Part shown: positions 1 to 64,000 of the stretch, in pieces
Layout of the letters: each line of letters begins with the position of its first letter
Numbering within the stretch: position 1 is the stretch's first letter
DNA from: Agrobacterium tumefaciens
GTDB taxonomy: Bacteria; Pseudomonadota; Alphaproteobacteria; Rhizobiales; Rhizobiaceae
Assembly: GCF_013318015.2 (NCBI RefSeq)
Contig: NZ_CP115841.1
Coordinates: 1,302,001-1,366,000 of the forward strand
Reading direction: 5' to 3'
DNA: 64,000 nucleotides
Made by a program: the position numbers and the translations under genes
Notes under the pieces: generated by a model
The model's database searches: none
What the model saw: only the letters and a program-made list of their open reading frames with translations
Told to the model about the DNA's origin: nothing

Positions 1-678
1 CGGGAAAGTCACGGTGATGGTCTTTTCGTCGCCGGCCTTGACGCCAACGAGCTGGTCTTCGAAGCCGGGGATAAAGCGGCCCGAACCGAGAACCAGTTCA
101 GCGTCTTCAGCAGCGCCGCCATCGAAGGCTTCGCCGTCAACCTTGCCGAGATAGTTCATGGTGACGCGGTCGCCTTCGGCGGCCTTGCCCTTCTTGGCTT
201 CAAAGGTACGGGCACTCTCAGCGATCTTGAGGATCTGCTCGTTGATTTCGTCTTCGGAGACTTCAACAACTTCGCGGGTAACCTTGATGCCGTCATTGGC
301 CTTCAGTTCGATGGCCGGAATGATTTCGTAGGCAACGGTGAATTCGAAATCGGTTTCAGCCGAAAGGATCTTTTCGGCTTCCTGCTCGTCTTCGGTCATG
401 GAGATGGCCGGCTGCGTTGCAGACTTCTCACCGCGGCTGGAAAGGATTTCGGAAGGCTTTTCACGAACCAGCTCGTTGACGAGGTCGGCCATGATGGACT
501 TGCCATACATCTTCTTCAGATGGCCCATCGGCACCTTGCCGGGACGGAAACCGTTGATGCGAACCTTGTCCTTGGCGTCAACCAGGCGCTCGTCCAGACG
601 GGCCTTCATGTCGGCAGCCGGGATAACGACCTTGAGTTCGCGCTTCAGGCCTTCAGCCAGCGTTTCGATAACCTGCAT
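1..678 (-). CDS. tig: Trigger factor (partial; C-terminal part lies outside the window)
   Basis: This is a ribosome-associated chaperone and peptidyl-prolyl isomerase that meets nascent chains at the exit tunnel. The first 226 residues are visible. The ribosome-docking loop GFRPGKVP is at about residues 43-50, followed by the start of the FKBP-type PPIase domain ([10 protein letters not shown]) near residue 205. The ATG at 678-676 begins the typical MQVIETL N-terminus. The frame is open to the window edge, so the truncation comes from the window and not from a lesion. tRNA-Leu lies upstream on the same strand. The family assignment is certain. Confidence 0.96.
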
Positions 679-918
679 TTTCTCAAACCTTCACATCATG
701 GCGGCGGTGCTCAGACAGCCGTTGGTTTACTTTCGAGCACTGCGCCGGAAACGTCGTTCCCCGGCCGTGGCTTCCATTATTTCTTCACACAAGCGCCTGC
801 CGGACAAAATTGCGCTCGCGCCGGAGACAAGGGCGCGAAGGGGATGATGAACCCCAAAGCTCCCTGCATCACTAAGGATGCACTCTGGCACAAGCGTGGC
901 ACAGCCATGCTTTACTTG

Positions 919-1001
919 TGGTGCGGGTAGAGAGACTCGAACTCCCACGCCGAAGCGTTGGTACCTAAAACCAATGCGTCTACCAATTCCGCCATACCCG
1001 C
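919..1001 (-). tRNA. tRNA-Leu (anticodon UAG)
   Basis: The reverse strand folds into a class II tRNA. The 7-bp acceptor pairs GCGGGTA with TACCCGC, followed by A and an encoded CCA. The anticodon stem TTGGT/ACCAA carries loop TTTAGGT (anticodon UAG), there is a long variable arm around GCTTCGGC, and the T-loop is GTTCGAGTC. It sits upstream of tig on the same strand. Confidence 0.95.
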
Positions 1002-1661
1002 ACGTTGGGCGGCGGTATGTCACAATGTTCTGGAAGGGTCAAGCACACCTTATCGCCGCGTCCCGTTTCGCCCGGACTTTTCTTGGGTCCCCGCCCCCAG
1101 CCGCAAAAGCCGGCCGGTACGTTCTTGCCGTTTCGTGCCCGCAAGAAAGGGAACGACGCGCCCGCAGACGATGACACGAGGGGCCGCAAAACTGCGCACG
1201 CCGTCTCCCTCTTTCCCGTCCCGCTTCACATGTTCCGACAGGAAAAACGCGCAACATTTATGCGGCTACATGACATTATATATATGACGTGCCGCCCGTC
1301 ATTTTACGAGAACGCGCGCCTCCAGCCGAAGCCCTTATACGAACGACCTTTGCATCCCCATCCTTGCCTCTGCGCTGCCCGACCCGTTGTATTCAGCCGG
1401 ACCGCACGGCTTGGCAGCGACAGATGCCGCCAAGTTCACTAAAAGCACACAAATTGGTCACAAATTATGCAGTAACCGCCGCAATTGGGGTCATTTACCG
1501 GCTTGCTTTGCGTTCCATGCATAGGTGGCATCTTGCTTTGTCTGTTTTTGTTTTTATTAAACCGATTATATTCATGGTCATACAGAGATCGAGTTCAGCC
1601 CCGAGCCTAATCCTCCCAAGACGGGCCGGAAATGCTGGACAGCACGAAGAGGAAGATGACA
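1002..1661. other. Intergenic region upstream of the first DUF1127 gene
   Basis: No convincing coding frame is visible in about 660 bases. The left third is GC-rich. The stretch from about 1440 to 1580 is AT-richer and probably holds the promoter of the DUF1127 gene, including an ATGCAT hexamer at 1517-1522 that recurs upstream of the second DUF1127 gene (2157-2162). Reading frames here have no plausible RBS or family signature. Confidence 0.5.
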
Positions 1662-1808
1662 ATGAACATTACACGCTCGCTCACCAACTGGCGCAAGTAT
1701 CGTCAGACCGTAACCGAACTCGGCCGCATGACCGACCGCGAACTGAATGACCTCGGCATTGGCCGTCAGGACATCCGTCGCGTCGCACGCACCGCCGTCG
1801 GCATCTAA
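1662..1808 (+). CDS. DUF1127 arginine-rich small protein (first copy)
   Basis: This 48-residue basic protein starts MNITRSLTNWRKYRQ and ends RRVARTAVGI. It shows the DUF1127 pattern of W-R-x-Y-R, a central E-L-x-x-M-T-D-R-E-L-x-D-L-G-I and a basic tail. GAGGAAG at 1649-1655 precedes the ATG at good spacing; in-frame ATGs at 1632 and 1656 are weaker alternatives. A strong terminator follows at once, so it is monocistronic. DUF1127 proteins of Agrobacterium have been linked in the literature to phosphate and carbon metabolism and to RNA binding. A specific role for this copy is inference. It is a paralogue of the gene at 2286. Confidence 0.9.
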   Translation: MNITRSLTNWRKYRQTVTELGRMTDRELNDLGIGRQDIRRVARTAVGI

Positions 1809-1851
1809 TACGCTCCGCCGCTTGAAGCGGCGGATGCGAGACGACCTTCCC

Positions 1852-1888
1852 AAAAGGCCAGAGGCTCCCGCCTCCGGCCTTTTTTTTC
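1852..1888 (+). terminator. Rho-independent terminator after the first DUF1127 gene
   Basis: An inverted repeat AAGGCCagAGGC with GCCTccGGCCTT is followed by a run of eight T on the plus strand, about 45 bases after the stop codon. Confidence 0.88.
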
Positions 1889-2285
1889 GTTCTGGCACCC
1901 TCTCGGAACCGAGCCGCGCCGCCCCACCGGCATGTGCGCGTGACAAACAGATGAAAAATGCATCGATTAGGCGGCTGCATCCGGCATGTCTGGAGAGCCC
2001 GAACGCCCTTCAAGCACCGCTGAGGGGAGCAAAAAGCCGGTCTAACACCGCCAATGGCCGCAAACCCCTTCAAAACCGCCCGAAAGACAGGCATTTCCGC
2101 TCATATTTTGCTCATGCGGTAGTCAAAGCCGCAAATTTAGCCGACATAGTGCACAAATGCATGGCAGTCGCCTAAATTCTGCACTGCACAACATGGCTCA
2201 ATGTCTATATATAAAACCTCAACAGCCGAGAGCACAGAAACACTGAGCCGGCCGACGAAATCAAAGAAAGATTGAGGAAACGATC
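1889..2285. promoter_or_regulatory. Leader/promoter region of the second DUF1127 gene
   Basis: This is about 400 bases without a credible gene. An AT-rich element TCTATATATAAAAC at 2201-2214 lies 70-85 bases before the ATG and is a plausible -10 area. Upstream are ATGCAT at 2157-2162 and a TGCACTGCAC direct repeat near 2180. In alphaproteobacteria small DUF1127 genes are known targets of the LysR-type regulator VtlR/LsrB. That such a site is present here is only a suggestion. Confidence 0.4.
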
Positions 2286-2429
2286 ATGAACCCTATCCGC
2301 ATCGCAAAGAACTGGATCTCCTACCGTCGCACGATCAACGAACTTGGCAGCCTGTCCAACCAGGCCCTGAGCGACATCGGCCTGACACGTTACGACATCC
2401 GTAACGTAGCTTCCCGTTCGTTCCGCTAA
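2286..2429 (+). CDS. DUF1127 arginine-rich small protein (second copy)
   Basis: A 47-residue protein, MNPIRIAKNWISYRR at the start and RNVASRSFR at the end. It has the same architecture as the gene at 1662: aromatic/basic N-terminus, NELGSLSNQALSDIGL core, Arg-rich tail. GAGGAA at 2274-2279 is a clear RBS. It has its own terminator, so the pair are separately transcribed tandem paralogues rather than an operon. Sequence identity between the two is moderate and lies mainly in the core, which suggests an old duplication. Function is not shown by sequence; RNA-binding or protein-interaction roles are known for some family members. Confidence 0.9.
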   Translation: MNPIRIAKNWISYRRTINELGSLSNQALSDIGLTRYDIRNVASRSFR

Positions 2430-2494
2430 GGCGTAAAAGATCGTCCCGCTGCCCGACCTCCAGGGCGCGACGATTGAGCGACAGGTAAAAGAAA

Positions 2495-2518
2495 GCGGCG
2501 CCTCTGGCGCCGTTTTTG
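2495..2518 (+). terminator. Rho-independent terminator after the second DUF1127 gene
   Basis: The short perfect stem CGGCGCC-tct-GGCGCCG is followed by TTTTTG, about 65 bases after the stop codon. Confidence 0.85.
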
Positions 2519-2725
2519 ATTCTGGCGGTATTCGCCGGAGATTTTTGGCTTACAAGCATAGAGACCACATTCCCTCCGCCCCAATCGTGCCACCCGCAAA
2601 AACATTTGGCTGTCGCAGCCATGCATGGTAGTGCATCGCCCTGAAAAACGCGTCCTTCGGGACCCGCGCGGAACAATCACTCGAAAGACAGCCGCCGGAG
2701 GGGAGCTTTTGCCCCCACGCGGCCT

Positions 2726-4183
2726 ATGGGCGCCAGCATGCAAGACAAGACCTATTCTCCCATTCACGTCGTGGGCGGCGGACTGGCCGGTTCGGAAGCC
2801 GCCTGGCAGATCGCTGAAAGCGGCGTTCCAGTCATCCTGCACGAAATGCGCGGCGTGCGCGGCACGGAAGCGCACAAGGGCGATACGCTGGCGGAACTGG
2901 TCTGTTCCAACTCCTTCCGCTCCGACGATGCGACCGCCAATGCAGTGGGCGTCATCCATGCGGAAATGCGGCTTGCCGGCTCGTTGATCATGGCCTGCGC
3001 CGACAGGCATCAGGTACCTGCCGGCGGCGCGCTTGCCGTCGATCGCGACGGGTTTTCTCAGGCCGTCACGGACCGGCTCGAAAGTCACCCACTGGTGACG
3101 ATCCTGCGCGAAGAGGTTTCCGGCCTGCCGCCGAAGGAATGGGGCAGCAGCATCATCGCCACCGGCCCGCTCACCTCGCCGGATCTGGCGGCGGCGGTTC
3201 AGGCCGAGACGGGTGAGGATGCCCTGGCATTCTTTGACGCCATTGCCCCCATTGTGCACCGCGACAGCATCAACATGGATATCTGCTGGTACCAGTCGCG
3301 TTACGACAAGGTTGGCCCCGGCGGCACGGGCAAGGATTACATCAACTGCCCGATGAACGAGGAGCAATACAACGCCTTCATCGACGCGCTGATCGCCGGC
3401 GACACGGTGGGTTTCAAGGAATGGGAAGGCACACCCTATTTCGACGGCTGCCTGCCAATCGAGATCATGGCTGAACGCGGCCGCCAGACGCTGCGCCACG
3501 GCCCTATGAAACCGATGGGCCTGACCAACGCCCACAACCCCACCGTCAAGGCCTATGCCGTGGTCCAGCTTCGCCAGGACAATGCGCTCGGCACGCTTTA
3601 CAACATGGTGGGTTTCCAGACCAAACTGAAATACGGCGCGCAGGCGGATGTATTTCGCATGATCCCGGGTCTCGAAAATGCGGAATTCGCCCGTTTGGGC
3701 GGCCTGCACCGCAACACCTATATCGATTCCCCCATCCTGCTCGATCCATCGCTGAAGCTGAAATCCCGGCCTGACCTGCGTTTTGCAGGCCAGATCACCG
3801 GCTGCGAAGGGTATGTGGAAAGCGCCTCCGTCGGACTTCTGGCCGGCCGTTTCGCTGCCGCTGAACGGAAAGGTGAGACCCCGAGCCTGCCGCCCGCAAC
3901 GACAGCCCTCGGCTCACTTCTCAACCACATCACCGGCGGGCATCTTTCCTCGAATGATGAGCCGGGCAAACGTTCCTTCCAGCCGATGAACATCAATTTC
4001 GGCCTCTTCCCAGAACTGGAGCCAGGCTCCATCGTCAAGCCGGAAGGCGTGAAACGTTTTCGCGGCAAGGACAAGACAATCATGAAACGCCAGCTCGTTG
4101 CAGCGCGGGCGTTGAGGGATTGTGCGACGTGGTTGAACGGGGGCGAGGTCACCCTAGAAACCGTCACCGATCATTATCGCTGA
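2726..4183 (+). CDS. trmFO: Methylenetetrahydrofolate-tRNA-(uracil-5-)-methyltransferase TrmFO
   Basis: This FAD- and folate-dependent enzyme makes 5-methyluridine at position 54 of tRNA. The 485-residue protein has the N-terminal dinucleotide-binding motif [13 protein letters not shown] at about 14-26, the conserved [12 protein letters not shown] block at about 55-66, and the C-terminal [10 protein letters not shown] segment. These are hallmarks of the GidA-like TrmFO family. The start is uncertain: ATG 2726 and in-frame ATG 2738 both lack a well-spaced RBS, although GGAGGGG lies at 2698-2704. It is monocistronic and convergent with the TadE-like operon. Confidence 0.95.
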
Positions 4184-4226
4184 AAGGCCACGGCATTGGC
4201 TAGGGTGAAGACCCTGACCAATGCCG

Positions 4227-4805
4227 TCAGCGAACATTCCAGAAAAGCCAGTCCGACTTTCCCTTCTGATATTTGTAGTGTCGGGAGAAATACGGGTTTA
4301 CCGCCGTCACGTATTCGAACTCGATATCCGTATTGCCCAGCAACGAAATGAGCGGGCGGTATTTGTAACGCCCCGAAATTACGATTACCGCTTCTTCGGT
4401 CTTGAAGTTTCCTTGCGTCAATATCTTGTCCCACTTCACGTTTTCGGCGTTGCCAAAAAAATTGTATGGGGCGAACTCGGTCACGGCGACCCCACCCACA
4501 AGCTTGGCGCTTCTGAGCGTCAGATCAAGCTTTTCAGATTCGAGCGGGCGCCCGGCAGCCATGACAAAGGACTTGACGCCCGTCCTGACGCGCTCCTCAA
4601 ATTCCGGGAATCGGGCCGACCAACGGGCCGTATTGTCCACAACTGTTACGAAACGGTCATAGCTCATCCAGCCCCGCCCGATTTCGATCACCATCGCCAG
4701 TACTAGAATGAGCAAAGGCATCAATAGCGCTAATTCCACCGCGGCAACGCCAGAGCGCGAACTTATCAGCGAGATGGATAGATATTTCAATCTCTTACCA
4801 ATCAT
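4227..4805 (-). CDS. TadE-like pseudopilin
   Basis: This 192-residue protein has a TadE-type N-terminus: a short basic leader, then SGVAAVELALLMPLLILVLAMVIEIG (quoted in part, residues about 16-42) as a single transmembrane helix with the conserved Glu (VEL). An extracytoplasmic domain without known catalytic motifs follows. Its start overlaps the stop of the upstream TadE-like gene by 4 bases (ATGA), indicating translational coupling. It is the last gene of the three-gene set 6599 to 4227. Proteins of this kind are processed and exported by Tad (type IVc pilus) machinery, which is not encoded nearby. The family call is firm and the role is inferred. Confidence 0.85.
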   Translation of the reverse strand: MIGKRLKYLSISLISSRSGVAAVELALLMPLLILVLAMVIEIGRGWMSYDRFVTVVDNTARWSARFPEFEERVRTGVKSFVMAAGRPLESEKLDLTLRSAKLVGGVAVTEFAPYNFFGNAENVKWDKILTQGNFKTEEAVIVISGRYKYRPLISLLGNTDIEFEYVTAVNPYFSRHYKYQKGKSDWLFWNVR

Positions 4806-5335
4806 TCCGTCACCCGAACTGCGGTGATCGCCAGAGAGAGATTTTGCAATTGCGGCTTGCTCCCGGAACTGGGAACGAGCAGATGGGTGGTGGGAAGAAT
4901 GAATTTCCAGTCATACCCCAGCGCCAGAAGATATTGCCCGGCGCCCTTGCTTGGCGCCTCGAATTTGTTCTCGACCGGAAATGTCACCGGTGTAGTAGCA
5001 AGGTTGGCATCAGCAATGGCAATGAGCGATATTTTCAGATCATCTTCAGTTGTCGCGAGCAGGAAATTCGAGGCAATAACCTTCCTGAACTCCGCCGCGG
5101 TGACGGACGTTCGGCCAGCCGCCGCCTTGCGCAGATATTCAGTCCCGGCAGTGGCCGCCGTCGACATATTGAGGCTGAAGAAAAGCACGAGACTAACTTC
5201 GATGATACCGAAGATCAGCAGGAGATAGACCGGCAAAAGCAAACCAAACTCAACGGCGGTAGCCGCACGGATATCCGTGGCAAGCGACCGGATGAGACTG
5301 GGGAAGTCACGATGCGATATCTTAAAACGAGTCAA
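4802..5335 (-). CDS. TadE-like pseudopilin
   Basis: A 177-residue protein with an N-terminal basic segment followed by ATAVEFGLLLPVYLLLIFGI at about 26-45, the TadE/TadG transmembrane signature with conserved Glu (VEF). The remaining 120 residues are predicted periplasmic. It overlaps the following gene by 4 bases and the preceding TadG-like gene by 14 bases, so the three are cotranscribed. TadE-like proteins act as minor pilins or pilus-assembly factors. No prepilin peptidase, secretin or ATPase gene lies in this window. Confidence 0.85.
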   Translation of the reverse strand: MTRFKISHRDFPSLIRSLATDIRAATAVEFGLLLPVYLLLIFGIIEVSLVLFFSLNMSTAATAGTEYLRKAAAGRTSVTAAEFRKVIASNFLLATTEDDLKISLIAIADANLATTPVTFPVENKFEAPSKGAGQYLLALGYDWKFILPTTHLLVPSSGSKPQLQNLSLAITAVRVTE

Positions 5336-6599
5336 GATAAGTGACCTCGAATGCCGTTATGATGCCACCCAGACTGTCGCTCGTTCCAGCGGCGGCGATC
5401 GACAGCTTGTACAGCGAATAAGTATCGACAGTGACCTCGTAGCTTCGGCGCTCCCATCGAATTTCATTCGCCTTCTGGCTCATCTGGATAATTTTTTTCT
5501 CTACACCCATTTGGGGCCGCAACACCTGCAGCGAAATATCGATGTCGTTCGAGCCTTCGTAACTTTGGTTTCGCCCGTTGTACCAGACCGAGATTTCGTA
5601 TTTGCCGGGATGCATTTCCACGTATTTGAAGATCGAGCTGTTGGCGTCGCGTCTTTTTTGCCCTTCCCAGTGACTGTCAAGTTCGACAGCGTAGCGGGTT
5701 GGCGGTATTCGCTCATTTTGGCCGTTGCGCATCGAGGGCGTGTTGTTCTTCTCTTCTGTAGTACACTGCTGCTCCTGCTCGGAATTCAAGGCGTCCTTGC
5801 CATCCGTTTGCGCCTTGCTGCCGTTTTTCGAATCGTTGTTTTCTTTGGGAAGAGTAGCCTGTGACTTTGGGGTGCATGTCATCCCGGCGCTTGTCTCTTT
5901 CTCCTTTTCCTGATCCCCGTAGCCCTGCCAGCCATAGTTCTTCCGGCAATCCGCATTGCTCCAATCCTGAAGTTCGATGCCCGGCCCCGTACCGCCATCC
6001 CATCCCAGTTCGGCATAGGTATAAACACCCCAGCAACCGTTGGGTGTTTTGGCGGTTCTGCCGTTTTTCAGCATACGTTCCGTGCCGTTCAGCGTCTTTT
6101 CGAAGGTGTTGTTGACGACGACCTCACCGTCATGTGGATAAGGCGGTATACCGCCACAACGATACGACAGCTGATAGTCCAGTTTTTCCGCCCCGAACAT
6201 GCCACTGAACACGGTTTTGTAGCTGAACTTTGCGTCTATATCCGTCGTCAGCCAGTCGATTTTAACATCGCGACTGACCACATTCTGTTTGGTGGAACGG
6301 ATCAGTGCGTCGAACGTGTCGAGCACGTTTTTACGGCGCACCTCATCCAGGGGTACGTTCGTGCGCGTCGGTTTTGTCGAACGCTCACAGGCCTGTGCAA
6401 CCACCCGCTTCGACTGGCTATAATAGGCCAACGCCCGGCCGCCTTCGAAAAGAAACCCGAAAAAAAGCAGGAAAACCGGCAACAGCAACGCCGTCATAAT
6501 GGCGAAACTGGCCCTTCGGTCGTGCAAAAACGCCCCGAAAATCTCCGCCAGACCGTCCAGTTTTGTCTTAAAATTCAACATTTGAAAATGCCGCTTCAT
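5322..6599 (-). CDS. TadG-like protein with a large extracytoplasmic region
   Basis: From ATG 6599 the protein has 425 residues. After a short cytoplasmic leader comes DRRASFAIMTALLLPVFLLF at about 24-43, a TadG/TadE-type membrane anchor. The middle (about 140-290) is Cys-rich (at least five Cys) and has a low-complexity hydrophilic stretch rich in Lys, Asn, Glu and Gln. The last 110 residues have alternating hydrophobic patterns (PGKYEISVWYNGR, SYEVTV, YKLSIAAAGTSDSLGG) that look like a carbohydrate-binding beta-sandwich; that reading is inference. Upstream in-frame extension to 6701 is possible, but ATG 6599 gives the proper TadG N-terminus. It is the first gene of a three-gene operon. GC content looks lower than in neighbours. 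Confidence 0.78.
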   Translation of the reverse strand: MKRHFQMLNFKTKLDGLAEIFGAFLHDRRASFAIMTALLLPVFLLFFGFLFEGGRALAYYSQSKRVVAQACERSTKPTRTNVPLDEVRRKNVLDTFDALIRSTKQNVVSRDVKIDWLTTDIDAKFSYKTVFSGMFGAEKLDYQLSYRCGGIPPYPHDGEVVVNNTFEKTLNGTERMLKNGRTAKTPNGCWGVYTYAELGWDGGTGPGIELQDWSNADCRKNYGWQGYGDQEKEKETSAGMTCTPKSQATLPKENNDSKNGSKAQTDGKDALNSEQEQQCTTEEKNNTPSMRNGQNERIPPTRYAVELDSHWEGQKRRDANSSIFKYVEMHPGKYEISVWYNGRNQSYEGSNDIDISLQVLRPQMGVEKKIIQMSQKANEIRWERRSYEVTVDTYSLYKLSIAAAGTSDSLGGIITAFEVTYLDSF

Positions 6600-7142
6600 G
6601 AAATTGGCTATCACCCGCCTTAAAATAAATCGCCCAGTTTCCCTCCACGCATCCGGACAGACACAACGCCACAGCCGGAGGGAATATTGGGGCAGCAGCA
6701 AACAAACTCAGCAAAGGCTGATGCACCGCGATCATGGCGGCACGCGGCAAATGAGCCGAACCACTTGCAAGCAAGAGATGCAAAAACTAATAACAGCCGC
6801 CGAAATACAGCGCCGACTGCGGGTTATGCTCCATTCGAAATTCTATAGTGTGGTATAAACACCAAATTTGTAAATTAATAGTCACATTTATTCCGAAAAA
6901 TATATGTAAAAACATACACTTAAATCACGTATTCATAATTTAGAATAGCTGAAGTAAACCATATAAAGACAGCGCGAAACATTGCCCTGATGGCAGGCCC
7001 GCGACGGTGCGCAAATTCCTCACAGGTGTGACGGGCATTGCCGTCTTTTGAATACGGCAAGACGGATTTGTACCTTGCCCCTGCCGCCAAGCTCGGGCAA
7101 AACAGCCCTATCCAATCACGAGACCATGCCAGGAGATAGAAT
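6600..7142. other. Intergenic region between divergent tadG-like and adhC genes
   Basis: About 540 bases with no convincing gene. A strongly AT-rich segment lies at about 6830-6960 (for example AAATTTGTAAATTAATAG), likely promoter DNA for one or both divergent units. An inverted repeat near adhC is listed separately. Confidence 0.5.
7038..7060. promoter_or_regulatory. Inverted repeat upstream of adhC
   Basis: The perfect 7-bp inverted repeat TTGCCGT-N9-ACGGCAA is centred about 94 bases before the adhC start. A partly overlapping arm pair CCGTCTT/AAGACGG shares the centre. It could be an operator or a leader hairpin. No regulator gene is adjacent. Confidence 0.4.
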
Positions 7143-8270
<1,128 letters not shown>

Positions 8271-8282
8271 TCGGCTGACAAA

Positions 8283-8312
8283 ATGGCAGGCGCGCACCGC
8301 GCGTCTGCCATA
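8283..8312 (+). terminator. Hairpin after adhC
   Basis: The stem ATGGCAGgCGCG-cacc-CGCGtCTGCCAT lies directly after the adhC stop. It has no T-run, so it may be a weak terminator or an mRNA-stabilising end. Confidence 0.5.
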
Positions 8313-8447
8313 TGAATTGACCGACCTTTCCGCTTACAGCCGTGCCGATTAACGGGACGGTAAATCTATCGTCGTATGCCGATATTGCGCGGTGGAGTTG
8401 AAAAATCCCTCCCTGCCCGAAACGACGCGAGATAGCGGGAGCGACCT

Positions 8448-9305
8448 CTGAGAACCGTACCGATCGACAACGGAAACCGCGTCGCTGCCGTTGCACTTCT
8501 GACGAAAGGTTTTCCGGAAAAGAGCGAGGCTTTCTGGGCGCTCGGCGTGTCCCTTATAAGCGACCATCATCAGCGGCAGGATCTCGGCACCATCGGGCAA
8601 TTGCTGATGAAGGGCGACGATGCCGTTGGCGTTCTTCTGACGATCCGAAGCCGCTTGGCCGAGACCGGCAGGACAGTCGTCAACCTGTCCAGCTGGTATG
8701 TCGAACCTTCCAGCCGCTGGTTTGCACCGCGTATGCTGCAAATGGCGACATCCTCCGAAGAAGACATCTTCACCGATCTCACCCCGTCTCCAGAAGCCTG
8801 CAAGCTGAACGAGAGACTGGGGTTCACAACGATAACGAATTGCACGCTTTTTTATCCCCTGCCTTTAAAGGCATTCGGCCCGGCCAGGGCGCGGCTGCGC
8901 CCGCTTGCCGAAGTGCCGCAGGGCACGCTGTCTGCCGCCACGCGCGACATGCTGGAAGATCATGCGCGTTTCGGCTGCATCGTGGCAGTCATGGAGGCGG
9001 ATGGAAGCCATTATCCGCTGGTGTTTTTAAAAACCATAACCAAAAGGCTGCCCTCCGCCCGCCTCATCTATTGCGAGGACAGGCAAGTCGCCCAGAGGCA
9101 CATTTCGGCAATTGCCCGCCATCTTCTTGGCAAAGGCCGGCTTGCATTGACCATGGCAGCTTCCGATGAGAAGCGAGACGCCGGCGGATTTGCCATACTC
9201 AAATCCTCGCCAATACAAGTAAAGGGAGCATGGAACCCACGGTTTATTAACGAAACATATTCAGAATTGGTGTTATTGCCACCCTGGGTATTGGGACGCT
9301 CTTAA
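8448..9305 (+). CDS. GNAT-like acyltransferase-family protein, probable CTG start
   Basis: The continuous frame begins after a TAG at 8433 and gives 285 residues if it starts at CTG 8448, seven bases after GGGAG (8437-8441). It would begin RTVPIDNGNRVAAVALLTKGF. The first standard start is GTG 8547, which would delete about 33 residues that read as the first strand and helix of an acetyltransferase. The N-terminal half has GNAT-like features, including KLNERLGFTTITN at about 124-136, the helix-strand motif typical of GNAT C-termini. The last 110 residues are unassigned. It stands 88 bases before the ACP gene and probably belongs to the same pathway. Substrate unknown. Confidence 0.68.
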   Translation: MRTVPIDNGNRVAAVALLTKGFPEKSEAFWALGVSLISDHHQRQDLGTIGQLLMKGDDAVGVLLTIRSRLAETGRTVVNLSSWYVEPSSRWFAPRMLQMATSSEEDIFTDLTPSPEACKLNERLGFTTITNCTLFYPLPLKAFGPARARLRPLAEVPQGTLSAATRDMLEDHARFGCIVAVMEADGSHYPLVFLKTITKRLPSARLIYCEDRQVAQRHISAIARHLLGKGRLALTMAASDEKRDAGGFAILKSSPIQVKGAWNPRFINETYSELVLLPPWVLGRS

Positions 9306-9393
9306 AAGACGCGCGCTTAAACCTTGCCTGAAAAGAAGAAAATGCGCTTCGGCCGAGACTAGTCCCGACTGCGCGAACGAGCGGAGAATAAGC

Positions 9394-9657
9394 ATGCTTT
9401 CAGCGAAACCCAGGGAAGTCGATGTCTCCGAGACCATCTATTCCTACCTCTCGCAGCGTTTCCCGGCTCATGCACCGTTTTCCGCAGATACGCAATTGCT
9501 CGAAGGCGGCGCGATCGATTCGCTCGGTTTTCTCGAACTGATGATCTTTCTCGGCGAAGGTTTCGGCATCGTTCTCAATGATGAACATTTCACCCCGGAA
9601 AATCTCAGCACGCCGGCCGATCTGATTGCCTTCGTCACGCAGGAACGGCGCAGATGA
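9394..9657 (+). CDS. Acyl carrier protein (stand-alone PCP/ACP)
   Basis: An 87-residue acidic four-helix carrier protein. The phosphopantetheine attachment motif DSLGF is at about residues 46-50 (Ser47), preceded by LLEGGAI as in DltC/PCP-type carriers. GGAG upstream gives a good RBS for ATG 9394. Its TGA overlaps the ATG of the ligase gene (ATGA), so the two are translationally coupled. This is not the fatty acid synthesis AcpP, whose helix II sequence differs. It most likely carries an amino acid or acyl group activated by the next gene product. Confidence 0.88.
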   Translation: MLSAKPREVDVSETIYSYLSQRFPAHAPFSADTQLLEGGAIDSLGFLELMIFLGEGFGIVLNDEHFTPENLSTPADLIAFVTQERRR

Positions 9658-11186
9658 CAACCCACATCCTGCTGCACCACCTGCTCACCGCGCGGGCGGA
9701 AAGCGGCGATGAGGCGCTTGTCTACAAAGAAAAATCACTGAGCTATCGCGAATTTTCCGAAGCGGCCGCACGTTGTGCGGCGGCATTGCAGGAGGCCGGA
9801 ACGGAGCGCGGCGACCGTGTCGTCATCTTCCTGCCGCGCGGCATCGAGGAATGCTGGTCGATCTTCGGCGTGAGCATGGCTTCCTGCGTCTTCGTGCCGG
9901 TCAACGCGCTTTTGAAGGCGCAGCAAATCCGCCATATCGTCGCGGATTGCGGCGCAAAAATCGTTATCAGCAGTGCTACGATGATGGATGAGCTGAACGC
10001 GGCTGTGGAAGACCTGCCCGAGGTCACTGTACTGCTGGCGGAACAAATCGACCGCCGCCCGCCCGTGCCTGCCAAAGTCTCCCCATCAATTGGCGAGGAC
10101 CTTGCAGCAATCCTCTACACATCCGGCTCCACCGGCTCGCCCAAGGGCGTGATGCTGTCGCACCGTAATCTTCTGGCCGGAGCGCGCATCGTGCGCACCT
10201 ATCTGGAGATCACCGGAAAAGACCGCCTTCTCTCCATTTTGCCCTTCAGTTTCGATTACGGCCTGAACCAGTTGCTGACGGCGGTTGAACAGGGTGCGAC
10301 CACTGTTATCTCCACCTTCAGGCTCGGCGACGACATTGTCAGGGACTTGCGCGACCATGCCATCACCGGGCTTGCCGGCGTACCAACTGTCTGGGCGATC
10401 CTGACGAGGGCCGCGCCGTTGCTGGCGAAAACGCCGCTGCCGCAGTTGCGATACATCACCAACTCCGGCGGACGCGTGCCGCAGGAAACCGTGAGGGCGT
10501 TGCGCGAAAAGCTGCCGGGAACGAAAATCTATCTGATGTATGGCCTGACCGAGGCCTTCCGCTCCACATTCCTGCCGCCTGATGAAATCGACCGCCGCCC
10601 GACTTCCATCGGCAAGGCTATCCCGGAATGTGAAATCTTCATCGTCACCGCCGAGGGACAGAGGGCAAAACCGGGTGAGCCCGGCATTCTCGTCCATCGC
10701 GGCCCGACCGTGTCGCTGGGTTACTGGAACCGGCCGGAAGATACCGCCAAGGTGCTGCGCCCTCACCCTTTCATTCCGGCCGAACGCGGCGGCGAGACCG
10801 TGTGTTATTCCGGCGATCTGGCGGTGGAAGACGAGGACGGCTTTTTCAGTTTCGTTGCCCGCAACGATGCGATGATCAAATCGTCAGGCTATCGCATCAG
10901 CCCGACCGAGGTGGAGGAAAGCCTGATGTCGACTGGCCTTTTCCAGCAGGTCGCCGTCATCGGCCTGCCGGACTCCTTTGCAGGCGAGAAGGTGCATGCC
11001 GTGGCAACCGCCGCCAACGAAAATATCGATGTTTCGGCAGCTCTCAAAAAAGCCGCCGAAATGCTTGCCCCCTTCATGATTCCGCGCGCCATCGAACTGG
11101 TCGACCGGCTTCCGGTCACGGCCAATGGCAAGGTGGATTACCGCGCGCTGGTGCGCGAACGGACGGACAATGGCGCCCACGGATAA
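9654..11186 (+). CDS. AMP-forming acyl/aminoacyl-ACP ligase
   Basis: This 510-residue ANL-superfamily adenylating enzyme has the P-loop-like motif LYTSGSTGSPKGVMLSHRN at about 154-172, the YMYGLTEAF motif near 293, the YSGDLAVEDEDG motif near 385, the hinge region with KSSGYRISPTEVE near 405, and the catalytic Lys in VTANGKVDY near 487. It resembles the ligases that accompany exosortase-A loci (TIGR03098-like), although no exosortase is visible here. It is coupled to the ACP gene (4-base overlap) and overlaps the decarboxylase gene by 17 bases. The likely role is ATP-dependent loading of a carboxylic or amino acid onto the ACP; the substrate is inferred, not shown. Confidence 0.88.
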   Translation: MTTHILLHHLLTARAESGDEALVYKEKSLSYREFSEAAARCAAALQEAGTERGDRVVIFLPRGIEECWSIFGVSMASCVFVPVNALLKAQQIRHIVADCGAKIVISSATMMDELNAAVEDLPEVTVLLAEQIDRRPPVPAKVSPSIGEDLAAILYTSGSTGSPKGVMLSHRNLLAGARIVRTYLEITGKDRLLSILPFSFDYGLNQLLTAVEQGATTVISTFRLGDDIVRDLRDHAITGLAGVPTVWAILTRAAPLLAKTPLPQLRYITNSGGRVPQETVRALREKLPGTKIYLMYGLTEAFRSTFLPPDEIDRRPTSIGKAIPECEIFIVTAEGQRAKPGEPGILVHRGPTVSLGYWNRPEDTAKVLRPHPFIPAERGGETVCYSGDLAVEDEDGFFSFVARNDAMIKSSGYRISPTEVEESLMSTGLFQQVAVIGLPDSFAGEKVHAVATAANENIDVSAALKKAAEMLAPFMIPRAIELVDRLPVTANGKVDYRALVRERTDNGAHG

Positions 11187-12447
11187 ACCCCAAAGCCACG
11201 GCCCTGCCCTTGCCGCCGCGCAATTCGCAGTCGACGAAAACGATCTTGTCATCGGTGGCCGTGCCGTGCGCGATATCGTCGCTGAGACCGGAACGCCGTG
11301 CTTCCTCTATGACGCGAGCGCCATGCGCCGCGCCTATCGCGATCTCGCAACCGCGCTCAGTGGTTTTGCCGATATCTTTTATTCGGTGAAAGCCAATCCC
11401 CTGCCCGCCATCATCTCGCTTTTCCGTGAAGAAGGCGCTGGCGCGGAAATCGCCTCCGTCGGTGAATATCGCGCCGCCATCAAGGCGGGCATACCGCCGG
11501 AAAATATCATCTTCGCCGGCCCCGGCAAGCGCCAGGCCGAATTGCTTGAGGTGATCGAGAGCGGCATCGGCGAAATCCATATCGAGAGCGCCGAGGAAAT
11601 TACCCGCATCGAAGCCATCGGCAAACCGGTCAAGGCCTCCATCCGCATCAATCCGGTGCCGGATGCGCAGGCAGGCGCCATGCGCATGGGTGGCAAGGCC
11701 ACCGCCTTCGGTTTCGACGAGGAAGAACTCGAAAACGTCCTACCGCTGTTCAGGGACATCAGGCATATCAATCTCGTCGGTGTCCATATTTACGGTGGCA
11801 CGCAAATCCTCGATGCCGACATGCTTGTCTCCCAATGGAGACACTCCATTTTGCTTGCCGCACGCATGGCCGAAATGCTCGGCAGGCCACTTGAAACCAT
11901 CGATCTCGGCGGCGGTCTCGGCATCCCCTATTTCGCCGGGGAGACGCCGCTCGATCTTGCAGCGGTCAGTGCCGCCATTCCCGACCTCAAGGCCTTGGTG
12001 CAGGCACATCCGCTGATCGCCGATGCCCATATCATTGTCGAACCCGGCCGCTTCCTCGCCGGTCCCGGCGGCATCTATGTGGCGGAAGTCAATTCGGTAA
12101 AGACCTCGCGCGGCACCACCTTCGTGGTGACGGATGGTGGCATGCATCACCATCTGGCAGCCTCCGGCAATCTCGGCCAGATCGTCAAGCGTAACTACCC
12201 CATCGTCGCACCGGCCATGATGCAGGCAGACTATGAGGAAACGGCAACTATCGTCGGCCCGCTCTGCACACCGCTCGACACCCTGGCCCGCAATGCGGCC
12301 CTGCCGAAGCTGAAGGCTGGTGATCTCCTGGCAATCCTGCAATCGGGCGCCTATGGCGCCACCGCCAGCCCTTCGGGTTTTCTCAGCCATCCGGCTGCGA
12401 AGGAAGTGCTGGTGGAGAATGGTGCGTTTGAGGTGATAGCGCGCTGA
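11170..12447 (+). CDS. Fold-III PLP-dependent decarboxylase (ornithine/diaminopimelate decarboxylase family)
   Basis: This 425-residue alanine-racemase-fold decarboxylase has the PLP lysine in FYSVKANPLPAI (Lys74), the Gly-rich phosphate-binding loop DLGGGLGIPYF near 242, EPGRFLAGPGG near 295, the Cys of GPLCTPLD (substrate-side) near 365 and the GAYGATASPSGF motif near 395. ATG 11170 lies inside the end of the ligase gene; an in-frame ATG at 11125 would overlap it further. Family relatives include exosortase-associated TIGR03099 proteins and BtrK, which decarboxylates a carrier-bound amino acid. Coupling with an ACP and a ligase suggests the same chemistry here. It is probably not LysA. Confidence 0.88.
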   Translation: MAPTDKPQSHGPALAAAQFAVDENDLVIGGRAVRDIVAETGTPCFLYDASAMRRAYRDLATALSGFADIFYSVKANPLPAIISLFREEGAGAEIASVGEYRAAIKAGIPPENIIFAGPGKRQAELLEVIESGIGEIHIESAEEITRIEAIGKPVKASIRINPVPDAQAGAMRMGGKATAFGFDEEELENVLPLFRDIRHINLVGVHIYGGTQILDADMLVSQWRHSILLAARMAEMLGRPLETIDLGGGLGIPYFAGETPLDLAAVSAAIPDLKALVQAHPLIADAHIIVEPGRFLAGPGGIYVAEVNSVKTSRGTTFVVTDGGMHHHLAASGNLGQIVKRNYPIVAPAMMQADYEETATIVGPLCTPLDTLARNAALPKLKAGDLLAILQSGAYGATASPSGFLSHPAAKEVLVENGAFEVIAR

Positions 12448-12533
12448 GGATGTGTGGTCGTGAAACGCGTAGCCGGTTTTCTTACGGACGCATATCCGGC
12501 TGCTGACATTAGAGCTTCCTCCAACCTCGCTCA

Positions 12534-12555
12534 TTCCTGTGCTTAGTCACAGGAA
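12534..12555. repeat. Short palindromic repeat (TTCCTGT...ACAGGAA family)
   Basis: The inverted repeat TTCCTGT-gcttagtc-ACAGGAA lies between convergent genes. The same core occurs at 28643 and 50339 with longer arms, which marks a dispersed intergenic repeat family. Confidence 0.7.
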
Positions 12556-12561
12556 AGGAGA

Positions 12562-13719
12562 TCACCCCCGTAACAGTCTGTCCCCAACCGCAAATTTGGA
12601 TTTCAGCAGACACTCATCATATTCCGCCTCGGCATCCGAATCGAAAACGATGCCGCCGCCGACATTGAAGATCGCGCGGCCGCCATCGAACAAGGTCAGC
12701 GTGCGGATCGCCACCGAAAAACGCATTTCACCAGCTGGAGACATGAAACCGATAGCACCGCAATAGGCGTCGCGCGGCATCTGTTCCAGTTCGCGCAGGA
12801 TCTTCATCGCCCACATTTTCGGCGCGCCGGTCACCGAACCGCAGGGAAAAAGCGCCGCGAAAATATCCTCCACCGTCACATCAGGCAAAAGCTTCGCGCG
12901 CACATGGCTGACCATCTGGTGCACGGTGGGATAGGTCTCGATATCGAACAGTCGCGGCACATGGAGGCTGCCGACTTCGGTGATGCGGGAAATATCGTTG
13001 CGCAGGAGATCGACGATCATGCGGTTTTCGGCAAGCGTCTTTTCATCCTCAAGCATCGCCGCGATGATCGCCCGGTCCTCTTGCGCATTCGCACCGCGCG
13101 GCGTCGTTCCCTTCATCGGATGGGTTTCGATGAAACCTTGCCCGTCCACCGAGAAAAACAGTTCCGGTGAGCGCGACAGGATCACCGGTCCACCGAGATC
13201 GACCAGCGCGCCATATTTAACCGGCTGGCGCGCGACCAGCGACCAGAAAGCCGTGAGCGGATCGCCGCTCCAGCGAGCATGAACGGGCATCGTCAGATTG
13301 CCCTGATAACAGTCGCCGCGACGCAGATGCCCGTGCAGCCGCTCGAAGCGCTGGCAATAGTCTTCAAGGCTCCATACGGGCGCGGGATCGGCCAGGAACG
13401 CATCGGCATCCGGCAGACTTTCGGGCCGTGCAAATCGCCCCTCATCCGGTTGTGGGCCGGAAAAGACGCCGAAGCGAAGGAACGGCACGTTGCGAGGCTC
13501 GGCAGCAAAGTCCGCAAGTTTCGGCTCGAACAGGAAACCCGCCTCGTAGGACATATAGCCGGCAAGGTATTTCCCGGCGCGGCGCAGCTGCTCCATGCGT
13601 TTCAGCGCCGCGAAAAACGCCTCTGGCTCATCCGCGACGATGATCTCCTCCGGCTCGGTGAAGGCTGTCACCGTGCCGGTCGTGTCATCCCGGAAAAGAA
13701 CGTAAGGCGCATGTGCCAA
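12562..13719 (-). CDS. pabB: Aminodeoxychorismate synthase component I
   Basis: This enzyme forms 4-amino-4-deoxychorismate from chorismate and glutamine-derived ammonia for folate synthesis. The 385-residue chorismate-binding domain protein has HPMKGTTPRG (the PIKGT-like motif), ENRMIVDLLRNDISRI, and PCGSVTGAPK near the C-terminus. It lacks the C-terminal lyase fusion seen in some PabB proteins, and no pabA or pabC is adjacent. The Lys in the HPMKGT motif favours PabB over anthranilate synthase. It lies 37 bases after tgt on the same strand's downstream side and may be independently transcribed. Confidence 0.92.
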   Translation of the reverse strand: MAHAPYVLFRDDTTGTVTAFTEPEEIIVADEPEAFFAALKRMEQLRRAGKYLAGYMSYEAGFLFEPKLADFAAEPRNVPFLRFGVFSGPQPDEGRFARPESLPDADAFLADPAPVWSLEDYCQRFERLHGHLRRGDCYQGNLTMPVHARWSGDPLTAFWSLVARQPVKYGALVDLGGPVILSRSPELFFSVDGQGFIETHPMKGTTPRGANAQEDRAIIAAMLEDEKTLAENRMIVDLLRNDISRITEVGSLHVPRLFDIETYPTVHQMVSHVRAKLLPDVTVEDIFAALFPCGSVTGAPKMWAMKILRELEQMPRDAYCGAIGFMSPAGEMRFSVAIRTLTLFDGGRAIFNVGGGIVFDSDAEAEYDECLLKSKFAVGDRLLRG

Positions 13720-13755
13720 GGAAAGCGTCCGAACAGGAGAAAGGGTCGGGAAAAA

Positions 13756-14886
13756 TCAGATCGGGTCTATGTCGCCCCGCGCCCACATCTCTATGGTTTC
13801 CGCATAAAAATCAGCGAAACGGCCTTCCTCGATCGACTTGCGGATACCCTGCATCAGCTCCTGATAATAGGCAAGATTGTGCCAGGAGAGCAGCATGCCG
13901 CCCAGCGCCTCGTTGGAGCGCGTGAGATGATGCAGATAGGCGCGGGAATAATCACGCGAGGCCGGGCAGTTTGACTGCTCATCGAGCGGCCGCATATCCT
14001 CCGCATGGCGGGCATTGCGGATATTGACCCTGCCGCGACGGGTGAAGGCAAGCCCGTGACGACCGGAACGGGTCGGCATCACGCAGTCGAACATGTCGAT
14101 GCCGCGCGCCACCGATTTCAGAATATCGTCAGGCGTACCGACGCCCATCAGGTAACGCGGCTTTTCGGTGGGCAGCACCGGCAGCGTGATGTCGAGCATG
14201 CCCAGCATCACATCCTGCGGCTCGCCGACGGCAAGGCCACCGACAGCGTAACCCTTGAGATCAAGCTGCTTCAGCCCTTCGGCGGAGCGAATGCGCAGAT
14301 CCGGCTGGTCGCCGCCCTGCACAATGCCGAACATGGCCTTGCCGGGCTGTTCACCGAAGGCGACGCGGCAACGCTCCGCCCAGCGCAGCGACATTTCCAT
14401 GGCGCGCTCGATTTCCTTGCGGTCGGCCGGCAGCGCGATGCATTCATCGAGCTGCATCTGGATGTCCGAATCAAGCATGCCCTGAATTTCGATCGAGCGT
14501 TCCGGCGACATATGGTGCAACGAACCGTCCACATGGCTCTTGAAGGTCACACCCTTCTCGTCCAGCTTGCGCAGTCCTGAAAGCGACATGACTTGAAAAC
14601 CGCCGCTGTCGGTGAGGATCGGATGCGGCCAGCGGATAAGCTCATGCAACCCGCCAAGCCTTGCCACGCGCTCCGGGCCGGGCCGCAGCATCAGGTGATA
14701 GGTATTGCCGAGAATGATATCGGCCCCGAGCTCGCGCACCTGGTCGAGATACATGGCCTTGACAGTACCGACAGTGCCAACAGGCATGAAGGCAGGTGTG
14801 CGGATGACGCCGCGCGGCATGGCGACTTCGCCAAGGCGGGCGCCGCCGCTCGTGGCTTTCAGTGTAAAGGTGAATTTGTCGTGCAT
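13756..14886 (-). CDS. tgt: Queuine tRNA-ribosyltransferase
   Basis: This enzyme exchanges guanine-34 for preQ1 in tRNAs with GUN anticodons. The 376-residue TIM-barrel protein has [21 protein letters not shown], the active-site [24 protein letters not shown] and the second catalytic Asp in [16 protein letters not shown] 14886 overlaps the queA stop by one base (TGATG), so the pair is coupled. The usual CxCxxC zinc cluster near the C-terminus reads SNCPAS followed by [11 protein letters not shown], so two of the three zinc cysteines are Ser. The rest of the motif set is intact. Confidence 0.95.
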
Positions 14887-15968
14887 CAGTTCTTCCGGAA
14901 CAACAGGCTTGAATCGCCATAGGAATAAAAACGGTATCCGGTTTCGATGGCATGCGCATAAGCGGCACGCATCGTCTCGAGACCGCAAAAAGCCGAAACG
15001 AGCATGAACAGCGTCGATTTCGGCAGGTGGAAATTGGTCATCAGAATATCGACCGCGCGGAAACGGTATCCGGGCGTGATGAAGATGCCCGTCGCGCCCG
15101 ACCATGGCTGAATAACGCCATTCTCATCAGTGGCGCTTTCGATAAGCCGCAGCGAAGTGGTGCCGACAGAAACGATCCGCCCGCCGCGCGCCTTGACGGC
15201 ATTGAGCTTTGCCGCAGTCTCTTGCGAAACATGGCCGATCTCGAAATGCATCTTGTGATCGTCGGTATCGTCGGCCTTAACTGGAAGGAAGGTGCCTGCC
15301 CCAACGTGTAGTGTCACGAAATGTCGCTCGATGCCGGCTTCGTCCAGCGCCGCAAACAGATCGGGCGTGAAATGCAGGCCGGCAGTGGGTGCGGCAACGG
15401 CGCCCTTCTCGCGGGCATAAATTGTCTGGTAATCGGTCTGGTCCTGCGCATCTTCCGGGCGCTTCGCGGCGATATAGGGCGGCAAAGGAATATGGCCGAC
15501 GGAGGCGATCGCCTCGTCCAGAACAGGTCCGGAAACGTCGAACAGCAGCGTGATCTCGCCCTCCTCACCCTTTTCCTCGACGGTGGCCTCCAGATGGGCA
15601 AGGCCGCAGGCATTGTCGCGCTCATAACCGAAACGGATGCGGTCCCCCTGCTTGATGCGCTTGCCCGGCCGCGCGAAAGCCTTCCAGCGCGACTGGTCGG
15701 CGCGCATGTGCAGCGTGGCTGAAACTGCCGTTTCAGGCGCACCTTCGCGCAGCCGCACGCCTTCAAGCTGGGCTGGAATAACGCGGGTGTCGTTAAATAC
15801 CAGCGCGTCGCCGGGCTTCAGGAAGGAAGTCAGGTCGGATACGATGCGGTCTTCCATGTGGTTCGCATTCGGATCGACCACGAGAAGACGCGCACTATCG
15901 CGCGGGTTCGCCGGGCGAAGGGCGATATTGTCCTCGGGGAGATCGAAATCGAACAGGTCTACGCGCAT
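14886..15968 (-). CDS. queA: S-adenosylmethionine:tRNA ribosyltransferase-isomerase
   Basis: QueA transfers ribose from SAM to preQ1-tRNA, giving epoxyqueuosine, the step after Tgt. From ATG 15968 the protein has 360 residues, starts [11 protein letters not shown], and contains [23 protein letters not shown] [23 protein letters not shown] and [10 protein letters not shown] with a C-terminal [16 protein letters not shown] block. It is coupled to tgt. A hairpin lies 25 bases upstream of its start. Confidence 0.96.
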
Positions 15969-15992
15969 TGCAAGGGCTCTCGAAATATCAAA

Positions 15993-16019
15993 ACCCGCCC
16001 TGCATGGCATGGGGCGGGT
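15993..16019. other. Hairpin upstream of queA
   Basis: The stem ACCCGCCC/GGGCGGGT encloses tgCATGgCATGg, just before the queA start on the reverse strand. It may act as a leader structure. No preQ1 riboswitch consensus was recognised in it. Confidence 0.45.
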
Positions 16020-16055
16020 GGTGGGTGATGACAAGGCTTCCGACTACACTCGAAG

Positions 16056-16081
16056 TCATCCTCGGCTTGTCGCGAGGATGA
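16056..16081. repeat. Palindromic repeat (GTCATCCTCGG...CCGAGGATGA family), short copy
   Basis: The segment TCATCCTCGgcttgtCGCGAGGATGA is an imperfect palindrome with the same arms as elements at 33742, 37311 and 43433. It lies between ppiB and queA. Confidence 0.75.
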
Positions 16082-16109
16082 GGTCTGAGAGGTTGACGCC
16101 ATCATCAAT

Positions 16110-16140
16110 GTGAAACGCCCCGCAGTTTCCTGCGGAGCGG
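16110..16140 (-). terminator. Terminator after ppiB
   Basis: On the reverse strand CGCTCCGCAG-gaaa-CTGCGGGGCG is a 10-bp stem with one G-U pair, followed by TTTC. It lies about 25 bases after the ppiB stop. Confidence 0.7.
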
Positions 16141-16162
16141 GTAAACACTTTATACGCTATTA

Positions 16163-16672
16163 TCAGGCCGCCGAAGCAAGCTTCATCGAAACGATCGAAT
16201 CCGGGTCCTTCACAGGCTCGCCGCGCTTGACCTTGTCGATGGCTTCCATGCCTTCGATGACCTGGCCCCATACGGTGTACTGCTTGTTCAGCCACGGCGA
16301 ATCGGTGAAGCAGATGAAGAACTGCGAGTTGGCGGAGTTCGGGCTCTGCGAACGGGCCATCGAGCAGGTGCCGCGTACGTGGGAAATAGCCGAGAATTCA
16401 GCCTTGAGGTCAGGCTTCTCGGAGCCGCCCATGCCGGCGCGGGCCGGGTTGAAGCTTTCCGAACCCTTCTTGCCGAACTTCACATCGCCCGTCTGGGCCA
16501 TGAAGTCTTCGATGACGCGGTGGAACACGACGCCGTCGTAAGCGCCTTCCGATACCAGTTCCTTGATACGGGCAACGTGGCCCGGAGCAACTTCCGGAAG
16601 CAGCTGGATCACGACCTTGCCGGTCGTCGTTTCCATGATGATGGTGTTTTCCGGATCCTTGATCTCGGCCAT
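16163..16672 (-). CDS. ppiB: Cytoplasmic peptidyl-prolyl cis-trans isomerase (cyclophilin)
   Basis: A 169-residue cyclophilin without signal peptide. Active-site motifs are FHRVIEDFMAQTGD at about 50-63 and SANSQFFICFTDSPWLN near 114. It follows the exported cyclophilin gene by 36 bases and is likely cotranscribed with it and coaD. It speeds proline isomerisation in folding proteins. The lack of an export signal sets it apart from its neighbour. Confidence 0.94.
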   Translation of the reverse strand: MAEIKDPENTIIMETTTGKVVIQLLPEVAPGHVARIKELVSEGAYDGVVFHRVIEDFMAQTGDVKFGKKGSESFNPARAGMGGSEKPDLKAEFSAISHVRGTCSMARSQSPNSANSQFFICFTDSPWLNKQYTVWGQVIEGMEAIDKVKRGEPVKDPDSIVSMKLASAA

Positions 16673-16708
16673 GATTATTCTCCTCTGTTCGGGCTCTATT
16701 GCCCTACC

Positions 16709-17278
16709 TTACTTCTTGCCGACGGTGACCTTGATCATCCGGTCGGGGTTGGAAACTTCGCCGTTGCCGCCGGCGCCACGCTTGATCTTGTCCACGGCTT
16801 CCATGCCGGACACGACCTTGCCGACCACGGTGTACTGGCCGTTCAGGAACGGACCGTCGGCAAACATGATGAAGAACTGCGAATTGGCGGAATTCGGATC
16901 GCTGGAACGGGCCATGCCGACAACGCCGCGCGTGAACGGTGTCTTGGAGAACTCAGCCGGAATGTCGGCCATGTCAGAGCCGCCGGTGCCGGCACGCTGG
17001 GCGTTGAAGCCCTTCTCCATGTTGCCGTACTGCACGTCGCCGGTCTGCGCCATGAAACCGTCAATGACGCGGTGGAAGGCCACGTTGTCATAGGCGCCCT
17101 TTTTCGCCAGCGCTTCAATCTGCGCCACGTGCTTGGGCGCGACTTCCGGCATCAGTTCGATGACGACGGGGCCGTCCTTCAGCTGGACGGTCAGGAATTC
17201 GGCAGCCGAAGCGAAGGTGCTGGCGGCAAGCGCGCCCGCAAACAGGGCGCCGGCAAAGGCAAATCGAACGAGTTTCAT
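16709..17278 (-). CDS. ppiA: Exported peptidyl-prolyl cis-trans isomerase (cyclophilin)
   Basis: A 189-residue cyclophilin with a clear Sec signal peptide, MKLVRFAFAGALFAGALAAS, and probable cleavage after ASA near residue 25. Catalytic motifs are FHRVIDGFMAQTGD and SANSQFFIMFADGPFLN. It probably acts in periplasmic folding. It lies between coaD and ppiB with short gaps of 29 and 36 bases. The two cyclophilins are similar through the whole domain, consistent with tandem duplication and separate localisation. Confidence 0.94.
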   Translation of the reverse strand: MKLVRFAFAGALFAGALAASTFASAAEFLTVQLKDGPVVIELMPEVAPKHVAQIEALAKKGAYDNVAFHRVIDGFMAQTGDVQYGNMEKGFNAQRAGTGGSDMADIPAEFSKTPFTRGVVGMARSSDPNSANSQFFIMFADGPFLNGQYTVVGKVVSGMEAVDKIKRGAGGNGEVSNPDRMIKVTVGKK

Positions 17279-17307
17279 TGGATTGGCTCCGGAATGTGAG
17301 GCTGAAG

Positions 17308-17802
17308 TCAGCGCTTCAGCTTGGCGTTGAGGGCTTCAAGCACGGCTTTGGGAACGAAGGCATCCACATTGCCGCCCATGGCGGCGATCTGCCGGACCAA
17401 TGTGGCTGTAATGGGTCGCGACGACGTACCCGCCGGCAGGAACACGGTCTGTATATCAGGTGCCATCTGGCGGTTCATGCCGGCCATCTGCATTTCATAA
17501 TCGAGATCGGTGCCGTCACGCAGGCCGCGCAGAAGAAGGCGCGCGCCATGTTGACGGGCTGCATCGACGACCAGATTGTCGAAGGAAACGACCTCAACGC
17601 GCGCCGCCTCACCGGGCAGGCTTTCAGAAAGCGCCCGGCTTATCAGCGTCGCCCGCTCCTCGAAGCTGAACAGCGGTGCTTTTCCGGGATGGATGCCGAC
17701 GGCGACGATGACTTTGGACGCCACGTTCAGCGCCTGGATAAGCACATCCAGATGTCCGTTGGTCATCGGATCGAAGGATCCTGGATAAAAGGCAATCGTC
17801 AT
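17308..17802 (-). CDS. coaD: Phosphopantetheine adenylyltransferase
   Basis: CoaD makes dephospho-CoA from 4'-phosphopantetheine and ATP. The 164-residue protein has the nucleotidyltransferase motif [15 protein letters not shown] at about 6-20, [17 protein letters not shown] near 90, and a conserved S/T-rich loop near 120 ([14 protein letters not shown]). It heads the coaD-ppiA-ppiB run. Confidence 0.97.
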
Positions 17803-18011
17803 ATCGCTCTCAAGTGGTGGGCGTTATGTGCCGCCTTTTGTCACGGAGATGGGCGCGGCGCAAGACTTTTACAACCCGGACGCCCTCCCGGTGCGGTCTG
17901 AACAACGGATGAATGCGCCGTTCAGTGCGGTTTCAGGGCTCATTTATATAAATACACGGCATCGGGAAACCGAAATGCCCCTCACCTCGTTAAGCCCCCG
18001 GAGAAATGAAA

Positions 18012-18080
18012 ATGCTGGCCTTTATGATCGTCTTTTCGGTCATCGCATCATTCGCAGCCGAGTATCTTTTCCTCGAATGA
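18012..18080 (+). CDS. Very small membrane peptide
   Basis: This 22-codon frame (MLAFMIVFSVIASFAAEYLF plus two residues) encodes a single hydrophobic helix. GGAGA at 18000-18004 gives a well-spaced RBS for ATG 18012; an in-frame ATG at 18006 is too close. It is one of three tiny membrane-protein genes between 18.0 and 18.6 kb. Existence is plausible from RBS and hydrophobicity; function is unknown. Confidence 0.5.
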   Translation: MLAFMIVFSVIASFAAEYLFLE

Positions 18081-18220
18081 GGCCAGTCGCCGGTTTCCTG
18101 AACGCCAGATGAACAAGCCATTCAAGGAAGTTTCACAGGCGCGATGCTAATCGATTTTTAAGGTTGACGCGGAACATGATTGGACGTGGCGCGTTAATAT
18201 CAAACCAAAGGAACAGACAG

Positions 18221-18400
18221 ATGTTTGTAAGAGAAAAACAGTCTACTTCGGCGAAAATCAGCGTCATCAGCACCGCCTGGACAGTACTGGTCATCGCAAT
18301 GGTAGCAACAACGTTTAGCCTTTATGATCAGAAGCCTGCTGCCCAGGGACCGGACTATCCACAGATGACCGCCCGCTACCAGTCCATGACCTATTACTGA
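18221..18400 (+). CDS. Small single-pass membrane protein, hypothetical
   Basis: This 59-residue frame has a basic N-terminus (MFVREKQSTSAK), one transmembrane segment at about 14-34 (VISTAWTVLVIAMVATTFSL) and a short polar C-terminus rich in Tyr and Gln. AAAGGA lies about ten bases before ATG 18221. I do not recognise the family. Position suggests it could be cotranscribed with the next small gene. Confidence 0.6.
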   Translation: MFVREKQSTSAKISVISTAWTVLVIAMVATTFSLYDQKPAAQGPDYPQMTARYQSMTYY

Positions 18401-18441
18401 TGAGGAACTAGGATTTCCTCGCCACCAACGGAGATGATATC

Positions 18442-18576
18442 ATGTTCACATTCCTGACACTGCTTCTTGCCCTGATCAGCATTATGTTCGTGACGTCAAT
18501 GATCTCCGCCGTCGCCGAGATGCGACGTGAAGACGAGGAATTCAAGGCCTCGGTAAGACGCAACCGCGCGTTCTGA
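18442..18576 (+). CDS. Small single-pass membrane protein, hypothetical
   Basis: This 44-residue frame consists of one hydrophobic helix (FTFLTLLLALISIMFVTSM) followed by a charged cytoplasmic-type tail (EMRREDEEFKASVRRNRAF). AACGGAG precedes the ATG, and a terminator follows within 50 bases, which supports a real gene end. Not recognised; function unknown. Confidence 0.6.
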   Translation: MFTFLTLLLALISIMFVTSMISAVAEMRREDEEFKASVRRNRAF

Positions 18577-18621
18577 CCGCAACCATCAGACTTAGCCGTC
18601 TTTCAGAATATGATTCTCCGC

Positions 18622-18652
18622 AACCGCCTGGACGCTCCGGGCGGTTTTATTT
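18622..18652 (+). terminator. Terminator after the small membrane-protein genes
   Basis: AACCGCC-tggacgctcc-GGGCGGTT with TTTTATTTT following on the plus strand. Confidence 0.8.
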
Positions 18653-18846
18653 TGCCGCCTTAAGGGCCAGTATGGCGAAGATGAAGGCGTAAAAACCTAG
18701 CCCCAATCACATAAGCGTTTTCAAAACCCCGTTTTTCCAAGGCAAATTCCCTTCAATTTCCCATTGGATTGATTTAAGGAACGCCGATACGTTGCGGGCC
18801 GGACGGCTGGCGACCGCAATGACGTTCCTGTGAGGTTTGCATAACG

Positions 18847-20739
18847 ATGCTCGATTCCCTGAGAAATGCTTCTCGAACCATGGCAGCCAAGCTGCTGCTT
18901 CTCCTGCTTGTTGTTTCGTTTGGCGTCTGGGGCGTCTCCGCATCACTCGTCACCTCCAATTCGCATGCGGTCATGACCGTCGGCGACCAGACGGTCAGCC
19001 CGCAGGAATTCCGCCTCGCCTATCAGCGTCAGGTTTCCGATCTCAGCCGCCAGTTTGGCGCGAGACTGACCACCGAACAGGCCAAGGCCTTCGGCATCGA
19101 CCGTCAGGTGTTCAGCCAGCTTGCGGCGGGTGCCTCGCTGGATGAACTGGCGTCGAAGATGAATCTCGGCCTTTCGGAAGACCGCCTCGCCAATCTCATC
19201 GCCGAAGACCCGGCATTCAAATCGGTTAATGGCCAGTTCGATCGCACCCTGTTCACCGAACGGCTGCGCAATTCCGGCCTGCGCGAAGACGACTATATCA
19301 AGGAACGCAGCAAGGTCGCGGTCAGAAGCCAGATCGTTGAAGCCGTTTCCGATGGTTTCAAGGCACCGCAGGTACTGGTGGACGCACTCAAGCAATACCG
19401 CAACGAACAGCGCTCGGTCGATTACGTCATCCTGTCCAACGCCGTCATTGCGCCGGTCAAGGCGCCGGGCGACGACGTGCTTGCACCCTGGTTTGAAACC
19501 AACAAGGCGAAATATCGCGCGCCCGAGTTCCGCAAGTTCACCTATGTGAAGCTGGAACCATCGGACATTGCCGATCAGGCTTCGGTGACGGATGCGCAGA
19601 TCGCCGACTATTACAACAGCCACAAGGACAGCTTCCGCACCGCCGGTCGCCGCACCGTCGAGCAGCTGACCTTCCCGGAAAAGGAAATGGCAGAAGCCGC
19701 TGCAGAGCAGATCCGCCTCGGCAACACCACCTATGATCAGGTGGTTAAGGATCAGGGCAAGACCGCCTCCGACGTGACGCTTGGCGAATTCACCAAGGAC
19801 ACGATCCCCGACCAGTCGATTGCCGATGCTGCTTTCGCCGTCCAGAAGGATGGCGGCGTGTCTCCGGTCGTGGCAGGCTCCTTCGGCCCGGTCATCCTGC
19901 GCATCACCGGCATCAAGCCGGAAACCACCCGCACGCTGGAAGAAGCGAAAGAGGACATCCGCAAGGACCTCGCCACCGCTGCTGCAGCCGAAGAAGTCAC
20001 CAATGTGCATGACCGTTACGAAGACCTGCGTGCCGGCGGCTCCTCGCTTGCCGATGCGGCAAAGCAGCTGAACCTCAAGCCCGTCACCATCGACGCCATC
20101 GATGCCGCCGGTCTTGATGAAAAGGGCGACGCCATTCAGGACCTGCCCTCGCCGCAGCTTGCCCAGGAAGTCTTCAAGACCGAACCCGGCACCGAAGCCC
20201 TGCCGATCAATCTTGGCCGCGAAGGCTACATCTGGTTCGACGTCGATCAGATCATCCCCGCCCGCGACCGCACGCTTGCCGAAGTGCGCGACGATGTCGT
20301 GGCCGACTGGACGGCAGAGCAGCAGCGCACGGCGCTTGCCACCAAGGCCGACGAGCTGAAGGCACGTGTTGAAAAGGGCGAGACACTGGCAGCGGTGGCT
20401 GGCGAACTCGGCCTTGCCGTCGAGCAGAAATCCGGCCTGCGCCGCACCAGCGAGGACGCGATTTTCGGTCGCCAGACGATTACGGCGGTATTCTCCGGCG
20501 CTGAAGGCATGACGGGCACAGCGGCAGACGCGGATGGTTCCAGCCGCATCCTCTTCAAGGTCACGGCAGTCGACACCAACGCGCCTGCTGATGCGCTTGC
20601 CAATGACGATCAGCAGTTCGCCGCCATCGCCCGCGCGGCCGGCGACGACATGCTCGACCAGATGGTCAACCGCCTGCAGAACGACTACGGTGTGACCATC
20701 AATCAGGCCCTCGCCGATCAGGCGATGGTCGGCTTCTAA
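18847..20739 (+). CDS. ppiD: Membrane-anchored periplasmic foldase (PpiD/SurA_N-parvulin type)
   Basis: A 630-residue protein with the PpiD plan. There is a short cytoplasmic N-terminus ([15 protein letters not shown]), one transmembrane helix at about 15-32, a SurA_N-like chaperone region to about 180, a central parvulin-type PPIase domain at about 250-360 and a long C-terminal region with SurA_N-like repeats. It assists folding of envelope proteins at the outer face of the inner membrane. It stands 16 bases before trpD, an order shared with other rhizobia. Whether the parvulin domain is catalytically active cannot be judged from motifs alone. Confidence 0.9.
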
Positions 20740-20755
20740 CCGGGGGGCGGAAACG

Positions 20756-21790
<1,035 letters not shown>

Positions 21791-21809
21791 AAGGAATGAG
21801 AGCGAAACC

Positions 21810-22625
21810 ATGAGCGACATTCTGAAAAATATCGAGATCTACAAGCGCGAGGAAATTGCCGCCGCCAAGGCCAGGGTTTCACTTGCCGATCTCAAGGCGA
21901 TGGCCGCAGGCCAGACTGCGCCGCGCGGTTTTTACAAAGCGCTGCGAACAAAGCAGGCTGAGGGCAAATTCGGTCTGATTGCCGAAATCAAGAAGGCCAG
22001 CCCCTCCAAGGGGCTGATCCGCCCGGATTTCGATCCACCGGCACTGGCCGCCGCCTATGAGGCTGGTGGCGCCGCCTGTCTTTCCGTGCTGACGGACACG
22101 CCGAGCTTTCAGGGTGCGCCGGAATTTCTGACGGCTGCCCGCAATGCCTGCACGCTGCCTGCGCTGCGCAAGGATTTCATGTTCGATACCTATCAGGTGC
22201 ATGAGGCCCGCGCCTGGGGCGCGGACTGCATCCTGCTCATCATGGCGTCTCTTTCCGACGATGAGGCGAAACGCCTTGAAGACGAGGCTTTTTCACTCGG
22301 CATGGACGTGCTGGTCGAGGTGCATGATTCGGAAGAAACCGAACGGGCGCTGAAGCTCGCCTCGCCGCTTCTCGGCATCAATAACCGCAATCTGCGCACT
22401 TTCGAGGTCAGCCTCGAAACCAGCGAGAAACTGGCTGGCCTCGTGCCCGCCGATAAGCTGCTGGTCGGCGAAAGCGGCATCTTCACCTATGAGGATTGCC
22501 AGCGCCTCGAAAAGAGCGGCATCAGCACCTTCCTCGTCGGCGAAAGCCTGATGCGCAAGGACGATGTGACAGCAGCTACCAAAACCCTGCTAACCGGCCA
22601 ATCCGGCGTTCTGGCGGCGGAATGA
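21810..22625 (+). CDS. trpC: Indole-3-glycerol phosphate synthase
   Basis: From ATG 21810 the protein has 271 residues and is a TIM barrel. The catalytic Lys lies in [10 protein letters not shown] near 57, with [19 protein letters not shown] near 120, [13 protein letters not shown] near 188 and LVGESGIF near 222. It is monofunctional, without TrpF fusion. It is cotranscribed with trpD upstream and moaC seven bases downstream. Confidence 0.96.
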
Positions 22626-22632
22626 TGCGCCG

Positions 22633-23124
22633 ATGAGCGAGGCGACAAAGCTCACCCATATCGATGCGAGCGGCGAGGCCCATATGGTCGATGTCGGCGA
22701 CAAAGCCGAGACCGTCCGTGTCGCCGTTGCCGAAGGCTTCGTGAAGATGAAGCCGGAAACGCTGGCGCTCATCCGCGATGGCAACGCCAAGAAGGGTGAC
22801 GTCATCGGCACAGCCCGGCTCGCGGGCATCATGGCAGCCAAGCAGACGGCAAACCTCATTCCGCTCTGCCACCCGCTGATGCTGACCAAGGTGGCGGTGG
22901 ACATTACCGAAGACGCTGCCCTGCCTGGCCTGCGGGTAGAGGCCATGGTGAAGCTTTCCGGCAAGACGGGCGTGGAGATGGAGGCGCTGACCGCCGTGTC
23001 CATCGCCTGCCTGACCATTTACGACATGGCCAAAGCCGCCGACAAGGCGATGGAGATCGTCAATATCCGCCTTCTCGAAAAGAGCGGCGGCAAGTCGGGC
23101 GATTTCCGGCGACAGGAGACCTGA
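22633..23124 (+). CDS. moaC: Cyclic pyranopterin monophosphate synthase
   Basis: MoaC converts 3',8-cH2GTP (made by MoaA) to cPMP in molybdenum cofactor synthesis. The 163-residue protein starts [20 protein letters not shown] and contains [13 protein letters not shown] near 76 and the active-site [19 protein letters not shown] near 115. Its stop immediately precedes the moeA ATG. moaA itself lies 6 kb away at 29207. Confidence 0.97.
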
Positions 23125-24342
23125 ATGAAGCCACTGCTGCCCGTGGATGAGGCCGTAACGCGTCTTCTGGATGCGGCGGTTCCTGTGGTTGACAGTGAAA
23201 CCCTTCCGCTCGCCGAATGCGATGGCCGCGTCCTTGCGGCTGACCTTGCGGCGCGTCTGACCCAGCCGCCTTTCGATGCCTCGGCCATGGACGGCTATGC
23301 GCTGCGCAGTGCCGATGCGCCACAAATCGGGTCAGTCCTCACCGTCATAGGCCAGGCTGCCGCAGGCCACGCTTTCGCGGGCACGGTGGGTAAAGGCGAG
23401 GCCGTGCGTATCTTTACCGGCGCACCGGTGCCAGCGGGTGCGGATGCCATTCTCATTCAGGAAGATGCCGAGCTTCTCGGCGAGGGCAGAATCCGCACCG
23501 CTTTCGACATCACCGCCGGGCGCCACATTCGCCCGCGCGGACAGGATTTTGCCGAGGGCGACACGGTTTTGAAGTCCGGGCGCGAACTCGGCTTCACCGA
23601 TCTTACCGTTGCGGCGGCGATGAATCACGCAACGCTTGCCGTCTATCGCAAGCCACTGGTCGCCATCCTTGCCACCGGCGACGAATTGCTACCGCCCGGA
23701 AGCACGCCCCTTCCCGCCCAGATCATCGCCTCGAACACCTTCGGTGTCGCCGCACTTGCGCGGGCAGCCGGTGCCGAGGTTCTCGATCTCGGCATTATAC
23801 CCGACAACGACACGCTGATCCGCGCCGCCATCGGCAAGGCTGTCGCGGCAAAGGCCGATGTGCTCGTGACGCTCGGCGGCGCCTCTGTCGGCGACCATGA
23901 TCTCGTTCAGGCGGCGCTTAAGGCCGAAGGCATGCAGCTCGATTTCTGGCGCATTGCCATGCGTCCTGGAAAACCGCTGATGGTGGGTGCCATCGATGCC
24001 ATGCAGGTTCTGGGCCTGCCAGGAAATCCAGTCGCGAGCCTCGTCTGCGGCCTGCTGTTCCTCGAGCCACTGCTCCACAGAATCGCCCGCCGCATTCCGC
24101 CGCAACGCGTCACCACAGCCCGAACCGCCACACCGCTGAAGGCGAACGATCACCGGCAGGATTATCTTCGCTCCCGTTTCAGCGCCGATGACAACGGCGC
24201 TCTGGTGGCGCAAGCCTATGCCAAACAGGATTCATCCATGATGAACATACTGGCACATTCAGACGGCCTGATCGTGCGCCCGCCAAATGCGCCGGCAGTT
24301 GACGCCGGTGCGGAATGCTCGGTGATACGGCTTAGAGCCTGA
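23125..24342 (+). CDS. moeA: Molybdopterin molybdenumtransferase
   Basis: MoeA inserts molybdate into adenylylated molybdopterin. The 405-residue protein has the MoeA N-terminal domain ([10 protein letters not shown] near 52), [18 protein letters not shown] near 93, the MoCF-binding motif TGDELLPPG near 187, GGASVGDHD near 252 and [10 protein letters not shown] near 275. It directly abuts moaC. It is the last gene of the ppiD-trpD-trpC-moaC-moeA run. Confidence 0.96.
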
Positions 24343-24842
24343 CGGGACATATTCCGGCGGCAGACAAAACAACGCATTGTTTCAAAATCTTGCGCAATTT
24401 TCACCGCAAGTAGTCACAGAAATGAGACGAGCTGCAGCCACTTCTGTTGAGACGACGTAATAAAAACTGTAACGTTGCTGTATCCGGACACGCGCGAAGA
24501 AGTTCGTTGCTTATAAGCGGCGTCTTGCCAGATGAAAAACTCCGCGCCCCAACCAACTCCCGACTATCACCCTGCGTTGTTGTGCCGAAATAAATCACCC
24601 GAAAATCACTATCGGGATTGACAGAATAAATACGAAGCTGGCACCAAGACGAGCAGTAGAAATCAAAAAACTCCGGAACTTCCTGGAAATGAGAATTACT
24701 TATAATTATCAACTAAATAAGATAAAAATTGCCGAAGATCAAATTTCAGGGAATAAAAATTAGTTTCCCATAAATTAAGCTTTTCAAAACGGCCTACATA
24801 ATAATAATCATAGTCGATAAGCAGACTCACTGGAGTTTCTTG
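24343..24842. other. AT-rich intergenic region between moeA and the diguanylate cyclase gene
   Basis: About 500 bases, clearly lower in GC than its surroundings, especially 24580-24830. No frame here has an RBS plus recognisable family features. The right end (ATAATAATCATAGTCGATAAG) probably carries the promoter of the downstream gene. Confidence 0.55.
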
Positions 24843-25913
24843 ATGAACACGGCATCCACGCCCAAATCCACGGGGCCCGACATCGCCGGGCAGATTGCCT
24901 ATGCCATGCGGAGCATGGGTGTGTCGCCGATCCCGCGCAACTATAGTCTTTTTTACGAAGCCTATATCGGCTCGAACCCGGCGCTGACGAGGGATCTGGC
25001 GGCACTGGGAAACCGGGTGACGCAGGAGGATCTAGACGAACTGTCCACGCGGTACGGGGAAGGCAATCCCATCGCCTCGATCGACGACGCGCACGAGAAG
25101 CTGCGGCGTGAACTGGAGGCGCTTCTCGGAACGCTGAGGCGCGAACAGTCCTCCATCGAGAACTACAACAGAATTCTCGGCGAAACCCGTCAGCGCATTG
25201 ACGACAAGACCGTATCGAGCACCAATATCCTGAAAAATGCGGTCTCGCTGCTGGCCGAGGCCACCGGCTCGAAAATCATCGATGGCGAAAAGGCGTTCAA
25301 CGACGTCAACCGCCATGCCGAGGAAATGCAACAGGTGCGTCTGGAGCTGGATGAATACAAGCGCATCGCCAATACCGATTCGCTGACGCGCCTTTCCAAC
25401 CGTCGCGCTTTCGATGACAGGCTGGCCTCCGTGTACAACAGCTCCATCGGCCTGCAATATACGACGCTCATCCTGCTCGACATCGACCATTTCAAGCGGA
25501 TCAACGATACGTTCGGCCACCCGGTCGGCGACAAGATACTGGCCACCGTCGCCTCCGTCATCCGCGCCAATGTCCGCAAGGACGGCTTCGTCGCCAGAAG
25601 CGGCGGCGAGGAATTCGCCATCATTCTTGATGGCAACACGCCGGAAGAAGTCATGGTGATCTGTGAGCGCATCCGCCTGTCGCTGGAAAGCACGCCGTTC
25701 CGCAATTCAAGATCGGGCGCCGACTACGGTACGGTGACGATCTCGATCGGCTTCGCCTCCGCCTCGCAGGCAAACAATCCGGGCGAACTTTACGGACATG
25801 CCGATATGGCACTTTACCACGCCAAGGAAACCGGCAGGAACCGTTCCGTCATTTACGAGGACGGCATGCAGAAGAACTATATCGGCAAGAACTGGCTGAT
25901 TTATCGGACGTGA
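24843..25913 (+). CDS. dgcB: Diguanylate cyclase (GGDEF domain), DgcB-like
   Basis: This enzyme makes c-di-GMP from two GTP, promoting surface attachment. The 356-residue cytoplasmic protein has an uncharacterised helical N-terminal region (about 1-165, with coiled-coil-like heptads around 80-165) and a C-terminal GGDEF domain. The domain contains DSLTRLSNRRAF near 180, LLDIDHFKRINDTFGH near 213 and the active GGEEF near 254. The RxxD product-inhibition site five residues before GGEEF is not present (the position reads RKDG). GGAG precedes ATG 24843. The name follows its position and likeness to the A. tumefaciens attachment-related enzyme Atu1691, from memory. Confidence 0.85.
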   Translation: MNTASTPKSTGPDIAGQIAYAMRSMGVSPIPRNYSLFYEAYIGSNPALTRDLAALGNRVTQEDLDELSTRYGEGNPIASIDDAHEKLRRELEALLGTLRREQSSIENYNRILGETRQRIDDKTVSSTNILKNAVSLLAEATGSKIIDGEKAFNDVNRHAEEMQQVRLELDEYKRIANTDSLTRLSNRRAFDDRLASVYNSSIGLQYTTLILLDIDHFKRINDTFGHPVGDKILATVASVIRANVRKDGFVARSGGEEFAIILDGNTPEEVMVICERIRLSLESTPFRNSRSGADYGTVTISIGFASASQANNPGELYGHADMALYHAKETGRNRSVIYEDGMQKNYIGKNWLIYRT

Positions 25914-26009
25914 GAAGGATGGCGCCGGTTAGTGAGCATATTGAATGCAGTGCTCCCTCCGCCCCCACGCCCTGTTGCGTGAGCACCTGTTGCTGCGGCA
26001 AAAGACACG

Positions 26010-26618
26010 TCACCACATGGTCTTCGCCGCCCGAACCGCCCATTCGCGGTCATAAGTCTCCTGATCGAACTCCGCCTTGGCGGCTTTGAGCAGGCTGCCG
26101 GGTGTGGGCAGTGACGCGGGTTCCACGAAGTTATCGGGGTTCCACAGTTCCGAGCGCATCAAGGCCCTCGCGCACTGGAAATAGACCTCGTCGATTTCGA
26201 CCACAATGACGGTGCGCGGGTGTTTTCCGTCCATTTCGAAGCTTTGCAGCAGATCAGGTGCGACCGAAACGACAGCGCGGCCGTTGATGCGCATCGTTGT
26301 ATTCGAGCCCGGGATCAGGAACATCAGCGCCACGCGTGGATCGCGGACGATGTTCAAAAGCGAATCGACGCGGTTGTTGCCGCGCCAGTCGGGCAAAAGC
26401 ACCGTCCTGTCGTCGGCCACCCTTACCACACCGCCCTTGTCGCCGCGCGGCGAACAGTCCATGCCTTCCGGCCCGACAGTCGCCAGCGCCAGAAATGGCG
26501 AAGCCTCGATCATCTGCCGGTATTCGGCGGTCAGCGTGGCTGTCACCTTCGCGATAGATGCCTCGCTTGTGCCATCGTAGATGGCCTTCAATTCCTCAAC
26601 CGTGCGAATGACCGTCAT
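26010..26618 (-). CDS. PPOX-family FMN-dependent flavoprotein
   Basis: From ATG 26618 the protein has 202 residues with the split-barrel FMN-binding fold of pyridoxamine-phosphate-oxidase-like proteins: FLALATVGPEGMDCSPRGDKGG near 42 (two adjoining blocks), LPDWRGNNRVDSLLNIV near 75 and VALMFLIPGSNTTMRINGRA near 97. It lacks the PNPOx C-terminal signature and is probably not PdxH. It resembles the MSMEG_1061-type family. It is 52 bases downstream of the Kef-type gene and may share its transcript. Substrate unknown. Confidence 0.8.
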   Translation of the reverse strand: MTVIRTVEELKAIYDGTSEASIAKVTATLTAEYRQMIEASPFLALATVGPEGMDCSPRGDKGGVVRVADDRTVLLPDWRGNNRVDSLLNIVRDPRVALMFLIPGSNTTMRINGRAVVSVAPDLLQSFEMDGKHPRTVIVVEIDEVYFQCARALMRSELWNPDNFVEPASLPTPGSLLKAAKAEFDQETYDREWAVRAAKTMW

Positions 26619-26670
26619 TGTGCGCTCCAACTCCTGCAATCAATCTGCCCCACCCATAAATCAGGGCGCG

Positions 26671-28482
26671 TTATTCCTCTGCCGCTTCCGCTTTTTCCCG
26701 CTCCGCCCGCTCGCGCGCGGTGCGTGCAGCAACGAGGTCCGCCGGCTGGGAATTGCCGCGGATCAGCGACCGGCCCGCATAAATACCGCCGACGACTTCC
26801 ATCGCGAAACGTTCCTCGTCGCGGTCGCGGAACTCCTCCACCAAGCGGGCAGCATCTTCACGCTCCTCGCCCATGGCGCCAAGCACTTCCTCGCTGAAAT
26901 TCATCGCCGATTCCAGAGTCTCGCGGATCTGGTAATCCACGCCGGCCTTCACAAGATCGATTGCGTGGCCACGGTCATAGGCACGGGCAAGAACGGGAAC
27001 CAGCGGAAACTCATGCTTGACGATCTCCGCGATCCGCACAGCGGCTTCCTTGTCGTCGACGCAGATCAGCACCGCACGCGCGGTGCTTGCCCCGGCGGCA
27101 TGCAGGATTTCCGCGCGTGAGCCATCGCCATAATAGACCTTGAAACCGAATTCCGCAGCATCGCGCACAAAGTCGGCATCCTTGTCGATCAGCGACAGCG
27201 TGTAGCCACGCGCGAGAAGCGGCTGGCTGACAATCTGGCCGAAACGCCCGAAACCGATCAGCAGAATGCTGCCCTCGACATTTTCCGGCACGTCGAGATC
27301 ATCGGTCTTGGGAACGGCCGCCGGCACCAGCCGGTCGTGCAGAATGACCATCAGCGGCGTCAGCACCATCGAGATGATGATGGTCGCCGTCAGGATGGCG
27401 TTGGCTTCGCGGTCGAGGATGCCGGCGCTGACAGCGGCAGAATAGAGCACGAAGGCGAATTCACCACCCTGAGCCATCAAAACAGCCCGCTCCAGGCTTT
27501 CGCGCCTGGTGGTGCCGAGCGCCCGCGCCACGCCGTAGATCAGGAATGCCTTAAGCAGCATGTAACCTGCGACGCTGACGACCACGAGCTGCCAGTTCGA
27601 CGCAATGACGGCAAGATCGATCGCCATGCCGACGCCGAGAAAGAACAGGCCGAGCAGAATGCCGCGAAACGGCTCGATATCTGCTTCCAGCTGATGGCGG
27701 AACGACGATTCGGACAGGAGCACACCAGCCAGAAACGCGCCCATCGCCATGGAAAGACCGCTGACCTGCATCAACAGCGCCGAACCGAGCACCACCAGCA
27801 AAGCGGCGGCCGTCATTACCTCGCGCGCACCGGACGCCGCCAGCAGGCGGAAGAACGGGTTGAGAAGATAACGCCCGGCCAGAATGAGCGCGCCGACGGC
27901 GGCAAGCGCGATGCCGACGGAAATCCAGCGCTCCGAGGGTGTGACGTGCTCGCCACCAGCACCGAGGAAGGCAACGAGCGCCAGAAGCGGCACGATGGCG
28001 AGATCCTCAAACAGCAGGATGGCGATGATGCGCTGGCCCTTGAGGCTGGACATGCTGTTGCGTTCCTGCAGCATCTGCATGACGATTGCCGTGGAAGTCA
28101 GCACGAAGCCGGTACCGGCGACAAATGACATGATGAGCGGAAAGCCGAGACTGACGCCAACCATCGTCAGACCCGCCATACAGACCAGCACCTGCAGCGC
28201 GCCAAGCCCGAAAATATCCTGCCGCATGGACCACAGCCGTGACGGCTGCATTTCAAGGCCGATGATGAACAGGAACATCACCACGCCGAGTTCGGCGATA
28301 TGAAGGATCGCCTGTGAATCGGAAAAGAAGCCGAAGCCATATGGCCCGATCACCAGGCCGGCGGCCAGATAACCCAGCACCGAACCGAGGCCGATGCGCT
28401 TGAAAATCGGCGCGGCCACCACGCCCGCCGCCAAAAGCACGACCACCTGGGCCAGATCATTCCCGTTCGCTTCGACCGCCAC
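26671..28482 (-). CDS. Kef-type CPA2 monovalent cation:proton antiporter
   Basis: A 603-residue protein with an N-terminal Na/H exchanger domain of about twelve transmembrane helices (residues about 8-385) and a C-terminal TrkA-N (RCK) nucleotide-binding domain starting ILLIGFGRFGQIVSQPLL near 407. A charged tail rich in Glu and Arg follows. It is comparable to KefB/KefC and probably exports K+ under electrophile or pH stress. No KefF/KefG ancillary protein is adjacent. Glutathione regulation cannot be read from the sequence, so the gene symbol is left blank. Confidence 0.88.
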   Translation of the reverse strand: MAVEANGNDLAQVVVLLAAGVVAAPIFKRIGLGSVLGYLAAGLVIGPYGFGFFSDSQAILHIAELGVVMFLFIIGLEMQPSRLWSMRQDIFGLGALQVLVCMAGLTMVGVSLGFPLIMSFVAGTGFVLTSTAIVMQMLQERNSMSSLKGQRIIAILLFEDLAIVPLLALVAFLGAGGEHVTPSERWISVGIALAAVGALILAGRYLLNPFFRLLAASGAREVMTAAALLVVLGSALLMQVSGLSMAMGAFLAGVLLSESSFRHQLEADIEPFRGILLGLFFLGVGMAIDLAVIASNWQLVVVSVAGYMLLKAFLIYGVARALGTTRRESLERAVLMAQGGEFAFVLYSAAVSAGILDREANAILTATIIISMVLTPLMVILHDRLVPAAVPKTDDLDVPENVEGSILLIGFGRFGQIVSQPLLARGYTLSLIDKDADFVRDAAEFGFKVYYGDGSRAEILHAAGASTARAVLICVDDKEAAVRIAEIVKHEFPLVPVLARAYDRGHAIDLVKAGVDYQIRETLESAMNFSEEVLGAMGEEREDAARLVEEFRDRDEERFAMEVVGGIYAGRSLIRGNSQPADLVAARTARERAEREKAEAAEE

Positions 28483-28642
28483 ACATCACCCCGTTTAAAT
28501 TGATAGAACGAGGGTGTTCCCTCCCTCACTTCCTAGCGCATCAGTATGAAAATCGAAAATGATTTTACAGAAGGACGATGCGCAGATTCAACGGGTTATT
28601 TGTCCATAAGGCATGCGGGCTTCAGATGCCGCTGCCCTTCTC

Positions 28643-28675
28643 CCCTCATTCCCGTGCTTGTCACAGGAATGAGGG
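28643..28675. repeat. Palindromic repeat (CCCTCATTCC...GGAATGAGGG family)
   Basis: Ten-base arms CCCTCATTCC and GGAATGAGGG enclose cgtgcttgtcaca. Outer bases CTC...GAG extend the symmetry. It is the same family as 12534 and 50339 and lies upstream of the Kef-type gene. Confidence 0.8.
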
Positions 28676-28704
28676 TGGGGAGTGTCCGCAGGCCTTGCGC
28701 CCGC

Positions 28705-29073
28705 CTACCGGGATAGCGGTTCCCTGCTCAAGCCCTTTTCGGCGAGCTGTCGCTCATAATCGGCAAACGATGCGTCGCCGGTCTCTCCCAGTTCCTTTAG
28801 ATATCTCCAGGTGAAGATGCCGCTGTCATGGCCGTCGTCGAAGACGATGCGGACGGCATAATTGCCCGTCGCCATCATGGAGCGGATCGTCACGTTGCGC
28901 TTGCCGGGAACAGTGACCTTCTGGCCCGGCCCGTGGCCCTGCACTTCCGCGGAGGGTGAAAGCACGCGCAGCATCTCGGCACCAAGCCGATAGACGCTTC
29001 CATCATCGAAGGAAACGGTCAGTTGCCGCCGGTCTTTCGACACAAGCAGTTCAGTCGGCCAGGCATCACTCAT
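28705..29073 (-). CDS. DUF971 (gamma-butyrobetaine hydroxylase-like N-terminal) domain protein
   Basis: This 122-residue stand-alone DUF971 protein has [21 protein letters not shown] at the start (two adjoining blocks) and [20 protein letters not shown] near 72, the characteristic DxGIFxWxYL motif. The domain is also found fused to Mrp-type Fe-S scaffold proteins, hinting at Fe-S or metal-related roles. It is transcribed away from moaA. Confidence 0.88.
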
Positions 29074-29206
29074 TTTTCACTTCCGCAAGCTCGTCTTATG
29101 CGTCAGAATTACGGACTTGCCTCGCGATAGGCAAGTCACTACATCACCTGTAAAGCACATGCCCGGCAATCTTGTGCCCGGCGCATCGCGCAGTGAGGAC
29201 GGAGAC

Positions 29207-30256
29207 GTGAACAGTTTCCCCGGATCGCTCGAAAGAGCGCAGTCCCTGACGGAAAACAAAGCACCGATGGTGGACCCTTTCGGCCGGTCCATAACCTATC
29301 TGCGCGTTTCCGTGACAGACCGCTGCGATTTCCGCTGTACCTACTGCATGTCCGAACACATGACCTTCCTGCCGAAGAAGGACCTTCTGACGCTGGAGGA
29401 ACTCGACCGGCTCTGTTCCGTCTTCATTCAAAGGGGCGTGCGCAAGCTGAGGCTGACCGGCGGCGAGCCGCTGGTGCGCAAGAACATCATGATGCTGGTG
29501 AGGAACCTCGGCCGCCATATTGGCACCGGCGCGCTGGATGAGCTGACGCTGACCACCAACGGTTCGCAGCTTGCGAAATTCGCCGCTGAACTCGCCGATT
29601 GCGGCGTGCGGCGCATCAACGTCTCGCTCGATACGCTGGACCCGAAGAAATTCCGCGAGATCACCCGCTGGGGCGATATCGACCGTGTGATGGAAGGGCT
29701 GGATGCCGCGCAGGCCGCCGGCGTCAAGATCAAGCTCAATGCTGTCGCGCTGAAGGACTTCAACGAGACTGAAATTCCCGAGCTGATGCGTTTCGCCCAT
29801 GGTCGCGGTATGGACCTGACTGTCATCGAGACCATGCCGATGGGCGAGATCGAGGAAGATCGTACCGATCGCTACCTGCCGCTTTCCAGGCTGCGCGCCG
29901 ATCTGGAACAAAGCTTCACGCTTGTTGACAACGACTACCAGACCGGCGGCCCTGCCCGCTACGTGACGGTGAAGGAAACCGGCGGCAGGCTCGGTTTCAT
30001 CACACCCATGACCCATAATTTCTGCGAAAGCTGCAACCGCGTCCGCCTCACCTGCACCGGCACGCTCTATATGTGTCTCGGGCAGGACGATGCCGCCGAC
30101 CTTCGCACGGCGATGCGCGCTTCCGACAGCGACGCCTATCTCTCGGGCGCCATAGACGAGGCCATTCTGCGTAAGCCGAAAGGGCATGATTTCATCATTG
30201 ACCGCACCCACAAGCGCCCCGCTGTCGCCCGCCATATGAGTGTGACCGGCGGCTGA
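29207..30256 (+). CDS. moaA: GTP 3',8-cyclase
   Basis: MoaA is a radical SAM enzyme that starts molybdenum cofactor synthesis. From GTG 29207 the protein has 349 residues. The N-terminal cluster motif CDFRCTYCM is at about 36-44, LTGGEPLVR near 83, and the C-terminal cluster [11 protein letters not shown] plus a later Cys (YMCL) near 275-295. The C-terminus ends in GG as in active MoaA. GAGGA at 29195-29199 supports the GTG; in-frame ATGs at 29117 and 29159 would add 30 or 16 residues outside the usual family start. Confidence 0.93.
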
Positions 30257-30409
30257 ACCTGTTTCTCGTCCACCCACCCATTTAAGCGGTTGAAATGCCG
30301 GCTTGGCCGTGTCAGGTCTCTTGGCATGGAGGAATGCGCGGTCCCGCCCGGCGGGCGACCCCTGAGAGGAATTTGGGGTTAGGCTGCGCATGGTCTGGGA
30401 CAGTATGAA

Positions 30410-31378
30410 ATGGCATTGACGGACAATACGCGCGGCGCCCTTCTGATGGCGCTCGCCATGGCAAGCTTTACGGCCAACGACGCCCTGACGAAATCCGTCA
30501 CCCCCTACATCAATACCGGCCAGATCATGTTCGTGCGCGGCATCATGACGGTCGTGCTGATCTATATTGCCGCCCGGCACTTCGGCGCGCTCCGGCCGCT
30601 GAAAACCCTGATGCGCCCCATCATCATCCTGCGCTGTCTCTGCGAAGTGACAGCCGCCGTTCTCTATCTGACGGCGCTTGGACTCATAGAATTTTCCAAC
30701 GCCTCGGCCATATTGCAGTCCCTGCCGCTGATCGTCACGCTGGGTGCCGCACTGTTCCTGCGCGAGCCCGTCGGCTGGCGGCGCTGGGCGGCGATCATCG
30801 TCGGCTTCATTGGCGTGCTCGTCATCATCCGGCCCGGCCCGGAAGGCTTCACCTCAGGCGCGCTACTGGTCGTCGCCTCGCTGGCGGTCACCGCCGCGCG
30901 TGATCTTCTGACCCGCAAGATGTATGCGGATGTCCCCTCGCTTGCCGTCACCTTCGTTACCGCATCCGTCAACATGGCGGTGGGTGGCTTGCTGATCCAG
31001 CCCTTCGGCGGCTGGCAGCCCATGAACTTCATGATCCTGTCGCATCTGGCCGGTTCTGCCGTTCTGGTGCTGGTCGGTTACCAGGCAATCATTCTGGCAA
31101 TGCGAACCGGCGAAATCTCCTTCGTCGCGCCATTCCGTTACACCAGCCTGCTCTGGGGCTTCATGATCGGCGTGTTCTTCTTCAACGAAAAGATCGACAG
31201 TTTCACGATCGTCGGCGCCATGATCGTCATCGGCTCGGGCCTCTACACCTTCTACCGTGAAAGCCTGCGCAAGCGCTCGCAGATGGCCAAGCGCTCCGCC
31301 GCAACGCCCACTGCCGCGACCACCGTGCGGCCAGCTTCCGTAACGAAAGCTGCCTTTACGGAAAAAGCGGGAGAATGA
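30410..31378 (+). CDS. EamA/DMT-family transporter
   Basis: A 322-residue inner-membrane protein with about ten transmembrane helices in two EamA repeats (about 5-140 and 150-285). Typical features include the GALLMALAMASFTANDALTK N-terminus, YLTALGLIEFSNASAI and LFLREPVGWRRW in the first half, and FNEKIDSFTIVGAMIVIGSG in the second. Its basic, Ala/Thr-rich tail is cytoplasmic. It is separated from the next transporter by one base and lies between moaA and mobA. Substrate unknown. Confidence 0.87.
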   Translation: MALTDNTRGALLMALAMASFTANDALTKSVTPYINTGQIMFVRGIMTVVLIYIAARHFGALRPLKTLMRPIIILRCLCEVTAAVLYLTALGLIEFSNASAILQSLPLIVTLGAALFLREPVGWRRWAAIIVGFIGVLVIIRPGPEGFTSGALLVVASLAVTAARDLLTRKMYADVPSLAVTFVTASVNMAVGGLLIQPFGGWQPMNFMILSHLAGSAVLVLVGYQAIILAMRTGEISFVAPFRYTSLLWGFMIGVFFFNEKIDSFTIVGAMIVIGSGLYTFYRESLRKRSQMAKRSAATPTAATTVRPASVTKAAFTEKAGE

Positions 31379-31379
31379 C

Positions 31380-32579
31380 ATGAAAAACGCCCGCTTTCTG
31401 GATCGCACCACCCCGCCCCACATCATCACGCTCGTCGTTATCGCCGGCGTCGCGGCGCTTTGCATGAACCTGTTCCTGCCCTCGCTTGCCGCGATGGCGC
31501 TCCATTTCGAGACCGATTACGCCGTGATGCAATTTGCCGTGTCCGGCTATCTTGCCGCCACCGCCTGCCTGCAACTCCTCATCGGCCCGCTATCCGATCT
31601 CTTCGGACGCCGACCCGTCATGCTTGCCAGCATCGGGATGATGATCGTCGCCACGCTCGTCTGCATGCTGGCGCCAGATATCACCGTCTTCATGTTCGGG
31701 CGTGTGGCGCAAGCGGCCGTCGTTTCCGGTTTCGTGCTGGCGCGCGCCATCGTGCGCGACATGGTCCCTATGGAACAGGCCGCTTCGATGATCGGCTATG
31801 TGACCATGGGCATGTCGGTGGTGCCGATGGTCGGCCCAACGGTTGGCGGTCTGCTCAACGATATCTCCGGCTGGCAGGCCAGCTTTGCGCTTCTTGCCCT
31901 GCTCGGGGTCGGCATTCTGGTGCTCGCCTGGTTTGATCTCGGCGAAACCAATCACAACAGATCGGCAAGCTTCTCGCAGCAGTTCCACGCCTGGCCGGAA
32001 CTTCTGCGCTCGCCGCTCTTCTGGGGATATGCGCTGACCTCGACCTTCTCGTCGGGCATGTTCTTTTCGTTTCTAGGCGGCGCACCCTTCGTCGGCAGCG
32101 TGCTTTATGGCCTTGCACCGGCCATGCTCGGCCTGCAATTCTTCTTCATGGCCAGCGGCTACATGCTCGGCAACTTCGTCTCCGGCCGTTATGCGAGCCA
32201 GATCGGCATCACCCGCATGATGCTGTCGGGCAATGTCGTCGCCATCGCCGGCATTGTCGCAGCCATAGCGCTGATCTTCACCGGGGCGGAAAGCCCCTAT
32301 GCGTTTTTCGTGCCGCTTGCGCTCATTGGTGTCGGAAACGGTGTGACCCTGCCAAGTGCCAATGCAGGCATGGTCAGCGTCCAGCCGCATCTGGCAGGCT
32401 CCGCCTCCGGTCTTGGCGGCGCCATGACCATCGGCGGCGGTGCGGCACTTTCCGTGCTTGCCTCCTCGGTTCTGTCCAAAGAGGACGGAACCTGGCCGCT
32501 TCTTCTCGTGATGCTGGCGACCGGCCTTGTCGCTCTCCTCACCACCTATATCGTAAGGCTGCAGGAAAAGCGGCAATGA
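31380..32579 (+). CDS. MFS transporter, Bcr/CflA-like drug-resistance type
   Basis: A 399-residue protein with twelve predicted transmembrane helices. The first cytoplasmic loop carries the MFS motif [13 protein letters not shown] near 66, and [19 protein letters not shown] near 118 matches the Bcr/CflA subgroup. It starts one base after the EamA gene stop and its TGA overlaps the mobA ATG by 4 bases. The tight packing with mobA suggests a shared transcript, but a link to molybdenum metabolism is only an inference. Confidence 0.88.
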
Positions 32580-33202
32580 CGGCGCGATTTGAAATACCCG
32601 GTCTTGTGCTTGCCGGCGGCCTGTCGCGACGGATGGGCACCAACAAGGCGACCGTGATGCTGGGCGACGAACCGCTGCTTTCCCATGTCGTGCGCCGCAT
32701 CGCGCCACAGGTGTCGGATGTCACCATCAATGCCGTTAATGGCTGGGCCAAAAGCTTTGGCCTGCCGTTGCTGCCTGACACCGTGAACGGCCATGCCGGG
32801 CCGCTCGCCGGCGTTCTCGCCGGCATGCGGCATTTCCAGAACCATCACGTCCGGAAAAGCCACTTCCTGACAGTGCCCGCCGACAGCCCGTTCTTTCCCG
32901 AAGATCTCGTCGACCGCCTCTGCGAACACATGGCCGAAGATGCAATCGTCATCGCCGCCTCCAGCGGCCAGTTGCACCCGGTTTTCGCGCTATGGCCCGT
33001 GGCGCTCGCGGACGATCTGGAGGAATGGCTGAAGAACGATGCAAACCGGCGCATCCGCGCCTATCTTGCGCGACACGTCACGATCGGTATCGCCTTCCCG
33101 CCGCTGGAAACGGCCAAGGGCAGCCTCGATCCGTTCTTCAACATCAACACGCCGGATGAACTGGCGCTCGCTCGAAGCTATCTGGAGAGCATGGAACCAT
33201 GA
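32576..33202 (+). CDS. mobA: Molybdenum cofactor guanylyltransferase
   Basis: MobA attaches GMP to Mo-molybdopterin to make the MGD cofactor of DMSO-reductase-family enzymes. The 208-residue protein has the nucleotidyltransferase motif [19 protein letters not shown] at about 11-29, [10 protein letters not shown] near 75 and a C-terminal [11 protein letters not shown]. It overlaps the MFS gene and mobB by 4 bases each. Confidence 0.95.
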
Positions 33203-33714
33203 TGAGCCAGAAGGTCTTCGGTATTGCCGGCTGGAAAAACTCGGGCAAGACCGGCCTTGCGGTCCGCATCGTCACCGAACTGACGGCCCGGGGCTATAGG
33301 GTCTCGACCATCAAGCATGCCCATCATGATTTCGATATCGACAAGGTCGGCGCCGATAGCTGGCGTCACCGTCAGGCGGGCGCGCACGAGGTCACCATCG
33401 TCTCCGGCACCCGCTTTGCCATCATGCATGAATTGCGCGGCGAAGCCGAACCGTCCTTCGAGGAAATCCTCGCCCGCCTCGCCCCTTGCGATCTCGTACT
33501 GATCGAGGGTTACAAATACGAGCCGGTGCCGAAGATCGAGGCGCGACGGCTGGAAGCTGCCAAGACCGAACCGCTTGCCGGAAGCGATCCGCACATCATC
33601 GCAATTGCCGCCGATCACGCTGTGACCGACACCACTCTTCCCGTCTTCGACCTCGATGATACCGCCACGATTGCGGACTTCATCGAAAAGACGGTTGGGT
33701 TGGTAAGGGCGTAA
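33199..33714 (+). CDS. mobB: Molybdopterin-guanine dinucleotide biosynthesis adapter protein
   Basis: MobB is a GTP-binding P-loop protein that aids MGD formation. The 171-residue protein has the P-loop variant [15 protein letters not shown] near 10 and [27 protein letters not shown] [19 protein letters not shown] near 39, plus [17 protein letters not shown] near 100. It follows mobA with a 4-base overlap and ends the unit before a large palindromic repeat. Confidence 0.94.
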
Positions 33715-33741
33715 CTGCCGTTTCGACAACCTCCTCTCCTC

Positions 33742-33817
33742 CGTCATCCTCGGGCTTGACCCGAGGGCCCGCAAACCGACCGCACCATGGATCCTCGGGT
33801 CAAGCCCGCGGATGACG
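33742..33817. repeat. Long palindromic repeat (CGTCATCC...GGATGACG family)
   Basis: A 76-base stem-loop element. Outer arms CGTCATCC/GGATGACG and inner arms CGGGCTTGACCCGA/TCGGGTCAAGCCCG each form good stems. The left half CGGGCTTGACCCG is itself self-complementary, as is the right half. This mosaic structure is like the RIME-type repeats of Rhizobiaceae. It lies between convergent mobB and the NlpD-like gene. Confidence 0.85.
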
Positions 33818-33856
33818 TCGAATGTGTGAGGACGCTTGGCCTACCCCAAAAATGAA

Positions 33857-33881
33857 AAAGCCGGGCGTTCGGCCCGGCTTC
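33857..33881 (-). terminator. Terminator of the NlpD-like gene
   Basis: On the reverse strand AAGCCGGGC-cgaac-GCCCGGCTT is followed by TTTCATTTTT. It lies about 25 bases after the stop. Confidence 0.88.
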
Positions 33882-33903
33882 ATCATTCCTTGAGACGCAA
33901 TAC

Positions 33904-35514
33904 CTATTCAAGGAAACCGGATGGGTTCACCGGCGTCGCATCCTTGCGAACTTCAAAGTGAACCTGAGGACGTTTGGCGCTGCCGGTCATGCCTGACGTG
34001 GCAATGGTCTGGCCGCGCTGAACCTTCTGGCCGCGCTGCACGTCAAGATTGGCGGCGTTGCCGTAAACGGTGACCTTACCGTCGTCATGACGGACGAGAA
34101 CCGTATTGCCGAGCTGCTTAAGGCCATTGCCCGCATAGATGACCACACCGTTCTCGGCGGCCTTGATTGGCGTGCCTTCCGGAACGGAGATGTTGATGCC
34201 ATCGTTGCGGCTGCCTTCGACGTTGTCGCCGAAATTGTTGATGACGGCGCCACGAACCGGCCAGCGATATTTGCCGATGCCCGTGGATTCCGGAGCGAGC
34301 GAGGCCATATCGGACTTCTTCTCGATATCGCCGACGCTTGCCGTTGCGGCAGGAGCGGACGGTACGGTCGCAGCTGCGGCAGGAGCCTTGTAGGGTTCCG
34401 GCTTGGCGGATGCGGTTTCCACTGCCTTGGCCGCTTCCTTTGCAGGTACGGAGGCTGTCTTGATGGCGTCGGTCGAAGCACCCGGCATGGCGAGTGTCTG
34501 GCCGACACGGATGCTTTCGGTGGAAATACCGTTCGCGGCCTTGAGGGCTGCAACCGAAACGCCGTTTTCACGGGCGATCTTTGCCAGGCTGTCGCCCGGC
34601 TGAACCTTGTAACCACCGGCTGGCGGCATAGGCTTGCCACCGGGAGGTGTGAGCTTGCCGTTTTCAGCCGAAACCTTGTCGCGGGCAACACTCTGCGAGG
34701 GCAGCACGGCTACCTTCTGGTCTGGACCGCGCAGCGGGTTCGGCTCGTCGCCGTTGCGGTTGAGCGCAATGTCACCAGCCGCAGCCTTGGCGGCATTGCG
34801 GACCTGACCGAATTTCGGAATAAGGATCGACTGGCCAGCCTGCGCGGACGCCGCGGTTTTCAGACCGTTGACCCGCAGCAGTTCCTTTTCGGGAACGCCG
34901 TAACGGTTGGAGATAGTCGCGATGCTTTCACCCGGACGCAGCGTTACAGAAGAGGCGCCATCCGTATGCCAGCCGTTCTTGTCGGAACGGACGGTTGCGG
35001 TGGTGAGATTGTCGGCGACGGGAGCGGCAGCCTGCTGTGCAGGTGCTGCGAGAGACGGAGCGGCTGGTCGTTGTGCGGACGGGAAAGGCTGGGCCATGGC
35101 TTCGTTGCGGGTCGACGGGTCGCGGCTTGCCACCGCCGGCGGAGCCGACAGCTCGGAGCGCTGCACCGGAGAGGCCGAAGCCGATCGGGCCGTCGAAGGC
35201 TGAACGCCACCGCCATAACCGCCGGAAGACGGATAGGAGTTGGCCGCCATGTTCTGATTGGCGTAGCCGCCCTGGGGTGCCGCAGAGGCATAACCACCGT
35301 TCATGTCGCCTTGCGGGACCGGGGCCTGCCCATAAGCACCGCCGCCCTGGCGGGCTGGAATTGACGCTGTCGTCATCCGATCCGGTCCACTGGAAAAGAG
35401 GCCGCTGAACCGCGTTGCATCCGAGCTACAGCCCGTTGCGACGCTTGCCAGCAATGCCGCTGCGAACATTTTTGCGACTGATTTTCCGATTTTAGACGAA
35501 TGTCTCATACGCAT
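33904..35514 (-). CDS. NlpD/DipM-like lipoprotein: two LysM domains and a degenerate LytM (M23) domain
   Basis: From ATG 35514 the protein has 536 residues. A lipobox LASVATGC places the lipidated Cys at 29. A Pro/Ala/Gln/Gly-rich linker follows to about 190, then LysM 1 (LRPGESIATISNRYGV near 193), LysM 2 (VQPGDSLAKIARENGV near 306) and a C-terminal LytM domain (about 415-536). The LytM zinc motif HxGxD reads NDGIN, so the His and Asp ligands are missing, although VHFEVR is kept. Such proteins activate cell-wall amidases instead of cutting peptidoglycan. The surE-pcm-nlpD order matches the proteobacterial arrangement. GTG/ATG alternatives lie upstream. Confidence 0.88.
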   Translation of the reverse strand: MRMRHSSKIGKSVAKMFAAALLASVATGCSSDATRFSGLFSSGPDRMTTASIPARQGGGAYGQAPVPQGDMNGGYASAAPQGGYANQNMAANSYPSSGGYGGGVQPSTARSASASPVQRSELSAPPAVASRDPSTRNEAMAQPFPSAQRPAAPSLAAPAQQAAAPVADNLTTATVRSDKNGWHTDGASSVTLRPGESIATISNRYGVPEKELLRVNGLKTAASAQAGQSILIPKFGQVRNAAKAAAGDIALNRNGDEPNPLRGPDQKVAVLPSQSVARDKVSAENGKLTPPGGKPMPPAGGYKVQPGDSLAKIARENGVSVAALKAANGISTESIRVGQTLAMPGASTDAIKTASVPAKEAAKAVETASAKPEPYKAPAAAATVPSAPAATASVGDIEKKSDMASLAPESTGIGKYRWPVRGAVINNFGDNVEGSRNDGINISVPEGTPIKAAENGVVIYAGNGLKQLGNTVLVRHDDGKVTVYGNAANLDVQRGQKVQRGQTIATSGMTGSAKRPQVHFEVRKDATPVNPSGFLE

Positions 35515-35814
35515 AACTCGATCTACACTGACGCCAACCCGCCGCATCGAGGTCGATCCGGCACAAATTTCACTTCTTGCAAGGCCCATTTCCCGATCCC
35601 GGGAAAACCATGCGTCGATGTTTATGATTAAAGCGCGTTAGTGTTACCACGCCGTTAAAACGTTAAGCCGCTCGGCGCTTTTTTGACACTTCGATAACCA
35701 TGACGAAAACGGCATGTGTCATGTCGGAACAATATTATGATGGAAAATCAGTTGGTTGTGATGATTTAGAATATTCTAAGACGAAAATTAATCGCCTTCG
35801 ATATTTTCATTTTG
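35515..35814. other. Intergenic region upstream of the NlpD-like gene
   Basis: About 300 bases, AT-rich between 35700 and 35814, with no gene seen. It separates the NlpD-like gene from pcm and probably carries an independent promoter for it. Confidence 0.5.
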
Positions 35815-36468
35815 TCACAAATGCCGGGCAATATGGCTGCCAAGCGGCAGATAGGGCGTCTCGAACAGCTCTTCCTTCTCGAAGCGGCTGCCGGTCTTGG
35901 AGAAGCGCGTCATCACGCAGCGCCCGTCTTCCAGAATGATCGGCGCGATCATCATGCCGCCGGAGACGATCTGCTCGGCGAAAAAGCGGGGCATGGTGGT
36001 AAAGGCGGCGGTGGCGACGATTCGGTCGAAGGTGCCCTCGCCCACCAGACCGTTGCTGCCATCCGCCTGGCGGATGACGACATTGCGGATGGAAAGATCG
36101 TCCAGACAGTTCTGCGCCTGCTGCACCAGTGTCTTGTATCGCTCCAGCGAAAAGACCCGCTCCACCCGGCGCGCGATGATCGCCGTCATGAAACCGCTGC
36201 CGGTGCCGATTTCCAGCACGCGCTGGCCCGGCTTCAATTGCAGGCGGGCCAGGATTTTCACCGCCATGTCAGCGCCTTCCATGAAGGCGCCGCAGTCGAT
36301 CGGGATTGTACGGCTGGAATAGGCATCAGCGGCGAATTGCGGCGGCACGAATCTGGAGCGCGGCGTCTGTTCGACCGCCGTCAAAAGGTCGAGATCGGAA
36401 ATCCCCTCGCCCCGCAAGCGGAGAACGAGAGCGGCAAAACCTTCCTTTTCAACCATTGCGGATTTCAA
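35815..36468 (-). CDS. pcm: Protein-L-isoaspartate O-methyltransferase
   Basis: Pcm methylates isoaspartyl residues in damaged proteins, starting their repair. The 217-residue protein has the Pcm-type N-terminus with [19 protein letters not shown] near 31 (conserved substrate loop), [15 protein letters not shown] PIDCG near 53 and the SAM motif [18 protein letters not shown] near 83. ATG 36468 overlaps the surE stop by 4 bases, so the two are coupled. The surE-pcm pairing supports a stress or stationary-phase repair role. Confidence 0.95.
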
Positions 36469-37235
36469 TCGGCGACTCCGAATCCAAGTGCTTGCGCAAC
36501 CCGATCCTTGACCGTGTAATCCGTAAGGTCAAGCTTTAGCGGCGTGACCGAAATCTTGCCGTGCTTCAAAGCGTGGATATCCGTGCCCTCGCGGAAGGTG
36601 CCGAGGCGTTCGCCAAAGCGCAGCCAGTAATAAGGAAGACCGCGGCCATCCTGGCGTTCTTCTACCGTCAGGCCGAAATCGAGCTTGCCCTGCCCGGTGA
36701 CGGATACACCCTGCACATCATCAGGTGCGCAATTGGGGAAATTGAGATTGAGGAAGGTGCCATCAGGCAATTCCACATTCATTAGCTTGCGCAGCAGATC
36801 CGGCGCATGGGTCTCGGTCACCTCCCACGGCACGACGCGGCCTTCGGAATGGCTGAAAGCCTGGCTGAGTGCGAAGGAGCGCACCCCTTGCAACGTACCT
36901 TCAATGGCGCCGGCAATCGTGCCGGAATAGGTGACATCGTCAGCCATATTGGCGCCGGCATTGACACCTGAGAGTACGAGATCGGGCTTTTCCGGCAGAA
37001 CTTCACGGATGCCCATGATGACGCAATCGGTCGGCGTACCGCGCAGCGCGAAATGCTTGTCGGAAACCTTGCGCAGCCGCAGCGGCTCGGAGAGAGTAAG
37101 GGAGTGAGCAAGACCGCTCTGGTCGGTCTCGGGCGCCACGATCCAGACGTCATCGGACAGCGTTCGGGCGATACGTTCCAGCACCGCCAGCCCTTCGGCA
37201 TGGATACCGTCGTCATTGGTCAGCAAAATCCGCAT
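36465..37235 (-). CDS. surE: 5'-nucleotidase SurE
   Basis: SurE is a metal-dependent nucleoside monophosphatase. From ATG 37235 the protein has 256 residues and begins [16 protein letters not shown], with the metal-binding Asp pair at 8-9. The family motif [20 protein letters not shown] lies near 92. It lies between serS and pcm on the same strand and overlaps pcm. Confidence 0.96.
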
Positions 37236-37310
37236 GTTTCTCTCTCCGCTTTTCATATCTTCCGGGACGGAGCATCCTCCCCACCGGCAGTGAGGCGTGC
37301 AGTTCTCTCA

Positions 37311-37343
37311 ACGTCATCCTCGGGCCTGTCCCGAGGATGACGT
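37311..37343. repeat. Palindromic repeat (ACGTCATCCTCGGG...CCCGAGGATGACGT)
   Basis: Perfect 14-base arms ACGTCATCCTCGGG and CCCGAGGATGACGT around a cctgt loop. It lies between serS and surE and has the same arms as 33742 and 43433. Confidence 0.88.
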
Positions 37344-37391
37344 CGGCGTAATTGGAAGATTCTCCTTCCAATAGCACGACGCTGCTCTCCC

Positions 37392-38675
37392 TCAGGCCGC
37401 CTTCTCGATCCGTGTCAGACCGCCCATATAGGGCAGCAGCACGTCTGGAATTGTGACGGAACCGTCGTCGTTCAGGTAATTTTCGAGGACCGCGATGAGG
37501 CAGCGGCCGACGGCAGTGCCGGAGCCGTTCAGCGTGTGCACGAACTTCGTCGCCTTGTCGTCCTTGCCGCGATAACGCGCATTCATGCGCCGCGCCTGGA
37601 AATCGCCGCAGACGGAGCAGGACGAAATTTCGCGGTAGGTGTTCTGGCCCGGCAACCAAACTTCCAGATCGTAGGTCTTGCGCGCGCTGAAACCCATATC
37701 GCCGGTGCACAGCGTCATGGTGCGGAAATGCAGGCCAAGACGCTTCAGCACTTCTTCGGCGCAGGCCGTCATGCGCTCATGCTCGGCAACAGCACTTTCC
37801 GCGTCGGTGATGGAGACGAGTTCGCATTTCCAGAACTGGTGCTGGCGCAGCATGCCGCGTGTGTCACGGCCGGCAGAGCCCGCTTCCGAACGGAAGGACG
37901 GCGTAAGTGCCGTGAAGCGTAGCGGCAGCTTTTCCTGCTCGAGAATTTCGCCGGAGACCAGGTTGGTCAGCGTCACTTCCGCCGTCGGGATCAACCAGCG
38001 GCCATCCGTGGTCTTGAACAGATCCTCGGAAAACTTCGGCAATTGCCCGGTGCCGAACATCGCCTCATCGCGCACCATCAGCGGCGAAGAGACTTCCGTG
38101 TAGCCATGTTCCGAGGTGTGCAGGTCGATCATGAACTGGCCGAGCGCCCGTTCCAGACGCGCCAGCTGGCTGGTCAGCACAGTGAAGCGCGAGCCGGAAA
38201 GCTTGGCAGCCCGCTCGAAATCCATGTAGCCGAGCGCTTCGCCAATCTCGAAGTGCTCCTTTGCTTCATGGTTCCAGCCTGGCTTCTGGCCGACCACGCG
38301 GGTCACCACATTGTCGTGTTCGTCCTTACCGTCAGGAACATCGTCGAAAGGTATATTTGGCAGGCGCGACAGGGCGTCGTTAAGCTCGGCGGTGACCTGG
38401 CGGTCCTCCTCCTCGGCGCGCGGCATGTTCTCCTTGATGTCGGCGACTTCCGCTTTCAGCTTTTCCGCCAGCTCCATGTTCTTCTGCGCCATGGCGGCGC
38501 CGATGTCCTTGGAAGCGGCATTGCGACGCGACTGCATGTCCTGCAGGGACTGGATGACGGACCGGCGCTTTTCGTCGAGAGCGATCAGGCTGCTTGCGGC
38601 AGGCTCTGCGCCGCGCCGTGCAAGTGCTGCATCAAAGGCTTCGGGGTTTTCGCGTATCCATTTAATGTCGTGCAT
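37392..38675 (-). CDS. serS: Seryl-tRNA synthetase
   Basis: A 427-residue class II synthetase. The N-terminal coiled-coil tRNA-binding arm spans about 27-105 (heptad-like [19 protein letters not shown] and following). Motif 2 is [20 protein letters not shown] near 262 and motif 3 is [17 protein letters not shown] near 387. Its start is at 38675 and a terminator separates it from tatC upstream, so it heads the serS-surE-pcm part of the block. Confidence 0.97.
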
Positions 38676-38720
38676 CGTCGTTCCAGACTATTGTTGGTCG
38701 CTCGCGTTTTATCAGCAAAA

Positions 38721-38741
38721 CGCCGGGCGAAAGGCCCGGCG
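38721..38741 (-). terminator. Terminator of the tat operon
   Basis: On the reverse strand CGCCGGGC-ctttc-GCCCGGCG is followed by TTTTG, about 40 bases after the tatC stop. Confidence 0.83.
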
Positions 38742-38779
38742 CGAGGAGATTTGATGAGCAGGAAGACCGTGGCGAAGCG

Positions 38780-39583
38780 TCAGGTCTCTTCCAGCTCCGT
38801 GCTTTTGGATTCCGCAGCACGTTTCCTCTCCACGAGTCGAGCCATGTAGATGGAAATCTCGTAGAGAATGATCGCAGGCAGCGCAAGACCGATCTGGGAC
38901 ATGGGGTCTGGCGGCGTCAGCACGGCCGCAACCACGAAGGCCATGACAATGGCGAACTTGCGCTTTTCCCGCAGCCAGTCGCTGGTCAGAATCCCGACCC
39001 GCGCCAGAAGCGTGGTGACGACAGGCAGCTGGAATACCAGGCCGAAGGACAAAACCAGCGTCATGATGAGGCTGAGATATTCCGACACCTTCGGCATCAG
39101 GGAAATCGCCACCTCGCCATCTACTGGCAATTGCTGCATGGCGAGGAAGAACCACATGACCATGGGCGTGAAGAAGAAATAGACGAGCGCCGCGCCGATG
39201 AGGAAAAGGATCGGCGACGCGATCAGGAACGGCAGGAAGGCCGCGCGCTCGTTCTTGTAGAGGCCCGGCGCCACGAATTTATAGAGCTGCGAGGCAATCA
39301 CCGGAAAGGAGATCACCATGGCACCGAACATGGCAACCTTGATCTGCGTAAAGAAGAATTCCTGCGGCGCCGTATAGATCAGCGATGATTTCGCCACATC
39401 CAGCCCCGCCCAGATGACCGCCCACTTATAGGGAATGACGAGCAGGTTGAAGAGATGCTTGGCAACGGCGAAACAGGCGATGAAGGCGACGAAGAACGCG
39501 CCGAGCGACCAGATCAGCCGCGTGCGCAACTCCATGAGATGTTCGATAAGCGGCTGCGGCTTGTCCTCGATGTCCCCGCTCAT
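38780..39583 (-). CDS. tatC: Sec-independent protein translocase TatC
   Basis: TatC is the receptor for twin-arginine signal peptides. The 267-residue protein has six transmembrane helices, with PLIEHLMELRTRLIWS at about 12-27 (conserved HLxELR motif) and a periplasmic FFTQIKVAMFGAMV region. Its charged C-terminal tail is cytoplasmic. It overlaps tatB by 4 bases and completes tatA-tatB-tatC. Confidence 0.97.
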   Translation of the reverse strand: MSGDIEDKPQPLIEHLMELRTRLIWSLGAFFVAFIACFAVAKHLFNLLVIPYKWAVIWAGLDVAKSSLIYTAPQEFFFTQIKVAMFGAMVISFPVIASQLYKFVAPGLYKNERAAFLPFLIASPILFLIGAALVYFFFTPMVMWFFLAMQQLPVDGEVAISLMPKVSEYLSLIMTLVLSFGLVFQLPVVTTLLARVGILTSDWLREKRKFAIVMAFVVAAVLTPPDPMSQIGLALPAIILYEISIYMARLVERKRAAESKSTELEET

Positions 39584-40311
39584 GCTTCATCCTTTTTGGG
39601 CTTTGCAGCCTTGGTTCTTGCCGGTTTGGCCGGCTTGGCATCCGCAACGGCAACCGCCTTCTCCGCTGCCGCTTTCCTGACAGCAACCTTTTTGGCGACA
39701 GCCTTCACGGTCGGCTTCAAGACAGCAGCTTCTTCAACAGGCGCTGCGGCAGGCTTGCTGCGGGTGGTGCGCTTCGGCTTGGCGGCAACCGCTTCGGCTT
39801 CAACGGTCGCAACAGATTTCGCACGCGCACGCTTCGGCTTTTCTTCCGCAGCAGCAACCGCAGTAACCGGCGAAGACGCAGAAGGCGTGGGAACCACCGC
39901 AGGCGCCACATCCGGAAGCTTCATCTCGGGCTCCGGCACACTGACAAGAGGAGCCACCGGCTCACTTGTTGCAGGTGCTGCTGTCGACGACATCGCATCG
40001 GGAGCGGCTGTCGCCTTCTGGAGATCGGACTTGATTTCCTTGCCGAGCTGGCGAAGCGGGTTCATAGCATCGCGCAGCGAGTTGGTCGGGTTGAGATTGC
40101 GCACATCGGAGATCGTCTGCCGCACATCGTCCATGTCTGCCTCTTTCAAGGCCTCGTCGAACTGCGTGCGGAAATCCCCCGCCATCTTGCGAAGGCCGGC
40201 CATCGTCTTACCGAAGGCGCGGATCATGGGCGGCAAGTCCTTGGGGCCGACGACCACGATCAAAACGACCGCGATCACCAGAAGCTCGCTCCAACCGATA
40301 TCAAACATCAA
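39580..40311 (-). CDS. tatB: Sec-independent protein translocase TatB
   Basis: A 243-residue protein with the TatB N-terminus MFDIGWSELLVIAVVLIVVV (one membrane helix), the hinge GPKDLPPMIRAFGKTM and an amphipathic helix. The last 150 residues are an unusually long Ala/Lys/Pro-rich low-complexity tail. It lies between tatA and tatC and is translationally coupled to tatC. Confidence 0.95.
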   Translation of the reverse strand: MMFDIGWSELLVIAVVLIVVVGPKDLPPMIRAFGKTMAGLRKMAGDFRTQFDEALKEADMDDVRQTISDVRNLNPTNSLRDAMNPLRQLGKEIKSDLQKATAAPDAMSSTAAPATSEPVAPLVSVPEPEMKLPDVAPAVVPTPSASSPVTAVAAAEEKPKRARAKSVATVEAEAVAAKPKRTTRSKPAAAPVEEAAVLKPTVKAVAKKVAVRKAAAEKAVAVADAKPAKPARTKAAKPKKDEA

Positions 40312-40362
40312 AACGCTCCCGAGACCCTAGCGCCAGTCTCAAAACAAGCAGGTTCAAGCCGC

Positions 40363-40569
40363 TTACTTGATCTCGTCAGCCTTGTGGTCAACAGTCTTCG
40401 CGTTGACATCGGCCGGCGGCGGAGTCTGATCTTCGTCAGCCATGCCCTTCTTGAAGCTCTTGATGCCCTTGGCGACATCGCCCATCAGTTCCGGGATCTT
40501 TCCGCGTCCGAAGAGAACGAGAACGATCACCAGCACGATCAGCCAATGCCACACACTAAAAGAACCCAT
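40363..40569 (-). CDS. tatA: Sec-independent protein translocase TatA
   Basis: A 68-residue pore-forming Tat subunit. It has an N-terminal helix ([20 protein letters not shown]), the hinge GRGKIPELM and an amphipathic helix with [10 protein letters not shown]. It is the first gene of tatABC. A gap of 130 bases separates it from scpB. Confidence 0.95.
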
Positions 40570-40699
40570 AACTGAAACTCCTGAATTTCGCTTTCAGACG
40601 ATGTAAGACGTTTGAAAGGCTTTTTCAAACAACAAATCGTTGCTTCAACAGGCTGTGGGCATAAAGTTTTCGTGCCTTGTCATCCGCATGAAGACGATA

Positions 40700-41446
40700 T
40701 CAATCGTCGCCATCGCCGCCACCAGGTGCAAGCAGGCCCAACTCTTCCAGATCGAGCTGCGTGATCGGGTCTTCGTCTTCGCGCAATTCGTCGCTCATCA
40801 TCGGCAAAGGCACGCCGAAATTGGAAGGAATACGGCCCGAAAGCAGGCCCGCACCCTTCAGTTCCTCAAGGCCCGGCAAGTCCCGCAATTCCTCAAGGCC
40901 GAAATGGTCGAGAAACTCCACCGTGGTGCCGATCGTCACCGGCCTGCCCGGCGTGCGCCTGCGGCCCCTGAAACGCACCCAACCCGCTTCCATCAGCACA
41001 TCGAGGGTACCGCGTGAGGTTTGCACGCCACGGATTTCCTCGATTTCGGCGCGTGTCACCGGCTGATGATACGCCACAATCGCCAGAACCTCCAGCGCCG
41101 CACGCGATAGCTTCTTAGGTTCCTTTTCCTCAGAATGGACGACGAAGGAGAGATCGCCGGCCGTGCGGAACGCCCATTGCCCGCCCACCTGCACCAGATT
41201 GACACCCCGCTCGCCATAAGCGGCCTTCAGCCCGTGGAGTATGGCAACGACATCCATGCCGCGCGGCAGCCGCTCGGCAATGAAGGCAACTGAAACCGGT
41301 TCGGCCGAGGCAAAGACCAGCGCCTCGGCAATGCGCTCGGCTTCCTTCAGCTGACGCTCGGAAAATACCGCGGGCTCGGCCCCAACCACATCCGCCGCCC
41401 CATCTGCCACGATGGCGGCTTCGCCGGTCTCGTCGTCATGCGTCAT
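40700..41446 (-). CDS. scpB: Segregation and condensation protein B
   Basis: ScpB binds ScpA and SMC in chromosome condensation. From ATG 41446 the protein has 248 residues with two winged-helix domains, including AEALVFASAEPVSVAFIAE near 39 and the signature YHQPVTRAEIEEIRGVQTS near 123. Acidic N- and C-terminal extensions flank the core. Its start lies 11 bases inside scpA. Confidence 0.93.
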   Translation of the reverse strand: MTHDDETGEAAIVADGAADVVGAEPAVFSERQLKEAERIAEALVFASAEPVSVAFIAERLPRGMDVVAILHGLKAAYGERGVNLVQVGGQWAFRTAGDLSFVVHSEEKEPKKLSRAALEVLAIVAYHQPVTRAEIEEIRGVQTSRGTLDVLMEAGWVRFRGRRRTPGRPVTIGTTVEFLDHFGLEELRDLPGLEELKGAGLLSGRIPSNFGVPLPMMSDELREDEDPITQLDLEELGLLAPGGGDGDD

Positions 41447-42284
41447 TATCAGTCCTTTCCGCATTCGGCGCGCGGTCATCTCGCTCGCTCCTGCGCATAT
41501 AGATGGGCTGGAACGCGCCCTCCTGCCGGATTTGCAGCGATCCCTCGCGCACCAGCTCCAGCGAGGCGGCGAAAGCGCTGGCGATTGCCGTCACGCGCAT
41601 CGCGGGGTCAGGCACATATTGCAGCAGATATTGGTCGAGCACCGTCCACTCGCCGACATCCCCGAGCAGACTGTTCAGAAGCTCCCGGGCTTCCACCAGC
41701 GACCAGACCTGCCGCTTTTCAATCGTGACCTGGGTGATGGCCTGCCTTTGCCGCAGATTGGCATACGCACTCAGGAGATCGTATAGGTTCGCCTCGTAAG
41801 CCGAGCGGTTGATATGCGGAATATGCTCCGGCGCGCCACGGGCGAAGATATCGCGGCCAAGCTGGGCGCGGTTGACGAGGCGTTCAGCCGCCTCCCGCAT
41901 CGCCTCCAGACGTTTCAGCCGGAAGGCCAGCGTCGCGGCCATTTCTTCGCCGGAGGGGCCGTCATCCTTCGCCTGCTGCGGAATGAGAAGCTTGGACTTG
42001 AGGAAGGCAAGCCAGGCCGCCATCACCAGATAGTCGGCCGCAAGCTCGATGCGCACGCGGCGGGCTGTTTCCACGAATTGCAGATATTGCTCGGCAAGCG
42101 CCAGCACCGAAATGCGCGACAGATCGACCTTCTGCGTGCGGGCAAGGTGTAGCAACAGATCGAGCGGGCCTTCGAAACCCGCGACATCGATCACCAGCCC
42201 GGCCTCGCCCGTCAGCCGCTCCGGCGTCACATCCTGCCAGAGCTTGTCCATAGGCGTTGAAGTGCGAGACTTGTCTGCTGCCAT
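41436..42284 (-). CDS. scpA: Segregation and condensation protein A
   Basis: A 282-residue kleisin-type subunit. The signature FEGPLDLLLHLARTQKVDLS lies near 34, with AAWLAFLKSKLLIP near 87 and a C-terminal winged helix. It overlaps scpB and follows nagZ by 58 bases. Together with scpB and an SMC encoded elsewhere it forms the condensin-like complex. Confidence 0.94.
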   Translation of the reverse strand: MAADKSRTSTPMDKLWQDVTPERLTGEAGLVIDVAGFEGPLDLLLHLARTQKVDLSRISVLALAEQYLQFVETARRVRIELAADYLVMAAWLAFLKSKLLIPQQAKDDGPSGEEMAATLAFRLKRLEAMREAAERLVNRAQLGRDIFARGAPEHIPHINRSAYEANLYDLLSAYANLRQRQAITQVTIEKRQVWSLVEARELLNSLLGDVGEWTVLDQYLLQYVPDPAMRVTAIASAFAASLELVREGSLQIRQEGAFQPIYMRRSERDDRAPNAERTDNDA

Positions 42285-42342
42285 TGTTCCATCCGCCGGG
42301 CGTCCGGCCTGTCGTCCCGAGTACCGGGCCGCCGCCCGATTG

Positions 42343-43359
42343 TCAGGAAACGGCCCACATGGCGTTGAATTCGGCTCTCAGTTCAGCTTCGTCGGAGGCA
42401 TCAGCGGCGGGAAAACCCGCTTCCACGGCCCGCACCCGCTCCAGCGAACGGCCGGAAAGAACGGGAACCTCCTTAACGACCTCAAGCATTTCACCCATCA
42501 CGCCGTTGCAATGCAAGACTATATCGCAGCCACCCGCAACAATATTCGCGGCACGCTGGCCAAGCGTGCCCTTCAGCGCATTCATGGAACTGTCGTCGGA
42601 CATCAACAGACCGTCAAAGCCGATTCGCCCACGAATGATCTCCTCGATCACCTTTGGCGAGGTCGTTGCCGGACGCTCCCGATCGACGGCATTGAACACC
42701 AGATGCGCGCTCATCGCCATCAATTCACGGTTCAGCGCGCGGAATGGCACAAAATCATGGGCGTCCAGCTCGTCCAGCGGCACATCGACAACAGGCAATT
42801 CATGGTGCGAATCCACCATGCCGCGACCGTGGCCCGGCATGTGTTTCATGACAGGCAACATGCCGCCCGCCTTGAGACCGTCAGCCGCCGCCTGCCCCAT
42901 CTCCGCCACCATGGTCGGGCTGTAGCCATAGGCCCGGTTGCCAATGACGTTACTGGCGCCTTCCACCGGCACGTCGAGCACCGGCAGGCAATCGATATTG
43001 ATGCCGAATTTCATGAGATCGAAGGCATGCAGACGCGACATCAACCACGCCGCGCGCAGGCCTTCCTCGCGGTCACGCTCGTATATCTCGCCAAGAATGC
43101 GGGCATTCGGATAGGCTTGCAAAAGCGGCGGCTTGATGCGCTGAACGCGCCCGCCTTCCTGATCGATCAGAACCGGCGCATCCGGCCGCGCGACGGCATC
43201 GCGCATTGAGGCGACGAGATCGGTAATCTGTTGCGCATCACCGATATTGCGCCCGAACAGGATGAAACCCCAGGGCCGCTCATTGCGGTAAAGGGCAATC
43301 TCGTCAGCGGAAAGCGTAAGCCCGCCGCATCCGAGGATCATAGCTTTGCAATCGGTCAT
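42343..43359 (-). CDS. nagZ: Beta-N-acetylhexosaminidase (NagZ)
   Basis: NagZ is a glycoside hydrolase family 3 enzyme that removes GlcNAc from anhydromuropeptides in cell-wall recycling. From ATG 43359 the protein has 338 residues. It has the active-site loop KHMPGHGRGMVDSHHELPVV near 162 and the nucleophile Asp in LLMSDDSSM near 246. It lies between the SPOR protein and scpA, as in many alphaproteobacteria. It has no signal peptide, in keeping with cytoplasmic recycling. Confidence 0.94.
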   Translation of the reverse strand: MTDCKAMILGCGGLTLSADEIALYRNERPWGFILFGRNIGDAQQITDLVASMRDAVARPDAPVLIDQEGGRVQRIKPPLLQAYPNARILGEIYERDREEGLRAAWLMSRLHAFDLMKFGINIDCLPVLDVPVEGASNVIGNRAYGYSPTMVAEMGQAAADGLKAGGMLPVMKHMPGHGRGMVDSHHELPVVDVPLDELDAHDFVPFRALNRELMAMSAHLVFNAVDRERPATTSPKVIEEIIRGRIGFDGLLMSDDSSMNALKGTLGQRAANIVAGGCDIVLHCNGVMGEMLEVVKEVPVLSGRSLERVRAVEAGFPAADASDEAELRAEFNAMWAVS

Positions 43360-43432
43360 GATGTCACGCTCACAGAATGGGGAAATGGCCTTATACCGCA
43401 AGGCGTCGGGGATAAGTCGACAACCCCTCCGC

Positions 43433-43518
43433 CGTCATGCTCGGGCCTTTCCCGAGCATCTGCAACCGACCGGTTGGCGAAACGTTGGCAGATCCTCGGC
43501 ACGAGGCCAAGGATGACG
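43433..43518. repeat. Long palindromic repeat (CGTCATGCTCGGG...AAGGATGACG family)
   Basis: An 86-base element with outer arms CGTCAT/GATGACG and an inner stem GCTCGGGcctttCCCGAGC. A second part GCAACCGACCGGTTGGCGAAACG forms its own symmetry. It is flanked by GTCGAATGTGAGG, as is the copy at 33742, so the flanks are part of the repeat unit. Confidence 0.82.
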
Positions 43519-43550
43519 TCGAATGTGAGGAAAGCCTTTCCCCACTACGA

Positions 43551-43572
43551 GGGCTGCCTTAAACGGCAGCCC
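43551..43572 (-). terminator. Hairpin after the SPOR-domain gene
   Basis: The perfect stem GGGCTGCC-ttaaac-GGCAGCCC lies 30 bases after the stop of the SPOR gene. There is no T-run on either side, so termination is likely but not certain. Confidence 0.55.
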
Positions 43573-43601
43573 CAATCTTCACTCAACCGGATCAGCCTCT
43601 A

Positions 43602-46600
43602 TCAGCGCGCCACCAGGCAGCTGCCGCCAGCTGCGCGGAACTTTTCGCACAGCGCCACGGCTTCGTTCTTGTCCCCCGCCGGGATGCGGACGCGGTAGAA
43701 CGTGCCCTTGCCGGCGATCTCAGCGGCCTTGATGTCGACGCCCCGACCAGAAATGACCGAACCGAACTTGGCCGACATGTTCTGGTAGGACTTCTGGGCC
43801 TCCGCCTGGCTCGGCAGGGACGCGATCTGGATGTAATAACCACCCGAAGACGGTGCGCTCGTTGCTGCGGGCATGGCGGCGGCTGTCTGCTGCTGTGCAG
43901 CCTGCGGCTGGGCCGGAGCAGTTGCAGCAGGACGGACGTTGCCCTGATTGGTCACCGTTGCCACCACATTGGAAGGCTGTGCAGACGGACGCGCCGAAGG
44001 AACGGGCGCAGCCGACTGCGAGGCCGGTGTGGAGGAAGCGGCTGGCGTATTGGCCTGCGGGTGTTCAGGCGCAACCGGAACACGCGAAGCGGCGATGACG
44101 GCGGGAGCGCCCTCACCCGGCTTGGCTGCCTGCGGTGCAGCAAGCTCCGCGACCTTGTCGGCCTTCGGTGGCTGGGCAGCAGGCGCATCGACTTCCTGTG
44201 CAACCAGCGTACCATCAGGCTTGACGATCATGGTGCGGACCTTGCGCGGCGAAACGCCCGTCGCACCGGCACCTTCGTTCTGGCTGGCCTTTTCTTCCGG
44301 CGAAAGCAGGCGCGGATCTTCAGTCTCGCCAACCGGCGTGCCGGTGGCTTCCATGTCCGCGTCGTTTTCACCTTCCAGCGGCAGCTGTTCTGGTATCAGC
44401 GTACGCTGGACCACATCGACAGGCTTTTCGTTGCTGGAGATCAGCGCCGGTTGCTTCGGATCGGCAGCGCTACCACCGGCCACGCGGTCGTAAACCGCCT
44501 TGTCCTGATTGGGCACGACGCGGCCACCCGGATTTTCCGGCACCACCTTCATCGGGTCGTTATCGGCGGAAATGATGACCGGCGCGCCATTGGAGCCCGC
44601 ACCGGACGAACCGCCCGACATCAGCGCGTAAACACCACCACCGACAAGCACCAGACCGATTGCTGCGGCAACCGGCATGATCCAGCGGCGACCGCCGCGT
44701 TCTTCTTCTTCGCGATAGGCCGCCTGATGGTCGACATAGGTATTCTCGGCATCGCGCGGCGCATTGCCACGCGAGGCAGCAGCCTCCTGCATGGAGCGGC
44801 GGAAATCTTCTTCCAGCGCCCGCTCAAATTCATCGACCTCCTCCGGACCCTGTGCCTGAGGACGCGCCTGCGGGGCAGCAGCCCGGTTTTCCGCATGTTT
44901 GTGACGGTCAAGACCACCGGCAACCGCCGGGGCAAACAGCGTTGCGAGCTCGGTGTCGATATCGAGGTCTTCTTCGTGACGACGGGCGACAGGCTTGGGT
45001 TCGAAAACGCCGACCGGCAATTCCGGCACGTCCATCTCGGTAATATTTTCCGGATGTTCTTCCGTCTCACCGATCTGCGAGGGATCGAAAGGCAGGCTTT
45101 CCAGCGTTTGTGGTGCAACCGGCTGCGGTGCGGCTGCGACCGGACGCGGCTGAACCGGAGGGGCGGCTACCGGAATTGCAGCAACCGGGGCCGGGCGCGA
45201 CTGAGGTGCTGGCTGTTCCCGCACCGGCTGCGGCGCGGCGGCAGCAACGGCTACCGGAGCGACCGGCTGCTGGCGAAGGGGCTGCGGAACAGGCGCAGGT
45301 GCGACTTCCGCTGCAGCGATTTCGGACAGGTCGAGGTCAAGATCGAGATCATCAAGCGCAAGCTCAAAATCATCGTCGTTGAAACCTGCGAAATCCCCAA
45401 AGTCCGGCTCCTGAACGGGCGGCGCTGCTACGACCGGGGCTGCTTTTACAGGGGCTGCGGCAACCGGCGCCGTGGCAACCAAAGGCGGCTCCACTCTTGC
45501 AGCCGGAACGATAGGCGCAGCCTGTGCGATGGGGGCATCCTGAACGACAGGCTCTTCGCCGCGTCCGGGAATGGAATATTTCGCAACGCCGTAGATCAGC
45601 TCGTCCATCGGCGAAAGATTTGTTTCAACCGGCTTTTCTGCAACCGAAGGCGCAAAGGTAGGTGCAGTTTCTTCCGCCTGAACGAAGACGGGCTCAGGCG
45701 CCGGAACTGGTTCGGCCTGTGGCTCGATCCGGGCTGCAGGCAGCGCTTCGGCCCTCGGCTCGATCCGCTTGGGATCACCTGCCGCAACATCGCGGCGCGC
45801 GCCGAAATTGGCAAGCGGCAGACGCAGGCTGGAAAATTCCAGCGAAGAACGGCCACCATGCGAAGGCGGACGCACGGAAATCGGTGCAGGCGCTTCGGCG
45901 ACGGCGATCTCTACCTCATCCGCAAGATCGAAAGTCTGCGGCTCAGGCGCATGGCTCTGATCGGAATGCGCAATATTGCTCGAAACATCGGCCGGAAGCT
46001 CAGGCATAGCGTGCCAGGTGCTTTGAGCCGGCTCGACAGCCTGCGGCTCTTCCCATGCAGCCTGCTGGTAAACCACCGGCTCGGCAGGGCGCGATTGGCG
46101 CGAATGCACATCGAACACCTCGGCAACCGCACCGGCATCATCACGGAAATCCGCGCGGATGTCCTGCGTCGACGTCTCGACGTAATTGTGAATGTAGGCC
46201 TGATCGGCCTCGGGAAGTGGCTCCTGGCTCACTTCGGATGCGGGGCTTGCCTCGAACACGGGTTCGTCCGCTGGCGCAAGCTCAGGCTCGCGCCGGGCGA
46301 AAACCGATTCGACGCGCTGCATGAAGTCGCTGGGGTGGATGCCCGCACGCACATCGTTTGCCGGGTCAAGAACGACCGGATCGGCATGCGGCGCATCGTA
46401 AACCTCGAACTCTCGAAGCAACTCGTCTTCGAGATTAAATTCGGGTTCGCGGCGGGTTGCCGCAGAGCCGGCGCGTGGCGCAGCTTCGGAACCCGCATGC
46501 GAAGGACGCTCATCGAAACCGACGATACGCGCCAGTTCTGCCAGAGGATCGTTGTCAGCGAACCCTTCAGACCGGGCGTCCCGGTTATACGCGACATTTT

Positions 46601-46610
46601 TTTCGACCAT
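43602..46610 (-). CDS. Large SPOR-domain envelope protein
   Basis: A 1002-residue protein. The first 640 residues are a cytoplasmic, acidic, Pro/Ala/Glu/Val-rich low-complexity region with repeated VAAPV-like segments. One transmembrane helix (WIMPVAAAIGLVLVGGGVYA) lies near 645. A Pro/Ala-rich periplasmic linker follows, and the C-terminal SPOR domain begins YYIQIASLPSQAEAQKSYQN near 925. SPOR domains bind denuded peptidoglycan at division sites. ATG 46610 has GGTGGA upstream; ATG 46625 is an alternative. It lies between argS and nagZ, a conserved alphaproteobacterial position. Confidence 0.9.
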   Translation of the reverse strand: MVEKNVAYNRDARSEGFADNDPLAELARIVGFDERPSHAGSEAAPRAGSAATRREPEFNLEDELLREFEVYDAPHADPVVLDPANDVRAGIHPSDFMQRVESVFARREPELAPADEPVFEASPASEVSQEPLPEADQAYIHNYVETSTQDIRADFRDDAGAVAEVFDVHSRQSRPAEPVVYQQAAWEEPQAVEPAQSTWHAMPELPADVSSNIAHSDQSHAPEPQTFDLADEVEIAVAEAPAPISVRPPSHGGRSSLEFSSLRLPLANFGARRDVAAGDPKRIEPRAEALPAARIEPQAEPVPAPEPVFVQAEETAPTFAPSVAEKPVETNLSPMDELIYGVAKYSIPGRGEEPVVQDAPIAQAAPIVPAARVEPPLVATAPVAAAPVKAAPVVAAPPVQEPDFGDFAGFNDDDFELALDDLDLDLDLSEIAAAEVAPAPVPQPLRQQPVAPVAVAAAAPQPVREQPAPQSRPAPVAAIPVAAPPVQPRPVAAAPQPVAPQTLESLPFDPSQIGETEEHPENITEMDVPELPVGVFEPKPVARRHEEDLDIDTELATLFAPAVAGGLDRHKHAENRAAAPQARPQAQGPEEVDEFERALEEDFRRSMQEAAASRGNAPRDAENTYVDHQAAYREEEERGGRRWIMPVAAAIGLVLVGGGVYALMSGGSSGAGSNGAPVIISADNDPMKVVPENPGGRVVPNQDKAVYDRVAGGSAADPKQPALISSNEKPVDVVQRTLIPEQLPLEGENDADMEATGTPVGETEDPRLLSPEEKASQNEGAGATGVSPRKVRTMIVKPDGTLVAQEVDAPAAQPPKADKVAELAAPQAAKPGEGAPAVIAASRVPVAPEHPQANTPAASSTPASQSAAPVPSARPSAQPSNVVATVTNQGNVRPAATAPAQPQAAQQQTAAAMPAATSAPSSGGYYIQIASLPSQAEAQKSYQNMSAKFGSVISGRGVDIKAAEIAGKGTFYRVRIPAGDKNEAVALCEKFRAAGGSCLVAR

Positions 46611-46676
46611 TACGTGTTCCACCATCTACGCATTGCAGCTCTTGCCAGCGTATTGTGAGCAAATAATGGTGATATG

Positions 46677-48434
46677 TTATCGCATCTCGTCAGGCGCGTC
46701 CGCTCCTAAAAGCGTAAGACCAGACTTCAAAACATTCGCGACAGCATTCACCAGCCCGAGTCTGGCAATGCTCAATTCTCGGTTTTTATCGTTAATAAAA
46801 CGTAATTCCTGATGGTCTTTACCTTTGTTCCAGTGTCCATGGAAGGAACTGGCGAGATCGTAGAGGTAAAAAGCAAGCCTGTGCGGCTCGTGCGCAAGGG
46901 CTGCGGATTCGATCAGGCGCGGGTACTCAGCAAGCTTTGCAACCAGCTGCAACTCGTTGATATCGCTAATCAAAGCAACGGAAGACGACATGTCGTCCTG
47001 CGAGAGCGAAAGACCCGGAAACGCTTCCTGCGCCTGACGGAAGATGGACATGCAACGGGCGTGCGCATATTGCACGTAAAAGACCGGATTATCCTTCGAT
47101 TGTTCGGTCACTTTCGCAAAATCGAAGTCCAGCGGCTCGGAATTCTTCCGATAGAGCATCATGAATCGCACGGGATCGCGACCTACTTCGTCCACCACAT
47201 CGCGCAGCGTGACGAAATCGCCTGAGCGTTTCGACATCTTCACCGGCTCGCCATCGCGATACAGCTTCACGAGCTGGCACAGAAGAACCGTCAGCTTCGA
47301 CTTGCCTTCCGAGACGGCGCGCGCAACCGCTTCAAGCCGCTTCACATAGCCGCCGTGGTCGGCGCCGAGCACATAGATCATCTCGGAAAAACCGCGATCG
47401 AACTTGTTCTTGAAATAGGCGACGTCGGCGGCAAAATAGGTGTAGGAACCGTCCGACTTCATCAGCGCGCGGTCCATGTCGTCACCCACCTCGGTGGACC
47501 GGAACAGCGTCTGCTCGCGGTCTTCCCAGTCTTCCGGCAACTCGCCCTTCGGCGGCGGCAAGGTGCCCTTGTAGACGTGGCCCTTGAAGGTGAGATCGTT
47601 GATGGCCGAGAGAATGGGTCCGCCATTGCCCTCATGCAGCGTGCGCTCCGAGAAGAACACGTCGTGCTTGACGTTCAGCGTCTCCAGATCCTCACGGATC
47701 ATCACCATCATTGCGGCGATCGCCTTGTCCTTGACGATAGGCAGCCACTTTTCCTCGGGCATGGCGCGCAGCTTGATGCCATATTCATCCGCCAGCGCCT
47801 GGCCGACTGGAACGAGATAGTCACCGGGGTAGAAGCCCGACGGAATGGCGCCGATATCTTCGCCAAGCGCCTCGCGGTAACGCAGGAAGACCGAACGCGC
47901 GAGCACGTCGATCTGCGAGCCGGCGTCGTTGATGTAATATTCCTTGGTCACGCCATAACCGGCGAAGGCGAGCAGGTTCGCCAGCGTGTCACCCACGACA
48001 GCACCACGGCAATGGCCGACATGCATAGGACCGGTGGGGTTGGCGGAGACATATTCGACGTTGATCTTCTGGCCCGCGCCGATCTTCGAGCGGCCGAAAT
48101 CGATGCCCTGCCCGATCATGTCGGCAAGAAGACGCTGCCAGTAACCGACAGAGACCTTGAGATTGATGAAGCCGGGACCGGCGACGTTGACGCTATCGAC
48201 ATCGCCATCGGCCTGAAGTGCTGGCACGATGAGTTCGGCCAGCGCCCGCGGATTGGTGCCGAGCGGCTTCGCCAAAACCATAGCGGCATTGGTTGCGACA
48301 TCGCCATGGCTGAGATCGCGCGGGGATTCGACCGTAATTCGACTGAAATCGACCTTTTCGCGGTTCTCTTTCACGAGATCGAGAGTCTCGAGCGCGTTTT
48401 TGATCCTGGTATCGAAATCGGCAAAAATGTTCAT
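46677..48434 (-). CDS. argS: Arginyl-tRNA synthetase
   Basis: A 585-residue class I synthetase starting [18 protein letters not shown]. The HIGH-type motif is [15 protein letters not shown] near 130, and [19 protein letters not shown] lies near 412. The C-terminal DALR anticodon-binding domain is present ([12 protein letters not shown]). Upstream in-frame codons to 48563 are outside the family start. It is part of the dgt-argS-SPOR-nagZ run. Confidence 0.97.
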
Positions 48435-48510
48435 CGTTCCAACCTGCGCGAAGGGCTTCTGTTCATGTCCGGCCATCATAACCGGGTTGGCTTCGCGATC
48501 GCCCGCTGCC

Positions 48511-49728
48511 CTATCGCAAATCGGGGGTGTGGTCAAACAGCCGCTGGTGGGCGCGCAGTGCATAACTGTCGGTCATACCGGCCAGATAATCCCCCACATG
48601 GCGGGCTTTTGCGGCCTTGCTCATACCGGAAATGCTGTCCACCCAGTAGTGACTCTGCATCTCTGCCGGCACTTCCATATAACGGTGGAAAAGGTCGGTA
48701 ACGATCTGCGTAGCGCCGGCGCGGATGCGCATGATTTCCGGATGCCGGTAGATATGGGCAAACAGCAGTTTCTTGATCTGCCTGTCGGTTTCAGCCATTT
48801 CCGGCGAGAAAGTCGCGACGGTAAAATCAGCGGCGCGGATATCGGCCGCACTCTTCGGTTTCAGCCGGGAAAGATTCTGCTGCGCGACCCCGATTACATC
48901 CTCGACCATATGGGTGATCTGGCGGCGCATGATTTCATTGGCGAAGCGTTCCTTGTCGAGCACGGGATATTTCGCACGTACCTCAGCCATCAGCTTGCTG
49001 AGGAAAGGCACCTCTTCCAGCATCTCGAAGCTCAGATAACCGGCACGCAGGCCGTCATCGATATCATGGGTATTATAGGCGATGTCGTCGGCAATAGCCG
49101 CCATCTGTGCCTCAAGGCTGGCATAGCTGCCGATTTCCAGATCCTGCAGCTCGCAATATTCGAGGATGGGCAGCGGAACCGGGCCCTTCACGCCCTCGCC
49201 CTCGGCATTGACCAGCGGGCCATTGTGCTTCACCAGCCCCTCCAGCGTCTCCCATGTCAGGTTGATGCCGTCATATTCGGCGTAGCGGCGCTCCAGCTTG
49301 GTGACGATGCGCAGCGACTGCGCGTTGTGATCGAAGCCGCCATAGGGCAACAACACCGCATCCAGCGCATCCTCACCAGTATGGCCGAACGGCGTGTGGC
49401 CGAAATCATGCACCAGAGCCACGCCCTCGGCCAGATCCTCGTCCAGCTTCAGAGCACGTGCGAGTGCGCGGGCAATCTGCGCAACCTCAATCGTGTGGGT
49501 GAGCCGGGTGCGGTAATGGTCGCCGTCAGGGCTGATGAAAACCTGCGTCTTGTGTTTAAGCCGGCGAAAGGCCGTGGTGTGGACGATGCGGTCCCGGTCG
49601 CGCTGGAACTCCGAGCGCGTCAGGCTCCCCTCCTCGGCAAAAAGACGCCCGCGCGTGGTCCATGGATCAGAGGCGAAAACCGCCCTCTCGCCACTTCCGA
49701 AACCCAATGCGCGCTGGTCTATAATCAT
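48511..49728 (-). CDS. dgt: Deoxyguanosinetriphosphate triphosphohydrolase-like protein
   Basis: A 405-residue HD-superfamily dNTP triphosphohydrolase. The metal-binding residues lie in [20 protein letters not shown] near 77 and [18 protein letters not shown] near 104. R-x-H-x-x-E and the HD pair are intact. It belongs to the bacterial dGTPase type 2 group and controls dNTP pools. It is divergent from the Fe-S carrier gene. Confidence 0.93.
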
Positions 49729-49957
49729 TCATCCACCTGTACTGTTCTCTGGCCGGGACTTCCTTTGACCCGAAGTCCATGGCCTTTGACCATTGACCTT
49801 TTCATCCACCCTTCATACCTATCGCAAAGGTCGGCGCAAAGCATCATCGCTGCAAAGGCCGTTGCGGACATCGCTATAGACCGTTTATTTGACTGGTTTA
49901 TAATGGTGGCGACAAATCTATTGCTCTCCGGTTCTTGACCCCGGCACGAGGAACGAC

Positions 49958-50290
49958 ATGGAAAACAGCGACATTACACTTTCGGAAGCCGCAGCGAAGC
50001 GAATCGCCCAGATCGTCGCAGCGGATGCGGGCAAGCAGGCTCTGCGCGTTTCGGTGGAAGGCGGCGGCTGCTCGGGCTTCTCCTACAAGTTCGATCTGGC
50101 GGAAGACCCCGCCGATGACGACATCGTGATTGCGCGCGGAGACGCCAAGGTGCTGATCGATAGCCTGTCGGTTGTCTATATGGCCGGCTCTGAAATCGAC
50201 TTCGTCGACAATCTGCTCGGCCAGTCCTTCCAGATCAAGAACCCGAACGCGGTCGCAAGCTGCGGCTGCGGCACCAGCTTTTCTATTTGA
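49958..50290 (+). CDS. erpA: A-type iron-sulfur cluster carrier (ErpA/IscA family)
   Basis: A 110-residue A-type carrier with the three cluster-binding Cys in GGGCSGFSYKF (Cys43 region) and the C-terminal SCGCGTSFSI. It delivers Fe-S clusters to apoproteins. The isolated position (no isc or suf genes nearby) and upstream divergence with dgt fit rhizobial ErpA. The fold cannot distinguish ErpA from IscA with certainty. Confidence 0.92.
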   Translation: MENSDITLSEAAAKRIAQIVAADAGKQALRVSVEGGGCSGFSYKFDLAEDPADDDIVIARGDAKVLIDSLSVVYMAGSEIDFVDNLLGQSFQIKNPNAVASCGCGTSFSI

Positions 50291-50338
50291 TGGTGATATC
50301 AAGCGCCAAGCTTGAGATCATTCACGCCTTTCTCTCCG

Positions 50339-50371
50339 CCCTCGTTCCTGCGCTCGTCACAGGAATGAGGG
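50339..50371. repeat. Palindromic repeat (CCCTCGTTCCTG...CAGGAATGAGGG family)
   Basis: Arms CCCTCgTTCCTG and CAGGAATGAGGG around cgctcgtca. It is the same family as the copies at 12534 and 28643. Confidence 0.8.
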
Positions 50372-50512
50372 TTTGGGGAGCTGCGGTGCATCCATAGCTG
50401 TTGATCTACCCTGCCCTGGCTTCTATCCACCACATCCTCACCCGCCGTTTCCAAAAACGGTGGCAATCGCTTTTGCATCGGGTAAAAGTAACCTCACAAA
50501 AGGGAAACTCCG

Positions 50513-51310
50513 ATGAAGATTGCCACCTGGAACATCAACGGCGTCAAGGCGCGTATCGAAAACCTCTGCCAGTGGTTGAAGGATTCATCGCCCGACATCG
50601 TTTGCCTTCAGGAAATCAAGTCGGTTGACGAAGGCTTTCCCCGCCTTGAGCTGGAAGCGCTCGGCTATCACGTCGAGACCCATGGCCAGAAGGGTTTCAA
50701 CGGCGTCGCCCTTCTGTCGAAGATGAAGCCCGACGAGATCAATCGCGGCCTGCCGGGCGACGATGCCGATGAACAGGCGCGCTTCATCGAGGGCGTGTTC
50801 TCCGTTGATGGCGGTGCGATCCGGGTCTGCTCGCTCTACCTGCCGAACGGCAATCCGCCTGACGATCCGGTCAAATATCCCTACAAGCTCGCATGGATGG
50901 AGCGGCTGCGCCGCTTTGCCGAAGATCGCCTTGCGCTTGAGGAGCCGCTTATTCTGGCGGGTGACTACAACGTCATCCCCGAACCCTTCGATTGCCACGA
51001 TCCGCGGGTCTGGGCTGGCGATGCGCTGTTCCTGCCCAAGACACGCTCGGCATTCCGCAGGCTGGAAAATCTCGGCTTTACCGATGCCGCACGCGCGACG
51101 ACGGATGAACCCGGACTTTATTCCTTCTGGGATTATCAGGCTGGCGCATGGCCTAAGAATAACGGCATCCGAATCGATCACCTGATGCTGTCGGCGGAAG
51201 CGGCCGACAGGCTGGAATCGGTGAGCATCGAAAAACATGTGCGGGCCTGGGAAAAACCGTCAGACCACGTACCGGTCTGCGGTTATTTCAATTTTACGCC
51301 GATCAATTGA
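50513..51310 (+). CDS. xth: Exodeoxyribonuclease III
   Basis: A 265-residue AP endonuclease/exonuclease. It starts MKIATWNINGVKARI, with catalytic motifs LQEIKSVDEGF near 34, AGDYNVIPEPFDCHDP near 150, RIDHLMLS near 223 and a C-terminal SDHVPVCGYF. It repairs abasic sites. GGGAAACTCCG precedes the ATG. It is single and convergent with exoR. Confidence 0.96.
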   Translation: MKIATWNINGVKARIENLCQWLKDSSPDIVCLQEIKSVDEGFPRLELEALGYHVETHGQKGFNGVALLSKMKPDEINRGLPGDDADEQARFIEGVFSVDGGAIRVCSLYLPNGNPPDDPVKYPYKLAWMERLRRFAEDRLALEEPLILAGDYNVIPEPFDCHDPRVWAGDALFLPKTRSAFRRLENLGFTDAARATTDEPGLYSFWDYQAGAWPKNNGIRIDHLMLSAEAADRLESVSIEKHVRAWEKPSDHVPVCGYFNFTPIN

Positions 51311-51367
51311 ACGGCGCTCGCCGGGCGAGTTAGAGAATTTCCGGTAAAAGTAAGCCGAAACAAAGAG

Positions 51368-51411
51368 TTAGAGCACGGCAAGCGAGCCCGTTTAAACAGG
51401 ACGCGCTCTAA
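51368..51411. repeat. Intergenic palindrome TTAGAGC...GCTCTAA
   Basis: Arms TTAGAGCACG and CGcGCTCTAA enclose a segment with GCCCGTTTAAACAGG. It lies between the convergent xth and exoR genes and may act as a terminator or belong to another rhizobial repeat family. Confidence 0.5.
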
Positions 51412-51439
51412 GTCGCCTCAGCCACAATAGACATAATTG

Positions 51440-52234
51440 TCAGTTCGGATCGTCGATCTGCATGTTCTGCGCCAGCGCGATAGCCGCGCGGCGATCGTTT
51501 TCACCCGCGAGCGAAAAAGCCTGTTCCTGAAGGGTCTGGATCCAGGTGCAATCCACCGCCGTGCACTTGTCGAGCGCGGCCGTCATGAAGGCGAGCCCCT
51601 GCGTCGTCTGGCCTTCCTGGAAAAGCAGATTACCGAAAATCGACATGGCGCCGGCATGGCCGTGCTTGCGTGCCTGATTGAGCCACTTCTTGGCCTGCTG
51701 CACATCCGCCCGGCCGCCCTCACCCGCAAGGATCATTTCCGCCAGACGGAACTGGGCCTCAGCCACGCCAAAGGTGGAAGCCACCTGAAAATAGAGCTGG
51801 CGGGCCTGCGACAGGTCCATCTTTACCGGAGTGCCGGGAATGCCGTGGCGGTAATAATCGGCAAGAGAAAGCAGCGCGTTGACGAAGAAGCCGGTATCCT
51901 CGGAGCCCGGCTCGACGCCCTGGCTGGCAATTTCGCTGTAAATCTTGAAGGCTTCGAAGTCGTTCTTGGCAACGCCATCGCCGAAGGCATACATATTGGC
52001 AAGCGCCCAGCGCGAGCCGGTATGGCCCTTTTCGGCCGCATAGCGATAGGCCTCGACGGCTTCGTCCTTGTTACCGTTCTTGTAGGCCTTGAAGCCGAAC
52101 TTGAACAGGTCGAAGGGCCCGGATTCCTTGGTAACGCCTGCGTTGATGTCAAAAGCCAGCACCGGCATTGCGAGCGACGCAAGCAAAAGGCTCATGATGA
52201 GCGGCTTTAGAACATGTGCTTCACATTTCAGCAT
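51440..52234 (-). CDS. exoR: Periplasmic regulator ExoR
   Basis: ExoR holds the ChvG (ExoS) sensor kinase inactive at neutral pH; acid triggers its proteolysis and so exopolysaccharide and virulence gene expression. The 264-residue protein has a Sec signal (PLIMSLLLASLAMPVLAF, cut near residue 29), a mature start FDINAGVTKESGPFDLFKFG and Sel1-type repeats across 45-230 (AVEAYRYAAEKGHTGSRWAL, QAKKWLNQARKHGHAGAM). It is monocistronic. Identity rests on the characteristic N-terminus and length. Confidence 0.92.
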   Translation of the reverse strand: MLKCEAHVLKPLIMSLLLASLAMPVLAFDINAGVTKESGPFDLFKFGFKAYKNGNKDEAVEAYRYAAEKGHTGSRWALANMYAFGDGVAKNDFEAFKIYSEIASQGVEPGSEDTGFFVNALLSLADYYRHGIPGTPVKMDLSQARQLYFQVASTFGVAEAQFRLAEMILAGEGGRADVQQAKKWLNQARKHGHAGAMSIFGNLLFQEGQTTQGLAFMTAALDKCTAVDCTWIQTLQEQAFSLAGENDRRAAIALAQNMQIDDPN

Positions 52235-52798
52235 TTAGGCGAACTTCTCTCACTCTTCCCGGCATATAGCCAATACTTGCGGAATACTGCAAAGCTGAAC
52301 CCCGCCGGGTCGCGATTTTTCGAACACACTGCGTCTTTCCGGCAGCACTTTCCAGCGCACTGCCGGTGGTCATATGCGGCAATTGCTCCAAATTTTCAGT
52401 GAGACAGATATAGGCATAATTTCCGGCAATATAACGGCGTTTGACCGCCTGCCGGTCAGCGCCAAACAAGAAACCCGGATCAAATTCCCGTATTACTTGC
52501 TTAAACCCTGAATCCAAACCCGTTTTCACTCTTCGCAACTCCGCAGGCCCACATCAAACGCCTGCATGTTCTTCCATCCCCGCGTCCATAAACAGAAGCC
52601 AAGCACCTTGTTTGTGGCGGGAAATGGACAGATATGCCCACATTCCAACGCGGCACCACGCTTGCAGAAAAGTGTTGCCAAATCGTCACAAAACTTTCGG
52701 GCTAGAAATTTTTATCGAGCAGGAATCATAGTCGGGAATGAAAAAAGGTCCGGTTGGTAAACCGGACCTTTCTTTTCGTTCAGGTGTGGCGAATGGTG
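52235..52798. other. Intergenic region upstream of exoR and downstream of the fadL-type gene
   Basis: About 560 bases. It contains the exoR promoter area on the reverse strand and, at its right end, a strong bidirectional-looking terminator (52744-52771). No gene with RBS and family signature was found. Confidence 0.55.
52744..52771 (-). terminator. Terminator of the fadL-type gene
   Basis: The stem AAAGGTCCGGTT/AACCGGACCTTT is 12 bp with a 4-base loop and A/T-rich flanks on both sides. It lies 28 bases after the fadL-type stop. Confidence 0.9.
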
Positions 52799-54088
52799 TC
52801 AGAATTTGACCTTGACGCCCGTAGAGATCGCAGCCACGAGATCGTTGCCGAAGTCGTAGCCCGCCTCGTTGCCGCAGGTGAAGCCCGCACCGCAAGGTCC
52901 ACCGTTGATGGATGAGCTACCGGAGGTCAGGAGGCCGAGAGCACCGGCAACCTTGAACTCGATATTCTTGTTCGGCGAGTAGACGATCTGCGTGCCCAGC
53001 GTCCAGGTGTCGGTCTGGGTGCCGATAACAGTCGATGTACCGCGATCCCAGGTCAGGCTCACAGCACCGCTCCACTGCTCGTTGAACTTATGACCAACGC
53101 CGCCGGAGATCGTCCAGCCATCACGATAAAACAGGTCTAGCGTGTTCAGCGTGTCAGCGCCGCTCGGAACGCAGGGAGACGTCCCTACCGCGCAGAAAGG
53201 AATGACCTGAATCTGGCTCCAGTCAGTCCACTTCACCGAACCGAAAGCGAGCCAGTCCGGCGCTATGCCGGATTGCACCTTCAGTTCGATGCTGTCTGGC
53301 ATCGAAACGGAGCCATAGATCGGCACCAGCTTGCCGCCGTATTTCGCCAGCGTCGGAGAGATGGACGGCGGCGTCTGCGGAACTCCTCTGACGTCGGCGA
53401 AACCGGTCAGGTCATGATCGACGGCGCTGTTATAAACAAGGCTCGCCCGGAAGGCGACCTCGGGGATTTCGTAGGCAACGCCGGCGCGCCAACCCCAACC
53501 GTCACCTTCCATCTCAAGTTTGCCGACGCCGCTGAAGCTGGACCAGGCCGGATTGAGGCCAAGAACAGCTGGGCCAAGAACCTGACGGTATTTATAACCG
53601 CTGATCTCCTGGTAAAAGCCGCCGCCAATAATCGAGAAGTCGCCCTTGCCAAGATCAAACTTCACACGGCAGGTGGTGGCGTAATTGTGCGACTTTACCT
53701 TGGTTTCGATATTGTAGCTCGATCCCTGCCAGATGCCGGGATTGAGGTGCGCGCCCCAAGGCTGCGAATAATCGAACATGCAGTCGCCGAAATCGCCGAT
53801 TGCCGCCTTGGCGCCGATGCGGGTCGACCAGAAGTTTTCAGAGTCATCTGCGCTCCTTGACCAAGTCGCAGGCAGCGGACCGCTCTTCAGCGGATTGTCA
53901 CGCGCATTCTCAACCTTGCGCTGTGGCGCAACGAATGTAGCGGAACTGTCGAGAACATAGTCGGACGGGTCGAACAGCAGGTCGATATTGTAGCCACCGC
54001 GCTCGAGGCCGCCCGCCAGTGAAGGCGTGACCGCCGCGATGCTGGCTACGAAACATACTGCGCCGCGAAAAAATGCAGTTTTTGCCAT
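52799..54088 (-). CDS. FadL/OmpP1-family outer-membrane transporter
   Basis: From ATG 54088 the protein has 429 residues. A signal peptide (MAKTAFFRGAVCFVASIAAV, cut near SLAGG) is followed by a beta-barrel with alternating aromatic strands, ending in the C-terminal Phe typical of outer-membrane proteins (STGVKVKF). Members move long-chain fatty acids or other hydrophobic compounds. GGGGAGAGAG precedes the ATG. The NPF-type motif usual at the FadL N-terminus is not obvious, so the substrate is uncertain. Confidence 0.85.
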   Translation of the reverse strand: MAKTAFFRGAVCFVASIAAVTPSLAGGLERGGYNIDLLFDPSDYVLDSSATFVAPQRKVENARDNPLKSGPLPATWSRSADDSENFWSTRIGAKAAIGDFGDCMFDYSQPWGAHLNPGIWQGSSYNIETKVKSHNYATTCRVKFDLGKGDFSIIGGGFYQEISGYKYRQVLGPAVLGLNPAWSSFSGVGKLEMEGDGWGWRAGVAYEIPEVAFRASLVYNSAVDHDLTGFADVRGVPQTPPSISPTLAKYGGKLVPIYGSVSMPDSIELKVQSGIAPDWLAFGSVKWTDWSQIQVIPFCAVGTSPCVPSGADTLNTLDLFYRDGWTISGGVGHKFNEQWSGAVSLTWDRGTSTVIGTQTDTWTLGTQIVYSPNKNIEFKVAGALGLLTSGSSSINGGPCGAGFTCGNEAGYDFGNDLVAAISTGVKVKF

Positions 54089-54537
54089 CTCTCTCCCCAA
54101 TCAAGGCAATGTGATCATTGAGAGAGTGAAATGCTTTGCGGCAAATGACAATCTGCCGTGGCGCGGCGCGGTTGCCACCGGATGGCCATTTTTTTACGTA
54201 AGTTTTTGATGTTTGGCATCTTACATAATCATTTTAGGCTATTATTCTAATCCAATTAGAAAAAACGACACAAAACGAAACAAACTCCCAATCCGCACCG
54301 GAATTGTCGCCAAATAACCACAGTTGGACGTTTCCGAAGAAAATCGCTTATCAGGCCGTTTTTATTGATCTTTTTCGTCTTCCCGCGCGGTTTTGTGCGC
54401 CTCGCGGCAAAAATAATCGCGCTGTAACGCAGTGCATGATTCGCCATTGCAACGCAGCAATGAATTGAGCCAGCCCTGACAGAACGCAAAACGCCCCGTT
54501 TTCACGGGGCGTTTTGATTTTACACGCAACTGGAACC
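54089..54537. other. Intergenic region upstream of the fadL-type gene
   Basis: About 450 bases. The segment 54180-54270 is AT-rich and probably carries the fadL-type promoter. The right end holds the valS terminator. No gene seen. Confidence 0.55.
54488..54515 (-). terminator. Terminator of valS
   Basis: AAAACGCCCCGT-tttc-ACGGGGCGTTTT is a 12-bp perfect stem, 23 bases after the valS stop, with T-runs for both strands. Confidence 0.92.
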
Positions 54538-57381
54538 TTATCCTGCTTCGCTGACCCGCTGCAGGGCGGTTCGAAGACTTGTCAGCTGAACTTCCAGTTC
54601 CGCCTTACGCTCGCGCTCGGCGGCCACAACCTCCGGATCGGCATTGGCCACGAATTTTTCGTTCGACAGCTTCTTGTCGATGCGTTCCATCTCCGCGTCC
54701 ACCTTGCCGATCGCCTTTTCGAGACGGGCCTTTTCGGCCGCGAGATCGACGAGGTTGCCGAGCGGCAGGCAGACGGTGGCCTCACCGATGATGATCTGCG
54801 CGGAACCTTTTGGCGCCACGTCGGCACCACGGATTTCATCGGCACGCGCCAGGCGCCGGATGGCGGCGGCATGGCGGTCCAGCCGCGCTTCTGTCGAGGT
54901 ATTGGCACCCACCACCACCAGCGATGCGGTGGCGCCAGGCGGCACGTTCATCTCGGCACGCGTCGAGCGGATGCCCGAAACCAGATCGATCAGCCAGTTG
55001 ATTTCCGCAGCCGCGGCATCGTCGCGGAATTCCGGAGTCGGCCAGTCGGTAAGGCAGAGAAGATCAGCCCGCTCCTCGCCCTCGCCCGCCGTATGCGCCC
55101 ACAGCTCTTCCGTCATGAAAGGCATGAAGGGATGCAGGAGCTTGTAGATCTCATCCAGAACATAGGCCGCGCAGGCCTGCGATTCCGCCTTTGCCGCCTC
55201 ATCCTCGCCACCGAACACGGGCTTGAGCAGTTCCAGGTACCAGTCGCAGAACTGGTTCCAGACGAAACGGTAGAGGATGCCGGATGCATCGTTGAACCGG
55301 AAGTTCTCAAGAGCCGCCGTCACATCGCGCGCGGTGTTGGCAAGCTCGGTCAGGATCCACCGGTTGATCGTCAGCGATGCGGTTTCGGCCAGGAAATGCG
55401 GATCGCGCTTTACGCCGTTCATTTCGGCAAAACGCGTGGCGTTCCATAGCTTCGTGCCGAAGTTGCGATAACCGGCGATACGTGCCGGATCGAGTTTCAC
55501 GTCACGACCCTGCGCCGCCATGATGGCGAGCGTGAAGCGCAGCGCATCCGCACCGTATTCGTCGATCAGTTCCAGGGGATCGATGACGTTGCCCTTGGAC
55601 TTGGACATCTTCTGGCCGTTCTTGTCGCGAACCAGCGCGTGGATGTAGACGGTGCTGAACGGCTCGACCGGATTGCCGGCATCGTCCTTCATGAAATGCA
55701 GACCCATCTGCATCATGCGGACGACCCAGAACGGGATGATGTCGAAACCGGTGACAAGCACGTTGGTCGGATAATAGCGCGCCAGTTCCGGTGTCTTTTC
55801 CGGCCAGCCGAGCGTCGAGAACGGCCACAGCGCCGATGAGAACCAAGTATCGAGAACGTCTTCGTCACGGGTCAGAATTTCACCCGGCTTGAAGTTTTCA
55901 AGCTTCTCCTCGACCCAGGCCTTCCACGGACCTTCATGGGCAATATAATGCTGGATAGCGGCCTGAAGCGCCTCTTCCTCGGTCTTTTCAACGAAGACCT
56001 GCCCGTCAGGGCCGTACCATGCCGGAATCTGGTGTCCCCACCACAATTGCCGCGAGATACACCAGGGCTGGATGTTCTCCATCCACTGAAAATAAGTGTT
56101 TTCCCAGTTCTTAGGCACGAAATTGGTGCGGCCTTCGCGAACCGAGGCAATGGCCGGCTGAGCCAGCGTCTTGTTGTCCACCCACCACTGGTCGGTGAGG
56201 CGCGGCTCGATCGGCACGCCGCCACGGTCGCCATGCGGCACGACGTGCTTGTGCGGCTCGATCTTGTCGAGCAGGCCGGCTTCCTCGAAGATTTCGACGA
56301 TGACCTTGCGGGCGAAGAAACGATCCTGTCCTTCGAGGCGATCCCATGCGCCGTGCAGCGCCGCCGGATGATTGAGGCCCTCGAGGAAATCCTCGTTCTC
56401 CTTGATGGAGATCGTGCCATCGATATTCATGACGTTGATGGCGCGCAGACCGCAACGCTTGCCGACCTCGAAATCGTTGAAGTCGTGCGCAGGCGTGATC
56501 TTCACGGCGCCAGTTCCGGCCGTCGGATCGGCATAGTCATCGGCAACGATCGGGATCTTGCGGCCAACGATCGGCAGGATGACATGCTTGCCAATGATGC
56601 CCTTGTAGCGCTCGTCTTCCGGGTTCACCGCAACACCGGTATCGCCGAGCATGGTTTCTGGCCGCGTGGTAGCAACAACGATGTAATCGCGCGTTTCGAA
56701 CTCGGTGGGCTTGCCTTCCTCGTCAAATGCGATCGGGTGCTGATAGGTCACACCCTTTTCCAGCGGATAACGGAAGTGCCAAAGGTTGCCCTTCACTTCC
56801 AGCTGTTCGACTTCCATGTCGGAAATCGCGGTCTGCAGCTTCGGGTCCCAGTTGACGAGGCGCTTGTCCTTGTAGATCAGGTTCTGCTTGTAAAGGGTGA
56901 CGAACACCTCGAGAACGGCCTCGGACAGACCCTCATCCATGGTGAAGCGCTCACGCGACCAGTCGCAGGACGCACCGAGGCGCTTCAGCTGGTTGAAGAT
57001 CAAACCGCCGGATTCGGCTTTCCATTCCCAGACCTTCTCTACGAAGGCCTCACGGCCCATTTCGCGGCGGCCCGGAAGCTGCTGTTCCATCAGCTTGCGC
57101 TCGACGACCATCTGCGTGGCGATGCCCGCATGGTCCATGCCCGGCTGCCACAACACGTCCTTGCCGCGCATGCGCTCGAAGCGGACCAATATGTCCTGAA
57201 GCGTGTTGTTGAGCGCATGGCCCATATGCAGGGAGCCGGTGACATTCGGCGGCGGGATGACGATGGTGAAGGTTTCCGCGCCCGGTTTGGCGTTGGCGCC
57301 GGCACGAAAAGCGTTCGCCTCGTCCCAGGCTTTGGCGATTTTCGGTTCGACGGATGCGGAATCGTAGGTCTTTTCGAGCAT
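54538..57381 (-). CDS. valS: Valyl-tRNA synthetase
   Basis: A 947-residue class I synthetase. The HIGH motif is PPPNVTGSLHMGHALNNT near 46, the editing domain is central (CP1, about 190-370), and KMSKSKGNVIDPLEL lies near 580. The anticodon-binding domain (about 650-800) and the C-terminal coiled coil (about 880-945, NLVDLAAEKARLEKAIGKVD) complete the ValS plan. It lies downstream of popZ, with a terminator between. Confidence 0.97.
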   Translation of the reverse strand: MLEKTYDSASVEPKIAKAWDEANAFRAGANAKPGAETFTIVIPPPNVTGSLHMGHALNNTLQDILVRFERMRGKDVLWQPGMDHAGIATQMVVERKLMEQQLPGRREMGREAFVEKVWEWKAESGGLIFNQLKRLGASCDWSRERFTMDEGLSEAVLEVFVTLYKQNLIYKDKRLVNWDPKLQTAISDMEVEQLEVKGNLWHFRYPLEKGVTYQHPIAFDEEGKPTEFETRDYIVVATTRPETMLGDTGVAVNPEDERYKGIIGKHVILPIVGRKIPIVADDYADPTAGTGAVKITPAHDFNDFEVGKRCGLRAINVMNIDGTISIKENEDFLEGLNHPAALHGAWDRLEGQDRFFARKVIVEIFEEAGLLDKIEPHKHVVPHGDRGGVPIEPRLTDQWWVDNKTLAQPAIASVREGRTNFVPKNWENTYFQWMENIQPWCISRQLWWGHQIPAWYGPDGQVFVEKTEEEALQAAIQHYIAHEGPWKAWVEEKLENFKPGEILTRDEDVLDTWFSSALWPFSTLGWPEKTPELARYYPTNVLVTGFDIIPFWVVRMMQMGLHFMKDDAGNPVEPFSTVYIHALVRDKNGQKMSKSKGNVIDPLELIDEYGADALRFTLAIMAAQGRDVKLDPARIAGYRNFGTKLWNATRFAEMNGVKRDPHFLAETASLTINRWILTELANTARDVTAALENFRFNDASGILYRFVWNQFCDWYLELLKPVFGGEDEAAKAESQACAAYVLDEIYKLLHPFMPFMTEELWAHTAGEGEERADLLCLTDWPTPEFRDDAAAAEINWLIDLVSGIRSTRAEMNVPPGATASLVVVGANTSTEARLDRHAAAIRRLARADEIRGADVAPKGSAQIIIGEATVCLPLGNLVDLAAEKARLEKAIGKVDAEMERIDKKLSNEKFVANADPEVVAAERERKAELEVQLTSLRTALQRVSEAG

Positions 57382-57499
57382 TTCCTGACCTGAATTTTAG
57401 AGTTCTTGTGTGGATTTTTTAAATAAGGATGGATGGTCGAGAGTCAACAGAAACCGACCCGTCAGCGACTATGACCCCATAGCGCCTTCATCTTCAACA

Positions 57500-57530
57500 A
57501 AAAAGCCGCCCCGGTGCCGGAGCGGCCTCT
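57500..57530 (-). terminator. Terminator of popZ
   Basis: On the reverse strand CCGCTCCGG-cac-CGGGGCGG is followed by a run of six T. It lies 45 bases after the popZ stop. Confidence 0.85.
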
Positions 57531-57574
57531 GTTTCATTATCTCGCGCATGTTACAAGATGCGGACGAACAGAGC

Positions 57575-58534
57575 CTAGCGGCGCGAGCCGCGCGCCACAC
57601 GTTCGATTTCCTCACGCACGAGACGCTCCACCAGCGTCGGCAGATTGTCTTCCAGCCAGTCCTGCAGCATCGGACGCAGCATTTCGGCGGCCATATCCTC
57701 GATCGAGCGTCGTTCGACGCCATCGAAAATTTCCGCAAGTTCGCTGAAGGAACGGGCGATCTGCGCACCGGCAGCCTCGGAAATGAGGTTGAGCGACAAA
57801 CCGCCCTCTTCCTTGGGTTCGGCCAGATCGAATGAAGGCATCTCGACAGCAGGTTCCTGCACCGAAATCTCAAAATGATCCTGGGCTACAGGCGTTTCGA
57901 TGGCGCCACGCAGCGTCAGCTGGTCGAAGCGGTTCTCGAAAGCTGCGCTCTCGACAGCAGCAGCAGCAGCACGATCCTCGGCGGCAAAAGCTGCCGGCTG
58001 TTCACTGGTGCTCGCGGCAGCGGCCGCCAGCAGCGGCCGCACATCCGTCGGGCGCTGCGGCGCAGGGCGTTCAACCTGTTGCGCAGCCGAAGGCTGCGGT
58101 ACGCTGGAGGAATGAGCGGCCGGGGCTGCCTGCGCGGGCTCACGCTGCGCCTGGGCGGCAAATGCCTGCGGCCCCATGGCAGCGTTGCGGTCGGCGGCAG
58201 CGCGAACGCGGGCGGCAACATCGGCAAGCGACATGCTTTTCTCGGCCGAGATTTCCTGCTGTTCTGGCGTCTGCTTTTCGGCGGCCGTGGAAAAATCCTG
58301 CACCGGCCTTGCGCCAAATGCCTGGTTTGCGGCGGGGGGAACGCGCGCCGGCGGGCTGATGGCCTCCGTCACGAAGGACGCTTCGCCTGCGCCATCGTCT
58401 TCGTCGTCATAGACAGGCGGCAACTGCCCGGAAAACGCACCGGTAGGCCCGGTCTCGTTGCTTTCGATGATCCGGCGTATGGACGCCAAGATCTCTTCCA
58501 TGGACGGTTCACGCGCTACGCTTGGCTGAGCCAT
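57575..58534 (-). CDS. popZ: Polar organising protein PopZ (DUF2497)
   Basis: PopZ forms a polar network that anchors chromosome origins and division factors; in Agrobacterium it marks the growing pole. From ATG 58534 the protein has 319 residues. The conserved N-terminal helix is REPSMEEILASIRRIIESNE at about 7-26. An acidic, Pro/Ala/Gln-rich disordered middle follows (about 30-240), and the C-terminal oligomerisation helices contain DMAAEMLRPMLQDWLEDNLP. All three parts match the family. It lies between valS and the second Pcm-like gene. Confidence 0.93.
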   Translation of the reverse strand: MAQPSVAREPSMEEILASIRRIIESNETGPTGAFSGQLPPVYDDEDDGAGEASFVTEAISPPARVPPAANQAFGARPVQDFSTAAEKQTPEQQEISAEKSMSLADVAARVRAAADRNAAMGPQAFAAQAQREPAQAAPAAHSSSVPQPSAAQQVERPAPQRPTDVRPLLAAAAASTSEQPAAFAAEDRAAAAAVESAAFENRFDQLTLRGAIETPVAQDHFEISVQEPAVEMPSFDLAEPKEEGGLSLNLISEAAGAQIARSFSELAEIFDGVERRSIEDMAAEMLRPMLQDWLEDNLPTLVERLVREEIERVARGSRR

Positions 58535-58889
58535 ATCAATCCCCGGTTTCCACTCTCTAGACCGCCTTGCGTCCATACGGACGCCCAAAGGACGCTCCAA
58601 CATTTTAAATCTGCACACCGTTCCTGTCGAAAATCGCTTCCGGTTTTCGGGCCGATGGCCTGAAAAGGGGTAGAAATACGCACACCCCGAATCACACTTA
58701 GTCTAGGGCAGCATAGTCAGGAACTAAATCACTGATTCGACAAGTTTCGCCGTGATGCACAGCTTTGTGAGAATGGTTTTTTTGGGCAATTGGGTGGGCG
58801 AAGCGGGTCTGCCGGTGCGGCACCCGCAAAAATAAACGCCGGGACGGAAAGTCCACCCCGGCGTCCAAAACAATGATCGCTTTTAAAGA
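58535..58889. other. Intergenic region between popZ and the Pcm-like gene
   Basis: About 355 bases. It carries the popZ promoter and leader, a GC hairpin at 58803-58827 (GCGGGT/ACCCGC) and the terminator at 58836-58864. No gene seen. In several rhizobia a tolC-type gene sits at this point; none is present here. Confidence 0.55.
58836..58864 (-). terminator. Terminator of the Pcm-like gene
   Basis: On the reverse strand ACGCCGGG...CCCGGCGT with an inner GGA/TCC pair is followed by TTATTTTTG, 26 bases after the stop. Confidence 0.85.
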
Positions 58890-59561
58890 TCAGAAAACGA
58901 ATTCGGCCGCCTTGGCAAAACCGGGCAGAGGCTTGATCGACGCGTTGAAAGAGGTTGCAGCCGAGGTGCTGTTGCCATCGCGACGGTAAACGGTTGCCTT
59001 GGCAGCGTTACCGTATCCGACAACGACAACCAGACGTCCGCCATCGCGCAGCTGGTCGGTCAGTGCCGCCGGCACTTCCTCGACAGAGCCGTTGATGAAA
59101 ATCAGGTCATAGGGTGCTTCGCCCGCATAACCCTTTTCGAGATCGCCGGTGACAACAGCAACATTGTCATATCCGAGCGAGGCCAGCGTCTCAGTCGCCT
59201 CTGCCGCCAGCGTTTCGTCGCATTCGAGCGAAACCACCGAACCGGCGAGCTGGGACAGGATGGCCGCGGTATAACCGGCGCCGCCACCGACTTCCAGCAC
59301 CACGTCTTCCTTGGTCACCGCCGCAAGCTGCAAAAGCTTCGCCAGCGGCGAGGCCTTCATGACGTAACGGGCCGGGCGACCATCCCGGGCGGGACAGATC
59401 TGCAGATCCTCGTCCACATAGGCAATCTGCCGCACACCCGCCGGCACGAAAGCTTCGCGCGGCACGCTCAAAAACGCCTTCAGCACAGAATGCGACGTCA
59501 CGTCGGTCGTGCGCAACTGGCTGTCGACCATATTGGCGCGTGCGGTTTCGAAATCCATCAT
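58890..59561 (-). CDS. Protein-L-isoaspartate O-methyltransferase-family protein (second copy)
   Basis: A 223-residue SAM-binding protein of the PCMT family. The motif VLEVGGGAGYTAAILSQL lies near 88 and PREAFVPAGVRQIAYVDEDL near 34. It differs from the pcm gene at 35815, which has the full Pcm substrate loop. Rhizobial genomes often keep this paralogue next to popZ/tolC. Whether it repairs isoaspartate or methylates something else is unknown. Confidence 0.82.
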   Translation of the reverse strand: MMDFETARANMVDSQLRTTDVTSHSVLKAFLSVPREAFVPAGVRQIAYVDEDLQICPARDGRPARYVMKASPLAKLLQLAAVTKEDVVLEVGGGAGYTAAILSQLAGSVVSLECDETLAAEATETLASLGYDNVAVVTGDLEKGYAGEAPYDLIFINGSVEEVPAALTDQLRDGGRLVVVVGYGNAAKATVYRRDGNSTSAATSFNASIKPLPGFAKAAEFVF

Positions 59562-59806
59562 ATCGTTATCGCCTCAATTTCGCGGATGCCGGTCGGGAAG
59601 CCTCGGCCCCAAAAGCTCAAAACGGCGCGGGTCTCCCCTCGCCTTTAAACAATCTCATAATTGCCCAAGCCTGCGCTTTCAAGCGCGGTGAGCCCTAAGT
59701 GCTGGAAAAAGCGAAATGGCCGGGATTTTTTAGAACGGCAAGGGCAGCCGATGACCGCAATGTTAGCCAAAGGTTCAAAAAAACAGGTTTTATTCGGTGA
59801 AATTTT

Positions 59807-59880
59807 TGGAGGCCTCGCCCGGAATTGAACCGGGGTACAAGGATTTGCAGTCCTCTGCGTCACCACTCCGCCACGAGGCC
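59807..59880 (-). tRNA. tRNA-Cys (anticodon GCA)
   Basis: The reverse strand folds as a 74-base class I tRNA. The acceptor GGCCTCG/CGAGGCC is followed by T and an encoded CCA. The anticodon arm AGGAC-TGCAAAT-TCCT-type has GCA, and the T-arm CCCGG-TTCAATT-CCGGG is perfect. Confidence 0.96.
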
Positions 59881-60060
59881 TCACACGCTCATGAATTCGA
59901 GCGATGGCGGGCATTTAGAACGAATCCATTATGCGCGCAAGAGGGTTCGTTCCGAATGTGCTGTTTTTTCCGATCCGATGGACAAAGGGCAATAGTCCAC
60001 GTCCTAAGCCCTTCGGATTCCGTCATTTTTTGTATCTCACTCATATTCCAGAAGAAACAA

Positions 60061-60095
60061 TGCCCGCAACCGGCGCTTTTGCGCGGGTGCGGGCA
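60061..60095 (-). terminator. Hairpin after the DUF3309 gene
   Basis: Arms TGCCCGC and GCGGGCA, with a nested CCGGCGC-tttt-GCGCGG stem, followed on the reverse strand by TTGTTTCTTC. It lies 27 bases after the stop. Confidence 0.7.
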
Positions 60096-60121
60096 GTCGC
60101 TGCATCTTCAATGCGGATCGA

Positions 60122-60274
60122 TCAGATGCGACCCAGCAGAACAAGAACGAGGACGATGACCAGAACCAGTCCGAGGCCACCCGAGGGACCATAACCGTAA
60201 TTGTGGTAACCCCAGCTTGGCAAAGCACCGATCAGGAAAAGAATGATGAGGATAACGAGAATGGTGCCGATCAT
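60122..60274 (-). CDS. DUF3309 small hydrophobic protein
   Basis: A 50-residue protein with two hydrophobic segments (MIGTILVILIILFLIGALPS and [18 protein letters not shown]) joined by a Tyr/Gly/Asn loop (WGYHNYGYGPSGG). This two-helix pattern with a WGYxxxxGYGPSGG centre is typical of DUF3309. Probably a membrane or stress-related peptide; function unknown. GAGGG upstream of the ATG supports the start. Confidence 0.85.
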   Translation of the reverse strand: MIGTILVILIILFLIGALPSWGYHNYGYGPSGGLGLVLVIVLVLVLLGRI

Positions 60275-60779
60275 GTTTAGCCCTCCATGAATAATAGGTA
60301 TGCGCTGTATTTAATGATCAAACACGCAAAAAGTTCCGTTTACTTCATCCGCTTATGGCGTGGGCCGAGAATGCATCTCCAGCCGATTCAACGGGTTAAA
60401 CGGCATTTGCGGACAACGCGGCGGGTCGTGCGCGCATGGCGGCAGCAATTAGCTACGCACCACGCCCAGGCCCCGGGGTGATCGACCAAGGTAGCGATTT
60501 ATTCGAGGTAATTTCTCGGTCTATGTATATCGCATGCCGTTCGTCATACTAAATCAAGTCACCCGTTCCCTGAAACTGGCGGGGGACTGGGAGACCTGGT
60601 ATCACTGGCAGTGCGCCAGGTCTCACCTGTTTCCTTCTTCTCCGGCGATCTTCCCGCCGCACGCAAACCGTTCCCCAAACAGGCACACGGACATTTTACC
60701 TGCGGCGCTGCACGCCACGCTTGCCTTGCCTCTTTCTCTCCGGTTAGACCCCGGATCGGGAGGGAGAAATGAGAATCAT
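60275..60779. other. Intergenic region with a strong unexplained hairpin
   Basis: About 500 bases without a credible gene. It holds the hairpin at 60591-60624 and is otherwise unremarkable. Frames here lack RBS and family features. Confidence 0.5.
60591..60624. other. Nested stem-loop, possible structured RNA or leader
   Basis: GAGACCTGG and CCAGGTCTC form a perfect 9-bp stem that encloses tat-CACTG-g-CAGTG-cg, a second perfect stem. It is followed on the plus strand by CCTGTTTCCTTCTTC, a pyrimidine-rich tail. It could be a terminator, an sRNA 3' end or a binding site. Confidence 0.5.
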
Positions 60780-60884
60780 ATGTCCGGTTTTGCGAACCTC
60801 ATCCCGCTTTTCATCTTCGGCCTGCTCGTCTACGCTTTCTTCCGCTGGGTCGCGCGCGACACTCAAAATCCGAGACGCAAGTAG
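60780..60884 (+). CDS. Small single-pass membrane protein, hypothetical
   Basis: A 34-residue frame, MSGFANLIPLFIFGLLVYAF then RWVARDTQNPRRK: one membrane helix with a basic tail. GGGAGGGAGAAATGAG upstream is a good RBS area. Similar tiny proteins are common next to envelope genes, but I do not recognise the family. Confidence 0.65.
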   Translation: MSGFANLIPLFIFGLLVYAFFRWVARDTQNPRRK

Positions 60885-60970
60885 CAGGTGCGAATAGCTC
60901 TGCCCTTTATCACTCGCGGGGAACCGTTGCGCCTCCATATCGTTTTCGCAGACGCACTTCGGAGGACAGG

Positions 60971-61252
60971 ATGAAAACGCTCGTATCATTGGCCGCAATC
61001 GCGCTTACGCTTGCGGGCTGCACGACCACAGGCCCGGCCGCTTATGTCGAACCGATCCCCGGCAGCATCACCTATAAGGACCAGCCGCGCACCAAGCTGA
61101 CGAAATCGCCGATCGGCAGTACCTTCAGCCACGAGTTCCGCATCGACGGCAGCACGAGGGCGGTGGAAACCTATCGCATTGCGCCCGATCGCTCGCTCGA
61201 ACTCATAGACCGCCGCATCATTCGCGATTGGCTGTTCGGACGCGACGACTGA
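60971..61252 (+). CDS. Small lipoprotein, hypothetical
   Basis: A 93-residue protein with a lipoprotein signal (MKTLVSLAAIALTLAGC; lipobox LAGC, Cys17). The mature part is polar and ends in a basic/aromatic stretch (DRRIIRDWLFGRDD). GGAGGA precedes ATG 60971. No known domain was recognised. Its position after another tiny membrane-protein gene suggests an envelope role. Confidence 0.8.
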   Translation: MKTLVSLAAIALTLAGCTTTGPAAYVEPIPGSITYKDQPRTKLTKSPIGSTFSHEFRIDGSTRAVETYRIAPDRSLELIDRRIIRDWLFGRDD

Positions 61253-61335
61253 CCGCACCGCAAGCCAACCGAAACCAATTGCGCATTCTGCCCGCTTGGT
61301 TTAGAGCCGGGCACGATAACCAACACGGATGAGCG

Positions 61336-61581
61336 ATGAACACGCGCTGGCAAAAACCCGTCCTGATCGCGTTCGAAACGCCGGGCGACTATACGAGCAT
61401 CGAGACCACGCAGGCGGCGTCCTGGGCCATGATCGAGGATTGGCCGATAGAGGATGGCGATGCGTTGGACGCGGCGTTGCTGGTCTGCGCCGCCGTCGAT
61501 GCCGGCAGGAAAAAGCCGGAGGATGCGCGCAAGGCCTTCATCGCTGCCGCAATCGAGGCTGGTCTCGACATCAAGGCCTGA
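61336..61581 (+). CDS. DUF982 protein
   Basis: An 81-residue protein with the DUF982 pattern. It has PVLIAFETPGDYTSIETTQA at about 8-27 and a central WPIEDGDAL, then a helical C-terminus (DAGRKKPEDARKAFIAAAIE). The family is abundant in Rhizobiaceae and has no known function. Its start has GGATGAGCG a few bases upstream. Confidence 0.85.
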   Translation: MNTRWQKPVLIAFETPGDYTSIETTQAASWAMIEDWPIEDGDALDAALLVCAAVDAGRKKPEDARKAFIAAAIEAGLDIKA

Positions 61582-61665
61582 CGGCATCAAGACCCATGGT
61601 CGAGAATTAAAATGGCGTCCTGAGGCGAAACAAGTCAGGACAACAGGTTTAAAGGGTTAAATCAG

Positions 61666-61773
61666 ATGGAAGCTTCTGGAAACATGAAAAAAGCCCTGTT
61701 CATATTTCTCCTCTCCTGCCTCGCCATCGGCCTTCTCGGCCACCTCGTGGTCGCCTTCGTCGTTACCGGCTGA
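61666..61773 (+). CDS. Small single-pass membrane protein, hypothetical
   Basis: A 35-residue frame ending in ALFIFLLSCLAIGLLGHLVV plus AFVVTG, a single helix. ATG 61666 and in-frame ATG 61684 are both possible; neither has a strong RBS. Function unknown. Confidence 0.5.
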   Translation: MEASGNMKKALFIFLLSCLAIGLLGHLVVAFVVTG

Positions 61774-61900
61774 AGCACCGATGTCCACTCCGTATTGTGG
61801 CGGAGCGGCAGGGCATTAAAATTTCCTAAATTTCATTCTGCTGTTATGGAACCGCGATAAATCTTTTCCGTTCTCTCTTCGATCAACAAGGAGGATTGAA

Positions 61901-61990
61901 ATGCGTGACGGATTGAATGGTTTTCTCGAAATTTCCATGCTCGGCGTCGTGATTGCAAGCTGCCTTTTCATGGTCAACCTGCCGATCTGA
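61901..61990 (+). CDS. Very small hydrophobic peptide with an excellent RBS
   Basis: A 29-residue frame (MRDGLNGFLEISMLGVVIAS then CLFMVNLPI) preceded by AAGGAGGATTGAA, a near-perfect Shine-Dalgarno at ideal spacing. A terminator follows about 55 bases after the stop. This makes translation likely despite the length. Function unknown. Confidence 0.65.
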   Translation: MRDGLNGFLEISMLGVVIASCLFMVNLPI

Positions 61991-62045
61991 CCCGCCTTAA
62001 AAATCATTCCCTGCGGTACCGGCGACGTTAGATGCCGGGGTAAGA

Positions 62046-62070
62046 AAATGCGGCCTTTCGGGCCGCATTT
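62046..62070. terminator. Bidirectional terminator between the small gene and wrbA
   Basis: AAATGCGGCC-tttcg-GGCCGCATTT with CTTTTT on the plus strand and TTCTTACC on the minus strand. It serves the convergent 61901 and wrbA genes. Confidence 0.88.
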
Positions 62071-62090
62071 CTTTTTCCAGCAATGCAGGC

Positions 62091-62690
62091 TCAAGCGGAA
62101 AGCTTGGCGGCCAGCTTGGCGACATGTGCGCCCTGATAGCGTGCTGCTTCCAGTTCGATAGCAGAAGGCTGACGCGAGCCGTCGCCATCGGTGATGGTGG
62201 AGGCGCCATAAGGCGAGCCGCCCTTGATTTCATCGACGCCCATCTGGCCCTGGAAAGCATAGGGCAGACCGACAACGGCCATGCCGTGGTGCAGGAAGGT
62301 GGGGAGGAAACCAAGGATGGTCGATTCCTGACCGCCGTGCTGCGTGGCCGACGACGTGAAGGCCGAGCCGACCTTGCCGACAAGCTTGCCGCCAAACCAC
62401 AGACCGCCGGTCTGGTCCCAGAAATTGCGCATCTGTGAGGCAACCGTGCCGAAGCGGGTGCCGGCGCCGACGATGATGGCATCGTATTCTGCCAGTTCGT
62501 CAACAGTCGCGATGGGAGCAGCCTGATCGAGCTTGAAGTGCGAGGATTTGGCGACTTCCTCAGGAACCAGTTCCGGAACGCGCTTGACGACAACTTCCGC
62601 GCCGGCAGACTTCACGCCTTCGGCAACGGCATATGCCATCGTCTCGATATGGCCGTAAGATGAATAATAAAGCACAAGAACTTTTGTCAT
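62091..62690 (-). CDS. wrbA: NAD(P)H:quinone oxidoreductase WrbA
   Basis: A 199-residue flavodoxin-like FMN enzyme that reduces quinones by two electrons. It starts [20 protein letters not shown] and has [20 protein letters not shown] near 76 and [20 protein letters not shown] near 116, all typical of WrbA. Upstream in-frame codons to 62852 are not part of the family. ATG 62690 has AAAGAAAATG context. Confidence 0.94.
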
Positions 62691-62967
62691 TTTCTTTGTA
62701 TCCTTAGGGTTAATCGTCTCAGGCGTACCAGCCAGAAGCCTTTTTAAGAACGCGATGATCATTAGTGGTGACCAGTTACAAGCATGTGATGCAAAGGTAG
62801 CCCAGAGGCCGGTCCCACACCAGCGGTGCATCCGCATACGCACTGTTCGCAATCAGTGAACGAAACGCCGGAACGTCAACCTTTCACAGATAGACATTTT
62901 TTCAAAACCGCTTTGCATTCACCGGGCGGCGGACTAACGTCGGACAAAACAGCTGACGAGTACCCCC

Positions 62968-63759
62968 ATGTCCAATCCCTCACCCACCCCATCCGTCGTG
63001 ACCGCCGCCATGCTCGCCATCGGCGACGAATTGCTGTCGGGACGCACCAAGGACAAGAATATCGGGCACCTCGCGGATGTGCTCACCATGTCCGGAATAG
63101 ACTTGAAGGAAGTGCGCATCGTCGCCGACGAGGAGCATGCAATCGTCGAAGCGCTGAATGCGCTGCGCGCCCGCTATGATTATGTCTTCACCTCCGGCGG
63201 CATCGGCCCGACCCATGACGACATCACCGCTGATGCGGTATCCGTGGCTTTCGGCCTGCCCTGCGAGCACGATGCCGAGGCTTTGCGGATATTGGGTGAC
63301 ATGTACCGTGTGCGCGAGATGGAATTCACCGAAGCGCGCAAGCGCATGGCACGCATGCCAAGGGGGGCAAGCCACATCGCCAATCCCGTCTCGGTCGCCC
63401 CCGGCTTCGTCATCGGCAACGTCCACGTCATGGCCGGCGTTCCGCAGGTGTTTCAGGCCATGCTGGATAATGTCATGCCAACGCTGCGCACCGGCGCGAA
63501 AGTCATGTCGCAGTCGGTGCGGTCTCCCTATGGCGAAGGTGACATCGGCACGCCGCTGACCGCAATCCAGAAAGCGCACCCGGAAACCAGCATCGGCTCC
63601 TACCCGAAATATGACGGACAACGCTTTTCGACGGAGATCGTCGTGCGCGCCCGTGATGCCACCGTCCTGAAAGCGGCGGCGGATGCAGTGGCGACGATGA
63701 TCGAAACCATTGGTCAGGAAAAAACACTGTCGGCCAGCAAGGGCGATGCAACCGCCTGA
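62968..63759 (+). CDS. MoCF-domain protein (CinA N-terminal/MoaB-Mog-like)
   Basis: A 263-residue protein with the molybdopterin-binding fold: MLAIGDELLSGRTKDKN near 15, FTSGGIGPTHDDITADAV near 75 and a C-terminal region with GSYPKYDGQRFSTEIVVRAR near 210. It corresponds to the N-terminal domain of CinA and lacks the nicotinamide-nucleotide amidase domain. A role in molybdenum cofactor synthesis or in nucleotide detoxification cannot be decided from sequence. Confidence 0.88.
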   Translation: MSNPSPTPSVVTAAMLAIGDELLSGRTKDKNIGHLADVLTMSGIDLKEVRIVADEEHAIVEALNALRARYDYVFTSGGIGPTHDDITADAVSVAFGLPCEHDAEALRILGDMYRVREMEFTEARKRMARMPRGASHIANPVSVAPGFVIGNVHVMAGVPQVFQAMLDNVMPTLRTGAKVMSQSVRSPYGEGDIGTPLTAIQKAHPETSIGSYPKYDGQRFSTEIVVRARDATVLKAAADAVATMIETIGQEKTLSASKGDATA

Positions 63760-63842
63760 GACTGAAGCGGATTGACCAAAATCAAGGTGGCACCCGGCAC
63801 AGCCACTCTCCCAAAAACGACGCGTCACCGAGGAGCAAAAAA

Positions 63843-64000
63843 ATGGGTTACAAAACGATACTGGCAGTGATCGACAATGTGGAGAACACGCAAAAGCTCG
63901 GCGATTTCGTGGTAAGTCTTGCCAACCAGTTTTCCTCGCATGTGATTGGCCTGCACATGGAAACGCTGGCCGCCGTTCCGCTCGTCGCGCCGATGGAAAT
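63843..64000 (+). CDS. Universal stress protein (UspA family), 5' part
   Basis: The frame starts MGYKTILAVIDNVENTQKLG and continues FVVSLANQFSSHVIGLHMET, an adenine-nucleotide alpha-hydrolase-like UspA N-terminus. GAGGAG precedes the ATG. The window ends after 52 residues, so length and ATP-binding motif cannot be judged. Confidence 0.85.
   Translation, partial: MGYKTILAVIDNVENTQKLGDFVVSLANQFSSHVIGLHMETLAAVPLVAPME

Follow-up and report, generated by a model that had tools for sequence, protein, structure and literature searches.

A four-gene Agrobacterium cassette predicted to make a beta-alanyl thioester on a stand-alone carrier protein and to transfer it

Four adjacent genes in a 64,000-nucleotide stretch of Agrobacterium tumefaciens DNA (the window) probably, though far from certainly, encode a self-contained carrier module in which L-aspartate would be loaded, decarboxylated to a beta-alanyl-carrier and passed on by a GNAT-fold transferase (Table 1). 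Ser43 of the carrier, presumably pantetheinylated, would accept an acidic amino acid, with L-aspartate the likeliest candidate; the ligase would adenylate the side-chain carboxyl of this amino acid while Asp201 holds the alpha-amino group and Ser271 and Arg303 hold the alpha-carboxyl. From the isoaspartyl-type thioester that the ligase would form on the carrier, the BtrK-like PLP enzyme would remove the free alpha-carboxyl, and the tandem GNAT would move the beta-alanyl group from its carrier donor onto an acceptor amine or hydroxyl. Sequence comparison shows the four parts, the residues of the pocket, the kinship of the enzymes and their co-conservation, and from there we infer the substrate and the direction of the GNAT step. 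The initial annotation had recognized a GNAT-like gene, a carrier gene, an AMP ligase gene and a fold-III decarboxylase gene in a row, and all four are present where it placed them, on the plus strand, with the overlaps of 4 nt (ATGA, 9654–9657, carrier/ligase) and 17 nt (11170–11186, ligase/decarboxylase) that it reported.

Table 1. Features of the cassette, in window coordinates
Feature	Position	Strand	Basis
Shine-Dalgarno-like GGGAG, 6 nt 5′ of the CTG start	8437..8441	+	sequence; start codons in relatives
GNAT-fold transferase (predicted tandem GNAT), 285 aa, CTG start	8448..9305	+	family alignment, AlphaFold2, Foldseek
Stand-alone carrier protein, 87 aa, putative phosphopantetheine Ser43	9394..9657	+	NCBIfam, PF00550, conserved Asp-Ser
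Carrier Ser43 codon (GAIDSLGF)	9520..9522	+	sequence, carrier alignment
Putative AMP-forming amino acid:carrier-protein ligase, 510 aa, VinN-like pocket	9654..11186	+	profile and structure-sequence comparison
Ligase Asp201, VinN Asp230 position (alpha-amino)	10254..10256	+	alignment; 74/74
Ligase Ser271, VinN Ser299 position (alpha-carboxyl)	10464..10466	+	alignment; Ser 67 and Thr 7 of 74
Ligase Arg303, VinN Arg331 position (alpha-carboxyl)	10560..10562	+	alignment; 74/74
Fold-III PLP decarboxylase, 425 aa, BtrK-like	11170..12447	+	profiles, BtrK comparison, alignment
Presumed PLP lysine codon (SVKANP)	11389..11391	+	78/78 aligned
Cys of GPLCTPxD, followed by Thr as in BtrK	12265..12267	+	alignment, 78/78

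The grouping of the four genes exceeds chance, because all four stand in the window order in 33 of 81 loci (the best 80 of 165 plus the window, a set that leans to close relatives; 31 were counted by script, and L060 and L064 were read individually) and all four are under purifying selection (dN/dS 0.09–0.26 in nine pairs; undefined for the GNAT and carrier genes in the near-identical pair with L036). That the genes are conserved together, as the initial proposal required, holds for carrier, ligase and decarboxylase and only in part for the GNAT gene, which was not detected in 27 of these 81 best-matching loci that have the other three; Methylobacterium and Methylorubrum account for 23 of the 27, and one of them, L055, ends at a contig end. 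Two more loci, L147 and L148, have carrier, ligase and decarboxylase without the GNAT gene, and among the four genomes of the class sample that have the decarboxylase (one of them, G353, was left out of the fetched loci) a GNAT-profile match was found only in the window's genome. Convergent frmA and pabB enclose the cassette, a discrete accessory unit; the two genes are 4,297 bp apart here versus 87–264 bp in 8 of 15 cassette-free congeners. It is kept in all 23 of the nearest Agrobacterium genomes (by PabB identity) and is scattered elsewhere; its neighbors in the window are housekeeping genes (TrmFO, FrmA, PabB, Tgt, QueA and CoaD).

The ligase has a VinN-like pocket. With the pocket subdomain alone as the query against solved structures, 3wv4 and 3wvn were the top matches (91 bits; next, 63 bits), and the ranking of VinN as nearest rests on this fragment as the query, since with the whole ligase a gramicidin synthetase module came out on top (319 bits) and VinN in sixth place (219 bits). 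We take 3wv4, 3wv5 and 3wvn to be VinN structures, which fits because a single constant offset (16) places three published VinN residues on D201, S271 and R303 of the ligase. Those residues, Asp230, Ser299 and Arg331, are named with their roles in PMC7756342, and the ligase has equivalents of all three. The triad (D, S or T, R) is complete in all 74 aligned ligases (4 of 78, of 400 aa or less, were dropped before residues were counted), and each of the 15 further AMP-binding domains that could be aligned from the genome lacks at least one of its residues. With such a pocket, the amino acid is predicted to be loaded by its side-chain carboxyl while the alpha-amino and alpha-carboxyl groups stay free, to give a beta- (or gamma-) amino-acyl thioester. 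The serine that had been picked out in the DSLGF motif of the carrier is borne out by an Asp-Ser pair in 60 of 60 aligned carriers; the best NCBIfam match of this protein is AmcB (44.5 bits; cut-off, 80), and it scores 18.4 bits against PF00550 (cut-off, 20.8).

Among solved structures, the decarboxylase is closest to BtrK (2j66/7ru7, 278 bits), followed by a diaminopimelate decarboxylase (DAPDC, 185 bits), in agreement with the BtrK-type precedent invoked for it initially. The M-HHH and GPLCTPxD motifs are common to BtrK and this enzyme and are invariant in 78 of 78 relatives (3 of 81, of 380 aa or less, were dropped before counting). The SVKANP lysine is presumably the PLP lysine, a role assigned from the fold, and we take the GPLCTPxD cysteine to be catalytic; the residue after this cysteine is Thr in all 78 and Glu in the aligned DAPDC, so that the enzyme is of BtrK type both in overall likeness and in the Thr of CTPxD. 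Because the BtrK likeness coincides with the VinN triad and the conserved gene set, decarboxylation on the carrier appears well supported. Of the earlier proposal of ligase loading and on-carrier decarboxylation, the tethered decarboxylation stands; the predicted product, in place of a free amine, is a beta- or gamma-amino-acyl thioester.

The GNAT gene very likely starts at CTG 8448, because GGAG lies 6 bases upstream, the aligned starts of 14 Agrobacterium-group rows are CTG (12) or GTG (2), and family residues L17, P22 and W29, invariant or nearly so in the family alignment, are all encoded 5′ of 8547; no in-frame ATG, GTG or TTG lies between the upstream stop and 8547. The AlphaFold2 model of the protein (pLDDT 92.6, pTM 0.89) and its Foldseek matches to Eis-type tandem GNATs indicate a GNAT fold. 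Pfam and NCBIfam profiles gave no match for the window protein, and a GNAT-profile sequence search of solved structures returned nothing credible (best E, 0.19); six of seven relatives were also without a Pfam match, and Acetyltransf_1 was found in the distant L092 member. Fold neighbors of the model are largely CoA-using enzymes, and acyl-CoA use by the GNAT protein is thus possible. The acyl-CoA loop motif of GNATs is Q/R-x-x-G-x-G/A; in this family R89 is kept in 27 of 28 members, the next motif position is G in 1 of 28 and the last is Arg in 19 of 28, and the loop is degraded.

In the initial annotation, the GNAT protein was thought to acylate or release a tethered amine. A version in which the protein draws on acyl-CoA to N-acylate the amine (or else releases the amine), so that a small N-acyl beta-amino acid results, would be in keeping with the closeness of its predicted fold to CoA-using tandem GNATs and with the vicenistatin pathway, in which, according to PMC11284099, aminoacylation of the tethered amine precedes its further use; the degraded CoA loop argues against it, as do the relatives outside the cassette. 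Twelve of 15 GNAT places were fetched (the window's own genome, G446 and G476 were left out). In six, a ligase and/or carrier lies near or is fused to the GNAT protein with no cassette decarboxylase, and in the other six the cassette profiles detected no ligase or carrier. L140 encodes ligase, carrier and GNAT in one 1101-aa protein, and in L135 the gene right after a Bll0957-type amino acid--[carrier protein] ligase encodes a GNAT member of this family, with the carrier of the ligase nearby, although that ligase is class-II tRNA-synthetase-like and the stretch holds no cassette decarboxylase. Because half of the fetched non-cassette relatives thus adjoin or are fused to a ligase or carrier without the decarboxylase, the carrier is more likely the donor from which the GNAT protein draws the amino-acyl group, and N-acylation of the tethered amine is unlikely. 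With carrier-donor transfer, an unnamed GNAT family that occurs alongside three kinds of carrier-loading enzyme would gain a concrete, testable function. An equally improbable variant concerns the substrate: gamma-glutamyl-carrier would be converted to 4-aminobutyryl-carrier, as by BtrK in butirosin synthesis, and BtrK, the nearest solved decarboxylase, is a glutamyl-carrier enzyme (PMC7857480). The decarboxylase alone does not settle the choice between Asp and Glu, as BolN is also BtrK-like, yet is proposed, in PMC7756342, to act on an aspartyl thioester; the ligase pocket, VinN-like and in register with the methylaspartate enzyme, speaks against glutamate.

Two further readings are far less probable. 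Absence of a PanD match from this genome and from 31 of 38 other genomes of the genus would suit a cassette that substitutes for panD by giving free beta-alanine for pantothenate. However, the cassette has no thioesterase gene, all seven congeners with PanD possess the cassette decarboxylase as well, and neither is found in 15 of 39 genomes; since this co-occurrence is the wrong pattern for replacement across the 39 genomes, we reject the idea as highly improbable. Least probable of all is an ordinary diaminopimelate or ornithine decarboxylase lying by accident beside an unrelated CoA ligase. The TIGR01048 lysA score (276.2 bits) might suggest it but is below the cut-off of 297.9, a separate LysA (486 bits) is encoded elsewhere in the genome, and the DAPDC Glu after the putative catalytic Cys is replaced by Thr in 78 of 78, and on these grounds we reject a LysA/ODC identity; the gene order is, moreover, conserved across genera.

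For the favored carrier-to-acceptor transfer of beta-alanine, the setting of the cassette on three plasmids and at two Devosia loci (L149, L150, L151, L052 and L054; plasmid match H3 was left out of the inspected loci), amid polysaccharide genes, tentatively points to a surface polysaccharide as the acceptor, whereas the small amide product suggested initially found no specific support. A polysaccharide deacetylase is encoded nearby in L052, L150 and L151, and weakly in L085. An amino sugar of such a polysaccharide is a possible acceptor, though well short of a probable one, and the module would then work like a decarboxylating relative of D-alanylation (Dlt) logic. A pooled Pfam tally of 115 of the 164 listed neighbor proteins, from 10 loci and not resolved by member, was mixed (LysR, 4; Polysacc_synt, 3; Bac_transf, 2). 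The Methylobacterium-type neighbors in L061, a transglutaminase/DUF2126 amidoligase and a CP-ATP-grasp/alpha-E protein, were set aside as acceptor clues because L062 has different ones. More tentatively still, amino-acylation of glycans may be general: the GNAT protein would place Asp-derived beta-alanyl groups on surface-polysaccharide amino sugars, freed by a deacetylase where needed, TIGR03098/TIGR03099 would correspond to this very ligase and decarboxylase but supply exopolysaccharide through a transferase of another kind, and the GNAT family would be general amino-acyl-carrier transferases serving several loading systems.

This proposal offers a concrete, testable function for the two exosortase-A-associated families, named so far only as hypothetical equivalogs, which are the nearest named families of the ligase and decarboxylase. 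The likeness noted initially is real, but the ligase (569.2 bits against TIGR03098 ligase_PEP_1; curated cut-off, 592.35) and the decarboxylase (413.6 bits against TIGR03099 dCO2ase_PEP1; cut-off, 478.45) fall below both cut-offs and, as had been observed for exosortase, PF09721 has 0 matches in the genome, so that we do not count them as members. The L114 pair exceeds both cut-offs (782 and 630 bits) and carries D, T and R as well as CTPxD; similar, unscored ligases (L103–L112 and L115) have the triad with S or T in the middle. The decarboxylase gene of L102 has a carrier-like gene and the hydrolases TIGR03101/TIGR03100 upstream of it, and the ligase is ~8 kb away on the opposite strand. In D-alanylation, too, an AMP ligase loads an amino acid on a small carrier, but the cassette scores far below the cut-offs for DltA (184.4 versus 559.85 bits) and DltC (23.3 versus 68 bits) and has a decarboxylase and a GNAT gene in place of DltB/DltD. 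Butirosin synthesis (BtrI/BtrK) provides the nearest solved decarboxylase, but has the ATP-grasp ligase BtrJ and the transferase BtrH where the cassette has an AMP ligase and a GNAT.

Close parallels occur in antibiotic pathways. VinN/VinL/VinO of vicenistatin likewise comprise an AMP ligase with the Asp/Ser/Arg triad (VinN; PMC7756342), a stand-alone carrier and a PLP decarboxylase that works once the carrier is loaded (PMC11284099), and with FlvN of fluvirucin B2, which recognizes Asp, they serve beta-amino-acid starter loading (PMC11284099); these units prime a polyketide synthase, whereas the cassette has a GNAT gene as its fourth member and, in the window, no neighboring PKS. BolO/BolC/BolN of bolagladin share the proposed Asp side-chain loading, a BtrK-like decarboxylase and a beta-alanyl-ACP, and free beta-alanine does not rescue a bolN deletion, but that system feeds an NRPS and the passages on it in PMC7756342 describe no GNAT partner. 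The chemistry is thus already known from antibiotic pathways; a search of open-licence PMC papers returned no description of the four-gene stand-alone cassette. Here, the well-characterized antibiotic trick of loading aspartate by its side chain and decarboxylating it on the carrier would have been moved into a minimal, stand-alone cassette.

The cassette is a real, conserved and discrete unit. The four co-directional genes reported in the initial annotation lie exactly where it had placed them, and the overlaps of 4 and 17 nt within the cassette were verified on the sequence. Purifying selection acts on all four (dN/dS 0.09–0.26 where defined, 9 pairs). We assign the GNAT start to a CTG codon, since the aligned starts of the Agrobacterium-group rows are CTG in 12 of 14 and GTG in the other two, and since residues conserved in the family alignment are encoded upstream of the next possible start (8547). 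This conserved non-canonical start may keep expression of the transferase low.

Coordinates of the cassette and of other features discussed in the text
Feature	Location	Strand
GNAT-fold protein	window 8448-9305	+
CTG start of GNAT gene	window 8448-8450	+
Carrier protein	window 9394-9657	+
AMP ligase	window 9654-11186	+
Fold-III decarboxylase	window 11170-12447	+
Three pilus assembly-like genes	window 4227-6701	-
Second ligase (L117)	G000:C2:1540884-1541960	
NRPS-like region	G000:C4:84591-142774	
Three-gene Methylobacterium version	L061:1235-8021	
GNAT 3′ of Bll0957-type ligase	L135:3117-6916	
Ligase/carrier/GNAT fusion	L140:551-3853	
Racemase family gene	L149:12228-12911	
Plasmid ligase in pieces	L150:6706-8480	

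Among 81 loci (the window plus the best 80 of 165, leaning to close relatives), 33 carry the complete set of four in the same order; these come from Agrobacterium, Devosia, Reyranella, Pseudolabrys, other Hyphomicrobiales, Henriciella, an Acidobacteria bin and an Actinomycetes bin, the last with weak GNAT and carrier scores. A further 27 have carrier, ligase and decarboxylase with no GNAT detected, four have the GNAT with no carrier detected, and 17 without GNAT are exosortase-type or broken or short stretches. The presumed joint conservation thus holds for carrier, ligase and decarboxylase, but for the GNAT only in part. The module is sporadic and the GNAT partly separable from it, as judged from wider samples: the decarboxylase was matched at E 1e-60 in 10 of 151 genomes of the family sample, while among 385 genomes of the class sample the decarboxylase (E 1e-95) occurred in 4 and the GNAT (E 1e-10) in 14, both only in the window's genome (G000), and two of the three other decarboxylase places (L147, L148) encode carrier, ligase and decarboxylase with no GNAT. 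The Methylobacterium version at L061, which also lacks the GNAT, has transglutaminase/DUF2126 amidoligase and CP-ATP-grasp/alpha-E genes upstream of it, and similar large neighbours group together in other Methylobacterium loci.

G000 (6.0 Mb, 6 contigs) has its nearest named relatives in Agrobacterium, e.g. A. tumefaciens CNPSo 675 (L036), with 97% decarboxylase identity. The decarboxylase occurs in 24 of 39 genomes of the genus. Sorted by PabB identity to the window's protein, the 23 genomes at 82% or above all have it and the 15 at 74% or below all lack it; the 24th (G173) gave no PabB match within the limit applied and carries the cassette among other neighbours (locus L035, within L048). 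Matches to frmA and pabB are direct convergent neighbours, 87–264 bp apart, in 8 of the 15 cassette-free genomes and non-adjacent in the other 7. In the window, where FrmA and PabB score above their NCBIfam cut-offs, the four cassette genes lie within the 4,297 bp between them.

With the whole ligase as query, a gramicidin synthetase module was nearest (319 bits, versus 219 for 3wvn); with the substrate subdomain alone, 3wv4/3wvn, which we take to be VinN, were nearest (91 bits versus 63). A single offset of 16 aligns the VinN pocket residues Asp230, Ser299 and Arg331, named in PMC7756342, with D201, S271 and R303 of the window ligase. All 74 ligases above 400 aa in length (out of 78) combine Asp, Ser/Thr and Arg; at position 271, 67 carry Ser and 7 carry Thr. 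G000 has 19 AMP-binding places, 16 of which, including the window ligase, could be aligned at the pocket; among these only the window ligase has the full triad, the second position being partly gapped in one (L118). The G000 ligase next closest to the family profile (L117, 440 bits) keeps the Arg and has Gly for Asp and Ala for Ser; its substrate is perhaps a carboxylate without an amino group. Contig C4 of G000 also holds several NRPS-like AMP-binding modules, the open frames there reaching 3711 aa.

The decarboxylase is of fold III, with BtrK the best of its solved relatives by a margin of 93 bits. All 78 relatives above 380 aa in length (out of 81) keep the residues shared with BtrK, including the Thr that follows the catalytic Cys in cassette decarboxylases and BtrK, versus Glu in the aligned diaminopimelate decarboxylase. 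Three plasmid copies read MNHH in place of MHHH, and G000 encodes a separate LysA elsewhere (486 bits). The resemblance of ligase and decarboxylase to the exosortase-A-associated families TIGR03098 and TIGR03099 was borne out as relatedness, but both proteins missed the family cut-offs in profile searches and are not assigned to these families; the noted absence of an exosortase was confirmed by profile search throughout G000. The pair at L114 exceeds both cut-offs and has the same diagnostic residues as the window pair, and at L102 the decarboxylase is preceded by a carrier-like gene and by the hydrolases TIGR03101/TIGR03100. We propose that the TIGR03098/TIGR03099 pair performs the same chemistry as the window enzymes.

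Asp-Ser is present in 60 of 60 aligned carriers. The GNAT protein alone matched no Pfam or NCBIfam profile; its structure model is confident (pLDDT 92.6), with tandem GNATs such as 3n7z and Eis as fold neighbours (TM about 0.5), and the acyl-CoA loop motif is degraded in the family. The GNAT fits a transferase role, given the company its relatives keep. Of 12 fetched places that have a GNAT relative and no cassette decarboxylase in the stretch, six (L135–L140) also have an AMP ligase and/or carrier; by cassette profiles neither was found in the other six (L141–L146), of which L144 spans only 3 kb. L140 is a natural fusion of AMP ligase, phosphopantetheine carrier and GNAT in a single 1101-aa protein, and at L135 the GNAT lies directly 3′ of a gene whose product scores 714 bits against Bll0957 (amino acid--[acyl-carrier-protein] ligase 1); the carrier of that ligase is nearby (162 bits). 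An acyl-CoA dehydrogenase-like gene is also close to the L135 GNAT and carrier.

The ligase occurs at 67–70% identity on four plasmids, three of Shinella and one of Rhizobium. In the three opened, GNAT and decarboxylase were verified by profiles, and genes for glycosyltransferases, flippase, polysaccharide deacetylase or GumC/VpsF surround the cassette. The Devosia loci L052 and L054 have a flippase and sugar transferase, plus glycosyltransferases or Wzy_C and a deacetylase. A polysaccharide acceptor is offered as a lead rather than a finding, because the window's own cassette neighbours are housekeeping genes and the pooled tally (115 neighbours from 10 loci) is mixed. On Shinella pShin-01, some 2.5 kb separate the cassette from a gene beyond it that is annotated as aspartate/glutamate racemase family. 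The ligase of the Rhizobium sp. CC-CFT758 plasmid, found as three tblastn pieces with no listed gene, may be broken. Three minus-strand genes at 4227–6701 of the window encode proteins that resemble TadE/TadG-type pilus assembly proteins by eye; NCBIfam assigned them no family.

We suggest that the ligase would load Asp on the carrier, that the decarboxylase would convert it to beta-alanyl-carrier, and that the GNAT would act as a fourth-gene transferase for the bound unit. Asp is favoured because the parts match those of VinN/VinL/VinO and BolO/BolC/BolN; the main alternative is Glu, which would yield GABA-carrier. Loading, tethered decarboxylation and GNAT transfer taken together are somewhat better than an even prospect, and tethered decarboxylation by itself is more probable; the frequent absence of the GNAT in the class sample weighs slightly against the whole. 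For the Asp route there are two precedents. In PMC7756342, the same tethered decarboxylation is proposed for BolO/BolC/BolN, BolN is BtrK-like, and a bolN deletion is not rescued by free beta-alanine. VinN/VinL/VinO likewise combine a ligase having an alpha-amino and alpha-carboxyl pocket with a carrier and a PLP decarboxylase, and there, according to PMC11284099, decarboxylation takes place while the loaded side chain is held by the carrier and yields a beta-amino-acyl thioester.
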